Assembly (NCBI GenBank): GCA_958431155.1
Contig: OY288106.1
Coordinates: forward strand, 1,029,161 to 1,093,160
Direction of reading: 5' to 3'
Length of the DNA stretch: 64,000 nt
Source: an uncultured candidatus Porisulfidus sp.
Lineage (GTDB): Bacteria > Pseudomonadota > Gammaproteobacteria > Poriferisulfidales > Poriferisulfidaceae
The translations under genes and the position numbers were made by a program. Positions 1 to 64,000 of the stretch are shown here, one piece after another (positions within the stretch are counted from its first letter, which is position 1; every line of letters begins with the position of its first letter). Under the pieces are notes generated by a model that was not told the origin of the DNA, searched no databases, and saw only the letters and a program-made list of their open reading frames with translations.

Positions 1-1282
1 GACCAGTGGCGAACTTGATACCCAAAAGGATTTCGACGCCAGCCACACGCAGGGACCCGGAGATGTCAAGGAAGGTTATGAAAGCAAGGACTACCAGACC
101 CGGTCGCGCAGCCTGCTGAAGCGACGTGGCGTCAAAAAGGACCTGATCCGCTTCGCACAAAATCCGCCGCTGGGCCTGCCGCCTGTGCCCATCCCGGCTG
201 AGAATCCGCTGACCCGAGACAAGATCGACCTTGGCCGCAAACTGTTCTTCGACCGTCGCTTGTCGATCAACGACACCTTTGCCTGCGCCACCTGTCACAT
301 ACCGGAGCAAGGCTTCACCAACAACGAAATGCGCACTGCGGTCGGTGTAGAAGGCCGCTCAGTGCTGCGCAATTCCCCCACGCTCTACAACGTCGCCTAC
401 CTAATGCGGCTGTTTCTGGACGGGCGCGAGATCAGCCTGGAAAATCAGATCTGGCAACCCATCACTTCACACAACGAAATGGCTGCACCCTCAATCGGCT
501 GGATCATCAACAAGATCCGCCGCATGCGCGACTACGAAGGCCTGTTCGAGAAAGCATTCAATGGTGCCGGACCGAACATCCTTACCATCGGCCAGGCACT
601 GGCCAGCTATCAGCGCACCCTGCTGGCAGCCAATTCTCCGTTCGATCGCTGGTACTTCGGGAACCAGACCGACGCAGTCGACGAATCCGTCAAGCGAGGC
701 TTCGGAGTTTTTTCCGGCAAGGGCCGGTGCATCGCGTGCCACACCATGCAGAAGGAACACGCCCTGTTCACCGACCAGAAATTCCACAACACGGGCCTGG
801 GGTTCTTGGTTTCGTTCAGCAAGGACTCCGAGAAAACTTCCAAAACCACCCGCGTACAGCTCGCGCCCGGTGTATTCGTAGACGTCTCAAACGAGAAGAT
901 TGAAGCGGTCTCCCAGCAGAAACTGCCGAACGACCTCGGCCTGTACCGGGTCACCGAAAACCCGAATGATCGCTGGCGATTCCGAACTCAGAGTCTGCGC
1001 AACGTTGCGCTGACCGCGCCATACATGCATAACGGCAAGTTCGACACCCTCCGGGAGGTGATTGATTTCTACGATCGCGGCGGTGTTCCAAACGAGCTTC
1101 TGTCCCCCCTGATTTTCCCGCTCAATCTCAGCGCACAAGAGAAACAGGATCTGGAAGCATTCCTGCTCTCCCTGACCGGCAGCACCATCCCGGAGATCGT
1201 GGCCGACGCCTTTGCCGCACCGATCGGCGACCTGAGCCTGGAAGATCCCAATTGGGCACACGAGGAAACCCTGGGTTATTGA
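1..1282 (+). CDS. Di-heme cytochrome c peroxidase / MauG family, 5' end outside window
   Basis: The frame is open from base 2 with no stop before the GTG at 185, so the gene starts upstream of the window. Two c-type heme sites are visible: C-A-T-C-H at bases 284-298 and C-I-A-C-H at bases 728-742, as in bacterial di-heme peroxidases (CcpA/MauG family). Family landmarks include the phrase EQGFTNNEMRTAVG after the first heme and a DGRE...LENQ...EM segment. Such enzymes act in the periplasm, reducing H2O2 with electrons from small cytochromes or oxidising protein side chains; which applies here is not shown. The N-terminal part seen (charged, with SRSLLKRRGVKKDL before the first domain) is not a signal peptide, which must lie further upstream. 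A TlpA-like lipoprotein follows after one base, so the two are probably co-transcribed. Confidence 0.88.
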   Translation, partial: TSGELDTQKDFDASHTQGPGDVKEGYESKDYQTRSRSLLKRRGVKKDLIRFAQNPPLGLPPVPIPAENPLTRDKIDLGRKLFFDRRLSINDTFACATCHIPEQGFTNNEMRTAVGVEGRSVLRNSPTLYNVAYLMRLFLDGREISLENQIWQPITSHNEMAAPSIGWIINKIRRMRDYEGLFEKAFNGAGPNILTIGQALASYQRTLLAANSPFDRWYFGNQTDAVDESVKRGFGVFSGKGRCIACHTMQKEHALFTDQKFHNTGLGFLVSFSKDSEKTSKTTRVQLAPGVFVDVSNEKIEAVSQQKLPNDLGLYRVTENPNDRWRFRTQSLRNVALTAPYMHNGKFDTLREVIDFYDRGGVPNELLSPLIFPLNLSAQEKQDLEAFLLSLTGSTIPEIVADAFAAPIGDLSLEDPNWAHEETLGY

Positions 1283-1283
1283 C

Positions 1284-1787
1284 ATGAACCGCTTTTTCGC
1301 TCTGCTGCTCGGCAGTGCGCTCGCCTTGGGTGCGGCAGGCTGCAGCGACGACCCTGAATTGATGGAGGAGGCATCCGGAAAACCGGCTCCCGACTTCGTG
1401 CTTCCGGACCTGGACGGCCAGCCTTGGCAGTTGAGTCAGGCCCGTGGCCAGGTGTTGCTGATCAATTTCTGGGCCACCTGGTGCGCGCCATGCCGGCGCG
1501 AGATGCCCGCGCTGGCCCGACTCCATGAAACTCTAGCTGGTGAAAATTTTCAAGTTGTCGGCATCCATGTCGGCCCTAGTGCGGAAATCAAGCGCTTCCT
1601 GGTAGAGACTCCCGTCGGTTTTCCCATCCTGATTGATGCGGAGTTGGCTCTCGAGGATTGGAACGTCCCGATGCTGCCCGCAACGTTCCTGATTGATGCA
1701 GAAGGGCATGCCCGTTACTGGGCGGTCGGTGAACGGGAATGGGATTCGCCAGAGGCGATAGAGTTTTTCTCTGCGGCCCTCAACTGA
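1284..1787 (+). CDS. TlpA/ResA-like thioredoxin-fold lipoprotein
   Basis: A 167-residue protein with a lipoprotein signal peptide (hydrophobic stretch ending LGAAGC, lipidated Cys20) and a thioredoxin fold carrying W-C-A-P-C at residues 66-70, typical of membrane-anchored TlpA/ResA thiol-disulfide reductases. The motif NFWATWCAPCRREMP is diagnostic, and a cis-proline region (MLPATFLID) is present. It starts one base after the stop of the upstream cytochrome peroxidase. This suggests a shared redox role, for example reducing heme-site cysteines for cytochrome maturation or protecting the periplasm from peroxide; that link is inferred. A small hairpin (1807-1821) without a T-run lies in the convergent gap to folP. 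Confidence 0.85.
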   Translation: MNRFFALLLGSALALGAAGCSDDPELMEEASGKPAPDFVLPDLDGQPWQLSQARGQVLLINFWATWCAPCRREMPALARLHETLAGENFQVVGIHVGPSAEIKRFLVETPVGFPILIDAELALEDWNVPMLPATFLIDAEGHARYWAVGEREWDSPEAIEFFSAALN

Positions 1788-1820
1788 CGCCCAGCACCAC
1801 CTGAAAACCTGCTTGGCAGG

Positions 1821-2654
1821 TCAACGGCCCTCCTTTTCCAGTAAAGCCTGCGTCAAATCCAGAGCCTGTCGGTTCTGCCACACGTCGTGCACCCTGAAGA
1901 TTCGTGCCCCCGCGCAGAGGCCCCAACCCGTCGTCACCACAGTCGCCGGCACTCTTTGACCCGGGTCGGAAGCACCGGAAATCTCGCCCATGAATCGCTT
2001 GCGCGAAGTCCCGAGCAGCACCGGATACCCCAACTCGACAATCTTGTCCAACTGTGCGATCAGTTGCAAGTTGTGCTCTGTTAGCTTGCCGAAGCCAATA
2101 CCCGGGTCAACGATGATCCTTCCAGACTCCACCCCCGCTCGTTGCGCTGCCTCGGCACGTTCTTCTAGAAACTCCCGCACTTCTTTGACCGCGTCGGAAT
2201 ACTGCGGGTCATCCTGCATGGTCTTGGGCGTCCCCTGCATGTGCATCAGGCAATACGGCACTTCTCGCTCGGCCACCAAGGAGAAGATCCCGGGATCGTC
2301 GCGCCCGGCGGAAATGTCGTTGACCATGCCCGCACCCGCGTCCAACGCCGAACTGGCAACTTCGCTCAACGTGGTATCAACGCTGACGACCACTCCCTCT
2401 GGAACCGCCCCGCTGACCTGCTCCACCACATCCAGAATGCGCCGTTTCTGCTCGCCCGCATCCACCCGATCTGCTCCCGGCCGCGTGGACTCCCCTCCGA
2501 TATCGATCAGCGTCGCACCCTCCTCCACCATCTCCAGCGCCCGAGCTAAAGCTCGGCTAGAAGAAGGATAGGCTCCGCCGTCGGAGAAACTGTCCGGCGT
2601 AACGTTGAGAATCCCCATGATCCGGGGAATTTGGAAAAAACTGTCTGGAGTCAC
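1821..2654 (-). CDS. folP: Dihydropteroate synthase
   Basis: FolP condenses 6-hydroxymethyl-7,8-dihydropterin pyrophosphate with p-aminobenzoate in folate synthesis and is the sulfonamide target. The diagnostic motif IMGILNVTPDSFSDGG lies at the N-terminus, followed by IDIGGESTRPGA and later DPGIGFGK and GTSRKRF, all expected substrate-binding loops. The length of 277 is normal. The start is a GTG at 2654; no in-frame ATG lies upstream. The nearest good Shine-Dalgarno (AGGAG) is placed for a different-frame ATG at 2689, whose 12-codon reading frame ends on a TGA overlapping this GTG, so folP may depend on translational coupling. The usual partners ftsH and glmM are absent; an AT-rich accessory islet lies upstream instead. 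Confidence 0.93.
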   Translation of the reverse strand: MTPDSFFQIPRIMGILNVTPDSFSDGGAYPSSSRALARALEMVEEGATLIDIGGESTRPGADRVDAGEQKRRILDVVEQVSGAVPEGVVVSVDTTLSEVASSALDAGAGMVNDISAGRDDPGIFSLVAEREVPYCLMHMQGTPKTMQDDPQYSDAVKEVREFLEERAEAAQRAGVESGRIIVDPGIGFGKLTEHNLQLIAQLDKIVELGYPVLLGTSRKRFMGEISGASDPGQRVPATVVTTGWGLCAGARIFRVHDVWQNRQALDLTQALLEKEGR

Positions 2655-2700
2655 GACGCTGCCGTCAATCCCATGGTGATGGCATGCATGAACGTCTCCT
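2651..2700 (-). promoter_or_regulatory. Shine-Dalgarno plus 12-codon upstream ORF overlapping the folP start
   Basis: On the minus strand AGGAG (2700-2696) is followed after six bases by ATG (2689), opening a frame of 12 codons (MHAITMGLTAAS) that stops at TGA 2653-2651. The folP GTG occupies 2654-2652, so stop and start overlap as GTGA. This is the usual geometry for termination-reinitiation. The alternative is a recent frameshift that split the original folP N-terminus. Confidence 0.45.
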
Positions 2701-2904
2701 AGGCAAACATGTAGGTGGAAAGTGCAATTCTATATTACAAATTCCGATGAAGTATAAATGCAAATTCGCAAACCGCAGTAGATCGACCATACAAAATCCA
2801 TTGCGTCAAACCATACTGTTAATTTAGTCCTCAACTATTGCCCGCCGAGTTTGACGTGCATAGAAACTAACGTAACACCGATTTTGTTCCCATCTGATTA
2901 AGTG

Positions 2905-3885
2905 TTAATTTTTAGTGTAGTAGCAATCAAACTCCTGTACTATGTTTGGATTGTAGAGTTTCTTCACCGAACTCCTTTTATTGGCAGGATTCAAATATCT
3001 TTTCCAGCAGAACTTTTTGTCCGTCTCCAGTTGTCGACGGATAGTGTGATATTTCTGATTAGCTTTGAAATCAGTAAACCTTTTTCGTAATCTTGTTGTC
3101 AAACTATCATAGTCCCACGGATATTTCTTCCGGATGTCTTCTTCTGACAAATTAACTTTTATTGCGTCTAAATCATCTGTTAATCGAACTGTTTGTGCAC
3201 TGGAATCCTTTGATTTAGAAAAGATTAAGTCTAACCGCACTGAAACATTAAAGTCACCGAGAGATTGATTTTCGTGTTTTTCCATTTGTGATTTTAGAAA
3301 GTTAGTTAACTTACGTTCGCGAGAATTTGTGTTGATGGCCTGTGCAGGCATACCCTCATGAACAAATGCTAGTGGCATCAAGTAAAAATTGTAACGTGAC
3401 ATATCCAAATTAAACCACTGGCGCATTACCACCAAATAGTTCTTGAGGCATGCTGTGCCAAACTCTTGAACAATTTGAGATAAACCGGAACCTTTATTTA
3501 AAAGGTGCACCGCATTGTCTCGAATTTCACACATCATTTCGAGATTCTTTCGCACGGCAGGATCCACTGTATCTCCATAATCATCGCGTAAGAGATCGAG
3601 AGCCTTAAAGAGGCTTACAGATAGGTCATTACCACATCGATTCTTCACACGATAGAAACCGTTAGAACCATCTTTTTTTTGTCTCTTTTCATATCGCAAG
3701 ATAGATTCCATTTTATTGCCACTAAGTTGTAACACACGAGCTTTGAGAATCAATTCCCATCCGTTTATCGCGAGGATAGCGAAACTTTCTTCCCGATATG
3801 AAAAATTGGGCTTGTTATATATTTCAATTGCGGCCAACATCGCGTCAATCGACTTATCTGCTAAAGACTGACTTCGTGATTTCAT
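2905..3885 (-). CDS. DUF3644-family protein with HEPN-like RNase motif
   Basis: This 326-residue protein belongs by recall to the DUF3644 family: the N-terminal segment IEIYNKPNFSYREESFAIL...NGWELILKA is its hallmark. Residues 122-127 read R-D-N-A-V-H, which fits the catalytic R-[N/D/H]-x(3-5)-H signature of HEPN nucleases found in toxin-antitoxin and abortive-infection systems. The opening helices (WELILKAR) also resemble HEPN helix 1. The C-terminal half is rich in charged and aromatic residues and unrecognised. The gene is markedly AT-rich compared with its neighbours and is divergent from a Doc/Fic gene across a 226-base intergenic region. Role as an RNA-targeting toxin or defence effector is inference; the family has no established function that I know of. 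Confidence 0.72.
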   Translation of the reverse strand: MKSRSQSLADKSIDAMLAAIEIYNKPNFSYREESFAILAINGWELILKARVLQLSGNKMESILRYEKRQKKDGSNGFYRVKNRCGNDLSVSLFKALDLLRDDYGDTVDPAVRKNLEMMCEIRDNAVHLLNKGSGLSQIVQEFGTACLKNYLVVMRQWFNLDMSRYNFYLMPLAFVHEGMPAQAINTNSRERKLTNFLKSQMEKHENQSLGDFNVSVRLDLIFSKSKDSSAQTVRLTDDLDAIKVNLSEEDIRKKYPWDYDSLTTRLRKRFTDFKANQKYHTIRRQLETDKKFCWKRYLNPANKRSSVKKLYNPNIVQEFDCYYTKN

Positions 3886-4111
3886 GACAAAATCAAACCC
3901 TACCTACGATGATTGCCGCATAAAATTCACGGCATTAATGTCTACGTTGATGTGTGCACGGGCTGAGTATACGGCAAAGTAAACTGCTCTTGCTTCTTGT
4001 GACAACATTGCTATCTGCCCTCGACGCTTGTATGCTCCACTTATATCACTATTGAAGGGCACATATAGGCAACAAGTTTGACATACTGAAAAAATAGCGA
4101 AAAATATTCGG

Positions 4112-5002
4112 ATGCTTGAGTTGACTGCTTCAATAAACGAATCGTATCAGAGATCTCTAGACCTAGTGGGTGACGATGACCCATATTCTGGCCCTGGTTT
4201 CCTCGGCATAAAAGATGTCCTAAAGGCTCACTATCTGATAGCTGATCATTTTTATGCCCAAGGAAGTGGGTTGGGTGGCATCGGCCCAAAAAGTATGGAT
4301 CTTCTGCATTCAGCACTTTTTCGACAACACATTTCATATGGTGGAAAACAGAAATGGCCTACTAAGTACGATACTTGTGCAACGCTTTTCTATGGTTTGA
4401 TCAAAGATCATCCGTTTCATGATGCTAACAAGAGAACAGCTTTTTTATCCTTGGTTTATCATTTGGAAACTTTGGGATTGTGCCCCACCATTAATCAGAA
4501 GGACCTTGAAAATTTCGCTGTTGATGTGGCAGACAGCAACCTTGTTAAATTTAAGCGTTATAAAGAACTGGCGAACAAGTGCGCGGACAAAAGTGATGCT
4601 GAAGTATTTTATATAGCGCATTTTTTGAAGAAACACACTCGTAGCATAGACAAAAGGTTCTACACCGTAACTTATAGAGAACTAAAGTCAATTCTGAATA
4701 GGTTTGGATATAACATCCAGAATCCACAGCGCAACTTCATCGACTTAGTGAGAATTAAAGAGCGTCGGAAGATATTCGGTATCTTTGGTGAAAAAGAAAG
4801 CGTTGATGTCAAAGTTGCAAAAATAGGATTTCCCAGTTGGACCTCCCAAGTGAGCAAAGGCACTATCAGGACTGTAAGGAAAGCGACCCAACTTACGCAT
4901 GATAAAGGAGTCGATTCTCAGACTTTTTTCAAAGACGCAGATCCTATCTCAATTCTAATATCCCGGTACCAAGAGCCGTTAAGGCATCTGGCCGATCGAT
5001 GA
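4112..5002 (+). CDS. Fic/Doc-family protein with C-terminal extension
   Basis: Residues 100-108 read H-P-F-H-D-A-N-K-R, the Fic core loop in its Doc-like form (HxFxDANKR), preceded by the Doc-type phrase LLHSALFRQ...KYDTCATLFYGLIKD. Fic/Doc enzymes transfer AMP or phosphate to targets; Doc inactivates EF-Tu by phosphorylation. The family's Doc members are about 125 residues, whereas this one has 296: roughly 155 additional C-terminal residues hold a basic segment (TYRELKSILNRFGYNI) I cannot assign, possibly DNA- or RNA-binding. No obvious inhibitory (S/T)xxxE(G/N) helix or separate antitoxin ORF is visible. ATG 4112 has no clear Shine-Dalgarno, and TTGACA at 4078-4083 is a possible -35 box. 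The gene is AT-rich and divergent from the HEPN-like DUF3644 gene, suggesting a horizontally acquired toxin or defence pair. Confidence 0.8.
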   Translation: MLELTASINESYQRSLDLVGDDDPYSGPGFLGIKDVLKAHYLIADHFYAQGSGLGGIGPKSMDLLHSALFRQHISYGGKQKWPTKYDTCATLFYGLIKDHPFHDANKRTAFLSLVYHLETLGLCPTINQKDLENFAVDVADSNLVKFKRYKELANKCADKSDAEVFYIAHFLKKHTRSIDKRFYTVTYRELKSILNRFGYNIQNPQRNFIDLVRIKERRKIFGIFGEKESVDVKVAKIGFPSWTSQVSKGTIRTVRKATQLTHDKGVDSQTFFKDADPISILISRYQEPLRHLADR

Positions 5003-5229
5003 CCAATTGCGTGCACAAATTCTATATTAATAGTGTGTAGTAGACACCATAAGACCGGAAAGTGGGATACACATCGGAACGCTAACTCCCCCAAGGAGAA
5101 ATACCCAACCCCCACTATTTCCCAAGTTCGAAAACTATGCCGCAACGGATTAAAAAATACATTGAAGCTTGTGACTCCAGCCATACTTTCGATTTTGAAA
5201 TCCATCCATTCCACCTACCGGAAAGCCGG

Positions 5230-5305
5230 TGGTGGGCCATCAGGGACTCGAACCCCGAACCTGCTGATTAAGAGTCAGTTGCTCTACCAATTGAGCTAAT
5301 GGCCC
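5230..5305 (-). tRNA. tRNA-Lys(CTT)
   Basis: The minus strand folds as a complete cloverleaf with acceptor GGGCC.../GGCCC, a D-arm with GCTC and GGTAGAGC, anticodon loop CTCTTAA (anticodon CTT), T-loop TTCGAGT and an encoded CCA end (5232-5230). It is the last gene of a four-tRNA cluster. Its 3' end faces the AT-rich Fic/DUF3644 islet, the usual orientation for integration at a tRNA 3' end, although I found no direct repeat. Confidence 0.95.
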
Positions 5306-5314
5306 ATCCTGGGA

Positions 5315-5391
5315 TGGGGTGAGCGACGGGATTTGAACCCGCGACCTCAGGAGCCACAATCCTGTGCTCTACCGACTGAGCTACGCTCACC
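5315..5391 (-). tRNA. tRNA-His(GTG)
   Basis: Cloverleaf on the minus strand: acceptor GTGAGC/GCTCAC, anticodon stem CAGGA/TCCTG around loop TTGTGGC (anticodon GTG), T-loop TTCAAAT and an encoded CCA (5317-5315). A G at 5391 can pair with the C discriminator, the G-1:C73 identity pair of tRNA-His. Ten bases separate it from tRNA-Lys. Confidence 0.95.
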
Positions 5392-5401
5392 GCTGACCGG
5401 C

Positions 5402-5478
5402 TGGCGCGCCCGGCAGGACTCGAACCTGCGACCCTCGGTTTAGAAGACCGATGCTCTAATCCGCTGAGCTACGGGCGC
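5402..5478 (-). tRNA. tRNA-Arg(TCT)
   Basis: Acceptor GCGCCCG/CGGGCGC, a D-arm with GCTCAGCGGATTAGAGC, anticodon stem TCGGT/ACCGA around loop CTTCTAA (anticodon TCT, reading AGA/AGG), T-loop TTCGAGT and an encoded CCA (5404-5402). It lies second in the Pro-Arg-His-Lys cluster. Confidence 0.95.
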
Positions 5479-5515
5479 GATTCATCCCTGAGAAAAAATC
5501 CCGGGCATCGTCCGC

Positions 5516-5592
<77 letters not shown>

Positions 5593-5681
5593 CCATGCGA
5601 AGTTTATCAGATGGCCACCGGTGTCGGGCAGGCTTGAGGCCCCAGCGGCCGCTATCCGCCACTCTTCTGACTGATCCCGGT

Positions 5682-7058
5682 TCACGCTTTCCGGAAACGC
5701 CAGCCGTACATCACACGCCCGTAAAAGTTGAACCACTTCCTCGCTTCAGGATCCTGGAACGGATAGTCCGCCCCGATCTGCCTTGCCGTAACAAGGCCGG
5801 TCACGAAACAGGTCTCCTGGCTGTTGATCAGAGTATGGGCGCCACAGTGCCACGCTTGCCTCTTACCCTGAATGAAACGAAAAATATGAACTAGAAGGGC
5901 CACGTGACGCACGTCGTGCACGATGTGCTGAAACCACCATTTCTTGATAATCTTGCCTTCGTCAATGCGACTGATCGGATTGTAGGTCACCAGGCAAGGC
6001 TTGTCCGATCGCTTCACCCAAGGTTGCTGGTTGTGCATGATGTAGGTGATTTCGTAGTTGTCGGGCCTGACCCCATACTGCTCGATGTGGTTGCTCCGGG
6101 TGTCGAGCGCCTCGACTGCGCTGTCCGGAAGCACCGAGGCGTCCGAGTGAACGACCGTATGGTTATGCAACTCGCTCTCGTAACGGATCGAAGAGAGAAT
6201 CCATCGCTCAAGAAAGGTCGGCTTGTCCAGCATCATCAGCGTTTGATTCGCGTTGCACGCGAAAACCACTTCGTCGAACGTTTCCGTCTGCCCATTTTCG
6301 TCCTCGACGACGACATCGGAGGCGCTCCGATGCACTTTTCGAACCGGCCGGTCAAGGTAGATCTTGTCCTGAAAATCAGCCGACAATTCTTGATAAATGC
6401 GTCGCGTGCCCTGGTCCCAGGTTTGCATCGGCGTTGCGGTTTCAATATCGAAGAACTCCAGGTACCGGGAAAACAGGGCTGCGGGCATGTCGAACACGTT
6501 CGTGGCCATCAGGAAGTTGACGAACATCGGCTTCAGGATTTTGTACCGGAAATCCCCGGAGAACCCGCCCAGATTAAGAACCGTACCCATGCTGACGTAG
6601 TTGAACGGGTTGAGAGCATTGAGCAGTTTGGACCTGGATCGGCCGAGTTGGCCGAACCATTTGAGGCGTCTCAGGATCTTCTGGAATTTCTCGATTTCCG
6701 GTTGCAGCTGCCTCCTGATGTCAGAGTCGAAATCGTGAGCGTAGATGCCGCCACGATACTTCACGCTGTAGCTGAACTTGGTGTCGACCAACTCAATGCC
6801 GTGTTGCTGCATGAGCAGAATAATATGGTGGTATACCGAGGGGATGCACGCGGTGACGGAAATATCAAACGGGATCGAGGTTCCGTCGTCTTGCGGCATG
6901 TCGACCGTAATGGCGTTGCCGCCGACCTGAGACTGCGCTTCGAACAGTCGAAAATCGAATCGATCGGGATGCCGATGCAGCGCCCAGGCGACTCCCAACC
7001 CCGAAACTCCCCCACCGATAATAGCGACTTTTCTCGGCATGGCTGCGCTCTGCTTCAC
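5682..7058 (-). CDS. FAD-dependent amine-oxidase-like oxidoreductase
   Basis: The N-terminal Rossmann motif VAIIGGGVSGLGVAW, an acidic FAD-ribose site (LFEAQSQVGGNA) and the C-terminal FAD segment (CFVTGLVTARQIGADYPF) place this 458-residue protein in the NAD(P)-binding/amine oxidase flavoprotein superfamily. It resembles the 'NAD/FAD-binding' proteins often encoded with DUF1365 and cyclopropane-fatty-acid synthase-like genes; those partners are absent here, so the substrate is unknown. The start is probably GTG 7058 because AGGAG lies six bases upstream; the internal ATG at 7040 lacks a good ribosome site. It is divergent from the bufferin operon across about 210 bases and may be transcribed alone. 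Confidence 0.75.
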   Translation of the reverse strand: MKQSAAMPRKVAIIGGGVSGLGVAWALHRHPDRFDFRLFEAQSQVGGNAITVDMPQDDGTSIPFDISVTACIPSVYHHIILLMQQHGIELVDTKFSYSVKYRGGIYAHDFDSDIRRQLQPEIEKFQKILRRLKWFGQLGRSRSKLLNALNPFNYVSMGTVLNLGGFSGDFRYKILKPMFVNFLMATNVFDMPAALFSRYLEFFDIETATPMQTWDQGTRRIYQELSADFQDKIYLDRPVRKVHRSASDVVVEDENGQTETFDEVVFACNANQTLMMLDKPTFLERWILSSIRYESELHNHTVVHSDASVLPDSAVEALDTRSNHIEQYGVRPDNYEITYIMHNQQPWVKRSDKPCLVTYNPISRIDEGKIIKKWWFQHIVHDVRHVALLVHIFRFIQGKRQAWHCGAHTLINSQETCFVTGLVTARQIGADYPFQDPEARKWFNFYGRVMYGWRFRKA

Positions 7059-7268
7059 ACGTGGCTCCTATTTACCACCGTCCGCGACCTCCTCCAGCGA
7101 AATTCCATGCCCGATCATCCGACTAAACACCTGTTGCATATGTTTCAAGAATTATATACATGAGGTGATCAGGCTGCTGAATTCTGGACACGCGGGAACA
7201 AAAGGACGACAATGTGGTCAACAGTATCAATGGGTTAATCCCCCCCTCCATCTCAACCTAAGGAAAAC

Positions 7269-7553
7269 ATGAAAAAATCACATTCTCTGGCATCCAGCCT
7301 GATCGTGCTGGCACTCGGCTCCGGCCTGGCTTCCACCTCCGCACTAGCGGTTCCCGATGCCCCCAAGAACTGGGAAAAATGTACCGGCATCTCCAAGGCC
7401 GGAATGAACGATTGCGGAGCGACGGACGGCGCACACAGGTGTGCTGGCGCAGCCCCGGAAGACGGCATGGAAACCGAATGGATCTACGTCCCGGAAGGCA
7501 CTTGTGAGAAGATCGTGGGCGGAACGGTACATGCGGTCAAGCCTGCCAAATAA
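7269..7553 (+). CDS. bufA: Bufferin-type metallophore precursor (DUF2282/BufA family)
   Basis: A 94-residue secreted protein: a basic N-terminus, a hydrophobic core and a cleavage site after ALA (residues 25-27), then a small mature domain with four cysteines (C38, C49, C58, C79) in the DUF2282 arrangement (WEKC, NDCG, HRCAG, EGTCEKI). In characterised bufferins such cysteines are modified by a multinuclear iron enzyme to copper-binding heterocycles, and the product buffers excess metal in the periplasm. The modifying enzyme (DUF692) and its partner (DUF2063) follow immediately, which makes the assignment strong. A good ribosome site (AAGGA) precedes the ATG. Metal identity is not shown by sequence. 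Confidence 0.85.
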
Positions 7554-7562
7554 ACTCCATTG

Positions 7563-8399
7563 ATGCTTGCCGAAGATACGGCAGCCCCGCTCACGGGAAT
7601 GGGGGCCGGCTTACGTGGCCCCCACGTCCCGGAGATCCTGCAGCAAAACCCTGCAGTTCCCTGGTTTGAGCTTCTGACCGACAACCACCTGTGCGCCGGA
7701 GGCGCGCTCAGGTTTCAGGCCGAGGCCATTGCCGAACGATATCCGGTCGCCCTGCACGGCGTCAACCTTTCCCTTGGCGGCACCGACCCGCTGGATCGTG
7801 AATATCTTGGTCAGGTTCGGGCCCTCGCCCAGAGCACTGAGGCCCGCCATATCTCGGAACACCTCGCATTCACCGCCTGCAACGGCATACACAGTCACGA
7901 CCTGCTTCCACTGCCATGGACCGAGGAAGCCCTGCAACACGTGGCAGACCGAATCTCTCAAGTCCAAGATTTTCTTGGCCAAACCATCTTAGTCGAGAAC
8001 ATTTCCACCTATCTGGAATACGAACATTCCACTCTGAAGGAAGGCGATTTCCTGCTGGAACTCTGCACGCGGACCGACTGCAAACTGCTCCTGGACATCA
8101 ACAACGTCTACGTCAACGCTGTCAATCACGGTCACGACCCGCAGGACCTGCTGGGCACCATACCCTGGACACACGTGCGCGAGGTCCATCTGGCGGGCCA
8201 CGAGGAACGTGACGGGCTTTTGATTGATACGCACGGGGGGTGCGTCTGCGATGAGGTTTTGAATCTCTTCCTGGGCGTGGTACCACATATCCCGGAAACT
8301 CCGGTGCTGTTCGAATGGGATACTTCCCTGCCTCCGTGGCCTGTCGTCTGGGAGGAAGCCCAGCGGCTTGACGAGGCCTACCAGGCAGTCCTCGCATGA
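7563..8399 (+). CDS. bufB: DUF692 multinuclear non-heme iron oxidase (MNIO), BufB-like
   Basis: Member of the DUF692/MNIO family, TIM-barrel enzymes that use two or three iron ions to modify cysteines of a peptide substrate. Family markers are present in order: GAGLRGPHVPEIL near the start, HGVNLSLGG, SEHLAF, ILVENISTYL, LLLDINNVYVN, HLAGHEE and IDTHGG, which contribute His, Glu, Asp and Asn metal ligands. The length of about 278 is normal. An in-frame TTG lies just before the chosen ATG, and ATG 7599 is another possible start. It begins nine bases after the precursor gene and its 3' end overlaps the DUF2063 gene by four bases, a classic precursor-MNIO-partner operon. Confidence 0.9.
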   Translation: MLAEDTAAPLTGMGAGLRGPHVPEILQQNPAVPWFELLTDNHLCAGGALRFQAEAIAERYPVALHGVNLSLGGTDPLDREYLGQVRALAQSTEARHISEHLAFTACNGIHSHDLLPLPWTEEALQHVADRISQVQDFLGQTILVENISTYLEYEHSTLKEGDFLLELCTRTDCKLLLDINNVYVNAVNHGHDPQDLLGTIPWTHVREVHLAGHEERDGLLIDTHGGCVCDEVLNLFLGVVPHIPETPVLFEWDTSLPPWPVVWEEAQRLDEAYQAVLA

Positions 8400-9175
8400 A
8401 TCTTGCGGAACTCCAAGCCAGGATGCTGGAGGCGGTGACCCGGGCGGGAGATGCGGATCCCGGGCTCAATTCCTTGATTTCTCCGGCTCGCGGCATCCAG
8501 CCGGAAATACGTCTGGATGCCTATCGAACCAACATCAGAGGAGCGCATCTGGAAGCACTTGGCGCCGCTTATCCGGTCACCCAGGAAGTCTTGGGTCCCC
8601 GCTACTGGCGGCAACTCCTGGCACAGGAAATTCCGGCATTCGGGTCCCAGTCCCCCGATCTCCATGAATACGGCGATTTCCTGCCCGAACTCCTCAGTCG
8701 GGCTCAGGAAAGCTATGAGGAACTGACCGATTTCGGTTATCTCGGCGAACTCGCGCAACTCGAATGGCAGATCCACCTGGCGCGATTCAAGGCACCGGAC
8801 CCGGATTTTGATTGGGCGGCCTTTCAAGCCCTAGAACCGGACCGCCAAATGCGGGTTCGTTTCACTTTGAGTCACGCGCTGCACAAGATGCGATTTTCCC
8901 AGCCCGTCGACGCGATCTGGCATTCCCACCAAGTAGACGGACTGGACCTCCCACCTCGATCCCCGGTCGCCTGTTGCGTGCACCGGAAGGAGTCGTTCGA
9001 CGTGACTGTTACCCGACTGTCCGAAGATGAGTGGAAACTGCTGGAAGCGCTCAGCAAGGGTCAATGTTTGGAAGCTCTACCTGCTGGAGATTCTCAAGCC
9101 ACCGTTCGGACCCTGCACGACTGGATTCAGTGCGGATGGATCAACGGATTTCGGGAGAGGCAATGGCCTGATTAG
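8396..9175 (+). CDS. bufC: DUF2063 partner protein of the MNIO enzyme, BufC-like
   Basis: A 259-residue protein with the N-terminal DUF2063 helical domain (LAELQARMLEAV... LDAYRTNIRGAHLEALGAAYPVTQEVLG), the recognition partner that presents the peptide precursor to DUF692 enzymes. A hydrophobic FGYLGELAQLEW segment and a C-terminal winged-helix-like domain follow, as in BufC-type proteins. The ATG overlaps the stop of the MNIO gene (ATGA), implying coupled translation and a fixed ratio of the two. No DoxX-like bufD gene, found in some bufferin loci, follows. Confidence 0.85.
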   Translation: MNLAELQARMLEAVTRAGDADPGLNSLISPARGIQPEIRLDAYRTNIRGAHLEALGAAYPVTQEVLGPRYWRQLLAQEIPAFGSQSPDLHEYGDFLPELLSRAQESYEELTDFGYLGELAQLEWQIHLARFKAPDPDFDWAAFQALEPDRQMRVRFTLSHALHKMRFSQPVDAIWHSHQVDGLDLPPRSPVACCVHRKESFDVTVTRLSEDEWKLLEALSKGQCLEALPAGDSQATVRTLHDWIQCGWINGFRERQWPD

Positions 9176-9206
9176 TGTTCGACATGCCCAAGCATGGTAG
9201 CGTGGC

Positions 9207-9440
9207 TCAGGATGCCAATTTTTTGTATAGCGAATCAAACCGAGTGCGGTTTTCCCTGTAGGCGCGCATCACGCGAGGTCGCACCGTACTGCAACACCGA
9301 TCCTTCAGAAGGTTTCTGAGGGCTTCTTCAACGAGAGTCCGAACTTCGCGATCTTCTTCTTTTGCCAAGGTATGTAATTCGGCCAGTAATGCGCTATCGA
9401 TCCGAGTGACAAACTCAACGCGAGAAGTTTGCGCGGTCAT
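9207..9440 (-). CDS. Ribbon-helix-helix (CopG-like) small protein
   Basis: A 77-residue basic protein. Residues 7-45 (RVEFVTRIDSALLAELHTLA, then LVEEALRNLL) match a beta strand followed by two helices, as in CopG/Arc/MetJ DNA-binding dimers, many of which are antitoxins or autorepressors. It lies 12 bases downstream of tyrS on the same strand, so it may simply be transcribed with tyrS. No toxin-like ORF accompanies it; the other neighbour is convergent bufC. Function beyond DNA binding is not inferable. Confidence 0.6.
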   Translation of the reverse strand: MTAQTSRVEFVTRIDSALLAELHTLAKEEDREVRTLVEEALRNLLKDRCCSTVRPRVMRAYRENRTRFDSLYKKLAS

Positions 9441-9452
9441 ACGCTTAGACCA

Positions 9453-10646
9453 CTAATGCTTGGTCAAGTGCACCCGCGCCACACGGCGACGGCCAACCTG
9501 CAGCACGACCGGATTGTCGAAAGGCAGTTTGCATTTCAGGTTGTCGACTTTCTCCCCGTCCATCCGGACGGCACCGGCTTCGATCATCCGCCGTGCATCT
9601 GAGGTTGACGAACATAGCCCCGCTTGCTGGAGAGCATTCGGTAGCAGCAATGCTTCTCCCGCCGTCAATGCGATCTCCTCCATGTCCTCCGGTAACTGGT
9701 GGTCGCGAAAGCGCGCCGTGAAATCTGCCTGCGCCTGTTCGGCTGCCTGCTCGCCATGGAACCGGGCGACGAGTTCCCGAGCCAACTCCAGTTTTGCGTC
9801 GCGGGGATTGCCTCCGTCCTCGACCCGTCGGCGCAAATCCTCCAGCTCCGGCTCCGGCCGCAGGCTCAGCAGGTCGAAATACCGCCACATCATCGGATCC
9901 GACAGCGACATCAACTTTCCGAACATCTGTCCGGGGTCTTCCTGAATCCCGATGGCATTGTCGTAGGATTTGGACATTTTCCGTACGCCATCCGTCCCTT
10001 CCAGCAACGGCAGGGTCATTACAACCTGCGATGGTTGTCCACGCCGTTTTTGTAATTCCCGCCCAACCAAGAGGTTGAACGTCTGATCCGTACCGCCTAA
10101 TTCCACATCCGCCTCCAGCATGACCGAATCGTAACCCTGGATCAGGGGATATAGGAACTCGTGTATCGAAATCGGCTGATTCTCTCCGTAGCGCTTGGCG
10201 AAATCATCCCGCTCCAGCATACGCGCCACCGTGTGTTCTGAAGCTAGGCGCACCAAGTCGTCCGGCGTCATCTGGTCCATCCACTCCGAGTTGAAACGCA
10301 CCTCGGTCTTCTCTCGATCCAGAATCTTGAATGCCTGTTCCAAGTAGGTCTTCTGGTTGTCTTGCAGTTCCTGAGCGGTCAGAATCGGGCGGGTGGCATT
10401 ACGTCCAGACGGATCTCCGATCCGTCCCGTGAAATCTCCGACCAAAAAAATCACCTGATGCCCAAGATCTTGAAATTGGCGCATTTTATGAATCAGAACC
10501 GTGTGACCCAGATGCAGGTCCGGCGCCGTCGGATCGAACCCGGCCTTGACCCGCAGCGGCCTATCGCCTTCCAGACGTTCGGCCAGATCCTCCTTGTGGA
10601 AAACCTGTTCAGTTCCACGCAGAAGAACTGTGAGTTGAGTGTTCAC
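9453..10646 (-). CDS. tyrS: Tyrosyl-tRNA synthetase, TyrZ-like class
   Basis: Class I aminoacyl-tRNA synthetase charging tRNA-Tyr. The ATP-binding HIGH-type motif appears as PDLHLGH, and the second signature is KMSKS within [14 protein letters not shown]-terminal S4 RNA-binding domain ([19 protein letters not shown]) is present. The sequence [15 protein letters not shown] marks the second TyrRS subtype seen in Pseudomonas and Haemophilus rather than the E. coli type. The 397-residue length is typical. The only plausible start is GTG 10646, without a strong Shine-Dalgarno. A TATAAT hexamer on this strand (10765-10760), in the 284-base divergent region shared with the M23 gene, is a weak candidate -10 box. 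Confidence 0.95.
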
Positions 10647-10930
10647 AAATACAGGAAAACAGGTGAATAATTTTGAAAACGGAACGCTTGCATAGGAATT
10701 GCGCCGCGCCCAAGAACCTATCTAAGGAAAGCCCCATGTGCGGCAAGCGGGTCTTGTTTATTATAAATGCCCTTCGGAAAATCACCCGCCTGTCCCGCGA
10801 ATCGAGCTCCTGCCAATTCCGCCTATCTCAGCCCAACCACTTTTTGAAATTCAGGATTTCAGAAAGTTGACTAGTCACAATTAATTCGATAGAGTTCCTG
10901 TCAATCTTCCTAGTACTTGCCCGTTTCGGC

Positions 10931-12316
10931 ATGTTTTTGCGATTATTTTCTCGGGCCGATTTTTCGCCAAGGCCAAACCGGCGGCATGCGTTAGTGATGT
11001 TCGTCTCTCTCTGCCTGCTGGGAGGCATCCTATCTCTCATCCCGAAACCCAGCGACACCTTCACGTCTGTCACACCCATACCCCTGCAACCGCCCCCACG
11101 CTCGACCGAACCGCAGATTTCCCAACCCGTATCATCTGCCGGACAACCCGGAACCCCTCCCGCCCCTCTAAAACAAAACACAAAAAATCCTGACGCCTCT
11201 CCTGCTCTGCGCAAGTGGGATGAGGAAATCACGGTGCGTTCCGGCGATTCGCTCAGTACGATCTTCAAACGGTTGGGCCTAAGCCGCTCGATTCCCCCCC
11301 TGCTGCGGCTCGGTGCCGCCACCGAGGCGCTACACCGACTGCGCCCCGGTCAGGTCCTGCACATCTTCCAGGACGACCAGGGATTGCGTCATCTGATGTA
11401 CCGGCCAACGCTCACTCAAGAAACCCACTACTGGCGCATACCCGGTGGAACCTATACTGTCGGCCATATCGACCTGCCGGTGGAGCACAGACGGCGGGTG
11501 GTCAGCGGAACGATCGGCCGCACGCTATTCGAGGCCGGGGATGACGCGGGTCTCAGTCCTTCCATGATTCTGGAGCTCGCGCGCATCTTCGGCTGGGACA
11601 TCGACTTTGCCCTGGAAATCCGTAAGGGCGATCAATTCAAACTGGTCTGGGACGAGCATTGGGTTCAAGGACGATATGCTGCAGACGGCCCGATCCTTGC
11701 TGCCGAATTCATCAACCAAGGTCGGACGCACCAGGCTTTGCGCTACATCCGGAAGGACGGGCGCGCTGACTACTACACGCCGGATGGCAAACATCTTCGC
11801 AAGCAATTCCTGCGTACTCCCGTGGATTTCACCCGGATCAGCTCCCACTTCAATCCGCGCCGACTGCATCCGGTCCTCAAGCGGGTCCGGCCGCACCGGG
11901 GCGTGGATTATGCCGCTCCGACAGGCACTCCCGTCTATGCGGCCGGCAACGGAACCGTTATACACCGCGGCTGGAAAGGCGGCTATGGCCGGGTGATTTT
12001 CATCCGGCACGGCACCCGCTACACCACCGTCTATGCGCATCTCTCACGGTATGCTCGGGGTCTCAGGGTTGGCAGCAAAGTCACCCAAGGACAAATCATC
12101 GGCCGAGTGGGAAGATCCGGTGTGGCTACCGGTCCCCACCTGCATTATGAATTTCGTATCGACGGCGTTCACCGGAATCCTGTCAAGATCGGATTTCCTC
12201 CTCTCGATCCCCTTCGGTATGTCGAACTCGCCGACTTTCGCCAGCAAACGTGGCCTATGTTGATCGCTTTGAGAATGCCCTACAATCTCCGTATGGCCTA
12301 CGCCGATGTCCAATGA
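10931..12316 (+). CDS. M23 family murein endopeptidase, MepM/YebA-like
   Basis: A 461-residue cell-wall hydrolase. It has an N-terminal membrane anchor (VMFVSLCLLGGIL), a proline-rich linker, a LysM/OapA-type region (EITVRSGDSLSTIFKRLGLS) and a C-terminal LytM/M23 domain with zinc ligands in HRGVDYAAPTG and GPHLHYEF plus the YAHL motif. Such enzymes cut peptidoglycan cross-links to allow insertion of new murein. Neighbours tyrS (divergent) and anmK (overlapping by four bases downstream) form a conserved gammaproteobacterial arrangement linking wall turnover with anhydro-MurNAc recycling. Confidence 0.9.
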   Translation: MFLRLFSRADFSPRPNRRHALVMFVSLCLLGGILSLIPKPSDTFTSVTPIPLQPPPRSTEPQISQPVSSAGQPGTPPAPLKQNTKNPDASPALRKWDEEITVRSGDSLSTIFKRLGLSRSIPPLLRLGAATEALHRLRPGQVLHIFQDDQGLRHLMYRPTLTQETHYWRIPGGTYTVGHIDLPVEHRRRVVSGTIGRTLFEAGDDAGLSPSMILELARIFGWDIDFALEIRKGDQFKLVWDEHWVQGRYAADGPILAAEFINQGRTHQALRYIRKDGRADYYTPDGKHLRKQFLRTPVDFTRISSHFNPRRLHPVLKRVRPHRGVDYAAPTGTPVYAAGNGTVIHRGWKGGYGRVIFIRHGTRYTTVYAHLSRYARGLRVGSKVTQGQIIGRVGRSGVATGPHLHYEFRIDGVHRNPVKIGFPPLDPLRYVELADFRQQTWPMLIALRMPYNLRMAYADVQ

Positions 12317-13407
12317 GCATGCTGTATCTCGGTGCCTTGTCAGGCACCAGCATGAATTCCATTGATGCCGCCCTCTTTGACTTCGCTCCCGAACAACCCA
12401 AACTTCTCACCCGTCACGACACTCCTTTTCCCGACCTCCTCCAGGAAAAGCTCCAGCACCTGATCCTCAACCCGCACTCGCTGCGAGAATACGCATTGGC
12501 TGAGCATGCGCTCAGCGAAAGCTTTGCTCAATGCATCCAGATTCTGCTCGAAAATTGCGCAGTGACCCCAGATCGGATCACCGCGGTAGGAATCCACGGC
12601 CAAACCCTTCTTCACCAAACTGGCGACGAACCTTCACTGACACTGCAACTCCTCAACCCGAGCCGAATCAGCGCCCGATGCGGAATATCGGTAATCAGCG
12701 ATTTTCGGCGGCGCGACCTGGCGGAAGGCGGAGAAGGCGCCCCGCTCGCGCCACTCGCCCACTACCGCCTGTTTCATTCAGCGGACGAAAACCGGGCCGT
12801 AGTGAACATTGGCGGCATTGCGAACGTCTCTTGGCTGCCCGCCGAAGGACCGGTGCAGGGCTACGACAGCGGACCAGGTGGCGGCCTGCTGGATGAGTGG
12901 AGCCAACTGCACCTCGGTGAGAATTACGATCGTGGTGGCCAATGGGGAAGAACCGGAACGGTACAGGAAAAACTTTTGGAGACGATGCTGCGCGACCCTT
13001 ACTTCGCCCAATCCCCACCCAAGAGCACGAGCCGAGAATACTTCAGTCGTTCCTGGGTTGAAGGCATGGTCGTGGACCATCCGGCCAGCCCTGAAGACAT
13101 ACAGGCAACCCTGACCGAACTAACCGCCCGCAGTATCGGAGCCGCATTGCTAGCCTCCTCGCCGGCAATACAGAGAGTGTTGCTCTGTGGCGGCGGTGCG
13201 CGGAATGCCTTCCTCAGGGAACGTCTCGCCGCCCAGTTGCCCGTGCCTGTCGAGCCGACCGACGAATACGGCCTGGACGCCGAATGGGTGGAATGCTTTC
13301 TGTTTGCACTGCTTGCCTACCTACACGATCGCAAGGAAGCCGTGGACTTGACGGAAATCACGGGCAGCCGCAAGGCTACCGTGCTGGGCGCGGCTTGGCC
13401 GGCTTGA
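12313..13407 (+). CDS. anmK: Anhydro-N-acetylmuramic acid kinase
   Basis: AnmK phosphorylates and opens 1,6-anhydro-MurNAc, recycling murein sugars to MurNAc-6-phosphate. It shows the N-terminal phosphate loop LGALSGTSMNSIDAALFDF, ATP-binding DSGPGGGLLDEW and a later VLLCGGGARNAFL motif. The start chosen is ATG 12313, which overlaps the M23 stop as ATGA; an upstream in-frame start at 12250 would lie inside the M23 gene and adds unrelated sequence. The resulting 364 residues match the family. Co-translation with a murein endopeptidase is functionally coherent. Confidence 0.95.
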   Translation: MSMLYLGALSGTSMNSIDAALFDFAPEQPKLLTRHDTPFPDLLQEKLQHLILNPHSLREYALAEHALSESFAQCIQILLENCAVTPDRITAVGIHGQTLLHQTGDEPSLTLQLLNPSRISARCGISVISDFRRRDLAEGGEGAPLAPLAHYRLFHSADENRAVVNIGGIANVSWLPAEGPVQGYDSGPGGGLLDEWSQLHLGENYDRGGQWGRTGTVQEKLLETMLRDPYFAQSPPKSTSREYFSRSWVEGMVVDHPASPEDIQATLTELTARSIGAALLASSPAIQRVLLCGGGARNAFLRERLAAQLPVPVEPTDEYGLDAEWVECFLFALLAYLHDRKEAVDLTEITGSRKATVLGAAWPA

Positions 13408-13416
13408 GGGTCGGTT

Positions 13417-13782
13417 TTACGGGGAGAACGAAGATCCGCAGCCACAGGTGGTCGTGGCGTTGGGATTCCGGATTACGAACTGCGCGCCTTCCAGGCCTTC
13501 GGTATAGTCGATCTCAGCCCCTACCAGGTACTGGAAACTCATCGGGTCAATCAGGAGGGTGACCCCAGAATTCTCAACCTGAGTATCGCCATCCTGGATT
13601 TCCTCATCAAACGTAAATCCGTACTGGAACCCGGAACACCCGCCTCCGCTCACGAAAACACGCAACTTCAGCGCGTCGTTTTTTTCTTCCTCGATCAGCT
13701 TTTTCACCTTCTGTGCAGCCGAATCGGTAAAGATCAAGGGTGTAGCCGAGTCCATCTCAGTGACAGGCATCGCTTCGCTCAT
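13417..13782 (-). CDS. erpA: A-type iron-sulfur carrier protein ErpA
   Basis: A 121-residue HesB/YadR/YfhF-type scaffold that delivers Fe-S clusters to apoproteins. The three invariant cysteines are visible in [11 protein letters not shown] and in the C-terminal CGCGSSF. The proximity to argC and anmK is common for erpA in gammaproteobacteria. About ten residues precede the conserved start of the fold ([13 protein letters not shown]), so a slightly later start is possible. It is convergent with anmK across nine bases. Confidence 0.93.
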
Positions 13783-13893
13783 TCGCCATCCTCAAAGCTC
13801 GTTTCTCAGCCTACTAATATAGCATAAAAACCGGATGCACCATGACCAAGGTGAAGTTAACCGATTGTCTTTCCTTGGAATTTTTCCCGCTGC

Positions 13894-14586
13894 TCAATCG
13901 GGATCCGACATCGCCCGACGCCAGCTGAAACTTTTATTGATTGCTTTCAACTTCTTGCCGCTCGGAGACACCTTGACTTCGATCCGTTCGACTTCAAATC
14001 TCTCAGGCAGCTGGAATTCCCCGCTCAACGCCACGAAATGACGAAATGAAAAAGACTGTTGCTGGCTGTCTTCGACGAGGCCTGAAAGACGGTGCCGCCC
14101 CGGGCTGCCCTCCGTGTGGCCATGCAATACGAGATCGTAGCGACCTTCCGCGATATTGGAAAAGTCTCCTTGGTAGAGAACCAGGCGGTACCCCCAGCGT
14201 CCGTTTTCGCCAACCACAAAAACTTTAAGCGCGTGGATGGAGAGTTTTTCCTCCCGATTCGGTCCCGTGATCTTTCGGAACAATTCGAGTTCCTCGCGGA
14301 TCTTCCTCAATTCGGCTTCACTGGTCTGCAACATGTCCCGAAGATACTCGAGCGTCTGATTGCTCACTTCCAAACGCCGTTCCGCCATGGTTCGGTCCAC
14401 CATCAAAACCTCGTTGCGCCGCATCAATTCCTTGATCTGTTCGTCCTGCCGTACATCCATGATCTCCAGTTCGTGAACGGATACCCGCAGAGCATAGATG
14501 CCGATGAAATAAGCCAAAGCGCCAGACAACGCCATCAGCAGGACGATCAGCGGCCAGGCCTCCGCTGACGGGAAGCGAAATCTCAT
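13894..14586 (-). CDS. DUF6776-type inner-membrane coiled-coil protein
   Basis: A 230-residue protein starting MRFRFPSAEAW, with one membrane segment (PLIVLLMALSGALAYFIGIY), a periplasmic coiled coil (roughly residues 45-100, with ELEIMDVRQDEQIKELMRR and similar heptads) and a beta-rich C-terminal domain (YRLVLYQGDFSN...GRYDLVLHGH). This matches a conserved gammaproteobacterial family usually annotated DUF6776, of unknown function, found beside argC and erpA. The ATG overlaps the argC stop (ATGA). A much longer reading frame extends upstream, but it runs through argC in the wrong frame and is not real. Confidence 0.7.
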   Translation of the reverse strand: MRFRFPSAEAWPLIVLLMALSGALAYFIGIYALRVSVHELEIMDVRQDEQIKELMRRNEVLMVDRTMAERRLEVSNQTLEYLRDMLQTSEAELRKIREELELFRKITGPNREEKLSIHALKVFVVGENGRWGYRLVLYQGDFSNIAEGRYDLVLHGHTEGSPGRHRLSGLVEDSQQQSFSFRHFVALSGEFQLPERFEVERIEVKVSPSGKKLKAINKSFSWRRAMSDPD

Positions 14587-15611
14587 GCCGGTAGCGCGAT
14601 CTGCGACAGACCGGTCCGCTCTGGAAGACCGAACATCAGGTTCATGTTCTGAACCGCCTGTCCCGCTGCTCCTTTGACAAGGTTGTCGATGGCGGAAATG
14701 ATCACCAGCGGCTCGCCTTGGCCGGGGTGCAGGGCGATCCGGCAGACATTCGATCCACGCACGTTTTTGGTCTGCGGCAGGCTCTCCGGCGGCATTACGT
14801 CTACAAATGGCTCGGCACCGTAACGCTGCTCGTACAGTTCCTGCACCGATTCCCCAGACAATTCGGTCCATGCATAAAGAGTCGCCAGAATTCCCCGAAT
14901 CATCGGAGCCACATGGGGCGTAAACGTCAACCGCACTGACTGGCCGGCGGCTTGCTCGAGAGCCTGGGCGATTTCCGGCCCGTGCCGATGCCGGTGAACA
15001 CCATAGGCTCGGAAGTTTTCCATTGCTTCGCTCATCAGCAGGGGTGTGCTGGCTTGGCGCCCTGCTCCGCTGATGCCGGATTTGGCATCTGCGATTAGAT
15101 GTTCCAAATCCACTGCAGCCGATTCCAGAAGTGGCAAGAGCCCCAGAATCACCGCCGTCGGATAGCAACCCGGATTCGCCACAAGCCTCGCCCCACCCAC
15201 TTGCGCCCGATTCAGTTCCGGCAATCCGTAAACTGCTTCCTCCAACAATTCCGGGCAAACATGCGGCATCTGGTAATGCGACTCCCAGACCTGAGGGTCT
15301 CGCAGCCGGAAGTCAGCCGCAAGATCAATCACCCGCCGGCCCTGCTCCAGGAGCTGTGGGGTCTGTTGCATCGCGGTGCCATTCGGTGCTGCAAAAAACA
15401 CCACCGCACATTCAGTTTCATACAACTGCTGATGCGGGACATAGGCAAGGTCCACCCAAGCACGCAAGTGCGGGTGAACATCGGCCACAGGTCTGCCCGA
15501 CTCGGAATCCGAGCTGACCGCTACCACCTCGACTTCGGGGTGGTCACTGAGCAACCGCAGCAATTCCACACCGGTATAGCCGGTTGCCCCTACAATGCCT
15601 GCCTGAATCAT
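14583..15611 (-). CDS. argC: N-acetyl-gamma-glutamyl-phosphate reductase
   Basis: ArgC reduces N-acetylglutamyl phosphate to the semialdehyde in arginine biosynthesis. It has an N-terminal NADP-binding motif AGIVGATGYTGVELLRLL, the catalytic cysteine in NPGCYPT, and a conserved AKSGISGAGR loop. At 342 residues it is the type I form. No other arg genes adjoin, so the pathway is dispersed. The ATG at 15611 immediately opens the conserved beta strand, leaving no room for doubt about the start. Confidence 0.96.
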   Translation of the reverse strand: MIQAGIVGATGYTGVELLRLLSDHPEVEVVAVSSDSESGRPVADVHPHLRAWVDLAYVPHQQLYETECAVVFFAAPNGTAMQQTPQLLEQGRRVIDLAADFRLRDPQVWESHYQMPHVCPELLEEAVYGLPELNRAQVGGARLVANPGCYPTAVILGLLPLLESAAVDLEHLIADAKSGISGAGRQASTPLLMSEAMENFRAYGVHRHRHGPEIAQALEQAAGQSVRLTFTPHVAPMIRGILATLYAWTELSGESVQELYEQRYGAEPFVDVMPPESLPQTKNVRGSNVCRIALHPGQGEPLVIISAIDNLVKGAAGQAVQNMNLMFGLPERTGLSQIALPA

Positions 15612-15677
15612 CTGTCGGCCCTATACAATGCAGGCGCCCATCATATCTGATTGATCGCCTGTTCTATACTGGAAAAC

Positions 15678-16103
15678 ATGCTCTGGCTCAAAGCGCTGCA
15701 CCTGATTTTCATGGTGACCTGGTTTGCCGGCCTGTTCTATCTGCCCCGCCTGTTCGTCTATCACGCAATGAGTGACGACGAGATCAGCCTCCAGCGTTTC
15801 TGCGTCATGGAGCGGAAATTACTGTGGGGCATCACCACCCCAGGCGGAGTACTAACCCTTCTGTTCGGGTTCTGGCTGTTGAGCTACCGGCCCGATCTGC
15901 TCTCCGCAGGTTGGATGCAACTGAAATTGATCCTGATCGGCGCTTTGGTCGGATATCATGCGTGGTGCATTCTCCTGCAGCGCCGGTTCGCGCGGGGAGA
16001 CAACCGACACGGGCATGTCTGGTATCGGTGGTTCAATGAGGCGCCCATGGTCGTCCTGGCTGCCGTCATCATCTTGACAGTGCTGCGCCCGGAAGTGTTC
16101 TAG
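15678..16103 (+). CDS. hemJ: Protoporphyrinogen IX oxidase HemJ
   Basis: A 141-residue, four-helix membrane protein of the HemJ (formerly UPF0093) family, the heme-binding protoporphyrinogen oxidase of many Gram-negative bacteria without HemG or HemY. The hallmark MLWLKALHLIFMVTWFAGLFYLPR, with its conserved His and Trp, begins at ATG 15678, preceded by GGAAAAC as ribosome site. LKLILIGALVGYHAW and a C-terminal helix follow. Another heme gene, hemL, lies within the window but is not adjacent. It is divergent from argC with about 65 bases between. Confidence 0.92.
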   Translation: MLWLKALHLIFMVTWFAGLFYLPRLFVYHAMSDDEISLQRFCVMERKLLWGITTPGGVLTLLFGFWLLSYRPDLLSAGWMQLKLILIGALVGYHAWCILLQRRFARGDNRHGHVWYRWFNEAPMVVLAAVIILTVLRPEVF

Positions 16104-16109
16104 ACTCCG

Positions 16110-16436
16110 TCAACCCTTGCCTTTTTCAGCAAGTTTCATGTAGTACAGGCGATTCCGAAGGAAGTGGGAGAACTCGTAATACCCGACCAATCCATCGCCA
16201 TTCTGGTCAATCACGTGAAAGACCTGATGCAACCCTTTCGCCGTGGGCGCTCGCGCTTCCTCTTCGCAAATAAACTCGTTGCGATTCAGGTCCGTCCCCC
16301 AGAAGGCTCCCGCCTCGTAACCTTTTCCACCACCGCCACCACCATCCTGCGACACAGCCGGACCGCCCACCCAGAACACCGTGGCAATCAGGCATAATGC
16401 CTTCGCTACCCAAATGCGGAATCGTTTTGTCATCAT
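16110..16436 (-). CDS. Small secreted EF-hand protein
   Basis: About 108 residues. It starts MMTKRFRIW with a signal peptide (ALCLIATVFWVGGPAVSQ), followed by a glycine tract. Two EF-hand-like calcium loops are visible: DLNRNEFICEEE (degenerate) and DQNGDGLVGYYE (canonical positions D-N-D-E). The product is probably a periplasmic calcium-binding protein of unknown role. I prefer ATG 16436 over the upstream start because an AGGAGGAGAGG purine tract precedes it and the signal peptide then begins properly. It is convergent with hemJ and divergent from the HAD gene. Confidence 0.65.
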   Translation of the reverse strand: MMTKRFRIWVAKALCLIATVFWVGGPAVSQDGGGGGGKGYEAGAFWGTDLNRNEFICEEEARAPTAKGLHQVFHVIDQNGDGLVGYYEFSHFLRNRLYYMKLAEKGKG

Positions 16437-16482
16437 CCCCGCAACCTCTCCTCCTATCCTACCGCACCTCACCGTCTGCCGC

Positions 16483-17157
16483 ATGAACGCGACCGCCCTT
16501 TACGATCTGGATCATACGCTGATCGACTGTGACAGCGACTACGAATGGGGACAATTCCTGGCGGACTCCGGGGAAATCGATGGGGATGCCTACCGCGCCC
16601 GCAACCAGGCCTTCTACAACGACTACCATAACGGAACCTTGGACCCGGTCGCATACCTGAAGTTCGTTCTGGCCCCTCTCGGACAAATCGACAAGCAGCG
16701 ATTGGAAGAATTTCGCGCGCAGTTCATGGAGACCCGGATCCACCCCTCCCTGCGACCTCGGGCTCAGCAGTTGATTGCGGAACACCGCAAACGCGGTCTG
16801 CGGCAGGTGGTCGTGACTTCGACCAATGCCTTCATTGCGGAGCCGATCGTACAGGCATTGGGCATTCCGACCCTGATCGCACCCCGACCCGAAATGCAGG
16901 CGGGACAATACACCGGAGAACTGCTTGATTCATCCTGCTTCGCTGCCGACAAGCCGAAACGGGTTCGAGCCTGGGCAGAACAAGAAGGCATCCGACTTGG
17001 AGAAACCTGGGGATATTCCGATTCGTTCAACGACATCCCGCTTTTAGAGTTCGTTGACCACCCGGTAGCAGTGGACCCCGACTCGTCCCTGCGCGCCCAC
17101 GCACAGGAACAGGATTGGGAGATCATCAGCCTGAACGGAGACTATTCCGGAGAATAG
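16483..17157 (+). CDS. HAD-IB family hydrolase
   Basis: A 224-residue phosphatase-like protein of the SerB-related HAD subfamily IB. Motif I is LYDLDHTLIDCDSDYEWG (catalytic D8 and D10), motif II includes VVVTSTNAF, and motif III/IV is YSDSFNDIPLLE. Related proteins hydrolyse phosphoserine-like or phospholipid headgroup substrates; the exact substrate is unknown. The start is ATG 16483, where homology begins. The 3' end overlaps the convergent PfkB gene by 16 bases. Confidence 0.85.
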   Translation: MNATALYDLDHTLIDCDSDYEWGQFLADSGEIDGDAYRARNQAFYNDYHNGTLDPVAYLKFVLAPLGQIDKQRLEEFRAQFMETRIHPSLRPRAQQLIAEHRKRGLRQVVVTSTNAFIAEPIVQALGIPTLIAPRPEMQAGQYTGELLDSSCFAADKPKRVRAWAEQEGIRLGETWGYSDSFNDIPLLEFVDHPVAVDPDSSLRAHAQEQDWEIISLNGDYSGE

Positions 17158-18077
17158 CCAAACTCCTCCCTGAAACGCTCCGTTATTTTCTCTAGGGTCA
17201 GGGTATGGTTCTGCGCCCCCTGATGCTGCACTTTGCAGGCCCCCATCAGCGAACCGAGGTGCCCGCAGGTCTCCCAGTCCATGTCATTCAGGATGCCGTA
17301 TAACAGCCCGGCCCGGTATGCGTCGCCGCATCCTGTCGGATCCACTTCCTCCGCCACCGACACCGCTGGGATCTCCAGCATCGGCTGGCCTTTCCGATAG
17401 ATGCAGGAGCCCCGTTCGGAATGCGTCACGATGACGGCTTCAAGCCGCTCCGCCAATTGCTCAATTGTCAGTTCGCTCTTCTTCTGCATCATCTCCGCCT
17501 CAAAACCGTTGAACGCCGCCCAGGTTGCCTGCTCCACGAAACGCAGGAAATCCTCTTTCTGGAACATCGGCATCCCCTGTCCCGGATCGAAAAGGAAAGG
17601 AATGCCGGCTTCCGCCATCTGCTCCGCATGCTGGATCATGCCGATACGGCCCTCGGGAGAAATCAAGCCCAGGCGGACATCGGTCGAGTCCACTTCCTGC
17701 TTGTGGCAGAAATCCATCGCGCCTGGATGGAACAGCGTGATCTGATTGTCGTCCAGATCGGTCGAAATGAACGCCTGGGACGTGAACATGCCTTCCAGTT
17801 CCTTCACCCGGCTCCGCGAAACTCCCCTTCCATCCATCCACGTGGCATAGTCCTGGAAGTCCCGGCCCACCGTCGCCATCGGATAGCCGGTCACACCCAA
17901 TAGGCTCAGGTTATAGGCAATATTCCCGGCGCACCCCCCGAATTCCCGGCGCATGTGCGCGGCCAGGAACGAAACGTTCAAGTGGTCGGCCGCATCCGGA
18001 AGGATGTTTTCCTTGAAGCGGCCATCGAACCGCATGATGGTGTCGTAGGCCAGAGAGCCGCAAATCAGTACAGACAT
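17142..18077 (-). CDS. PfkB-family sugar/nucleoside kinase, adenosine-kinase-like
   Basis: A 311-residue ribokinase-fold enzyme. The N-terminal SVLICGSLAYDTIMRF and REFGGCAGNIAYNLSLLG correspond to PfkB signature 1, and EVDPTGCGDAYRAG is signature 2 with the catalytic Asp in GCGD. It is most like the bacterial carbohydrate/adenosine kinases of this fold, so adenosine or a related nucleoside is a likely substrate, but specificity is not decidable from sequence. The gene stands alone, with a convergent HAD gene at its 3' end. Confidence 0.85.
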   Translation of the reverse strand: MSVLICGSLAYDTIMRFDGRFKENILPDAADHLNVSFLAAHMRREFGGCAGNIAYNLSLLGVTGYPMATVGRDFQDYATWMDGRGVSRSRVKELEGMFTSQAFISTDLDDNQITLFHPGAMDFCHKQEVDSTDVRLGLISPEGRIGMIQHAEQMAEAGIPFLFDPGQGMPMFQKEDFLRFVEQATWAAFNGFEAEMMQKKSELTIEQLAERLEAVIVTHSERGSCIYRKGQPMLEIPAVSVAEEVDPTGCGDAYRAGLLYGILNDMDWETCGHLGSLMGACKVQHQGAQNHTLTLEKITERFREEFGYSPE

Positions 18078-18116
18078 GGAAGAGGGTCGAGTTCTGGAGG
18101 ATTCGGAATGGGTCGG

Positions 18117-19214
18117 TTACAGCTTATTATCTTCGCTGCCGTCTACATCGGATGCAGGTTGCCCTTCGTTGGGAATCAGAGGCAAACCCTTTTTCTGCTT
18201 TTCCTCGACTTCCTCGATGGCTTTCTCCATGGCAAGAAAGCGTTTGGCCGTCGAGGGATGGGTGGTGCCTTCCAGATGGATCGCGTGGGGGTTCTCCGCG
18301 GCCATGCGCCTCCAGAATTTCATGGCATTCCGGACATCGTAACCCGCGCGGGCAGCATGGTAGACCCCGACATAGTCCGCCTCAGCCTCAAACTCCTGAC
18401 TGAATGCATAAGCACCGATAGCGCGACCGGTTTCCGTCATGTCCACGCCGATGGCCGCGCTCACGAGAGCACCCAGCAGAATGCCGATGAACTCGTTGCC
18501 CCGCTTGGCCTCGATGTGGCCACGGGTGTTGTGCGCCAACTCGTGCCCGATTACGGCCGCCAATTCATCATCGTCCTGGACGAAACGCAGGAATCCCGTG
18601 GTCACGTAGATGCCATCACCATCAGCGAACGCATTGACCTCGTCACTGAGTCCCCAATGAACCGGAAAGGCGCAAACCCGGTCAGGGCGTACGGCCACCG
18701 TACGTGCCCGCCCGTCCCGGATGATACCCAGCCGGACCTCCTTCCCATTCGATTCATCCAGTATTTCGAGTAGATCTTCCATGGCATCCTCGCCGTCGTC
18801 CAAAGGCTCCCCGTCTACCGAAGCAATCTTGTCCCCGACTCGGATGTCCGCGCGCTCGGCCGAGGAACCCGGCGCTGCATTAACCACGGTCAGGGCACTC
18901 CCGATCTCGAACTCCTCTTTCGCGATATCGCGGTACTCCTCGTCCATATGCTCCGTCGTCCAGCCGCTGATGCCAAGGCTGTAGGTGGTATCTGTACCGC
19001 ACAGTGCGGCATTGTGGAACAGGACAGGGTAGGCGACCCGGGCGACACGCGCCTCGGTATCGAGGAAGTTCTGTATGACCGCGATTTGCTGCTTTCGTAC
19101 CTCGCCCGCGGCAGCCTTGTCGCCGATATCCGGGAAATCCGTAGTCGGAGCGCAGGCGGCCAAGGTGAAGACGGCCACAATGCCGGTAGCCGCGTGCCTC
19201 AGGGCAATCATCAT
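18117..19214 (-). CDS. M48 metalloprotease lipoprotein with embedded PDZ domain
   Basis: A secreted zinc protease: lipoprotein signal (MMIALRH... ending TLAACAP), a PDZ-like region (VNAAPGSSAERADIRVGDKIASVDG) and an M48 catalytic core with H-E-L-A-H and a downstream EFEAEADYVG segment supplying the third ligand. A C-terminal amphipathic, charged tail follows. This layout occurs in periplasmic M48 quality-control proteases related to BepA/LoiP. ATG 19214 gives an intact signal peptide; 19 more residues upstream would precede it and look spurious. The usual length is about 365 residues. Confidence 0.87.
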   Translation of the reverse strand: MMIALRHAATGIVAVFTLAACAPTTDFPDIGDKAAAGEVRKQQIAVIQNFLDTEARVARVAYPVLFHNAALCGTDTTYSLGISGWTTEHMDEEYRDIAKEEFEIGSALTVVNAAPGSSAERADIRVGDKIASVDGEPLDDGEDAMEDLLEILDESNGKEVRLGIIRDGRARTVAVRPDRVCAFPVHWGLSDEVNAFADGDGIYVTTGFLRFVQDDDELAAVIGHELAHNTRGHIEAKRGNEFIGILLGALVSAAIGVDMTETGRAIGAYAFSQEFEAEADYVGVYHAARAGYDVRNAMKFWRRMAAENPHAIHLEGTTHPSTAKRFLAMEKAIEEVEEKQKKGLPLIPNEGQPASDVDGSEDNKL

Positions 19215-19328
19215 TCGGTGGGTAAGACGGATTTTGATGGCCTCATAATACTCTACCCCCGCGGACGACACGCAGCCGTCCTGCCGGGTTCCGGCGGCTT
19301 TTCGCGCCCCATGCGCAAGGTCGGTCGA

Positions 19329-19505
19329 TCAGGTCTGTGATTCCTGCGGACGCCCCAAAAAGCCTTGCAGCAATCCCTCCACTCGGCCTACGCGCTCGCG
19401 CAGGTCGCCTATCTCTTTACGCAGATTGCCAATTTCCCGGCGCAAGCTCCAGAGAAAGCCGATAATCGCGACAACTGAAACAATCTGAATCGTCGCGCCG
19501 TCCAT
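19329..19505 (-). CDS. 58-residue membrane/coiled-coil microprotein
   Basis: A short gene in the 437-base space between the M48 and MATE genes. GGAG lies five bases before ATG 19505. The product has an N-terminal hydrophobic helix (IQIVSVVAIIGFLW) followed by a basic, strongly amphipathic helix with repeats REIGNLRKEIGDLRERVGRV. This pattern of one membrane anchor plus a short heptad coil resembles small conserved proteins of marine gammaproteobacteria, none of known role. The rest of the interval (19506-19651) holds nothing I recognise. Confidence 0.55.
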   Translation of the reverse strand: MDGATIQIVSVVAIIGFLWSLRREIGNLRKEIGDLRERVGRVEGLLQGFLGRPQESQT

Positions 19506-19651
19506 AATGACTCCGTGTCCCGGCCAGGCAGCCTTATATATTCCGATCTTCAGTCTCTTTGAAGTTCCTCGTCAATTCCGTTTTCGGAGAAGGTGAAGCG
19601 CTTGGAGCATAGCACTCGCAATATCCTCGAAATTGGACACGGCATCAGCCT

Positions 19652-21007
19652 TCAACGGCTGGGTAGATTTCTCGGAACGAACCCTCCGTCACGCTCAATC
19701 CGCCAGCTGTAATACCCGAGCGTCAGGCCGCGTGCGATCATGAAACTCGTCAACGCCAGCCACAGGCCATGGTTTCCCAGATCCTCCGTCACGAACCAGA
19801 GTAACAGGTAAATCAAGATTGACAGGACCATGCTGTTGCGCATTTCCCGAGTTCGGGTCGTGCCGATAAACAATCCATCCAGCAGAAAAGGCAGAAGACA
19901 GAATGCAGGCAACACGACAAGCCAGGGAAGATAGAACGACGCCGCACTTTGAACTTCGGGCAGCGAAGTGAGCCAGCCGATTACGGTCATTCCGGCTCCC
20001 GCGAAAGTGCTGACTAGAAAGATCCCGATCAACAGGCACCAGAACAACGCGGAAACGACCACGCGTTCGAACAACTGCCGGTCCCGCATTCCGACCGCTC
20101 GACCACACAATGCCTCCAAACCGTGGGCAAAACCGTCCATGCCATAGGCCGTGATGTAAAAGAAGTTGATGAGCACGGCATTGGCGGCCAACACAACGGC
20201 TCCGAAATCCGCGCCCTGTGCCATGAAAAAAGCGAATGAGAACAACAGCAGGACCGTGCGCACGAACAGGTGGTGGTTGACCGTGAACAGGTTCTTCCAT
20301 GCCTGTACATCCCACAGTCCGCGCAGCGTCATCCGCGGCATCGGGCGGAGCATGCGCCACAGAATCCAGGCCCCCAGAAGCATGCCGCTGTAATTCGCCA
20401 CCAGGAAGGCGTATGCCACCCCCCGGGTCTGCAAACCGAAGTAAAACACAAACACCACGTCCAGCACTATGTTGACCGCGTTGATCCAAAGCGCCAGATA
20501 TAACGGTGCCCGGGCATTCTGCATGCCCAGGCACCAGCCCCAGATCACCATGTTCAGCAGCACCGCCGGCATGCTCCAGATGCAGATTTCAAAGTACAGC
20601 CGGGAGTGCAGGTTGATTTCCTCCTCCAAGGCCAGAAGGGTGTAACTGAAATGCTGGAGCGGTTCCCTCAGGAGCAACACCACCGCAGAAATCAACACAG
20701 CAGACAACAGGCTCCGCAACAACACCAGTCGGGTCTTGTCAGGATCGTGCGATGCTTGCGCGGCCAGCGCAGTCGAACTCATGCGCAGGAACCCGACGCC
20801 CCAGAACAGCAACTGGATCAATGTCGACCCGACCGCCACCGCACCCAGGTAGTAAGCTGCTTCCAAATGCCCCATCACGAACGTGTCGACCATCCCCAGC
20901 AAGGGCGTGGCAAGACCGGTCAGCGTCATCGGCCCGGCAATCCGCCACAAGCGCACGTGGTCGTCCCGCGTCGGCAGGAGGCCTCGAAGCGATGCCAGTG
21001 AATTCAT
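19652..21007 (-). CDS. MATE family efflux transporter, DinF-like
   Basis: A 451-residue integral membrane protein with about twelve hydrophobic segments. The N-terminal signature LWRIAGPMTLTGLATPLLGMVDTFVMGHL is that of the MATE superfamily, and the equivalent repeat in the second half (NHHLFVRTVLLLFSFAFF...AANAVLINFF) supports a full-length transporter. DinF/NorM proteins export cationic drugs or metabolites using H+ or Na+ gradients. Substrate unknown. It is divergent from thiE with about 115 bases between. Confidence 0.9.
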   Translation of the reverse strand: MNSLASLRGLLPTRDDHVRLWRIAGPMTLTGLATPLLGMVDTFVMGHLEAAYYLGAVAVGSTLIQLLFWGVGFLRMSSTALAAQASHDPDKTRLVLLRSLLSAVLISAVVLLLREPLQHFSYTLLALEEEINLHSRLYFEICIWSMPAVLLNMVIWGWCLGMQNARAPLYLALWINAVNIVLDVVFVFYFGLQTRGVAYAFLVANYSGMLLGAWILWRMLRPMPRMTLRGLWDVQAWKNLFTVNHHLFVRTVLLLFSFAFFMAQGADFGAVVLAANAVLINFFYITAYGMDGFAHGLEALCGRAVGMRDRQLFERVVVSALFWCLLIGIFLVSTFAGAGMTVIGWLTSLPEVQSAASFYLPWLVVLPAFCLLPFLLDGLFIGTTRTREMRNSMVLSILIYLLLWFVTEDLGNHGLWLALTSFMIARGLTLGYYSWRIERDGGFVPRNLPSR

Positions 21008-21123
21008 AACCTTCGATTACTCCGGCTGCTTCTACAATACGGCTTCATGTCTTTATCGATGCTCCATTCCCGGCTCATCCTCGCGAGATCCGCTGGATCA
21101 ACGTCTCAGGAAACCTAGAACTC

Positions 21124-21744
21124 ATGACTTTCTGCCCGAAGGGATTGTACGCGCTGACCCCGGACGGCCACCCTTCCCTACTGGAATCCGTCGAAAGAGC
21201 CATCGTGGGTGGGGCCTGCATGATCCAGTATCGGGACAAAACCGCTTCCGCAGCAGAACGCAGAGAACGCGCAGAAGCCCTGCTTGCCCTGTGCCGGTCA
21301 CGGCACACCCCCCTGATCATTAACGACGACCTTGCTCTGGCACTTGCCCTTGATGCGGACGGCGTGCACTTGGGCGCGGACGATGTCTCCATCGACGAGG
21401 CCCGGAGCCGGTTTCCTGACGGATTGATTGGCGCCTCTTGCTACAATGATTTCACGCGCGCTCAAACTGCCATCCGTTCGGGCGCTTCCTATGTGGCCTT
21501 TGGAAGTTTCTACGCAAGCCCCACGCGGCCCGACGCTGTAACCGCCCAACCCGACCTTCTGATGCGCGCGTGTCGCGAACTGCCCGTCCCGGTCTGTGCC
21601 ATTGGGGGCATTCGCACGGATAACGCCGCTCCCCTAATCCAGGCCGGAGCCGACCTGCTGGCGGTTTGCAGCGGGATTTTCGCGCAACCGGACATCGCCG
21701 CAGCTACCCGTTCCATCGCCTCCAAGTTCGAAGCAAATGGTTGA
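21124..21744 (+). CDS. thiE: Thiamine-phosphate synthase
   Basis: ThiE joins HMP-pyrophosphate and thiazole phosphate to make thiamine monophosphate. A TIM-barrel of 206 residues with the typical GLYALTPDG start, [30 protein letters not shown], the phosphate-binding [11 protein letters not shown] and the [22 protein letters not shown] stretch. The downstream hemL overlaps it by eight bases, an arrangement (thiE-hemL) common in gammaproteobacteria. I see no TPP riboswitch upstream. Confidence 0.95.
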
Positions 21745-23029
21745 TTCCAGTTGGTTTGACGCGGCTTGCCGCAGAATTCCTGGCGGGGTGAACTCTCCAG
21801 TCCGCGCCTTCGGCGCGGTCGGTGGCACCCCGGTGTTCATGCAGCGCGGCGAGGGAGCTTATCTCTATGATGTGGAAGGACGCTCCTACATCGATTATGT
21901 CGGTGCCTGGGGACCGATGATTGTCGGGCATGCCCACCCTTCTGTACTCGAAAAGATCAAGAACACGGTGGCTCAGGGCATCTGCTTCGGCACCCCCCAT
22001 CCATTGGAGACCGAGATGGCAGAAAAGTTGTGCCAGCTGGTTCCTTCGCTGGAAAAGGTACGCCTCGTGAATTCCGGTACGGAAGCGGCCATGAGCGCCA
22101 TCCGTCTTGCACGCGGCGTCACCGCGCGCGACCGGATCATCAAGTTCGCGGGCTGCTACCACGGCCATGCCGATGCCCTGCTGGTGCAGGCCGGCTCCGG
22201 AGCCCTGACACATGGCGTGCCTTCCTCGCCCGGCGTGCCCGCGAGCACGGTCGAACACACTGAAATCGCGCAGTACAACAACGCCGAGGAAGTGCGGGCA
22301 ATTTTCTCGGACCGGGGCGATCAGATCGCCGCAATCATCGTCGAGCCGATTGCCGGAAACATGGGCTGCGTGCTTCCGGAACCCGGATTCCTTGAGGCCT
22401 TGCGCGATTGTTGCGACCGGTACGGTAGCCTGTTGATTTTCGACGAGGTCATGACCGGGTTCCGGGTCGGGCCCGGCGGTGCACAACAACGCTTCGGCAT
22501 TACACCCGATCTGACCGTGTTGGGGAAAATCATCGGCGGCGGTCTGCCGGTCGGAGCTTTCGGGGGCCGCGCCGAGTTGATGGAACAACTGGCCCCGCTC
22601 GGACCGGTGTACCAAGCCGGCACCTTGTCCGGGAATCCCGTCACCATGGCGGCCGGCCTGGCAACGCTGGACCTGATCGGACAGGACGGCTTTTACGAGG
22701 CGCTTGGCGACTGCGCGGCACGCTTGGTGCAAGGCCTGCGCGAACAGGCAGATGCACATGATGTTTCGTTCGAAGCGGTCGAAGCAACCGGCATGTTCGG
22801 CATTTTCTTCACGTCAGGAGGCCCGGTTCGGTGTTATGCCGACGTCCAAGCCTGCCGAGCGGAAGACTACCGGCTTTTTTTTCACCATCTGCTGAAGCAG
22901 GGCATTTACCTCGCGCCCTCTAGCTACGAGGCAGGGTTTCTGTCGAGTGCACATACTCAAGAGGAAATTGATCGAACCGTGGAAGCCGCTGGAACCGCAT
23001 TCGACGCGGTGCGCCATGAAAATCAGTGA
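21737..23029 (+). CDS. hemL: Glutamate-1-semialdehyde 2,1-aminomutase
   Basis: HemL makes 5-aminolevulinate in the C5 heme pathway. A PLP class III aminotransferase fold of 430 residues: the N-terminal [20 protein letters not shown] is diagnostic, and [17 protein letters not shown] and DEVMTGFRV follow. The PLP-binding lysine lies in [18 protein letters not shown]. Translation is probably coupled to thiE through the eight-base overlap. It is convergent with the ABC exporter gene, the 3' ends overlapping by seven bases. Confidence 0.96.
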
Positions 23030-24837
23030 TGTTGCCCGGAGTATAACTTGGCGTATAGACCGTCCTGATCCATCAACTGCTGCGGTCCACCCTGTTCGAT
23101 AATCCTCCCGTCTTCCATCACATACACATGGTCGGCGTGCCTGACGGCACTTAGCCGGTGCGCCACGATCAGCGTCGTACGCCCTTCGAAGCGGGCAAAC
23201 AGTTCGCGATGCAGGCGGTCTTCAATCTGCGTGTCCAGCATGGAGGTAGCCTCGTCCAGAATCAGGATCTCCGGATCCATCAGCACCGTCCGGGCGATCG
23301 AAAGCCGTTGCCGCTGGCCTCCCGAGAGTCGGATTCCATCCACTCCGAGCTGGGTTTCCAGTTTGTGTGGAAGTGCTTGCGCCCATTCCTGCAACTGAGA
23401 CACCTGCAGGGCTTCCCACAGCGCATCGTCCGGAAGAGATTGTCCCAATGTCAGATTCGATCGGAGCGTATCGTTGAACAAGGTCGGATGTTGGAGCACG
23501 ATCGCCACGTTATCCCGTACCGTATCGAAACCGATGTCCCGCACGGACCGCCTCCCGAAGCGGATCGCGCCCGAATCGGCCGGGTACAGGCCGAGCAGGA
23601 CCTGCATCAAAGTCGATTTCCCGGCGCCACTGGCCCCCACGAATGCCACCTTCTCTCCTGCCGCCACCCGCAGGGTGATGCCATTCAGCACCGGCTGCTC
23701 GGGAATAAATGAAAAATGCACGTTTTCAAGTTCCAAGGAAGTGGTGGGAACACCGTCGAACGGATCGTGAATGTGGGGATGCCGAGGCTCCTCCCGGAAC
23801 TTCAAAATTCGATTGACCCGGCCCAGCGCAGCAGAAGCCGCGTAGTAGGCGTATTGCACACCGAGCAGTTCCTGCACGGGTGCAATCATGAACCACAGGT
23901 AGCCGAACACCGCCATCATTTCCCCTATGCTGAGATCGGAGAACACCACCATCAGCATGCTGACCGCGCGGAAGACATCGAAGCCCAGCAGGAACACGGT
24001 GCCCGAGGCGCGGCTCGCCATCTCGCTTTTCCAGAAGTAGGCCGTGGACCAGTCGCGCACACCCCGTGCCTCGTCCATCACGCGAAGAATGTAGTGGCGT
24101 TCCCGGTTGTGCGCCCGAATCTGGTGAATCCCGTCCAAGGTCTCGGTCAGGGATTGCTGGAAATGTTCGATCGCCGAGTTCTCGCGCTTCTTCAACTCCT
24201 TGACTCGCCGCCCCAACACGATCGTGAAATAAATCACCAGCGGATTCATGCACAGGATGAACAGCGCCAAGCCCCAGTGCAGCCACAGCAGTACGGCCGC
24301 CGTCCCCACGATGGTGAGACCGGCAACCACGAATTTCCCCACGGTAATGGCCACGAAGTCGTCAATGGTCTGGAGGTCCGTGACCAAGTGAGCCGAGACC
24401 GTGCCGCTACCGAGGGTTTCGTATTCGGACAGGGTGGTCCGCTCAAGCCGCTGCAGCAACTGGCAACGCAACCGGTACACCATGTCCTTGGAGACGGTCG
24501 CCAGTTCCCGCACCTGAACCGCGTGCAGCAAGATCGACGTGATCCGCAGCAAGACTGCAAGGAGCAGAATCGCGCCCACGTACAGGATCGGGCCGTGCCA
24601 TGATTCGGGCGACCATGCCTGGATTAGGGGAACCAGGAATTCCGGCTGCTCCAGTAGGACCTCGTCCACCAGCAGGGGCATAAGCAACGGCAGCGGGATG
24701 CTTGCAGCCGTTGCGCCAATGGCCACCAAGTGCGCATAGGTCAGTTGCCGGCGGTGGCACCGGATCAGGGAGATCAGATAGCCAAGGGTGTATTCTGCGG
24801 GCGGCCCGCTTTCGGCAACCTGCGCCGCCGCGGTCAT
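23023..24837 (-). CDS. ABC exporter, fused membrane and ATPase domains
   Basis: A 604-residue half-transporter of the MsbA/ABCB type. The N-terminal six-helix domain ([14 protein letters not shown]... [16 protein letters not shown]) is followed by a nucleotide-binding domain with Walker [11 protein letters not shown], signature [13 protein letters not shown] and Walker [12 protein letters not shown], ending in the H-loop IVAHRL. Substrates may be lipids, peptides or drugs. The ATG at 24837 overlaps the thioredoxin stop (ATGA). A longer frame upstream is out-of-frame noise within the trx gene. It is the last gene of the long smc-led run. Confidence 0.88.
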
Positions 24838-25199
24838 GAAGCGGAGCGTTGCCTGATTTGATCGTGAATCGGTTGCATATCCAGTTCGCTCACCTTCTGC
24901 ACCAAGTCTTCCAGCTGGGCGATGGACAGTGCTCCCGGCTGCGCAAACAACTGAATCTGCTCGCGGAACAGCATCAGAGTGGGAATCGAACGGATCTGAA
25001 ACGCCTGGGCCAGCTCCGTCTGCTCCTCGGTGTCGACCTTGCCGAAAACGATTTCCGGATAGTTCCCCGACACCTTTTCGAAAACTGGCGCGAAACTCTT
25101 GCATGGCCCGCACCACTCGGCCCAAAAGTCCACTACTACGATGTCGTTGTTGTCGACGGCGTCGTTGAAGTTGTCCTTGGTCAGTTCAATTACGCTCAT
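24834..25199 (-). CDS. Thioredoxin-family protein
   Basis: A 121-residue cytosolic thioredoxin with VVVDFWAEWCGPCKSF (active site W-C-G-P-C) and the cis-proline loop IRSIPTLMLF. No signal peptide is present when translation begins at ATG 25199, which is preceded by AGGAAAA. It may be the housekeeping TrxA or a paralog; its operon position between mpl and an ABC exporter is unusual for trxA. The C-terminus overlaps the exporter start by four bases. Confidence 0.88.
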   Translation of the reverse strand: MSVIELTKDNFNDAVDNNDIVVVDFWAEWCGPCKSFAPVFEKVSGNYPEIVFGKVDTEEQTELAQAFQIRSIPTLMLFREQIQLFAQPGALSIAQLEDLVQKVSELDMQPIHDQIRQRSAS

Positions 25200-25227
25200 T
25201 TTTGATTTTCCTATGCTCCAGGCGCCT

Positions 25228-26574
25228 TCACAGGCACGATTCCAGGTGTTGGCAAATGTCCGACCCCGCACGATTGCTCATGACCAGGATGACGCCGCCG
25301 GATACGAGTTGCTCACGAATCTGCGCTTCCAGGGCGGCCAAGTCGGTCGTGATGCTGACCCGCCCGTGAGCCTGTCCCCATTCTGCGGCATCCCACTGCA
25401 TCTCCTGCGACACGTGCAGCCAATTCCGGTCCGCCCCTTCCAAGGCTTCGGCAAGAGAGTCGCGGTGTACCCCCAACCGCATGCTGTTCGAGGCCGGCTC
25501 AACCACTGCCAGAATTGGCTGATCCGGGTGTCGTCCTCTCACGGCCTCGATGCTCGCACGTATTTCGGTTGGATGATGGGCAAAATCATCATACAGGTAG
25601 ATTTCTTCGTTCCGGATGGAGCGCCGGGTCAATCGACGCAGAACGCCTTCAAAAGACGCCAATGCATCGGCCGCCATCTGAACCGGGATTCCGGCGTGCG
25701 CCGCCGCCGCTACTGCCGCCGTGGCATTCAGCGCATTGTGCATTCCCAGGGGCTGGTAACCCTGCGCCACGTAGGAGGTCCCGCCATATTGAATCGTCAA
25801 TTCCCGGCCGGGCTGCCACTGGCAACACCAATCACTGTCTTTCTCAAGACCAAACGTCTCCACCGGAGTCCAGCACCCCATGTCCAGCACTTTCCGCAGA
25901 TTCGGATCGCCCGCACGGCACAGGATGCGGCCCTCCCCCGGGACCGTGCGCAGCAGATGATGAAACTGGCGCTGAATGGCATCGAGATCCTCGAAAATAT
26001 CCGCGTGGTCATATTCCAGATTGGTCAGGACCAGTGTCCGCGGACGGTAGTGGACGAACTTCGACCGCTTGTCAAAAAACGCCGTGTCGTATTCATCGGC
26101 CTCGATCACAAAGTATGGCGGCTGCCCGGCCTGGGCGCTTTTCTGCGTCCGTGCGGCCACCCCCCCGATCAGATATCCTGGAGACCGGTCCGCTTCAATC
26201 AGGATATGCGCCAGCATCGCGCTGGTGGTGGTCTTGCCATGCGTGCCCGCCACCGCCAACACCCAACGTTCACGCAACAGGTGATCCCGTAACCACTGGG
26301 GACCCGAGACGTACGGAATGGAGCTGTTCAGCAGTTGTTCGATGATCGCATGGCCCCGGCTCATGATGTTGCCAACGACTACGCAATCCGGGGGTGGCTG
26401 CAAATGCGACCATTCGTAACCGACCTGGCATTCCACGCCAGCCTGCTCCAGCTGGGTGCTCATGGGAGGATGCAGAGCCGCATCGGACCCGGTGACCCGG
26501 TGTCCGCACTCAGAGGCGATCCGGGCAATACCGGCCATGAAGCTCCCGGCCACGCCCAAGAGATGAAGGTGCAC
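25228..26574 (-). CDS. mpl: UDP-MurNAc tripeptide ligase Mpl
   Basis: Mpl attaches recycled murein tripeptide to UDP-MurNAc. It is a Mur-ligase of about 448 residues: HLHLLGVAGSFMAGIARIA at the N-terminus (the Mpl version of the MurC start), ATP loop VAGTHGKTTTSAML, central EADEYDTAFFDKRSKF and the DDFAHHPTEIRASIE segment. The start is GTG 26574, exactly where homology begins; earlier ATG candidates would extend into the yaaA stop region. Together with anmK elsewhere in the window it indicates active murein recycling. Confidence 0.93.
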   Translation of the reverse strand: MHLHLLGVAGSFMAGIARIASECGHRVTGSDAALHPPMSTQLEQAGVECQVGYEWSHLQPPPDCVVVGNIMSRGHAIIEQLLNSSIPYVSGPQWLRDHLLRERWVLAVAGTHGKTTTSAMLAHILIEADRSPGYLIGGVAARTQKSAQAGQPPYFVIEADEYDTAFFDKRSKFVHYRPRTLVLTNLEYDHADIFEDLDAIQRQFHHLLRTVPGEGRILCRAGDPNLRKVLDMGCWTPVETFGLEKDSDWCCQWQPGRELTIQYGGTSYVAQGYQPLGMHNALNATAAVAAAAHAGIPVQMAADALASFEGVLRRLTRRSIRNEEIYLYDDFAHHPTEIRASIEAVRGRHPDQPILAVVEPASNSMRLGVHRDSLAEALEGADRNWLHVSQEMQWDAAEWGQAHGRVSITTDLAALEAQIREQLVSGGVILVMSNRAGSDICQHLESCL

Positions 26575-26593
26575 GCCGACTCGATTTCGCCGC

Positions 26594-27358
26594 TTATCTG
26601 GCGAACACCCACTCCGTTTCTGTCGACATCTCCGGAGAATACCGGTAACCACCATCGGTGAATCCGGTCATCGCGTCAACCGTGCTCAGACGATTCTTAA
26701 TGATGTAGCGGGTCATCATGCCCCGCGCCTTTTTGGCGAACAACCCAATGACCCGATACTGGCCGCCTTTGCGTTCCTTGAACACCGGGGTAATGACCGG
26801 TGCATCGAGGGTTTCCGGGCGGACGGCCTTGAAATATTCCTGGGAAGCAAGGTTGACCAGCACCGAACCCTTCTGGTCAGACAGCGCTTCACGAATACCC
26901 TCGGTAATCCGGTTGCCCCAGAACTGGTACAGGTTGTCGCCGCGAGACGTACCCAACCGCGTACCCATTTCCAACCGATACGGCTGGATCAGGTCGAGCG
27001 GGCGCAACAGGCCATACAGGCCGGACAGAATGCGCAAATGTTTCTGTGCGAACTTCAGGTCCTGCCGAGTGAAGTCGTCCGCCCCCAACCCCGTGTACAC
27101 GTCTCCCTTGAACGTCAGCGCGGCCGGTCGGGCATTGCCCGCAGTAAACGGAGTCTTCCACTGGTGGAAGCGGTCGAAGTTCAGGTTGGCGATCTTCATG
27201 CTTACGCGCATCAGTTCCGCGATGTCGTCAGGCGACAGTTCGCGCAGGCAACGGACCAATTGACGGGATTCCTTCAGGTAATCCGGCTGCGTACAGATCG
27301 CGGCATCCGCGCAAGCTTCGGGATCCAGCGTTTTCGAAGGGGAAAGCACAACTAGCAT
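26594..27358 (-). CDS. yaaA: YaaA/DUF328 peroxide-stress protein
   Basis: A 254-residue YaaA-family protein with the diagnostic N-terminus LVVLSPSKTLDPE and central segments TFKGDVYTGLGADDF and LSGLYGLLRPLDLIQPYRLEMGT. YaaA lowers free iron during hydrogen peroxide stress in E. coli and binds DNA; the catalytic role is unclear. It lies in the same-strand run between lpxA (30 bases upstream) and mpl (20 bases downstream). Confidence 0.93.
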   Translation of the reverse strand: MLVVLSPSKTLDPEACADAAICTQPDYLKESRQLVRCLRELSPDDIAELMRVSMKIANLNFDRFHQWKTPFTAGNARPAALTFKGDVYTGLGADDFTRQDLKFAQKHLRILSGLYGLLRPLDLIQPYRLEMGTRLGTSRGDNLYQFWGNRITEGIREALSDQKGSVLVNLASQEYFKAVRPETLDAPVITPVFKERKGGQYRVIGLFAKKARGMMTRYIIKNRLSTVDAMTGFTDGGYRYSPEMSTETEWVFAR

Positions 27359-27388
27359 GGCTGAATGATGACAGTCCTGGAATCCTGA

Positions 27389-31499
<4,111 letters not shown>

Positions 31500-31507
<8 letters not shown>

Positions 31508-34500
31508 GACCCGCCTCCACCTGCTCGACCATCTCCATGGCCTGTGCCACGTTCACGCTGACCAGCCGGGACACACCGGGTTCGTTCATGGTCACCCCGA
31601 CCAACTGATCGACATGCTCCATGGTTATCTTGTTGTGTGTGACGATGATGAACTGGATCTGTTCACTCATCTCGCCGAGAATCTGACAGAAACGCGCCAA
31701 GTTGTCGTCCGACAGGGGGGCATCCACCTCGTCCAGAATGCAAAACGGTGCCGGATTCAGCATGAATAGGGACAGCACCAGCGACACGGCCACCATTGCC
31801 TGCTCACCCCCAGACAGCATGTGCATGTTGCGGTAGCGCTTTCCGGGGGGCCGCGCACGCACTTCGATGCCCGTGCTCAGAAGGTTCTGCTCGGTCATCA
31901 CCAGATTGGCTTCGCCCCCCTCGCCGATGATGCGCGGAAACATCTGCTTCAGGTTTTCGTTGACTTGGCTGAACGTGCGGCGAAAACGCTCGCGCGTCTC
32001 GCGATCGATTTGCGCCATGGCATGATTCAGTTTCTCCAATGCCTTCTGCACATCGTCCATACGTTCTTCTTCCTGGTTTTTCTGCTGCAGCAACTCGTCG
32101 TATTCCCGTGCCGCCGCCATGTTGACCGGCGGCATCCTCTCTAGCCGACGCAAAACCTTGGACACTTTCTCTTCCCACTGCTCGACCCCAGCGCCTTCCG
32201 GCAAAGCCTCCAGAATCTGCTCGGGCTCGCATTCCTGCTCGCGCAGTCGGCCCAGCAACTGTTCGCAGATGCTCTGGATCTCTTGCCGCTTCAAATCCTT
32301 GTCATGCATCTCCTTGCCCAGTTCCGTGGATTTTTGGCTGGATTCCCAGCGCTTGCGATCCAGTTCGCTCAGCTCCGAATTCAATTGGTCGGAGGTGGTC
32401 CGCTCCTTGTGCATGTGTTCCTTCGCCTCCTGCTCTTTCTCCCGCTTGTCTTTCAGTTGCTGTTTCAAGTTCTCATCTTCCTGAATCATGGCCAGACCTT
32501 TCGACAACTGCGCTCGGCGCATGCGATGGCGCTGCAGCATGTTCTGTTCGCTAGACAACTGTTGCTGGCGGGTCTCGAGTTTCATCTGCGTCGTATTGAC
32601 CTCAAGTTGGAATCGATTGCATTCTTCGGATTGTTGCCGGATCTTCTCGTCGCTGTTTCGCAGAGCCTCCTCCGCATCGACATGCGCCGCACCCGCACGG
32701 CTACGGCTCTGCTCCAGGGGTTCGAGTTGCTGCTCGCATTGCTGCAACTTGCTTTGGGATTGCCGGATGTCCTTCTGCAATTTCTCTAATCTCTGGGTCT
32801 GGTTTTCCAATCCCTGCAGGCGAGCCTTGCTCGAAGCGAATGCTTCGAATGCCTGGTCGTACTCGGCCTGTAGGGTGGATCGCTGTTCCTCCCGTCGCCG
32901 CAATTCCTGCTCTGCGGTCTGTTTGCGCTGCCCCAGCTCGCGGGATTCGGACTCCAGCTGCTCCAGCTTTTCGCCCAGCGCATCAATTTCACGTCGCCGC
33001 TCCAACGCCCCTTCCGCCTGGCCTTCCGCAGCAGGAAGACGCACCCAATCCGGGCCCAGCCAAACCCCGCTCTGAGTGATGATCGACTGATGCGGCAGCA
33101 GTGAATCACGCACGGCATAAGCCTGCTCCAGAGTCTCGGCGGCCAACACGCCGCCTAACTGAGACTCCAGCGAAAACGGGCTCTTGACCCGGCTCGCCAG
33201 CGACATACGGTCAGGTTCGCGCGACCCTGACGACAAGCGATCAAGCAGCATCAACGGGCTTGTGCCGGGCACCCGCGTCTCAGACACTGTTTCCGGTAGT
33301 CCGTTCACGCAAAAAGCTTCTAAATTCTCGGCCAGCACGGTCTCCACTGCGAACTCCCAACCACTCTCCACCTCGATCTGATCCATAAGGCGTTTCCCCT
33401 GCAGGCGCATATCCTGCAGAGCCTTCGCATGCGCCTCTGAATCACTCGTCAAGCCAGTCCGCTGTAGTGTCTCCAGCGAAGCCAGACGCCCCTGCGCCTG
33501 GGTTTTGCTCCCTTGTGCCGCCGCCAGAACTTCCTCGTATTGCTTCAGTTCCAGCCGGGCCTGCTGGATCTGGCTCCAATTCTGCTGCAACTGATTCTTG
33601 CATTGCTGCCAAGCAACGCGTGCAGACTCGCACTGGTCCTGCAATGCAATGCGCGGGTCCCCGCTCCCCTCCGTCGCTCCTCCGGCTTCCCGAAGGTGCT
33701 GCAATTCATTCTCATATTGCTGCAGTTGCGCCTGTTCTTTGGTTCGTTCCTCACGGACTGAACTGAGTTGGTCGCGGATAATGTCGGACTGCTCTTGACA
33801 CAGACGAAGGGCTTGTGCCTGCTCTGCTCGCAAGGTCTCCGCCTTCTCCCGGTCGCCCTGGATTCTGGACAACTCCTGGCGATTCTGGCCATGCTCCTGT
33901 TCAAGTCGCTGCAAATCCTCCCGAATACGCTCTCCGCTCTCCTCCAGTTCCCCGATTTCCGCATCCAGCCGCTCAATTTCCTGGGTTGCTTGCTCTCGTC
34001 GCTCGCGTTGCATGCGGATCTGCTGATCCAGAGAACCCGCGTCCGCTAAAAGTTGCTGGTGGAGGGCCACCGCCTCATCCATGGATTGCCGGTTCAGGTC
34101 ACACTCCTTACGTTTTCGCTCAAAGCCTTCGTTCAAGGCCTTCAGCCTGTCCTCTTCCTCGATTCGCTTCTTTTCAATTCGTGCGTAATCCTCTTCCCGA
34201 TTGTCCAAGATCTTGCGTTGCTCTCGAAGCTGCAGACTTACCCATTCGTTTTCACGTGCACGGTGTTCCTGCTGCAAAGATTCGAGTTTGCTCGCCTGCC
34301 CCTTTTGCTGTTTCAGGTGCCGAAGGCGTTGTTCATGCTCTTTCAGTATGTCCTGCAGCCGACTGAGGTTTTCCTCGGTGCGGCGGATTCGGTTCTCGGT
34401 TTCCCGACGACGTTCGCGATACAGAGAAATCCCGGCAGCTTCCTCGATGTATTTGCGCATCTCTTCGGGCTTGGCTTCAATCAGTCCCTGCACCATGCCT

Positions 34501-34940
34501 TGGGCAATGATGGCGTAGTTGCCCCGGCCAAGTCCGGTGCCCTGGAACAGATCCGCGACATCCTTGCGGCGAACATGGGTGCCATTGATGTAGTAACGGG
34601 ATTGGTGCTCTGCTTCGCGTGAGACTTCGCGACGAATCCTGATTTCGGTGAAGTTCGCGTATTCGCCGCCAATCCGCCCGAGGCTGTTGTCGATGACGGC
34701 TTCGATTGAAGCCTGATCCAAACGTTTTCGGGAATCCGAACCATCGAAGATGATGTCGTCGAGAGTCTCGCCGCGGATATTGCGTGCGCTCTCGCCCAAC
34801 ACCCAGCGGACGGCATCGATGATATTGGATTTGCCGCAACCGTTGGGGCCGACCACACCCGTCAACGGTAAATCGAAAATGACCCGGGTCGGCTCCACAA
34901 AGGACTTGAACCCGGACATCTGGATGCTGGAAAGGCGCAT
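31500..34940 (-). CDS. smc: Chromosome segregation protein SMC
   Basis: SMC forms an ATP-driven dimer that loops and compacts DNA. It has Walker A GPNGCGKSNIIDAVRW at the N-terminus, long coiled coils (about residues 165-500 and 660-1000), a hinge in between, and C-terminal LSGGEQAMVAVSLVLS with Walker B CILDEVDAPLSD. The 1146 residues match the family. It heads the minus-strand run zipA, ligA, lpxA, yaaA, mpl, trx, ABC. ScpA/ScpB are not nearby. The zipA ATG lies inside its last codons. Confidence 0.95.
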
Positions 34941-35012
34941 CTCAGACTAGCTCTGTATTAGAATGGCCGCGTGATTAATCGGGGCAGAAAACTGACCTGA
35001 GAGTGGTACCCC

Positions 35013-35411
35013 ATGACTGCCCAGCCATCCAAAGCACTTGAGACTTTTGATAATCCTGAACCCGGCCGGGATTATACCATTCGCCTGGAAATTCCGGAGT
35101 TCACATGCCTGTGTCCGCTGACCGGACAGCCCGATTTCGCGGCATTGACCTTGGAATATGTCCCGGACGCTTTGTGCGTCGAACTCAAATCCCTCAAACT
35201 GTACTTCTGGTCGTTCCGGGACGAGGGCGCGTTTCACGAGGCCGTCAGCAACCAGATCCTCAATGACCTGGCGGCACTTCTGTCCCCTCGCTTCATGCGA
35301 CTGACCGCGGCGTTTCGGGTTCGCGGCGGCATTACCACCACGGTCGTCGTCGAGCATCGGAAAGAAGGCTGGATGGGACCTGAATCCGTCGCCCTCCCCC
35401 CGGCGCGTTGA
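35013..35411 (+). CDS. queF: NADPH-dependent 7-cyano-7-deazaguanine reductase, short form
   Basis: QueF reduces preQ0 to preQ1 in queuosine biosynthesis. A T-fold domain of 132 residues: active-site [14 protein letters not shown] (catalytic Cys then Pro) and the NADPH/QueF motif [20 protein letters not shown]. The long bimodular form of E. coli is about 280 residues, so this is the unimodular form. Its TGA overlaps the TTG start of cysZ. The gene is divergent from smc by about 70 bases. Confidence 0.93.
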
Positions 35412-36139
35412 AAGACTTCCTGATCGGTTTCGGATATCCCTGGCGCGGGCTGGGCGTTTTGTTCCAGCCTCGCCTGCGCGCGCTCGCATGGTGGCCGATC
35501 GCCATCAATGCCGTGCTGTTCTCCGTCGCTCTCTATTTTCTGGTCGTACAAGTCAACACCTGGATTTCCGATCTCTTGCCCGGGTGGCTGGCCTGGCTGG
35601 AATGGCTGTTGTGGCCACTGTTCATGCTGATCGCACTGGCCGCCACCCTGTTCAGTTTCGCCCGCCTTGCCAACTTGATCGCCGTGCCATTCAATGCCCG
35701 GCTCTGCCGGGCACTCATGCGGATGCGGCCGGACGATCCACTGACGCAGGCCGCGGAGAAACAGACCTGGCGTAACGACCTGCGGTTAATTGGCCACGAG
35801 GTCCTGAAACTTGCCGTCTATCTTGCGTGGTTCCTCCCCTTGCTGGCCTTGTCTTTTCTCCCCTTCGTCGGCTTCCTGGCCCAAGTGGTGCTTGTGTATT
35901 TCGGGATTTACTGGTGCGCCGTCGAGTACCTGGACTATCCGCTCAGTGAGGCCGGGACCCCCCTACGGCAGTTGCGGGAACGGATAAAACGGCAAGGGAC
36001 TTTAGCCTTGGGGTTTGGGGCCGGGCAGTTATTGCTTTCTTTGACCCCCGTCCTGAACCTGATGTCTGTACCGGCCGGAGTCGTTGCCGCCACCCGGCTC
36101 TGCCAAGAAAAACCCTTTGATTCCCCGGCATCACGCTGA
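35408..36139 (+). CDS. cysZ: CysZ/EI24-family membrane protein
   Basis: A 243-residue protein with four to six membrane segments ([63 protein letters not shown]) and the EI24 hallmark [17 protein letters not shown]. coli CysZ is a sulfate uptake protein. No cysteine biosynthesis genes adjoin, so transport of sulfate is inferred from family. The start is TTG, fused to the queF stop (TTGA); a clear Shine-Dalgarno is absent, so translation probably follows from queF. Confidence 0.75.
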
Positions 36140-36155
36140 TATTAAAAAGCAAGCA

Positions 36156-37469
36156 TCAGTTCCGCTCCTGCGTCTTGCGGCAAGTCAACGCGATCGGAAC
36201 CCCCGGCAGGCGATATGCTTTACGAAACCGATTGGCCAGATAGCGGCGATAGGCCTGCGGCATCAGTTCGAGGCGAGAACCGTGCAAGACAAGCCGCAGC
36301 GGATGGTTCCCGCCCTGGTGGCCGTACCGGATCTGGATTCGGCCTCCGCGTACTCGCGGGGGTGGGTTTTGCTGCACGGCCCGCCGTAGAAAATTGTTGA
36401 CCTCAGGCGTGGAGAAACTTCGCTCTGCCGCATCATGCAGTAAAACCGCCTCTCGCAGCAGGCGGCCAAGCCCCGAACCCCGAACCCCGGATGTACGGAC
36501 GATCGGAAGGTAGGAAGCAAACTGAAACCGGCGTCCCAAACGCTGTTCGGCCCATGCCTGTTGTTCCGAATCCAGCAAATCGCACTTGTTAAAAGCCACT
36601 ACAACGGCACGACCCGCATCCAGAGCCAATGCAGCCAGCGCCGCATCCTGCTCCGCCACTCCCTGCTCGGAATCGATCACTACCATCGCCACCTGTGCAC
36701 GTTGCACCGAACGCAACGCTTGCGCCACACTGAAACCCTCGAGCGAATCAGACTCGATTCGACTCTTGCGGCGGATTCCGGCCGTATCTACCAACGTCAT
36801 TTCCCGGCCCCGGAACTCCAGTTTCACATCGATGCTGTCCCGAGTCGTTCCCGGTTCCGGGGACACGACCAGTCGATCGCTTTTCAGGAGGTGGTTGATT
36901 AGAGTCGACTTGCCTGCGTTGGGCCGTCCGATCACGGCAATCCGGATTCGGGTTGGATCCGGCTCTGGCTCCGCTGATTCAGCTTGAACCGGAATCGCGG
37001 ATTCCAGTAATGCCGCAACTCCCGAGCCCCGTTTCGCGCTGATTCCAAACAATTCCCCTGTGCCAAGTTCGGCAAACTCCGCCAACACCGCGTGTGGATC
37101 GCGCCCGTCCACCTTGTTGACCGCAACCAGGAGGGGCTTGCCGCAGGTACGCAAGCGCGCATGAAGTTCTTGATCGCTGGCTACGCACCCCTCCTGCGCA
37201 TCCAGCACCAGCACCAGTATGTCGGCCTCCGCAATCGCCTGTTCGGTCTGCCGCATCAGTCCCTGTTCCATCTCGGTATGGGCTTCGGTCATACCGCCTG
37301 TGTCTACTACTACGAAAGGGCGATCATTATGGTTCGCCAACCGATAGCGTCGATCCCGGGTGACCCCGGGAATGTCTGCAACCAGAGCGTCCTGGCTGCC
37401 GGTCAGGCGGTTAAAAAGTGTGGACTTGCCGACATTCGGCCGGCCGAGCAAGGCGACAACGGGAATCAT
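36156..37469 (-). CDS. der: Ribosome biogenesis GTPase Der (EngA)
   Basis: Der contains two tandem GTPase domains and a KH-like C-terminal domain and assists 50S maturation. Walker-type motifs GRPNVGKSTLFNRL (first domain) and GRPNAGKSTLINHLL (second) are clear, with switch DTGGMTEAH and DTAGIRRKS and specificity loops NKVD and NKCD. The length of 437 is normal. It is the last gene of the ndk-rlmN-hisS-yfgM-bamB-der unit; bamB-der adjacency is typical for gammaproteobacteria. Confidence 0.96.
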   Translation of the reverse strand: MIPVVALLGRPNVGKSTLFNRLTGSQDALVADIPGVTRDRRYRLANHNDRPFVVVDTGGMTEAHTEMEQGLMRQTEQAIAEADILVLVLDAQEGCVASDQELHARLRTCGKPLLVAVNKVDGRDPHAVLAEFAELGTGELFGISAKRGSGVAALLESAIPVQAESAEPEPDPTRIRIAVIGRPNAGKSTLINHLLKSDRLVVSPEPGTTRDSIDVKLEFRGREMTLVDTAGIRRKSRIESDSLEGFSVAQALRSVQRAQVAMVVIDSEQGVAEQDAALAALALDAGRAVVVAFNKCDLLDSEQQAWAEQRLGRRFQFASYLPIVRTSGVRGSGLGRLLREAVLLHDAAERSFSTPEVNNFLRRAVQQNPPPRVRGGRIQIRYGHQGGNHPLRLVLHGSRLELMPQAYRRYLANRFRKAYRLPGVPIALTCRKTQERN

Positions 37470-37484
37470 GGCCGGAAGCCTGGA

Positions 37485-38690
37485 TCATGAGTCGCCCGCG
37501 GCCGTCCCCAGCAGCGGGACAAACTGATAGGCCGCAAACCGGCCGTTGAGGTGCAGCAGATAGATCCGGTCCAGCCGTACCTGTGGTGGTGCTTGCAAGG
37601 GACCGTCAACCTTGTGACGCGCCACGATCTCGCCATCGGTAATCCGGAACCAATGCAGATAGCCCTCGAAATCCACTGCGATCACATGCAAGCCGGTCGG
37701 CGCGGGCGCACCGAGGTTCCGGTAAGCGAGTTCATCCTGCTCCCAGTACACTCCGCCATTCTTCCGATCCAACGACCACAGGGTACCGTGAAGATCGGTG
37801 ACGTAGACGGCCACCTCATCAACAGCCGGGGCATGCAGGGCCTGCACCTCTTTCGACCACAGCAGGTTGCCTTCCACCGTCTCCACTGCGCCTATCTGAT
37901 TGCTCAGTGCAGAAGCATAGGCCACCCCTCCCGCCAATCGAACTGGTCCGTCGACATCCACGATTCGTTCCAGTTCGGTCCGCCCGGTCGGGATCGCCAA
38001 TCGCACTTCCCAATGCTGCAGTCCACTCTGGGCATCAAACGCAATCAGCCGCCCATCGTCAAATCCGGCGAGCACCCGGTCGTCCTGAGCCTCCGGTTCA
38101 CCCGCACCACGCAAAGTCAGGCTAGGGCTACCGTGAACATGGCTCCACAACTGCGCCCCATCCTCAGCATTCAACACACTCAGACGGCCGTCATTGGTGC
38201 GGACAGCCAGTCGGCCATCCGGCAGCGCCTTCAGATTAAGAACCTCGCTGGGCATGGTCTGCTTCCAAACCTGGGCGCCGGTTTCCCGATCCAGGGCAAA
38301 TACTTCCTGCTCCCAAGTCCCGACATAGGCTCGGCGCTCGTCGGCCGCGACTCCAGCCAGAATCGTCCCTGGAACACTCGCTTCCCAGATCCTCGCACCC
38401 GTCGAAGCATTCAGCGCAAACACCTCGCCGTCATTGGCAGCCAGCAATACATGATCGCGATCGATCCATGGGACGACGTGGCTGTCAGGGTCACTGTATT
38501 TCGAGCCAACCGAATAGTCCCATAGCGGCGTCAGCGCAATTCGGTTGACCACCGGTTGCAACTCAGCGATACGCGACGGGCCTTTCTCCCAAAGTTCCTG
38601 AAGGCCAACAAGCGGGTTAGACATACCGGCACAGGCTGACAATCCTGCCGCACAGGCGGCCAGCAGGATCGCCGAATCAATTTGCTTCAC
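37485..38690 (-). CDS. bamB: Outer membrane assembly lipoprotein BamB
   Basis: BamB is a beta-propeller lipoprotein of the BAM complex that inserts outer-membrane proteins. The lipobox GLSAC follows the hydrophobic stretch DSAILLAACAAGLSAC, and repeated PQQ-like blades (VFALNASTGARIWEASV, VFALDRETGAQVWKQ, LSVLNAEDGAQLW) fill the rest. GTG 38690 is chosen over an ATG-like start 21 bases upstream because GGAG sits six bases before it and the signal peptide then starts at once. It overlaps the yfgM end by 14 bases. Confidence 0.93.
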   Translation of the reverse strand: MKQIDSAILLAACAAGLSACAGMSNPLVGLQELWEKGPSRIAELQPVVNRIALTPLWDYSVGSKYSDPDSHVVPWIDRDHVLLAANDGEVFALNASTGARIWEASVPGTILAGVAADERRAYVGTWEQEVFALDRETGAQVWKQTMPSEVLNLKALPDGRLAVRTNDGRLSVLNAEDGAQLWSHVHGSPSLTLRGAGEPEAQDDRVLAGFDDGRLIAFDAQSGLQHWEVRLAIPTGRTELERIVDVDGPVRLAGGVAYASALSNQIGAVETVEGNLLWSKEVQALHAPAVDEVAVYVTDLHGTLWSLDRKNGGVYWEQDELAYRNLGAPAPTGLHVIAVDFEGYLHWFRITDGEIVARHKVDGPLQAPPQVRLDRIYLLHLNGRFAAYQFVPLLGTAAGDS

Positions 38691-39309
38691 TCTGCTCTCC
38701 GAGTTCGGCAAGCTTCAACTCGAGGAATTCCCCTCCATTTCCTTTCTCAAGTGCCTGGACATACTCATGACGAGCTTCCTGGGCCCGACCGGATTGCCGG
38801 TACAAGTCGCCGCGGATTTCATGCACCAGACCTTCATAGCCCTCCAGCGACACATCGGCCAAAACCGCCAAGCCTTCATCCCACTGCTGCTGTGCCGCAT
38901 GCAATCTGGCAAGGCGCAACGCCGCCAACGGCGCAAAAAGCGGGTCGTCCGAATTCTCGCGCGCCCATCCCAGCAAGCGGATCGCCTCTTCCAACTGCTG
39001 ATCCTCCTGGTACAGCCGAGCGGAAATCAGACTGGCCATCAAGGCGTACGAGGTGCCGTCATACTCATTCCGCAAGCGTTCTCCCATCTCATGGGCCTGT
39101 TGCACCCGCTCGTCTTCAAGATGGGTTCGATACTGCCGGTACAGTGCGGCCGCACCCATCATTCTCTGGTCCTGCCAGTAGTTCCAGCCCTTGTAACCTC
39201 CGACGCTGCCAAGTGCCAGTCCTGCGCCCAGCAGCACCCATACGAGGTTGGCTTTCCACCAATCCCGGAATTGTTCAAGTTGTTGCTGTTCTTCAGGGCT
39301 TAAAGCCAT
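38677..39309 (-). CDS. yfgM: YfgM-like ancillary translocon TPR protein
   Basis: A 210-residue inner-membrane protein with one N-terminal anchor (ANLVWVLLGAGLALGSVGGYKGWNYW) and periplasmic TPR-like helices (GDLYRQSGRAQEARHEYVQAL). YfgM associates with SecYEG and PpiD and links translocation with periplasmic chaperones. Its position between hisS and bamB is the conserved order and supports the name. Five bases separate it from hisS. Confidence 0.9.
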   Translation of the reverse strand: MALSPEEQQQLEQFRDWWKANLVWVLLGAGLALGSVGGYKGWNYWQDQRMMGAAALYRQYRTHLEDERVQQAHEMGERLRNEYDGTSYALMASLISARLYQEDQQLEEAIRLLGWARENSDDPLFAPLAALRLARLHAAQQQWDEGLAVLADVSLEGYEGLVHEIRGDLYRQSGRAQEARHEYVQALEKGNGGEFLELKLAELGEQSEAN

Positions 39310-39314
39310 GATCG

Positions 39315-40577
39315 TTATCCAGTCGGGGCAAAATGTTCGGCGAGCGCCGACTTAATATTATCCAACAAAACTGTCTGCTGTTCTTCCGGGCCCCGCAGGA
39401 ATTTGAGAACTACGCTTTTCTGGCTCAGCTCTTCCTCACCCATGATCAGGACGGCTCGCGCGCCGCTTTTGTCGGCACGGCGCAACTGGGCCTTCATACT
39501 GCCTGCTTCCATATTCGTGCGGATTCGAAGATCTGGCATCTGCTCCCTTAATTGCATACCTAGGGCGCACATGCGCGCCGTCGCCTCTTCCCCCAGAGCA
39601 ACAAGGTAGACATCCACTGCTGTAGTTGCCGTCGCCTCCAGGCATTCGCGAATTCGTTCCAGTCCAAGCGCGAATCCCGCTGCCGGGGTAGCCCGCCCTC
39701 CCAACTGTTCGACCAAGCGATCGTAGCGCCCACCGCCGCCCAGCGCAGATTGGGCCCCTAGACTCTCCTCCACCCACTCAAACACGGTGAAGTCATAGTA
39801 ATCCAGCCCCCGGACCAACCTCGGGTCGATGGCGTAGTCGATCCCATGAGCATCCAGTGTTTCCCTCAAGCCGTCAAAATGCGTCCGGGATTCCTCTCCT
39901 AGCAAATTCTCTAGCTGCGGGGCTTCTTCCAGTAGGTCCTGGATAGATTTCGACTTGCTGTCCAACAATCGCAATGGATTGGTTTTGAGCCTCCGTCGGT
40001 CATCTTCCTCCAATTGCGATTCAAATTGCGAGAAATACTCCACCAGTTGCTTTCGCCAAATCAGGCGCTCATCCGGGTTTCCCAGCGTATTCAGAACCAA
40101 TCGAGGGGACAAGCCGAGCCGCTGCCAGCCCTGCCAACCCAGCAGGAGGATCTCAGCATCAATGTCCGGTCCGCACATGCCGAAGGTTTCCACACCGAAC
40201 TGGTCAAACTGTCGCAGACGGCCTTTCTGCGGACGCTCATGCCGGAAAAACGAGCCCAAGTACCACAGGCGCTGTTGCCGATTGGGAATGAGTCCATGCT
40301 GGATCGCCGCACGCACGCAACCTGCCGTTCCTTCCGGCCGCAGGCTCAATGAGTCTTCGTTGCGATCCTCGAAGGTGTACATCTCCTTTGCCACGATATC
40401 GGTCGCTTCTCCGATGGAACGCCGGAACAGTTCGGTGGACTCCACCAGCGGAAAGCGGATTTCCTCGTAGCCGAACCCATGTGCCACCTCCATCCATACC
40501 TGCTCGATCCTGCGCCGGAGTTGAGCCTCGTCAGGTAGGACATCGTGCATCCCGCGCACCGATTGCAACCGATTCAT
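39315..40577 (-). CDS. hisS: Histidyl-tRNA synthetase
   Basis: Class II synthetase charging tRNA-His (a tRNA-His gene is itself in the window). It starts [15 protein letters not shown], followed by motif 2 FFRHERPQKGRLRQFDQFGVE, the HisA-type loop LVRGLDYYDFTVFEW and motif 3 GFALGLERI. ATG 40577 overlaps the rlmN stop (ATGA), so the 56-residue upstream extension of the open frame is rejected. A C-terminal anticodon domain (LGMQLREQMPDLRIRTN) is complete; total about 420 residues. Confidence 0.96.
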   Translation of the reverse strand: MNRLQSVRGMHDVLPDEAQLRRRIEQVWMEVAHGFGYEEIRFPLVESTELFRRSIGEATDIVAKEMYTFEDRNEDSLSLRPEGTAGCVRAAIQHGLIPNRQQRLWYLGSFFRHERPQKGRLRQFDQFGVETFGMCGPDIDAEILLLGWQGWQRLGLSPRLVLNTLGNPDERLIWRKQLVEYFSQFESQLEEDDRRRLKTNPLRLLDSKSKSIQDLLEEAPQLENLLGEESRTHFDGLRETLDAHGIDYAIDPRLVRGLDYYDFTVFEWVEESLGAQSALGGGGRYDRLVEQLGGRATPAAGFALGLERIRECLEATATTAVDVYLVALGEEATARMCALGMQLREQMPDLRIRTNMEAGSMKAQLRRADKSGARAVLIMGEEELSQKSVVLKFLRGPEEQQTVLLDNIKSALAEHFAPTG

Positions 40578-41701
40578 CCCGCAACTCCTGATGCTGTCGG
40601 CAGTGGCCCATGCGTCAGGACGGAATGATCCGCCCACGGCATGCCTGCACGAGGTTTTCGGATTTTGCCTGCCAACTGACCGCAGGCCGCCGCAATGTCG
40701 TCGCCCCGAGGCCGGCGGGTGATGGCGACAATACCTTCCTCGCACAGGATCTCGCGGAATCGGTTGCGCACGGGTTCGGGTGAAGCAGCATAACCGCTCT
40801 CCGGAAAGGCGTTGAATGGAATCAGGTTGACCTTGCAGGGCAGATCGCGAAGCCGTCCCGCCAATGCCCGTGCGCGTTCGGGACTATCGTTGACATCATC
40901 CAGCAACACGTATTCAATGATGATTTTTCGTTTGCGCGAGCCCCCGTCAGCATAACGCCGGCATGCAGCCAGCAGGTCATCGATCGGATAGCGGGCATTA
41001 ATCGGCATCAATTGCGTGCGCAACACATCGTCCGGGGCATGTAGCGACACCGCCAGACTAACGTCGGCGACTTGCCTCAGGCGGTCAATTCCCGGAACCA
41101 GTCCGGCTGTGCTGACCGTAACCTGGCGGCATCCCATGGAATAGGCATGCGGGTCCCGAAATAGGTGTGCCGCATCGGCGACCGCGTCGAGGTTCGCCAG
41201 CGGCTCTCCCATTCCCATGAATACGACATGGGTCACCGGCATCTCCGGCTGCAGGCGATGCCGAACCAGCCACAACTGGGATACGATCTCGTGTACTGTG
41301 AGGTTGCGCCCGAATCCGCTGCGCGCAGTTCGGCAAAACGTGCAATTGAGCACGCAACCAGCCTGCGAGGACAGACATAAAGTGGCACGCCCTGCGGCCG
41401 GAATTAATACCGTCTCAATGACATCACCACAACCCAGACGCAACAGCCACTTGCGCGTCCCGTCTCGGGCACAGTTGGACTCGACGACACTTGGCAACGC
41501 ACACTCCGTCTGCTCACGCAAGGCGGCACGCACATGCTGGGGAATAGAATCCATCCGCTCCAGGCTTAACTCTCCGTGGCGGTGAATTTCTCGGACCAGA
41601 GATACTGCATGGACCGGCGAACAATCTCGATCCGTCAGCCAGTCCTCCCACTGCTTCCGACTCCACCCGAGTAGGGGAATATGACCGGGCGAAGGTTTCA
41701 T
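40574..41701 (-). CDS. rlmN: Dual-specificity RNA methyltransferase RlmN
   Basis: Radical SAM enzyme that methylates A2503 of 23S rRNA and A37 of some tRNAs. The cluster motif CVLNCTFC (C-x3-C-x2-C) is present, as are [12 protein letters not shown] and [16 protein letters not shown]. The second conserved Cys lies near AAACGQL at the C-terminus. ATG 41701 overlaps the ndk stop as ATGA; the longer TTG start adds five residues with no evidence. About 375 residues. Confidence 0.95.
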
Positions 41702-42129
41702 CGTGTACGAGGACAAATCTCCTCGGAGCTGAAGAAAAAGTCGATTTCTGTGCGCGCAGTATCGAGGCCATCTGAGCCGTGTACTGCGTTCTCGTCGACC
41801 TGGGTTGCAAAGTCGGCCCGGATTGTACCGGGAGCAGCCTCGGCCGGATCGGTCGCACCCATCACTTCGCGGTTGCGCGTAATTGCATTCTCGCCCTCAA
41901 GAACCTGCACGATGACGGGACCGGAGGTCATGAAATCGACCAGATCCGGATAAAACGGGCGTTCCCGATGCACCGCATAGAATGCTTCCGCTTGTTCCCG
42001 TGAAAGGTGCATCATGCGGGCGGCAACAATGCGCAGGCCTGCCGCCTCGAACCGCTGGTAGATAGAGCCAATGTGGTTGTCGCCAACTGCGTCTGGCTTG
42101 ATGATAGAAAGGGTCTGTTCTACGGCCAT
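41698..42129 (-). CDS. ndk: Nucleoside diphosphate kinase
   Basis: Ndk equilibrates nucleoside triphosphate pools by phosphotransfer through a histidine. It has [25 protein letters not shown], the ATP-binding [21 protein letters not shown] and the active-site NAVHGSDG. The length of 143 is normal. As the first gene of the run down to der, it carries the operon promoter within the 193 bases upstream (42130-42322), where no consensus is convincing. ispG, rodZ and pilF, often inserted between rlmN and hisS, are missing. Confidence 0.97.
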
Positions 42130-42322
42130 GGTCTTTCCTTGGACCTAGGGTGTCCGGAATCGTGTTAACTAAGGTTATGCGGGTAGTTGGCTGAACGGTT
42201 TATTGTAGCGAATTCCCGTTCATGTCTAAAAAGAAGGGAATTATATAGAAAAACTGACAGAATTGAGGTACGTTCGCACAAAGATCGGGAAGGTTATCTT
42301 AAATACTCCCCATATTCATTAA

Positions 42323-43117
42323 TCAGCTTATTTTTTTTCGATCTAATAGCTCATTTTCTACCTTATTGATCCCAAGTGGCGAAATAATGACCATTTGATT
42401 TTCTTGGTCGTATTCTATTAGTCGATTCCCATGCATCTTCTTCAACACTTTATTCCTGTAACTGGCTTGATTCGAATGCTCAGCCCATACAAAAAGATCC
42501 TCAGAGGGTACGGCAGAATCAGGACTTGAATAGAGTAACAATAGGGTTTGATCTTGATAAGTGAGCCCCTTGGTCAATACACGTTTTCTACCCAAAACCT
42601 CCCAAATTTGAGGAAGTTGTCGCTCCGCAACCCCATCGCAGATTGCTTGAGCCTCCTCCAAGGAGATTGGGTACTGCAACCGAATTAGTTCACATATGCA
42701 CCAATCAGCGATACGCACCGCAGTTGCGGCATCAATTTTATTCGCGTCTACATCTCCACCCTCGTGCCCGATACCTCTTTTATTCCGAAGCGTGTATAGA
42801 AAAGAGATTGCCCGCGGAATAAGAATTCTAATGCTCTCATGTCCTGCTGTTTTTGGTTCCTGTTCTAGTGCTTCACACTCAGCCTTAAAGTTTGGAATTT
42901 TTTCGCCGAACAGCGTGTGTGTGCCTCTCAATTCAGCTTGAGCCCAACGGAGCAATACTTCGCAAAATCGACCAGACCGGAGACCACAAGCGTCAAAATT
43001 TCCTTCGGCGAACGCAGTTTTCAATCCATTGTAGGATTTGATCAAGCGACTGCGGAATTTACCGTTAATTCCTGCCAAGGCGTCGGCTAATTCTATTTCA
43101 GGCTTTGGAATACTCAT
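42323..43117 (-). CDS. Protein with HEPN-like R-N-x5-H motif and C-terminal winged helix
   Basis: A 264-residue protein not recognised as a named family. Residues 111-118 read R-N-K-R-G-I-G-H inside a helical context (YTLRNKRGIGHEGGDVDA), the R-[N/D]-x-H catalytic signature of HEPN nucleases. The last 70 residues (LLLLYSSPDSAVPSEDL...ISPLGINKVENELL) look like a winged-helix domain. The gene overlaps its upstream partner by 20 bases, so the two are certainly translated together. Both are AT-rich and sit between the conserved ndk and groEL genes, pointing to horizontal gain. A toxin or antiphage role is inferred from this; there is no direct support. Confidence 0.65.
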   Translation of the reverse strand: MSIPKPEIELADALAGINGKFRSRLIKSYNGLKTAFAEGNFDACGLRSGRFCEVLLRWAQAELRGTHTLFGEKIPNFKAECEALEQEPKTAGHESIRILIPRAISFLYTLRNKRGIGHEGGDVDANKIDAATAVRIADWCICELIRLQYPISLEEAQAICDGVAERQLPQIWEVLGRKRVLTKGLTYQDQTLLLLYSSPDSAVPSEDLFVWAEHSNQASYRNKVLKKMHGNRLIEYDQENQMVIISPLGINKVENELLDRKKIS

Positions 43118-43949
43118 ACTGTCCGGAATCGTTGCGAGACCGGCTCAAGGTCTCGTCACGAACGTAGCGCAGTAGGGGAGTCGACAATTTTTCCACGCGA
43201 AATGTAAGGCCTTTGTTATGTTTAAGCTCCTCCTGTATTTCCGAGATTTGTCTCGGATTGTCAAAAAAACCAGTTTCTATCAATTTTCCAACAGCTGCTT
43301 TTGGGCCTAGTGTTGTTGATTTACGCTGAGTGGCCTTTTTACTTGCCTGCTTTTTGCTAGCAGCTTTCTCACGCACAGTGGGTTTCTTTTTTGCCTTTTT
43401 CTTAGCTGTTTTGCTTTTGTGGCAAGTTCGCGTCTCTGTTTCACCGGACCGCAGATTTTTTAGGTACTCATCGCCAGGCGCCATTATGTGAAAAATCTTT
43501 TTCTGATTTGGACCCGGCCGAACATCGACTGTCTGTGACTCTCGCTGAAGCGCCATGAGGACGGCATTGGGGGTAACAGGCAGTCGAAATTTTTGGGTTA
43601 GTATCTCGGAGATTTGCCTTGCTGTGAGTCCATCTGTGCCATGATCTTCATTAGCGAGTTGGAGAACTTTCAGTGCTCGATCAGCCACTCGGGCAGTGGC
43701 TCCAATGTCTGGATATTCCGTTTTATTTATAGTGCCAAGAAGGTTCTCTGACTCGGCCTCAGCTTTCTGCGACTCCGGTTTAGGCTTTGTACCACGCTGC
43801 GAGCTTCTACGATTTTTTGCGCCTGACCTTTGAGCAGATTCTTCTAACAACTCATCTAATGCTCGGCTAAATGCTGCTTCTTGAAGGTTCTCTGGCAACT
43901 TTTGTGCGATTTCTGCAGCCTTTGCAAAGGTCTTGTCTAGATCAGACAT
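43098..43949 (-). CDS. Lysine-rich winged-helix protein, partner of the HEPN-like gene
   Basis: A 283-residue protein. Residues 90-165 (RALKVLQLANEDHGTDGLTARQISEILTQ) look like a winged-helix domain, a basic Lys/Ala linker (residues 178-210, histone-H1-like) follows, and residues 218-281 form another conserved-looking helical domain ending RYVRDETLSRSRNDSGQYEY. I know no named family. A strong GGAGG precedes ATG 43949 by nine bases. It overlaps and probably regulates or binds the downstream HEPN-like protein; whether it acts as antitoxin, sensor or DNA-binding adaptor cannot be told. Confidence 0.6.
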   Translation of the reverse strand: MSDLDKTFAKAAEIAQKLPENLQEAAFSRALDELLEESAQRSGAKNRRSSQRGTKPKPESQKAEAESENLLGTINKTEYPDIGATARVADRALKVLQLANEDHGTDGLTARQISEILTQKFRLPVTPNAVLMALQRESQTVDVRPGPNQKKIFHIMAPGDEYLKNLRSGETETRTCHKSKTAKKKAKKKPTVREKAASKKQASKKATQRKSTTLGPKAAVGKLIETGFFDNPRQISEIQEELKHNKGLTFRVEKLSTPLLRYVRDETLSRSRNDSGQYEYSKA

Positions 43950-44074
43950 CTCGTTAATCCTCCAAATTTATATATCTGCTATCAAACCGCCTAATTACAA
44001 GCAACAAAGTCGTTTATTGAAAAAATATATCGTAATTAAATGATTGTACGTTCTTAGACACAATACCCAGAAGA

Positions 44075-44096
44075 AGGGCCCCAAAAATGGGGCCCT
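44075..44096 (-). terminator. Hairpin terminator after groEL
   Basis: Perfect 8-bp stem AGGGCCCC/GGGGCCCT with a 6-base loop, just downstream of the groEL stop (minus strand), followed by a pyrimidine-rich stretch. It probably ends the groES-groEL transcript and separates it from the HEPN/wHTH pair. Confidence 0.7.
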
Positions 44097-44110
44097 CGTA
44101 TACCGCGTGA

Positions 44111-45775
<1,665 letters not shown>

Positions 45776-45822
45776 CTATTAAAAATTTGATGTGAAGTGA
45801 AATTCAATGACGGACGAGCGAA

Positions 45823-46113
45823 TCAGTCCTCAATCACGGCCATGATGTCGTCTTCGCGCATCACCACCAGTTCATCGCCGTCCAGTTTGCATTCGGTTCC
45901 AGAGTACTTGCCAAACAGGACGTTATCGCCAACTTTGACGTCCATTGCATGGGTCTCTCCGTTATCAAGAATCTTTCCGGGACCCACCGCGAGTACCTCA
46001 CCGCGAATGGGCTTTTCCGCAGCGCTATCCGGAATGACAATGCCTCCGGGACTGGTGCGCTCTTCCTCAAGCCGCTTGATCACGACACGGTCATGTAAGG
46101 GTCGAAGTTTCAT
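45823..46113 (-). CDS. groES: Co-chaperonin GroES
   Basis: The 96-residue heptameric lid of GroEL. Recognisable motifs are [28 protein letters not shown] and [10 protein letters not shown]. It is the first gene of the groES-groEL operon; a sigma-32-like promoter lies about 90 bases upstream of its ATG. AGGAG precedes the ATG. Confidence 0.97.
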
Positions 46114-46202
46114 AGAAAACTCCTAAATAATCTAATTTATCAATAAGTTATATCAAAAAGGCGGTGATGAGGGCCTGCTCTTTCCCGCCTCCGTTATCCC
46201 TA

Positions 46203-46231
46203 TATATGGGGAATACTCAATTATATACAAG
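46203..46231 (-). promoter_or_regulatory. Sigma-32-type heat-shock promoter of groES
   Basis: On the minus strand CTTGTAT (46231-46225), a 13-base spacer and CCCCATATA (46211-46203) closely match the heat-shock consensus CTTGAAA-N(11-15)-CCCCATNT. Its location upstream of groES, with purH divergent on the other side, supports a heat-shock role. Confidence 0.75.
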
Positions 46232-46273
46232 GGGTGCGCCAGTTACAATGCGCTTTGGCTATTCCATACACCT

Positions 46274-47842
46274 ATGAATTCCTCTGATTCCCTGCCGATA
46301 CGCCGGGCGCTTCTAAGCGTCTCGGACAAATCCGGCATCGTCGAACTGGCTCAGACGTTGGCTGAAAACGGAGTCGAATTGGTCTCCACCGGCGGTACGG
46401 CCGCGACACTCCGCGAATCTGGCTTGACGGTCTGCGAAGTCTCCGAATTGACCGGCTTCCCGGAAATCATGGACGGACGGGTCAAGACTCTCCATCCTAA
46501 AATCCATGGTGCCCTGCTGTCTCGTGGAGAACAAGATCTTGAGGTTTGTGCTCTGCACGGAATAGAGGCCATCGACCTTCTGGTAGTCAACTTGTATCCC
46601 TTCGCACAAACTATTGCCCGACCAGATTGTAGCTTCCAGGAAGCGATTGAGAACATTGATATCGGCGGCCCAGCCATGCTGCGTAGCGCTGCCAAAAACC
46701 ATGCACATTGTTGTGTAGTGGTCGACCCCTCCGACTATTCGAGGATATCTGAAATCGCCAGCACTAAAGAAGGCATTAGCGGAGAAATGCGGTTTGAATT
46801 GGCTGTCAAGGCCTTTTCACATGTCGCAGCCTACGATGCGGATATTGCGCACTACCTCGGAAACCAGCTTGAACCAGACAATTTTTTCGGGCAAGGCATG
46901 CACTTGGCTTTGAACCGTCAATCGATGCTGCGGTACGGCGAAAACCCACACCAGCAGGCGGCACTCTATCGTTTCGACAACCCGCCCTCAGGCACCTTGG
47001 CCTCAGCCGCCCTTCATCAGGGGCGGGAACTCTCGTACAACAACCTTGTTGACACGGATGCTGCCTGGGAGTGCGTTCAGGCATTCGAGAAACCCGCGTG
47101 CGTCATCGTCAAGCATGCCAACCCCTGTGGTGCAGCAGAAACAGACAATATCGAAACCGCCTACGAAGGCGCCTACCGGGCTGATCCCACTTCGGCGTTT
47201 GGCGGCATCATCGCATTCAACCGGACGGTAACCGGTCCAATCGTCCAAACAATCATTGGGCGACAATTCGTGGAAGTCCTAATTGCACCGGATTTCCATG
47301 AAGACGCGTTAGAGGTTCTGGCTGAAAAACCCAAGGTGCGAGTACTTGCTACAAGCACTACCCAGACTGGCGACCATTGCGCAACCGTGCGCAGTATCAG
47401 TGGCGGACTACTCGTGCAAACCACCGATCGCGAACTCTTGGATCCCAGCGCAATGCGCGTGGTGACCGAGCGATTTCCTACCGAAAATGAACATCGCGAT
47501 CTTCTGTTCGCCTGGAAAATCGCCAAGTTCGTAAAATCCAACGCCATTGTCTACGTGCGCGACCAATGCACTGTCGGGATTGGGGCGGGACAGATGAGTC
47601 GAATCTATTCGGCACGGATCGCCGCCATCAAAGCTGCGGATGAAAACCTGCCACTGGATGGTGCCGTAATGGCTTCAGACGCGTTTTTCCCGTTCCGTGA
47701 TGGAATTGATGCCGCCCACGAAGTGGGCATCGCGGCAGTTATTCAGCCGGGTGGTAGCCTGAGAGACGATGAGGTGATTGCGGCAGCCAATGACCATGGC
47801 ATGGCAATGATGTTTACTGGAATGCGCCACTTCCGGCATTAA
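46274..47842 (+). CDS. purH: Bifunctional AICAR transformylase/IMP cyclohydrolase
   Basis: PurH catalyses the last two steps of purine synthesis. The N-terminal MGS-like cyclohydrolase domain ([18 protein letters not shown]... [12 protein letters not shown]... [12 protein letters not shown]) is followed by the transformylase domain with the catalytic KH motif ([13 protein letters not shown]). It is 522 residues, the usual length. It is divergent from the groES promoter across a short intergenic region, and convergent with the rhodanese gene 66 bases on. Confidence 0.97.
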
Positions 47843-47908
47843 TGACGCATAAGTTTTTAAGAATTACTCGACATTCACAGGCCGAGAGTAATCGGCGTTG
47901 GGGTCGTT

Positions 47909-48424
47909 TTAGCGATTAAACGGTAACTTGGCAATCATCGAAGCCATCGCGCAGGAGCCAGAGGCACCAGAGAAAACCAAGCCCGCTCCTATAAAACCAG
48001 ACAACCAGAAAAATCCGCTATCGACCCACACCCCCAAAATTACGCCGAGCAGCACCAGGCTACCGGCAGCAATTTGAACTTGGCGCAGAATCTCGATGGG
48101 GGCCTTGGAGTCTGAAGCAACCGGATAACCGGCTTTCTTCCAAGCCATAATTCCTCCTTCCAGGGTATATGTCTCAGGATAGCCTACGCTTGCTAGTTGA
48201 TCCGCGTACATTTGTGTCCGGCGACCGCTGCGACAGTGGAAAATGCCAATCTTTTGATGTGGCTCAGCTTTCAGGCCTGCTTCCAATCCTGTCAGAGGAA
48301 TCCACCGAGCGTCAGGGATCCTTAACTGACTGCGTTCCCCGGAATCACGAATATCAATTATCTCGGCACGGCCTTCATCCAGCCAGCGTCGAGCTTCGCT
48401 TGCTTTGATTTCCTGAACTGCCAT
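47909..48424 (-). CDS. Rhodanese-DUF2892 membrane protein, YgaP-like
   Basis: A 171-residue protein: an N-terminal rhodanese domain with the active-site loop HCRSGRR (Cys persulfide) and DIRDSGERSQLRIPDARWIPL, followed by a two-helix DUF2892 membrane anchor (SLVLLGVILGVWVDSGFFWLSGFIGAGLVFSG). YgaP-type proteins transfer sulfane sulfur at the inner membrane. It is probably independent, as the neighbours point away or are unrelated. Confidence 0.85.
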   Translation of the reverse strand: MAVQEIKASEARRWLDEGRAEIIDIRDSGERSQLRIPDARWIPLTGLEAGLKAEPHQKIGIFHCRSGRRTQMYADQLASVGYPETYTLEGGIMAWKKAGYPVASDSKAPIEILRQVQIAAGSLVLLGVILGVWVDSGFFWLSGFIGAGLVFSGASGSCAMASMIAKLPFNR

Positions 48425-48571
48425 AAATTAAATTCCTAGTCGGGAATGCTATCCTGATTGTACACCTCAGTATGCCAAGATTCGTCGAAAAATTAGGTCA
48501 GTTCAGAAGAGCAGTTTAAAGCTGGAAGTGAATGAGTTCTCCAAACCCAAAGGGGAAGTTGCACAAATTAC

Positions 48572-49183
48572 TTATCCGCCAGAAAAAACTATCATCATGC
48601 CAAGGATGCTGGTTATCGCAGTGATAGTCATGCCCGTGCCAATCCAAAGGTGCCGATAGAGTTGAGTGAATTGTCGCTCTACCTTACTGTCTTGCTCTTC
48701 CAGATTTTTTTGCAACGAAAATTTCATGGCCTCCATCTCTGCCCTCAATCCACTAAATGCCAAGCCCGAATCTGCCCTCAATCCACTCAACGCCAAGTCC
48801 GAATCTGCTTTCAGTCCATTAAACGCTAGGCCCAAGTCAGCCTTCAGTTCACTAAACGCCAAGTCCGAATCTGCTTTCAGTTCACTAAACACTAGGCCCA
48901 AGTCAGCCTTCAGTTCACTAAACGCCAAGTCCGAATCTGCTTTCAGTTCACTAAACGCTAGGTCCAAGTCAGCCTTCAGTTCACCAACTGCCTGGTCCAA
49001 GTCGGCTTTTGTGGCAAGTTCACGTTGAGCATCGCGCACAGTCCCAACTATGGCACTTGCCTGATCCTGAGTGAAGCCAGCTTTCGTCAGCATTCTCATA
49101 GCACTCATAGTATCAAAATTTGGTGGCGGTATTGGCTTCGCTACACTTTTGGTGTGGCTGGTTTTTGGATTTGGTGATGTCAT
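48572..49183 (-). CDS. DUF1640-type membrane-anchored coiled-coil protein with hendecad repeats
   Basis: A 203-residue protein. The N-terminus (FDTMSAMRMLTKAGFTQDQASAIV) and RELATKADLDQAV are typical of DUF1640/CCDC90-like proteins. The middle holds about eight near-exact 11-residue repeats (SELKADSDLAF type), a hendecad coiled coil, and one C-terminal membrane helix (WIGTGMTITAITSILGMMIV) ends the protein. ATG 49183 has a strong AGGAGG nearby. Function is unknown; family members often occur beside mobile elements. It lies on the boundary of the T4SS locus. Confidence 0.7.
   Translation of the reverse strand: MTSPNPKTSHTKSVAKPIPPPNFDTMSAMRMLTKAGFTQDQASAIVGTVRDAQRELATKADLDQAVGELKADLDLAFSELKADSDLAFSELKADLGLVFSELKADSDLAFSELKADLGLAFNGLKADSDLALSGLRADSGLAFSGLRAEMEAMKFSLQKNLEEQDSKVERQFTQLYRHLWIGTGMTITAITSILGMMIVFSGG
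48746..49009 (-). repeat. Eight tandem 33-bp repeats, 66-bp higher-order pairs
   Basis: Eight consecutive 33-bp units inside the DUF1640-type gene. Units alternate between two subtypes (one ending GAATCTGCTTT, the other AAGTCAGCCTT on the plus strand), so the true period is 66 bp repeated about four times. All keep the reading frame (11 codons). The unit spacing is exact, indicating recent tandem duplication. No spacer is present, so it is not a CRISPR array. Confidence 0.9.
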
Positions 49184-49368
49184 ATTGTTCCTCCTAGAAT
49201 GAAAGTATTAGCAACTATCGATTCAGATAGGCTGGTTTGTGCATTGGGCTCATACGCGACGACTTGGAGAGAAACACGTGGACGCGGGCCCCCAACAATC
49301 CGAATAGACCCTCCTTTGGTTCAAAGAAAACAGTCCGTGCGAACCTCATGCCTACTCCGAATTCCGTA

Positions 49369-50940
49369 TCACCGTTTGATATTGCGCGCCATCCCTAGAG
49401 TGCTAACTCGGCTGGCATTTCCGATCCCGGTCGGATCCGAAGAGGGCCCCAGCGCATCCAACCCTCGCATGGCAGCATTGCCCGCCGCATAAATCACCCA
49501 CAACATTCCCAGGGGCAGCAGCATGTGCAATGCTATCGTGCCGTAGCCAAGAGCAATCCGGTCCACTTCCCAGCGCCCGGCATCGCCAAGTTTCATACCG
49601 GGATACATCGCATCAATCAGCGCATCGTCAAGAAAATTCGATATGCCAAACATCATTGAAAACAACCGGACCGCCACTATCATGATCATGATTCTCAGGG
49701 CTGCCGTGAGACTGTAGAAAGTCAGGAACAAATACGCTCCGAGAAGCATATACAGCACCATCAGCATCAAGCTCTGCGCCATCGGTGCAATCCGCCGCAT
49801 GATATGCAACCGGGCATACAACCCCAATGCTTCGGACCCGACGAAAGCAGTTGCGCCAACCGCAGTGGATAGCGTGAATGCCGCAAGGCTACCGCTCGCA
49901 GCCCAAGCAGCCAAGCCACTGGCAATTCCAGAGCCTGCGGCAAACGCCGCGAGACCTGCCAATATCTCATTGTCTGGCCCACCGATGCCATAACGACGCG
50001 GACCGTTGAGGATAGTGTTGCGAACCATTTGTTCCTCAATGAAGTCCTGGCTATAAGTCCCCTTAGTGAAGTCTGCAATCCAGTCCATATCTGGCACAAA
50101 GCGTGCCAGAATTTTCAACAAGCCCTCATTCTCTGCATTGCCAAGCCACCAGTCCCGGCAAACTGGCAACTGATGATCCCCCTTCCAACGCTTGACCGTC
50201 GTTCGAGGCCGGGGGTAGGGATCGAACGAACAGGCACCCTGCTCCGTGACCGCGCTGCATAGAGCGTAATACCCAGGCTCTTCCAGAAAATAGCGGTTCC
50301 CCGGATACTCTGCATCCTTACGCGGCACAATTTCTTCTGAAGGCCGGAAGATCTCATATTTTCGCCAAGCTGGCACGAAGCACTGACTAGCAAAATGATC
50401 AAATTCCTGGCGGATGCCTGGATCCTTGATGAAAGCGTGGCGGGTTCGGAATGCGAGCCCAGAGTAATCCTGAAAGCATGGCAAATGCTGCAGCACGGCC
50501 TGAGTGATGCCGCCACTGACCGACAGCACCACGGCCCAGAATATTGGAACTCTAGGATGTTTTTCATGAAAACGGGCCAACTGGGTGGTGTCGTAAGTAG
50601 TGCCAGTGTCCCCGTAGGTATGAGTAACACTTCCAAGTTGGCAGACCGGGGTGTATTCGATGGAGTTCGGCTCAACCTTGACGTAAGGCACGACCATGAA
50701 AATGAACACCACCAGTGCCACCGGGAGGTCCACTCTCATCTGACTGACAGAGCCCCCGCTGTTAGGAAAAATGTTTTCGGTGCTAAGCGGAACCATGAAG
50801 TTTCGAACGATAATCACCAGAAATGGAATCAGGAGCAGGTTGAGGTCGTCGGCTAGCTCGAACAGTAGCTCGTACATGCTCCAGCCAAACATGGTCAAGT
50901 AGACCTCTATGTGGCTGAACGTGGGGATCGTCGCGTACAT
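49369..50940 (-). CDS. TraG N-terminal-like conjugative membrane protein
   Basis: A 523-residue protein with several membrane segments, beginning MYATIPTFSHIEVYLTMFGW followed by DDLNLLLIPFLVIIVRNF, the start of TraG-N-type conjugation proteins in ICEs; a hydrophobic C-terminal cluster (LAGLAAFAAGSGIASGLAAW and MLMVLYMLLGAYLFL) follows. These act in mating-pair formation or as pore components. ATG 50940 sits six bases after the stop of the previous gene. The longer open frame upstream belongs to other genes. This is the last gene of the locus. Confidence 0.75.
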   Translation of the reverse strand: MYATIPTFSHIEVYLTMFGWSMYELLFELADDLNLLLIPFLVIIVRNFMVPLSTENIFPNSGGSVSQMRVDLPVALVVFIFMVVPYVKVEPNSIEYTPVCQLGSVTHTYGDTGTTYDTTQLARFHEKHPRVPIFWAVVLSVSGGITQAVLQHLPCFQDYSGLAFRTRHAFIKDPGIRQEFDHFASQCFVPAWRKYEIFRPSEEIVPRKDAEYPGNRYFLEEPGYYALCSAVTEQGACSFDPYPRPRTTVKRWKGDHQLPVCRDWWLGNAENEGLLKILARFVPDMDWIADFTKGTYSQDFIEEQMVRNTILNGPRRYGIGGPDNEILAGLAAFAAGSGIASGLAAWAASGSLAAFTLSTAVGATAFVGSEALGLYARLHIMRRIAPMAQSLMLMVLYMLLGAYLFLTFYSLTAALRIMIMIVAVRLFSMMFGISNFLDDALIDAMYPGMKLGDAGRWEVDRIALGYGTIALHMLLPLGMLWVIYAAGNAAMRGLDALGPSSDPTGIGNASRVSTLGMARNIKR

Positions 50941-50945
50941 TCCCG

Positions 50946-51317
50946 TCAATCCAGATAGCGCAACATCAACAAGCCTTCGTAAGTCACGCAGACAGTGATC
51001 ACGGCCCACACCAGCCGGCGCTGCTCGACCACCGACAGCGGCGTGTATCCCCGTGCAGCCCGCCGCCGGTCGACCCAGCAGACCAGTTGCGGCCAACGCA
51101 AAATCAGGTACAGGTAGGTTGCTCCGTGTGCACCTAAATGAAGCCAGAAACCGTAGTGTTCTAGGAATTCCTTCCACTGCGACATGGTGGCAACTGAACG
51201 ACCCAAAAAATCTGGCGGCGTATTTGCCAGCTGCTGTGTCGCATAGAAAAGCGCTGTCCCTCCCGCCAAAACGGTCAGCAACACCCAAAGTATGCGGCGC
51301 ACCCGGGAGCCATCCAT
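50946..51317 (-). CDS. Small T4SS-locus inner membrane protein
   Basis: A 123-residue protein with hydrophobic segments at residues 10-27 (LWVLLTVLAGGTALFYA), 55-75 (HLGAHGATYLYLILRW) and near the C-terminus (VWAVITVCVTYEGLLMLRYL). I do not recognise its family. The ATG overlaps the stop of the TIGR03755-like gene by one base (TGATG), and TraG follows six bases on, so it belongs to the operon and probably to the transfer apparatus. Confidence 0.55.
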   Translation of the reverse strand: MDGSRVRRILWVLLTVLAGGTALFYATQQLANTPPDFLGRSVATMSQWKEFLEHYGFWLHLGAHGATYLYLILRWPQLVCWVDRRRAARGYTPLSVVEQRRLVWAVITVCVTYEGLLMLRYLD

Positions 51318-52645
51318 CAGGGCTCTCCCTCCGAAAGTGGAAATCCGCCATCGATCAGCCGTGAATCGGTATCCTCCGGAGGACTCAGCCGGATCGGCTT
51401 GAGGACATCACCAAGCATTTCATATTCGATAAAGGTCCGAATTGTTTCGGACGCTAAGCGGTGCGAAGCTTGTACTTCATTCAGTACGAAATCTACCTGA
51501 TGATTGATGCGTTTGAATGCTGCGCCCAGCGCCTCTTGGGCCGGAGCCAGTGCCGCGACATTCGGTTCTTGGCGCCCTGCCATCAAGGCTGCTCGGGCGA
51601 CAAAGGTCTTCTCCACGATTCGTGCAGTCGCCAACTCCGACGCCAAGCGCTGAATACGCCATTCCGCATCCGGGCGGGCCTGCAAGCTGTCGATGATTTC
51701 TCGATGCATCGCTAGATTGCGACTTGAGATGCCAGTCAGATCTTCGCTCACCAAATCCACTGGATCGGTTTTGACCAACCGTTGTAAAACTTCCTCGATG
51801 CGTTGTCGTTCGGTCTCGATCAAAGGCAACAAACCATATCCGGTAATAGTCGGACTCGACGCGCCATCTATCAAACTGATAGCCTGCTCTCCGGTGATGT
51901 CGATCAGCCAATTCGCTACGGCTTCCGGAGTCTTAAACAGGGTTGAAATTTCAGTCGTACGCTCAGTTTCCCGACATGTGACCGGCTCACCGTTGAGCAG
52001 ACACCACCCGGCACGGGTGCTGTCGTAAACCGGTCGGATCAAGTCTTGGCCTACGCCCCCCGCACGTTGGCCGCCAACCCAAACCAATCCTTTTTCGGGA
52101 GCCTTCTCCGCCTCCTCCTGTGCTTCCAGCATATTGCTCTCCTCATGTGCCTGCTGCCCCCATTCCAGTGACTTGGCAACCTTCGCCCAAGCTCCAGCTG
52201 GCCCCCGATCGGCAATTCCCTTCTCGATTTCCTGGCAGGAGCCGAGTGCTAACTTGTATGCTTCACCTGCACGGATGGTGTAGTACTGCATTAATTGGCA
52301 GGCTCCTGGAAACGCCCGGCAGAACAGGCCGCCGGGTAAAGCTAAAAGAATTTGTTCCGGAAGCGATTTCAGGGTCGTTAGTTGATCTTCCAAGCGTTTT
52401 AGGATTTCCTGAACCTGAAAGCGGAAGTCGAATTTTCCGCAACTGTAGGTGGCTCCCGTTTGGATGTCTGGGAGCAGTTTGATACGCAACGTCTCGCCAG
52501 GAGTCGATGGAACTGCACGCGAGCCCCCGAGCGTGTAGTACAAACCCAATTCCTCACTGCTCGGAAGCTTGATTTGCGCATCGGAGACTGCGGGGGTTAT
52601 TGACAGGACCAGACCCCACGTGCAAGCGCGGACCCAAACAGTCAC
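51317..52645 (-). CDS. TraH-like periplasmic component (TIGR03755/PFL_4711 family)
   Basis: A 442-residue exported protein; GTG 52645 gives a signal peptide (TWGLVLSITPAVSDA) and mature start IKLPSSEELGLYYTLGG. Cysteines in YSCGKFDF, GLFCRAFPGAC and GSCQEI suggest disulfides. By recalled family it is the PFL_4711 protein of ICEs, the counterpart of TraH in pilus assembly. The GTG overlaps the ATPase stop (GTGA). A longer upstream frame inside the ATPase gene is noise. Confidence 0.75.
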   Translation of the reverse strand: MTVWVRACTWGLVLSITPAVSDAQIKLPSSEELGLYYTLGGSRAVPSTPGETLRIKLLPDIQTGATYSCGKFDFRFQVQEILKRLEDQLTTLKSLPEQILLALPGGLFCRAFPGACQLMQYYTIRAGEAYKLALGSCQEIEKGIADRGPAGAWAKVAKSLEWGQQAHEESNMLEAQEEAEKAPEKGLVWVGGQRAGGVGQDLIRPVYDSTRAGWCLLNGEPVTCRETERTTEISTLFKTPEAVANWLIDITGEQAISLIDGASSPTITGYGLLPLIETERQRIEEVLQRLVKTDPVDLVSEDLTGISSRNLAMHREIIDSLQARPDAEWRIQRLASELATARIVEKTFVARAALMAGRQEPNVAALAPAQEALGAAFKRINHQVDFVLNEVQASHRLASETIRTFIEYEMLGDVLKPIRLSPPEDTDSRLIDGGFPLSEGEP

Positions 52646-55434
52646 GGTTCCCACCCTTGGCGTTGTTGGCGAATCGACTCGCTGATACGGTGAACCGCCT
52701 CGAGCTCCGAGCATCCATGCTGCCGCATGAGACTGGCCCGGTGCGCTTTCTCATCTTTTTCCGTCTGGCTCAAGGCTAGCGACAACGCTGGCACGACATT
52801 GCGAAACGGAGTCATCAACTTGCCGGACATCACCACACCTTCGGTGTATTTACCAGGCTCCTTGCGAGCGGACAGGATCATCGCCTTCTGTTCTTCGTCA
52901 AGCCTTCGAAATCGCCCGATCATGTCCACCTCGTCCTGCTCCATAGCCATGCAGATCCACCATTCCGGCTGATTTAGAAGTTCACGCGCGGTTTCCGGAA
53001 TCTGGCGCAGGCTTTGAGTTGCGATCCACAACCAAGCGCCATACGTGCGCCACATCGCGGAAATCGACAGGATGTAGGGAGAAATTAGGGGGTTCTTCAA
53101 GAGCAAATGCGCTTCATCCAGAACCACGATGGTCTGCCGTGCAGAATATTGCTGAGTCTGTACTTGATCGTTGATGCGGGATAGTAGCCCACTCATTGCT
53201 ACTGCCAGCCACGCCTCGTTGCGCCGATGCGCCAATGCTCCTAGTTCCACCACGGTCACATCGGACTCGACCCAAGTTTCTCCTGGGCGATTGAATATCT
53301 CTCCCGCCTGCCCAGTGCAGAACAATTCGATCGCGTTAGCCATCCGACTTAGGCTGCGCCGTTGATCTTCGCCCAGCATGTCATCCTGCAGCCGTCCGGA
53401 TTCAGCTGCCCGGTGCATCAAGCTCGACAAATCCTGAGTCAACACCGGTACATTTGGATGATTCACAGCAGCACCAGCAACCGCCAATAATGACTTTCGA
53501 ATCAGATTAAGGTCCTCGCGCGCGAGGCGCTGTTCTTCTTTTGGATCTCCGCCCGTAACCATCAGCCTTGCCTGTATCTCCATTTCGCCCAGAAGATCAC
53601 GCCCGGCTTCGCCTCCTACCCTATCGGCGTCGGAGACCGAACCGGTATCCAAGAGCAACCGGGCGTCGACAAACGGAGGAATCGAGGTCCGATCTCCGTT
53701 GACGTGATTCACAGACAAGCCTTTTGACTTGAAGTGTTGAGCGAGTAAGCCAAATGTCGGTAACGCCGTTATCAGGTACAGTCGAGGGCGGTGTACCGCG
53801 ACCGTATGCAGCAATGTATTAACGAGAAAAGCGGTTTTTCCGGAACCAGTTGGCCCGAATACGAATAAGTGCGCATTCTTGGTCCTATCCACCGGATTAA
53901 GCGGATCGAATGACAGCGGCTCTGCGCCACGGTTCCATGCCATCAGACCCGGATGCCGCGTTCCGGTGGAACGTCCGTATACCGGCAAACACCGCACTAC
54001 ATGATCCATGAACCACAGACGGGAACGGCGCATATAGAAACGCTGGTCTTGTCCCGGGCTGAAATTGAATGGCAGTGCACGAACGTAGGAATCCTGAGCC
54101 AAGGGGTCATCCCTTGGAGGAATCAATGCAATACCGTGGGCCATTAGAGTGGCAGACAATCCCCGGACCCGCTGCTCCAGAATGTCTTCATCCGGTGCTG
54201 AAATGAAAACGCCACTAAACACCGGCATGATCGGATTGCCATCGGACACCTGCTGTACTGCTTCTTCCGCGAGGGCGCGGATGGCCATCGCCTGCGGATC
54301 ACTGCCGACCGCATTGCGTTTAACACGGGCGACATGCTCCAGAATTTCGTCCTGGGGCGCAAACACCACAGCCATCATCCAGATTGCCTCTTCCGGCATT
54401 TGATCCCAGAGCGTCTGTCGACGATCCCCGATCATCCGTTCAGCAGTCAAGTGCCCGATTCGTGGTTCCCCTAGGATCGCGTTGACCGTCAGAAAGCGAT
54501 GTGGCCGGCCATGGAAATACCAGCAGTTGTTGCTGGTCGAGGACCATGGAGCGCCGCGGCGCAAGGCTCGATGCGCCAAATCTCCCAAGGCCGTTCCTTT
54601 AAGCAAGGTCAACGGTGTGGCGACCAGTGGCACTTTTGGAACATCCGCGGCTTCTTGGGCAGGGCCGAACCAGTCGTCCAGCCAGTGGCAGAGATCCTCG
54701 CCACTCAAAGGCGTCAGGCGAATGTCCACCTGCGCCAATGAATGAGTTAAGCGTTCGCTCAGATCGTCGAGGTGTTGCCCATCCGGGACGCCACCCGGCT
54801 CCTCAATGCGCCAGACGCATAGCCGGAGGCATCGTACTTTCCCTTTCCACGGCGTTTGACTGACCGGATCAAAGAAAAAGCCATTCCTTTTACAGGCATC
54901 TTTGTAGTGTTCGCGCAGTACTTCCATCCAGTGCCGGGAATAGATCGAACTTCGAATCGTCGGGTTTAGATATTGCTCAAGAGCCTGAAGATCGTCGGCC
55001 AAATGATGGCGGTCATACACAAAAAACTGTGCCACCCATGGTCTGCGTTGGTTTTGCGGGAATACATCGCGTAGCATAGGCATCAAGCGCTGGTGTAGGT
55101 CCTTGATGATGCTGTCCGGCCTTCCTTCAGTATGTGCGGGAGCCAGATCGAACAAACGACCGACACTGCACAGATCCTTCATCAGGATCATCTCCGCCCC
55201 AAGTGCAGCCTTGGGAAACAGTAAATCCGCAAAGGATGCCGAAGTTCTAATCTCATGCAGCGCGGCTTTACTCCCCACTATCGGACGCGCAAACTGTGCC
55301 CGGGTTACCGGCCGGCGGCCCTGCCCGCTCCAGCAGCTAGCTCCCGCATTAGGCGCGTGCCTTGGGTCCGCTGGCAACGCCGGACGAAGTCCGGCGAGCC
55401 AGCGGTCAAATGGATTCCGCTTGCGATCACTCAT
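52642..55434 (-). CDS. TraC/VirB4-type conjugative ATPase (TIGR03744/PFL_4706)
   Basis: A 930-residue motor. Walker A FGPTGSGKTAFL lies near residue 527 and Walker B TIVVLDEAHLLL near residue 770; helical N-terminal segments mark VirB4/TraC proteins that energise pilus biogenesis and substrate transfer. The motif pair and size match the ICE-type TIGR03744 ATPase. ATG 55434 overlaps the preceding 78-residue gene by eight bases; the longer open frame adds nonhomologous sequence from that gene's region. With both Walker motifs intact the enzyme appears functional. Confidence 0.85.
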   Translation of the reverse strand: MSDRKRNPFDRWLAGLRPALPADPRHAPNAGASCWSGQGRRPVTRAQFARPIVGSKAALHEIRTSASFADLLFPKAALGAEMILMKDLCSVGRLFDLAPAHTEGRPDSIIKDLHQRLMPMLRDVFPQNQRRPWVAQFFVYDRHHLADDLQALEQYLNPTIRSSIYSRHWMEVLREHYKDACKRNGFFFDPVSQTPWKGKVRCLRLCVWRIEEPGGVPDGQHLDDLSERLTHSLAQVDIRLTPLSGEDLCHWLDDWFGPAQEAADVPKVPLVATPLTLLKGTALGDLAHRALRRGAPWSSTSNNCWYFHGRPHRFLTVNAILGEPRIGHLTAERMIGDRRQTLWDQMPEEAIWMMAVVFAPQDEILEHVARVKRNAVGSDPQAMAIRALAEEAVQQVSDGNPIMPVFSGVFISAPDEDILEQRVRGLSATLMAHGIALIPPRDDPLAQDSYVRALPFNFSPGQDQRFYMRRSRLWFMDHVVRCLPVYGRSTGTRHPGLMAWNRGAEPLSFDPLNPVDRTKNAHLFVFGPTGSGKTAFLVNTLLHTVAVHRPRLYLITALPTFGLLAQHFKSKGLSVNHVNGDRTSIPPFVDARLLLDTGSVSDADRVGGEAGRDLLGEMEIQARLMVTGGDPKEEQRLAREDLNLIRKSLLAVAGAAVNHPNVPVLTQDLSSLMHRAAESGRLQDDMLGEDQRRSLSRMANAIELFCTGQAGEIFNRPGETWVESDVTVVELGALAHRRNEAWLAVAMSGLLSRINDQVQTQQYSARQTIVVLDEAHLLLKNPLISPYILSISAMWRTYGAWLWIATQSLRQIPETARELLNQPEWWICMAMEQDEVDMIGRFRRLDEEQKAMILSARKEPGKYTEGVVMSGKLMTPFRNVVPALSLALSQTEKDEKAHRASLMRQHGCSELEAVHRISESIRQQRQGWEP

Positions 55435-55663
55435 TGCAGTCCTGCAGCACCTCGTCCAGGGTCTGGACCAAACCTTCGCGCAATTCCTGAATTCGAACGT
55501 AGTAGGAATCATCCTCAGCGCGTTCTCCTTCATCGATTTCCATCCTCATGTCACCCAGCAAGTTGTCAATCGGGATCAACGACACGTACAGGCGCTTGGC
55601 GATCGGCTGAGCCATGATGCGTTCCAGGGTGACTTTCTTTTTTGATTTTTTCTTTTTACCCAC
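55427..55663 (-). CDS. Small basic T4SS-locus protein
   Basis: A 78-residue protein with a strongly basic start (GKKKKSKKK), a middle helical segment (RLYVSLIPIDNLLGDM) and an acidic C-terminal half. No membrane segment or signal peptide. The start is GTG 55663 with AGGAGG positioned seven bases upstream, overlapping the TraU-like stop region. It lies just before the ATPase, overlapping it by eight bases, so it may be an ATPase partner. No family recognised. Confidence 0.6.
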   Translation of the reverse strand: MGKKKKSKKKVTLERIMAQPIAKRLYVSLIPIDNLLGDMRMEIDEGERAEDDSYYVRIQELREGLVQTLDEVLQDCNE

Positions 55664-55675
55664 GATCGTTCCTCC

Positions 55676-56782
55676 TCAGAAAGTTTTGTGGCCAATAAAT
55701 TTCCCTTTGCCCGGGGCGCAACATTCGTAGGGACGCCACAGGTTCCAGGCATAACTCCCGTCTTCGCTGGTCTTGTCGAACGACCAGTCCGAGGGAGATC
55801 CGAAGGTTTCACAATGCGACTGCGTGTGCGGACTGATCATCTGCCAGCGCGCATTGCGCTCGTTGATCGGGGGCAACCAAGCTAGTTGCGCCTGCTGGCG
55901 GCAATGTCCGGGTTGCGTGTGTGACGGCGGAGGTGCAGCAGTCATGCACTCCTCCAGCGGGACCGTAGGCGCACAGCGGGGAGGCTCCGGAACTGGTGAA
56001 TCGGAACTCCACGACCCTCCTGACTGCTCGCAGGCTTCGCGGTTCGGGGCACTTGGATGACCGTGCGCGACCGTGCGGTGACCGTCATAGCCGAATGGCA
56101 CGTACACCCGAGCCTGATCCGGTTGAGTCACGATGTCGGCGGCGCGCTGTACGGCCACGGCGGCTGCCTTCACATCTTCAGCCTGCCATACGAAACCGCT
56201 GCGGGGAAAGACTGGACCCCACGAATTTCGTGGCCAATCGCCGATTTCACGTAAACCCGGGGTCAGGCTTTCTGGACGTGCGGATTCCAACCCACCTCGC
56301 CACTCCATATGGTCCAGTGCAGATACAAAGTACGGAAACATCGGTTTGGCCTGAGAGCGGCATAGGTAGACCACATCGAAGACTTTCTGCCGTAGCGGGA
56401 ACGGATGCCCAACTGCATCGACTTCCTTGAATCGCAGGATGTGACTGTCCGAAGCATCTGTGGACGGGAACGATCCTCCCTGTAACAGGTCTCCCAAAAG
56501 AGAATCCAAATTCAGCAGCGTGCGAAGTTCCGTCCAAGGTGGAGCACCGGTCTGGTCGTATGCGGTGAATACCAAGTCCGGCAAATAGTGCCGGACTCGT
56601 GGCGTGGTATTGATCCGGCAGCGACCATACTTGCAATGAAGCCACAGGCAGACCCCGACTATCTTCCAGTCCAAGCAGTTGGACTGGAGTGAACGTCGCG
56701 CCACGTCCGCAGTGCTGAACGTCTCGGCCATGGCCATAGAAAGGCCGCATAAGAACAAACTAGCTAGGACCGCGAAGCGCAT
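55676..56782 (-). CDS. TraU-like exported protein (TIGR03756/PFL_4710 family)
   Basis: A 368-residue protein with a signal peptide (VLASLFLCGLSMAMA) and many cysteines. The start of the mature domain, CLDWKIVGVCLWLHC, matches the family phrase (CLDWxxVGxCxWLxC) of the ICE TraU-like protein. Further cysteines throughout (PYECCAPGKGK at the end) suggest disulfide-bonded periplasmic folding. It overlaps the upstream small protein by one base (TGATG). In canonical ICE modules it lies after the TIGR03744 ATPase; here it precedes it. Confidence 0.75.
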   Translation of the reverse strand: MRFAVLASLFLCGLSMAMAETFSTADVARRSLQSNCLDWKIVGVCLWLHCKYGRCRINTTPRVRHYLPDLVFTAYDQTGAPPWTELRTLLNLDSLLGDLLQGGSFPSTDASDSHILRFKEVDAVGHPFPLRQKVFDVVYLCRSQAKPMFPYFVSALDHMEWRGGLESARPESLTPGLREIGDWPRNSWGPVFPRSGFVWQAEDVKAAAVAVQRAADIVTQPDQARVYVPFGYDGHRTVAHGHPSAPNREACEQSGGSWSSDSPVPEPPRCAPTVPLEECMTAAPPPSHTQPGHCRQQAQLAWLPPINERNARWQMISPHTQSHCETFGSPSDWSFDKTSEDGSYAWNLWRPYECCAPGKGKFIGHKTF

Positions 56783-57069
56783 CAGTCAATCCTGGAATCC
56801 AGGCCAGCCGCCTGTCGCAGCCGACGGCAAAGCCATAAATAAACAGCGCGGCACATGAATTCTCCCGAGGAATGTTGAGTTGGTCGGTCACCGCCATTGC
56901 GTTCCACCTTGGTCCGAATCTCGTTGGTCAATCCATCCACGTCGAAGAAGCGCCGCATCATCAGACGATCTAGTCCACGAACCGTCGCCTGCATGAACTG
57001 CATGTACTTTGCGATCAGAAACAGACAAAGCCCGACAGCCAAAAGCTGAAAAACGCGAACGCTCAACAT
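56782..57069 (-). CDS. Small single-span membrane protein of the T4SS locus
   Basis: A 95-residue protein beginning MLSVRVFQLLAVGLCLFLIAKYM (one membrane helix), followed by a basic, partly amphipathic segment. I chose ATG 57069, the first Met that opens the hydrophobic stretch; the open frame also has a further 19 residues upstream (57126) that look unrelated. The stop overlaps the TraU-like ATG by one base. Family unknown; the operon position suggests an inner-membrane transfer component. Confidence 0.5.
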   Translation of the reverse strand: MLSVRVFQLLAVGLCLFLIAKYMQFMQATVRGLDRLMMRRFFDVDGLTNEIRTKVERNGGDRPTQHSSGEFMCRAVYLWLCRRLRQAAGLDSRID

Positions 57070-57212
57070 GGTTCCATCCTCGGCAGAAGCACGGTGGCAG
57101 AGCCACATCGAAAACGAACAGGACAACGACCGGTTCTTCTGGAATCCATATTTCCCGTGTGCAGTGATTCTTTGTTTTTCATTTTTCTAGGTTCTTCACG
57201 TTTCTGGGTTTT

Positions 57213-57566
57213 TCAGCGCACGGCCTTCAGGACCGGGCCACGTTCGAAGACGTGGAACCAGGTGGCATACCCAGGAATCGGAATTCCATCAACTGTAAGG
57301 TGCGGATAGACGTACAGAACCAGTCGCGGGTTGGGTAGTATCCTGAAGTCTCGACGCAACTGTCGGTCCACCTCAGCCATGAAGGGATTTCCCACGGCCG
57401 GTTTGGCTGGCAGCGGGCGAGACAGGGGTACAGGCGCTCCAGACGGTGCCGCCTGCCGGTACAGATCGCGCACCGTGCTCGCGGTTTCCGGGAGTTCGGC
57501 CGGAGCAGCACAAGCACTAATCCAAGCCGCCAAGAGACACGGCCAAGGAAGGGATCGGGTCGTCAT
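57213..57566 (-). CDS. T4SS lipoprotein (TIGR03751 family, TraV-like)
   Basis: A 117-residue protein with a lipobox (WISAC, Cys19) directly after a short signal peptide (PWPCLLAAW). The mature part, with VLYVYPHLTVDGIPIPGYATWFHVFE, matches the small lipoprotein (TIGR03751) encoded next to the TraB-like gene in ICE modules and thought to form part of the outer-membrane ring. Its first 50 bases overlap the 3' end of the TIGR03752-like gene in another frame, an unusually deep overlap that compels the chosen ATG because the signal peptide starts there. Confidence 0.75.
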   Translation of the reverse strand: MTTRSLPWPCLLAAWISACAAPAELPETASTVRDLYRQAAPSGAPVPLSRPLPAKPAVGNPFMAEVDRQLRRDFRILPNPRLVLYVYPHLTVDGIPIPGYATWFHVFERGPVLKAVR

Positions 57567-58749
57567 AGATTGTTTTGGTTGGTGAATGGATGACAGGAAT
57601 GGTGTCCGTGATATGGATATCCACCTCGCGGCCAGCCGGGACTACCACTGCATCCCAAGTGTCATTGGCAAACCGCAGCAGATAGTCACCGTATGTGGAG
57701 GCTGCACCTTGAACCGTCTGGCCTAACAGATAACTGAATGCATCTCCCCCCACATGAGCTGTTTCGGTTCCCCCGGAGGCACTGCGTCGCACCTGCGACT
57801 CGGCAAAAGCCCCACCCATGCCGGCCAGAACACCGGCCAGCAGATGGGTACCCATGTCCTCGGGGGCCGTGGTATGAATTTCTCCCATCAGGCAGGGATT
57901 ACCGAACTTATCGGCCAGATAGCCGAAATCCTCCTGCCCTGACGCCTTTGCAACATGAAATGTTCCATCGTCAAACACATAGACCAGACTCCGGATGGAC
58001 GCACTTGCGCAGGACAGCACCGCGTCACCACGGACGACGCCACGCCACAGAATGCCGCGCAATTGAGGGAGGCGCACACCGTTTGCCGTCAAATTGTCGG
58101 CCTGACTCACCACGACGAATGGCCATGGATCCTGCACGGCCCCGCCACGAGGGATGCGTCCGACCAAAGCAGTCAGGGACAATCCGGACAGGATAGACGG
58201 CGGGATGTAGAACCTTGGCTGCTCATCGGATTCTTCCTCCGCAGCCAGATTGCCCGAAACTGCCGCCATGTTGCTCTGAAATGCCCTGTCACTATCAATC
58301 GGCTCCACCCAAGTCAGCGACAAGTCAAATTGAGGCTCCGAAAGATCGGCGGCCGCATTAGACGGAGGCTCATAGGTCAAGGTGTCCAGATCGAATGCTT
58401 CCCCATTCCGGGGCGCCTCACCCGATGAGGGTGGAGACAATCTGGATGTCTGCACTTCCTCTTGCTTCCGCCGGTGCTGCACTAACTGTTCAATGCGGGA
58501 ATACAACTCAACAAGCGATTTGTCCAGTTCCCGGATTTGTTCCGCCTGATCTGAAATCTTTTGCTCCAAGCGGCGCATGCCGGTTGCCGCAGCTCGGACT
58601 TCCTCAGCGGTTTCATCCAGTTCCCGGCTGGAGGGAACCAGAACCTCCGGCTCGGCCGGTGGCGGAGAAATGGACAGGAATGTCACCGATAGTGCCAGTA
58701 ACAAGGCAACCCCGACAAGCAGCTTGAGCAGCGGGCCACGCGCGTTCAT
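57517..58749 (-). CDS. TraB-like T4SS scaffold (TIGR03752/PFL_4705)
   Basis: A 410-residue protein: N-terminal membrane anchor (LLVGVALLLALSVTFLSI), a coiled coil (residues about 45-95, VRAAATGMRRLEQKISDQAEQ), a flexible Ser/Pro/Glu region, and a beta-rich C-terminal domain. This layout fits the VirB10/TraB equivalent (TIGR03752) of ICE secretion systems, which spans both membranes. The ATG overlaps the TIGR03749-like stop (ATGA). Confidence 0.8.
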   Translation of the reverse strand: MNARGPLLKLLVGVALLLALSVTFLSISPPPAEPEVLVPSSRELDETAEEVRAAATGMRRLEQKISDQAEQIRELDKSLVELYSRIEQLVQHRRKQEEVQTSRLSPPSSGEAPRNGEAFDLDTLTYEPPSNAAADLSEPQFDLSLTWVEPIDSDRAFQSNMAAVSGNLAAEEESDEQPRFYIPPSILSGLSLTALVGRIPRGGAVQDPWPFVVVSQADNLTANGVRLPQLRGILWRGVVRGDAVLSCASASIRSLVYVFDDGTFHVAKASGQEDFGYLADKFGNPCLMGEIHTTAPEDMGTHLLAGVLAGMGGAFAESQVRRSASGGTETAHVGGDAFSYLLGQTVQGAASTYGDYLLRFANDTWDAVVVPAGREVDIHITDTIPVIHSPTKTIYDDPIPSLAVSLGGLD

Positions 58750-59510
58750 TGGGTGTGCTCGAACGGGACATTCGAAATCAACACCACGGTGGTCGTGTCC
58801 CGGACGCTTCCAGATGCTTCCAAACGAGGATGTACGATGGCGGATGCTATAAATTGCCCGCGGATGTCGCGAGGGTCAAGCGTGAGCGATTCGGGCAGGC
58901 GGTTGCGCACCGTGACTGCGGTCACGTAATAGGGAAGTGCCTCCCATGCAGCATGGGGAACGGACTCGACCGCATCTCCACACGCGGACGGATACGTTAG
59001 CCTGCAACGAAACAAGGCAACCGGCTGTTCATCGATAAGAACCTGCCGGATCCCGGAAACCGGAGATTCGCGGTGGTCGGGCGCATACAGGGCTTGAATG
59101 GCATAACGCATCAACGCCACATAGCTTGGCGGCTTGTCCGGTAAAAACGAAGGAGAGGATCTGGAACCTTTCAAATCCACCGCGATATCCAACGGCTCTG
59201 CCGGTGCCTGGGGATCGGTCCGGACTTTCAGCACCAGCAACTCGGTCTCGGTTTTGAGGTACACACGTTGCGAAGACAAGGCACCCCGGGCAGTTAACCA
59301 AACATGGGGACCAGCGCTCTCGGCATGCAGGCGTTCCTTCAACGCCGCAGACAATCCGACACGAACTTCCTGTGCACCCTTGATTTCGATTCGCCGCTCT
59401 TTGCCAAGCGGCAGCAGTACCGGGAGAGGGTCACCGGTATAGATCAGCGACGACGCCTCCAGAACCGGCGATGACGCCAAGCACAACAACAGTGCCAAGG
59501 ACCGCTTCAT
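58746..59510 (-). CDS. TraK-like periplasmic protein (TIGR03749/PFL_4704)
   Basis: A 254-residue exported protein with signal peptide (LALLLCLASSPVLEASS) and a beta-rich body (LPVLLPLGKERRIEIKGAQEVRVGL, QRVYLKTETELLVLKVRT). This matches the ICE family TIGR03749 (DUF3438), counterpart of TraK/VirB9 in the core complex. Stop and start codons of both neighbours overlap (ATGA), placing it firmly in the secretion operon. It would be part of the outer-membrane core complex. Confidence 0.78.
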   Translation of the reverse strand: MKRSLALLLCLASSPVLEASSLIYTGDPLPVLLPLGKERRIEIKGAQEVRVGLSAALKERLHAESAGPHVWLTARGALSSQRVYLKTETELLVLKVRTDPQAPAEPLDIAVDLKGSRSSPSFLPDKPPSYVALMRYAIQALYAPDHRESPVSGIRQVLIDEQPVALFRCRLTYPSACGDAVESVPHAAWEALPYYVTAVTVRNRLPESLTLDPRDIRGQFIASAIVHPRLEASGSVRDTTTVVLISNVPFEHTQ

Positions 59511-60139
59511 TTGAGTGCCGACAGGTGAGAACGTAAACGTTCAGGAGGTTGGTACTGACGATTCAGTGCCAATCCCCACTCATTGGTTTCGGGGTCGGCA
59601 TCCAGCAACACCACTTCCAAGAAATAGCGGACATCAATATCTTTGTAGATTTGGTCCTCCACGTAGTCCCGGAGACGAACATCCAAAACGACCTGCCAAG
59701 TGTCTTGCCCTAACGGATGTACGGATGCATTGCTGTAGCTTCCGGGAACCGGGCTGACACTGCGTTGGCGGTTTCGGAACTGAGCCTCATGGCGCTGATG
59801 TTCACGTGTCAGCCAAAAGCGGTAGTCCGGATTGAGAAACGCTGCCAGACGTTGAATGTTTTCCAAATTGTCAACAGCACCGTTGTCGGTCCAGTTATTG
59901 ATCTGCTGGTGAATATATCCTGCAAAAACATACACTTCCCATGGATGGACCACATCGCCGTGGAGAGTCGCACCATAGCGCAATTGGGGTGGCAAACTCA
60001 GGCGTTGCGTCCCGGACGCATGCCACCAACCAGCGTAAGCGAGCAACTGCGATACTGCCAGAAACACCAAACCGACCTGCAGTGCCCGGACATAGCGACG
60101 GCGGTTCAGTTCTTCGTCACGGAAGCCACAAGGCGTCAC
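59507..60139 (-). CDS. TraE-like inner-membrane protein (TIGR03746/PFL_4703)
   Basis: A 210-residue protein with a single N-terminal membrane helix (LVFLAVSQLLAYAGWW) after a basic cytosolic segment (NRRRYVRALQ), then a periplasmic domain. It matches TIGR03746 (DUF2895), the ICE counterpart of TraE/VirB5-type proteins. GTG 60139 overlaps the preceding stop (GTGA). The open frame reaches further upstream, but that part overlaps another gene and is unrelated. Confidence 0.8.
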   Translation of the reverse strand: MTPCGFRDEELNRRRYVRALQVGLVFLAVSQLLAYAGWWHASGTQRLSLPPQLRYGATLHGDVVHPWEVYVFAGYIHQQINNWTDNGAVDNLENIQRLAAFLNPDYRFWLTREHQRHEAQFRNRQRSVSPVPGSYSNASVHPLGQDTWQVVLDVRLRDYVEDQIYKDIDVRYFLEVVLLDADPETNEWGLALNRQYQPPERLRSHLSALK

Positions 60140-60459
60140 CGCTCTACCCTCCAGGATCCCTCCCGCCAGATAATATTGGCGCTTCGTCCGAAGTGACGAG
60201 CAACGCGTTGCAGGTAGCAGTTGGGCGGACGATTCCGCTTGAGGTGCCTCAGCACCGTGCCTGCAAGCAGCACAGTGATGAAAGCGTTCAGCACCAGCAC
60301 CGGAAGAGCCCACAACAAGGAACCAGTCCAAAAACAAAATATGCCTGCCCCCACTGTGCCCGGGGCCACCGACAACACAATCGCCGCGGTCAATTCGGTG
60401 CCACTAAGTCCCCGAAACATCGGAGGCTCGAAACCAAGCGAAGAAGCTGGTCGCGTCAT
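60136..60459 (-). CDS. Small membrane protein (TIGR03750, DUF3487-like)
   Basis: A 107-residue protein with two adjacent membrane helices (LTAAIVLSVAPGTVGAGIFCFW and LWALPVLVLNAFITVLLAGTVL) and a basic C-terminal tail ending REGSWRVER. It matches the small ICE inner-membrane family TIGR03750 that sits between the TIGR03745 and TIGR03746 genes. Its start and stop overlap both neighbours by four bases. Confidence 0.75.
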   Translation of the reverse strand: MTRPASSLGFEPPMFRGLSGTELTAAIVLSVAPGTVGAGIFCFWTGSLLWALPVLVLNAFITVLLAGTVLRHLKRNRPPNCYLQRVARHFGRSANIIWREGSWRVER

Positions 60460-60806
60460 TCGAAGTCGGACAGAATCTGTCCCCCCATGTAGCCCATCAA
60501 GGCAATGATGATCACGACCAGTAAACCGGTACCCAAGTAAATTCCAAGGCTTCCCCAGTCGCCCTTGACACGCGCTTGGTTGAGTTTTGCGATCAGGCCG
60601 CCGCCGTAGCCAAGGAAGGCACCCACCACGAGAAAGCCAAACACCAAAGCCATGCCTGTAATCGCAACGGACTTAATAAATGAGAAAGGATCGGCCGCAT
60701 CGGCGGCAACACCATCAAAGACGGGCAAATCCAGTGTGTTTACGGCGATTCCCCAGCGCGGATGAAGCGCCACGACGCACGCCAAAACAAGAATAAGCTT
60801 CCTCAT
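60456..60806 (-). CDS. VirB2-sized membrane subunit (TIGR03745/PFL_4702, DUF2976-like)
   Basis: A 116-residue protein with a signal-like N-terminus (LILVLACVVAL) and two membrane helices (GMALVFGFLVVGAFLGYGGG and LGTGLLVVIIIALMGYMGG). It matches TIGR03745, a small membrane protein of the ICE conjugation apparatus that resembles pilin subunits in size and layout. Start ATG 60806 with GGAG upstream; the longer open frame is not needed. Which protein serves as pilin in this locus is unknown. Confidence 0.75.
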   Translation of the reverse strand: MRKLILVLACVVALHPRWGIAVNTLDLPVFDGVAADAADPFSFIKSVAITGMALVFGFLVVGAFLGYGGGLIAKLNQARVKGDWGSLGIYLGTGLLVVIIIALMGYMGGQILSDFE

Positions 60807-60810
60807 GATT

Positions 60811-61050
60811 TCACTCCACAAAGGCAATCAGGGCGACAACCACGCAAAACATCAAGCCGGCCCACAGGATTCGAGCAGCGACTTCGTCGACTGCTAAGGT
60901 TTCATCACGCAGCTGCCGCAAGCTGGAAACGGCCACCCACGACACCCAAAGAGTCACGACTAGCAAGCAAGCTGCAGCAGTTATTTCCGCCAGAACTTCA
61001 CCTGAAATGCCGGAAGTGATCTCGAACTGGCCAAGCATGGAATCACTCAT
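60811..61050 (-). CDS. Small hydrophobic protein (TIGR03758/PFL_4701, DUF3262-like)
   Basis: A 79-residue protein with one or two membrane helices (LAEITAAACLLVVTLWVSWVAV and LWAGLMFCVVVALIAFVE). It matches the TIGR03758 family found just before TIGR03745 in ICE modules. It overlaps the end of the RAQPRD-type gene by eight bases and lies four bases before the next start, so coupled translation is likely. Confidence 0.72.
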   Translation of the reverse strand: MSDSMLGQFEITSGISGEVLAEITAAACLLVVTLWVSWVAVSSLRQLRDETLAVDEVAARILWAGLMFCVVVALIAFVE

Positions 61051-61456
61051 ACAATTGATAGTCTCCGGTGATGTCCACGCGGTCGCGCGGGGTTGTTTCG
61101 GCCACCGTTAGAGTGCGCCTCAAGCCAATCACGATCCGGTCGAATTCGTCCGCTAGGCGCACATAGTCCACCCGCACCCGAGCACGTTCATCGCGGCGCG
61201 CGTAGGCATCGTCGATCAAGTGCCGGGCCAACTGCAATTCGTGCAGCAGTTGCCCGAGAACCTGTCGCTCGCCCATGTCCGGGCGTACTAGATAGTCGGG
61301 AGTCAGTGCAGAAGATGCCGAATGGTCGATCAGCCCTGGCCGCGGGATGTGACCCAGTTCCCGGGACTGCGAAACCGGAACTGCATAGTGCAGCATCTCG
61401 CACCCTGCCACTAACAATGCCGCAGTCGTACCAATCAGCCATTCAGCATGTCTCAT
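61043..61456 (-). CDS. RAQPRD-family lipoprotein-like protein, degenerate motif
   Basis: A 137-residue protein with a signal peptide ending LLVAGC (candidate lipidated Cys19). The C-terminal VDYVRLADEFDRIVIGLRRTL, TPRDRVDITGDYQ corresponds to the end of ICE RAQPRD proteins (RAQPRDxxxLxGDY), but only T-P-R-D is kept of the namesake motif. It is the first gene of the main transfer operon. Its upstream region carries a G+C hairpin, a terminator-like palindrome and a three-copy TGTAAAG array. Confidence 0.65.
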   Translation of the reverse strand: MRHAEWLIGTTAALLVAGCEMLHYAVPVSQSRELGHIPRPGLIDHSASSALTPDYLVRPDMGERQVLGQLLHELQLARHLIDDAYARRDERARVRVDYVRLADEFDRIVIGLRRTLTVAETTPRDRVDITGDYQLYE

Positions 61457-61479
61457 TTTTAGGCCCCCGGGTTAAGTCG

Positions 61480-61506
61480 AGGGCCGCCCTAAGGCTGGGC
61501 GGCCCT
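61480..61506. promoter_or_regulatory. Strong GC hairpin in the leader of the RAQPRD-type gene
   Basis: 10-bp perfect stem AGGGCCGCCC/GGGCGGCCCT with loop TAAGGCT, 24 bases upstream of the ATG on the minus strand. It lacks a T-run, so it is more likely a leader structure than a terminator. Confidence 0.5.
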
Positions 61507-61573
61507 ACGGCCTCTCATCCATGGGAGTAATTGCCGCCCGTGCAGTCTCTAACACTCATTGCCAAAAAGCAAG

Positions 61574-61605
61574 AAAAAATGGTCAATTTTTTTTGACCAT
61601 TTTTT
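61574..61605 (-). terminator. A/T-flanked hairpin with TGGTCA-N8-TGACCA core (copy 1)
   Basis: Stem AAAAAATGGTCAA / TTGACCATTTTTT (13 bp), 6-base T loop, with a T-run on both strands: a bidirectional terminator by form, lying 80 bases after the stop of the TIGR03759-like gene. The identical core with the same 8-base spacing recurs at 62782-62813, so an operator role is an alternative. Confidence 0.65.
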
Positions 61606-61640
61606 TGCTTACCAACATACTGATAAATAAGAAGTTTATT

Positions 61641-61683
61641 TGTAAAGCTTTCAGAAATGTAAAGTTTTTTAACTTATGTAAAG
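61641..61683. repeat. Three TGTAAAG direct repeats (CTTTACA on minus strand)
   Basis: TGTAAAG occurs at 61641-61647, 61658-61664 and 61677-61683, spaced 17 and 19 bases start to start, within the AT-rich leader of the RAQPRD-type gene. On the minus strand CTTTACA contains a -35-like TTTACA. The array may be an operator or promoter cluster for the main operon; no -10 is convincing. Confidence 0.45.
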
Positions 61684-61684
61684 T

Positions 61685-62071
61685 TTAAGGTCTTTTTTCG
61701 CTCGAAAGTTTTGTTAATTCTTCCCGGTAAAGCCGTTCAAATTCCATGGTTCGCCGATAGAAATCAAGCATGAAGCGGGCATTCTCTCTAGCAAACCGGC
61801 GCCGCTGTTCTGGGTTATCCGCATAAATACCCAAGACCTCGTATGGAGTCATCTCGGCCAGTGGCTTGCCAATCAAGGCGCGCCGTGATTGATACTGGCG
61901 CCACTCCTCCTCGCTCAATTCCAACCAGCGAAGCACACGGTGGTCGATTTTCTGCCACTGACTCGCTTCTTCGCGCGCCGCCTGCACATCAAGAATTACG
62001 GATGCCGCGACTCCAGCCAACGCCGTAAGCCCCACCAGCCACCCGGCTTCCCGGTACCACGCCTTGTTCAT
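61685..62071 (-). CDS. TIGR03759/PFL_4693-like T4SS protein, short form
   Basis: A 128-residue protein with an N-terminal membrane helix (VGLTALAGVAASVILDV) and a charged helical domain: LSEEEWRQYQSRR, TPYEVLGIYADNPEQRRRFA, then MEFERLYREEL. This resembles the family domain of the ICE protein PFL_4693 (LSEEEW...LGI...), usually about 200 residues, so this version is truncated. The ATG overlaps the stop of the upstream coiled-coil gene by four bases. Function in the machinery is unknown. Confidence 0.6.
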   Translation of the reverse strand: MNKAWYREAGWLVGLTALAGVAASVILDVQAAREEASQWQKIDHRVLRWLELSEEEWRQYQSRRALIGKPLAEMTPYEVLGIYADNPEQRRRFARENARFMLDFYRRTMEFERLYREELTKLSSEKRP

Positions 62072-62718
62072 TGTTCCTCCAAGATAAGTTGCGTCATGCC
62101 GTCGCTGATATGTAATTTCCGATCATTGCGGTCAATGGCATTGATTCTCCAGCCGAGCCGAGAGTCTCCCTGCCGTGCTGGCAAAATCCGTCCTTGGTGC
62201 TCAAGCAACGCATACGCCTGCCCATGCCAGACCTCGATTCCCCGAAAAATGAACGCCGGCTGCATGGACACCTGAACCGCCTCGTCTTCAAGGGAAGTTA
62301 GTAATCGGTTCATGCCACGCTCGAGCGAGTGCAGTTTCTGTTCCACGCCTTGCAGCCTTGAGAATTGTGTTTCGATCTTCTCGTCAAGCCCTTTCCTCCA
62401 TTCTCTGAGTGTTCGCATCTGAGCCAACAAGTTTTTTTCGAATGCTTCGAGGTTGCGTCGATCCCATTCGTCAAGACGGTTGCCCAAAGCCTGCGCCAAA
62501 GACTCCGACAACAGCTTTATATCAATTTCGGGAATTGAACTTGCCGCTGATGGAAGCCCTGTTGGATGGAGTGGCTGAACACCTGGGTCGGAAAACGAAA
62601 ACGTCTCGTTCGAGCCGCGCAGCATTTCGTGGACAAACGCAGCCAGCAATAATAGAGAGAAGACTCCGCCTGCCAACCACACCCGCCAACGTGTCCGAGA
62701 TGATTTTTGGAGATTCAT
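62068..62718 (-). CDS. Membrane-anchored coiled-coil protein, first gene of the T4SS locus
   Basis: A 216-residue protein: cytosolic basic start, one membrane helix (VWLAGGVFSLLLLAAFVHEML), a coiled coil (about residues 65-135, LLSESLAQALGNRLDEWDRRNLEA...), and a small C-terminal domain (QAYALLEHQGRILPARQGDSRLGWRINAI) reminiscent of PilP/TraP-type periplasmic domains. I cannot name the family. GGGAGG lies six bases before ATG 62718. Promoter is probably just beyond the 62782 hairpin. Confidence 0.55.
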   Translation of the reverse strand: MNLQKSSRTRWRVWLAGGVFSLLLLAAFVHEMLRGSNETFSFSDPGVQPLHPTGLPSAASSIPEIDIKLLSESLAQALGNRLDEWDRRNLEAFEKNLLAQMRTLREWRKGLDEKIETQFSRLQGVEQKLHSLERGMNRLLTSLEDEAVQVSMQPAFIFRGIEVWHGQAYALLEHQGRILPARQGDSRLGWRINAIDRNDRKLHISDGMTQLILEEQ

Positions 62719-62781
62719 CCATGCCTCCCAGAGAAATTTGCAAAGAACTTGGTTCTACCGCAAAGTTTCCGAGAAGTAAAC

Positions 62782-62813
62782 AAAAAATGGTCAGATTTTT
62801 TTGACCATTTTTT
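62782..62813 (-). terminator. A/T-flanked hairpin with TGGTCA-N8-TGACCA core (copy 2)
   Basis: Stem AAAAAATGGTCA/TGACCATTTTTT (12 bp) with an 8-base loop and a T-run: the form of an intrinsic terminator 104 bases after the pgeF stop. Its core and spacing match the copy at 61574-61605, so the pair flanks the first two genes of the T4SS locus. Confidence 0.65.
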
Positions 62814-62916
62814 TCTTTTTTAAATCAATTACTTATATCTAGACATCTTGGCTGGATTAGGCTATGAAGATCTTCATGCCATCCTATCCAACCCACGAGT
62901 TTGATTTTGGCTGGAA

Positions 62917-63657
62917 TTAATGCTTTTCCATCCAGATCAACGTCGTCATGCGTCCAGTTATCCGATCTCGGCGGTGCGAATAAAAACGGCGGTCGTCCTG
63001 AAAAGTACATTCTTTGCCACCGTAACGGCGCTCGACACCGGCCCGCTCTAACTGCCATGCGGCGGCAGACGTCAGATCCAATAACCAGTGCCCAACTCGC
63101 CCAGACGGATGCAATGCCACCGAAGCGAGTTCCTCGCCCAAGGCCGCCCGCACCGGATCATCCACTTCATAGAATTCCGTACTGATTGCCGGGCCAAGCC
63201 AAACTAAAAGATCCTCCGACGACCCTGGATAGGCATGGATTGTCGCTTGCAGGACATTCGCGGCAATGCCCCTCCAACCGGCATGTGCTGCAGCCACCCA
63301 ATCGCCTCTGCGCGAGCACAGCAAAACCGGTAGGCAGTCTGCCGTCTGCACGGCACATATTGGCCCTGCGCAGGCGGTGTGGCTCGCATCTGCCTTTGCC
63401 GATTCCGGTGTAATCCGTGCTTCCCGAACCACGGCGCCATGCTGCTGGTCCAGCCAATACGGCTCGCCCGGCAGTTGAAGGGTTCGCGCCAAAATCTCCC
63501 GGTTCTGCACTACATCCTCGGGCCGATCGCCCACATGCGCGGCAAGGTTGAACCCTGCATAAGCGTTCCGACTGACACCTCCAATCCGAGTGCTTGTCGC
63601 CGCTCGCACGTGGCCAGGGACGGACCAATCGGGATAGATAAATTCCGGCTCAGCCAT
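62917..63657 (-). CDS. pgeF: PgeF/YfiH (laccase-domain) peptidoglycan editing factor
   Basis: A 246-residue member of the YfiH/DUF152 family, now known as PgeF, which prevents misincorporation of amino acids such as L-Ser into murein stem peptides; earlier called polyphenol oxidase. The metal ligands appear in DQQHGAVV, QTADCLPVLL and AAHAGWRGIA. The start ATG 63657 overlaps the rluD stop by eight bases, the classic rluD-pgeF unit; a 62-residue upstream extension of the open frame is rejected. Purine biosynthesis and bamD/clpB partners lie outside. Confidence 0.93.
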   Translation of the reverse strand: MAEPEFIYPDWSVPGHVRAATSTRIGGVSRNAYAGFNLAAHVGDRPEDVVQNREILARTLQLPGEPYWLDQQHGAVVREARITPESAKADASHTACAGPICAVQTADCLPVLLCSRRGDWVAAAHAGWRGIAANVLQATIHAYPGSSEDLLVWLGPAISTEFYEVDDPVRAALGEELASVALHPSGRVGHWLLDLTSAAAWQLERAGVERRYGGKECTFQDDRRFYSHRRDRITGRMTTLIWMEKH

Positions 63658-64000
63658 GGTCGCCTTCCAGTTGCGCCAGCAAACTCCGAAAATCTTCCGG
63701 CAAGCCTGCATTCCAGTCGAGCAGGGCCCCTCCCGTCGGATGCCGGAGTTGTAGGGAGCAGGCATGCAGTGCCTGTCGCCCAAATCCTCGCACTGCGTCA
63801 CGTACGGCAGCGGATACGTCTGCTGGACTTCTTGCGCGTCCACCGTACACCGGATCTCCGACTACTGGATGGCCCAGATGTGCCAGATGCACCCGGATCT
63901 GATGCGTGCGTCCGGTCTCAAGACGGATATCGAGCAGGGTCAGGCCGTGGAATTTTTGCCGAAGCCGATAATGCGTCATGGCCTCCCGACCACCCTCACG
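63650..64000 (-). CDS. rluD: 23S rRNA pseudouridine synthase RluD, 3' part
   Basis: The last 116 codons of an RluA-family pseudouridine synthase; the frame runs off the window edge. Recognisable are LRQKFHGLTLLDIRLETGRTHQIRVHLAHLGHPVVGDPVYG, the C-terminal catalytic-fold segment, and ALHACSLQLRHP. The catalytic Asp region lies upstream. Pairing with pgeF identifies it as RluD, which modifies 23S rRNA U1911, U1915 and U1917. The reading continues to base 64000 (codons REGGREAMTHYR before the first ATG shown). Confidence 0.9.
   Translation of the reverse strand, partial: REGGREAMTHYRLRQKFHGLTLLDIRLETGRTHQIRVHLAHLGHPVVGDPVYGGRARSPADVSAAVRDAVRGFGRQALHACSLQLRHPTGGALLDWNAGLPEDFRSLLAQLEGDHG

Follow-up and report, generated by a model that had tools for sequence, protein, structure and literature searches.

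We found a 2.5-kb AT-rich islet between folP and a tRNA gene cluster; its two genes are divergent and separated by 226 bp. Our preferred reading, to which we assign a probability of roughly 0.7, is that this islet is variable cargo, in which two single-gene conflict effectors, acquired independently of each other, are neighbours by chance. One gene (ORF1) encodes a DUF3644 protein predicted to be a HEPN ribonuclease, and the other (ORF2) encodes a Doc-type Fic protein with a C-terminal extension. The window, meaning the whole stretch of 64,000 nucleotides that was analysed, belongs to a genome that consists of a single contig of 1.59 Mb. An earlier reading made from the DNA letters alone (the sequence-only reading) had placed two divergent AT-rich genes between folP and the tRNA cluster, and the ORF positions, the tRNA genes and the GC content bore this out, with GC at 0.37-0.42 inside the islet compared with 0.55-0.61 outside (about 40% versus 58%). 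The coordinates are collected in the table, which also lists a bufferin-type RiPP operon observed elsewhere in the window (7269-9175, forward strand).

Features of the islet and of other parts of the window, with positions counted from the first letter of the window
Feature	Position	Strand	Basis or remark
Variable islet, folP to tRNA-Lys	2678..5226		blastn vs same-genus genomes; GC
folP	1821-2654	-	islet neighbour
tRNA-Lys/tRNA-His/tRNA-Arg/tRNA-Pro cluster	5230..5592	-	borders islet
AATTCTATATTA, 12-bp direct repeat, left copy	2726..2737	+	flanks gene pair
AATTCTATATTA, 12-bp direct repeat, right copy	5018..5029	+	flanks gene pair
ORF1, DUF3644 protein, 326 aa, predicted HEPN ribonuclease	2905..3885	-	PF12358, PADLOC PDC-S19
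ORF1 predicted HEPN domain, residues 1-164	3394..3885	-	AlphaFold2 model, mean pLDDT 81.6; structural matches
ORF1 R122-D-N-A-V-H127, HEPN RxxxxH motif, end of helix 3	3505..3522	-	40 aligned relatives
ORF2, Doc-type Fic protein with C-terminal extension, 296 aa	4112..5002	+	Fic, DOC_P1, phrog_18015
ORF2 Doc fold, residues 28-177	4193..4642	+	aligned to P1 Doc 3dd7/3k33
ORF2 HPFHDANKR active-site motif, residues 100-108	4409..4435	+	kinase-type, K at position 8
ORF2 HicA-like (dsRBD-fold) C-terminal domain, residues 182-272	4655..4927	+	structural matches, hhalign
DUF2282 precursor	7269-7553	+	bufferin-type RiPP operon
MNIO maturase BufB	7560-8399	+	NF050167 above cut-off
DUF2063/HvfC-like partner	8396-9175	+	bufferin-type RiPP operon

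When the same locus was compared by blastn across genomes of the genus, DNA homology ended at about 2678, just upstream of folP, and restarted at 5227, at the 3' edge of the tRNA-Lys gene. The site is occupied in genomes G001 and G003 by a lipoprotein-like gene together with a MazE-like antitoxin/canonical Doc pair (2271-2905 in locus L090 and 1393-2018 in locus L092 of the sister species), and in G002 by a different small gene. We conclude that the folP/tRNA-Lys site is a slot for exchangeable cargo. The short canonical Doc that sister species carry in this slot seems to be there by coincidence, because the proteins have unlike lengths and architectures and the DNA cannot be aligned. The gene pair is flanked by a 12-bp direct repeat, and none of 300 shuffles of both flanks reached 12 bp. 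Within the left copy, the part AATTCTATA is common to the sister species and most of the copy is common to G001 and G003. The repeat may mark the insertion, with a left edge somewhere from 2738 to about 2755.

The islet holds no mobility gene such as an integrase or transposase, and no promoter signal there exceeded the shuffled background. Both results would be expected if the islet were functionally silent foreign DNA, the remnant cargo of a lost mobile element, as would a genome of 1.6 Mb and a folP/tRNA-Lys site from which the lipoprotein gene of the sister species is gone. We consider this explanation unlikely, because neither reading frame is broken or truncated and all catalytic residues are kept (see below), which argues for recent acquisition or selection.

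ORF1 matched the Pfam profile for DUF3644 (PF12358) with an E-value of 3e-49 and the PADLOC profile PDC-S19 with an E-value of 1e-127 across residues 1-325, that is, over its full length. DUF3644 was assigned to the HEPN superfamily in 2013 by Anantharaman et al. (PMC3710099), from whom we took the features that define a HEPN protein: an Rx4-6H motif with a polar residue after the arginine, placed where helix 3 ends or the helix 3-4 loop starts, an Ex3[KR] motif in helix 2, and a four-helix fold. Metal-independent RNase activity is a further hallmark of the superfamily. In an alignment of 40 relatives, R122 and H127 of ORF1 were invariant, and the residue after R122 is the polar D123. The alignment and the AlphaFold2 model together placed E44-x3-K48 in helix 2 (31-54), and in the model R122 lies in a helix (109-125) and H127 in the loop that follows, ahead of a further helix (133-158). 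The best structural matches of the model were 4nqf (Z 10.0), the HEPN-MNT protein 8xeh (Z 9.7), MntA-HepT (9.7) and Csm6 (9.0), and nearly all of the top 14 entries were HEPN proteins (Z 8.0-10.0), although Z-scores below 13 are common among helical bundles and moderate values arise by chance. For this reason, the HEPN assignment leans largely on the sequence motifs. Foldseek by itself returned no match with an E-value below 0.5, too weak to establish the HEPN fold, and when the DUF3644 family profile was compared with the PDB, the sole sequence matches were HEPN toxins, at weak E-values of 0.07-0.15.

Judged from the alignment and the model, ORF1 has the HEPN active-site pattern and a match to the HEPN fold, and by its sequence it is a further member of the already published DUF3644 HEPN family. 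The sequence-only reading had noted R-D-x3-H in a HEPN-like protein and had held its idea refuted if structure prediction showed no HEPN fold. The motif held up as R122-D-x3-H127, the HEPN-like assignment agrees with the invariant RxxxxH and with E44-x3-K48, and HEPN proteins led the structural matches. The same reading had also ascribed an unfamiliar extra domain to each protein. This stood for the C-terminal domain of ORF2 and failed for ORF1, where an unusual C-terminal domain was rejected because PDC-S19 and the relatives align over the full length. Our literature search found no paper testing DUF3644 or PDC-S19 experimentally, nor any about HepS, a HEPN protein from a prophage that is among the structural matches of ORF1.

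DUF3644 was present in about 3% of the genomes sampled from the class and phylum. Relatives of ORF1 occur on plasmids, in prophages, in Streptococcus satellite phages, in phages of Listeria, Staphylococcus and Streptococcus, and on many viral contigs, one of which also carries a phage integrase. Another relative lies in the tail region of a P2-like phage beside gpR. Most informative is locus L098 (2-8490), a type I restriction operon, in which a relative 41% identical to ORF1 sits between hsdS and hsdR and overlaps each of them by 4 bp. RNA-targeting defence effectors are a published role for HEPN families related to DUF3644 (PMC3710099), and the position of this gene inside a type I restriction-modification (R-M) operon supports such a role for DUF3644.

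ORF2 matched the Fic (E 2e-9) and DOC_P1 (E 1e-11) profiles, both above their curated cut-offs, and also phrog_18015 (E 1.5e-11). The Doc consensus is HxFx(D/N)(A/G)NKR, in which a lysine at position 8 points to phosphorylation rather than AMPylation (PMC4177925), and HPFHDANKR of ORF2 agrees with this consensus, including the lysine. Residues H100, F102, N106, K107 and R108 were invariant in 16 aligned proteins. Because the key residues of the ORF1 and ORF2 motifs are invariant in their relatives, we conclude that the motifs did not arise by chance. In the model, residues 28-177 superimposed on P1 Doc (3dd7/3k33) with a Z-score of 13.8 and an rmsd of 2.0-2.1 over 122 residues, and the six-helix core of Doc was covered almost completely (122 of the 124 residues of 3k33). 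The profiles, the motif and the fold thus confirm what had been read from the letters, namely HPFHDANKR in a Doc-type Fic protein.

The C-terminal domain of ORF2 had no Pfam match, and its similarity to HicA emerged through profile-profile and fold comparison. Residues 182-272 are modelled as alpha-beta-beta-beta-alpha, as expected of the HicA/dsRBD fold, and matched 1whz (Z 6.7, 70 of 70 residues) and the HicA chains 6g26 (from HicAB; Z 5.1) and 5yrz (Z 5.0), all modest scores. Compared by hhalign with a HicA alignment built from genomes, the domain reached a probability of 94% and a score of 37.4, whereas 150 column shuffles gave at most 11.9 and the reversed profile gave 10.1. The catalytic histidine of HicA (GSH motif) was missing in the C-terminal domains inspected, which have GNF, RNF, GDY or similar at the aligned position. 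No gene adjacent to ORF2 in the window is a candidate HicB antitoxin.

Full-length relatives of ORF2 were found in filamentous phages, namely a 7.9-kb Salmonella element, a Vibrio phage and locus L180, which also bears a Zot homologue. Others were found in prophages, one of them beside a phage integrase, and on a few chromosomes, where one relative (49% identical) adjoins a tRNA-Pro gene. Single-sequence scans of genome contigs and viral contigs for ORF2 relatives returned almost nothing. In some prophages a short Doc-like gene lies directly upstream of the Doc-plus-HicA-like gene, so that two Docs stand in tandem (L187 4494-5714 and L184 4437-5714; the profile scan covered the L187 copy), and the short Doc could regulate the long protein. 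In locus L178, some 2.2 kb separate a Doc-plus-HicA-like gene from the gene of a putative serine recombinase (6758-8356, reverse strand), so called because its N-terminus resembles one.

The Doc fold and motif of ORF2, and the normal MazE-like/Doc pair of two sister species at the same site, could also be explained if ORF2 belonged, as the toxin, to a normal Phd/Doc-type pair with an overlooked antitoxin, the DUF3644 gene being a mere neighbour. We judge this very unlikely. No plausible small ORF for a Phd-like antitoxin lies upstream or downstream of ORF2, and a missed antitoxin ORF was rejected on that ground. Further, no consistent gene, whether an antitoxin, HicB or other, adjoins the relatives of ORF2, and ORF2 is twice as long as the Doc of the sister species.

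The sequence-only reading had proposed that the two genes form a two-component defence or addiction module, which it held to be refuted if DUF3644 and Doc-Fic did not co-occur outside this genome. Searches of 41 other genomes and records over their whole length, namely 18 genomes that carry DUF3644 and 23 records from plasmids, phages or viruses, revealed no Fic gene within 55 kb of DUF3644; the nearest was 55 kb away, on a Methylobacter plasmid. Among the fetched loci, which have flanks of a few kb and include some duplicates, DUF3644 was present in 107 and Fic in 71, and both occurred only in the window's own locus. DUF3644 was absent from the genomes and inoviruses tested that have a full-length ORF2 relative. 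The search for DUF3644 covered about 760 genomes and loci with flanks of a few kb, a scope that a rare lineage-specific pairing could escape. With these results, the pairing was rejected as a system on co-occurrence, and the proposed module did not survive the comparison.

A genuine module, in which a HEPN RNase and a Doc kinase cooperate with or restrain each other, would account for two divergent neighbours in one AT-rich islet and for the direct repeat that flanks them. A small shared islet bounded by a 12-bp repeat counts against independent effectors, and it could also point to genes that move and function together. Pairs in divergent orientation, such as ORF1 and ORF2, may be co-regulated. 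In addition, RloC-like HEPN genes are found with Doc toxins in R-M neighbourhoods (PMC3710099), but the HEPN families in that published association are different ones and are fused to ABC ATPases. The pairing was never repeated anywhere tested, and phages, plasmids and R-M operons carry relatives of either gene as solitary cargo. We therefore consider a two-component module quite unlikely. The contexts of the relatives do support the view that both genes belong to families of mobile conflict genes, and since the genes travel separately everywhere else examined, it is most likely that two mobile conflict genes, each of a known kind, have come together here by chance.

Under our preferred reading of two independent effectors, ORF1 would act as a HEPN ribonuclease through its N-terminal HEPN domain and an R122/H127 active site, with the C-terminal region probably serving as an infection sensor or as a brake on the enzyme. 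Upon phage infection, ORF1 would likely cleave cellular RNA and translation would stop. For ORF2 we predict phosphorylation of a translation factor, EF-Tu for example. Its HicA-like domain has the fold minus the catalytic histidine, so that its more likely roles are to bind RNA or a partner, or to hold back the kinase as a Phd-type antitoxin otherwise would. ORF2 resembles the moron genes that filamentous phages and prophages carry as solitary cargo. A more tentative idea, which we consider possible though not probable, is that the Doc-plus-HicA-like fusion serves phages as a weapon complete in itself, with no antitoxin. The catalytically dead HicA-fold domain would target or check the kinase and sense RNA or a competitor's product, such that filamentous phages and prophages would arrest translation only on superinfection.

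Removing the paired HEPN-Doc system as a false lead leaves a modest novelty, the lone Doc-plus-HicA-like fusion (PHROG 18015) as stand-alone cargo of filamentous phages and prophages. This widespread and unnamed single-gene phage protein is the part worth following. If its HicA-like domain replaces an antitoxin, the fusion would illustrate how a kinase that arrests translation can travel safely without a partner gene.

Both proteins can be set beside known systems. ORF1 shares with the PADLOC PDC-S19/DUF3644 HEPN proteins, a single-gene phage defence candidate, the full-length match, the invariant RxxxxH and the mobile-element context, and its domain layout is no different. The EC042_2821-type HEPN proteins of R-M operons (PMC3710099) overlap with DUF3644, and the 41%-identical relative does lie within an hsdM-S-R operon, whereas ORF1 itself lies outside any R-M operon, and its length leaves no room for additional wHTH and REase domains. 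ORF2 shares the six-helix fold and the kinase motif of P1 Doc, but unlike Phd-Doc it has no Phd-like antitoxin gene and carries a HicA-like C-terminal domain. That domain shares fold and profile similarity with the HicA mRNA interferase; unlike HicA, it lacks the GSH catalytic histidine and a HicB gene and is fused to a Doc kinase. A further counterpart is PHROG 18015, a phage protein of unknown function with the same Doc-plus-C-terminal-domain architecture (E 1e-176 for an inovirus member), of which ORF2 is a diverged chromosomal member.
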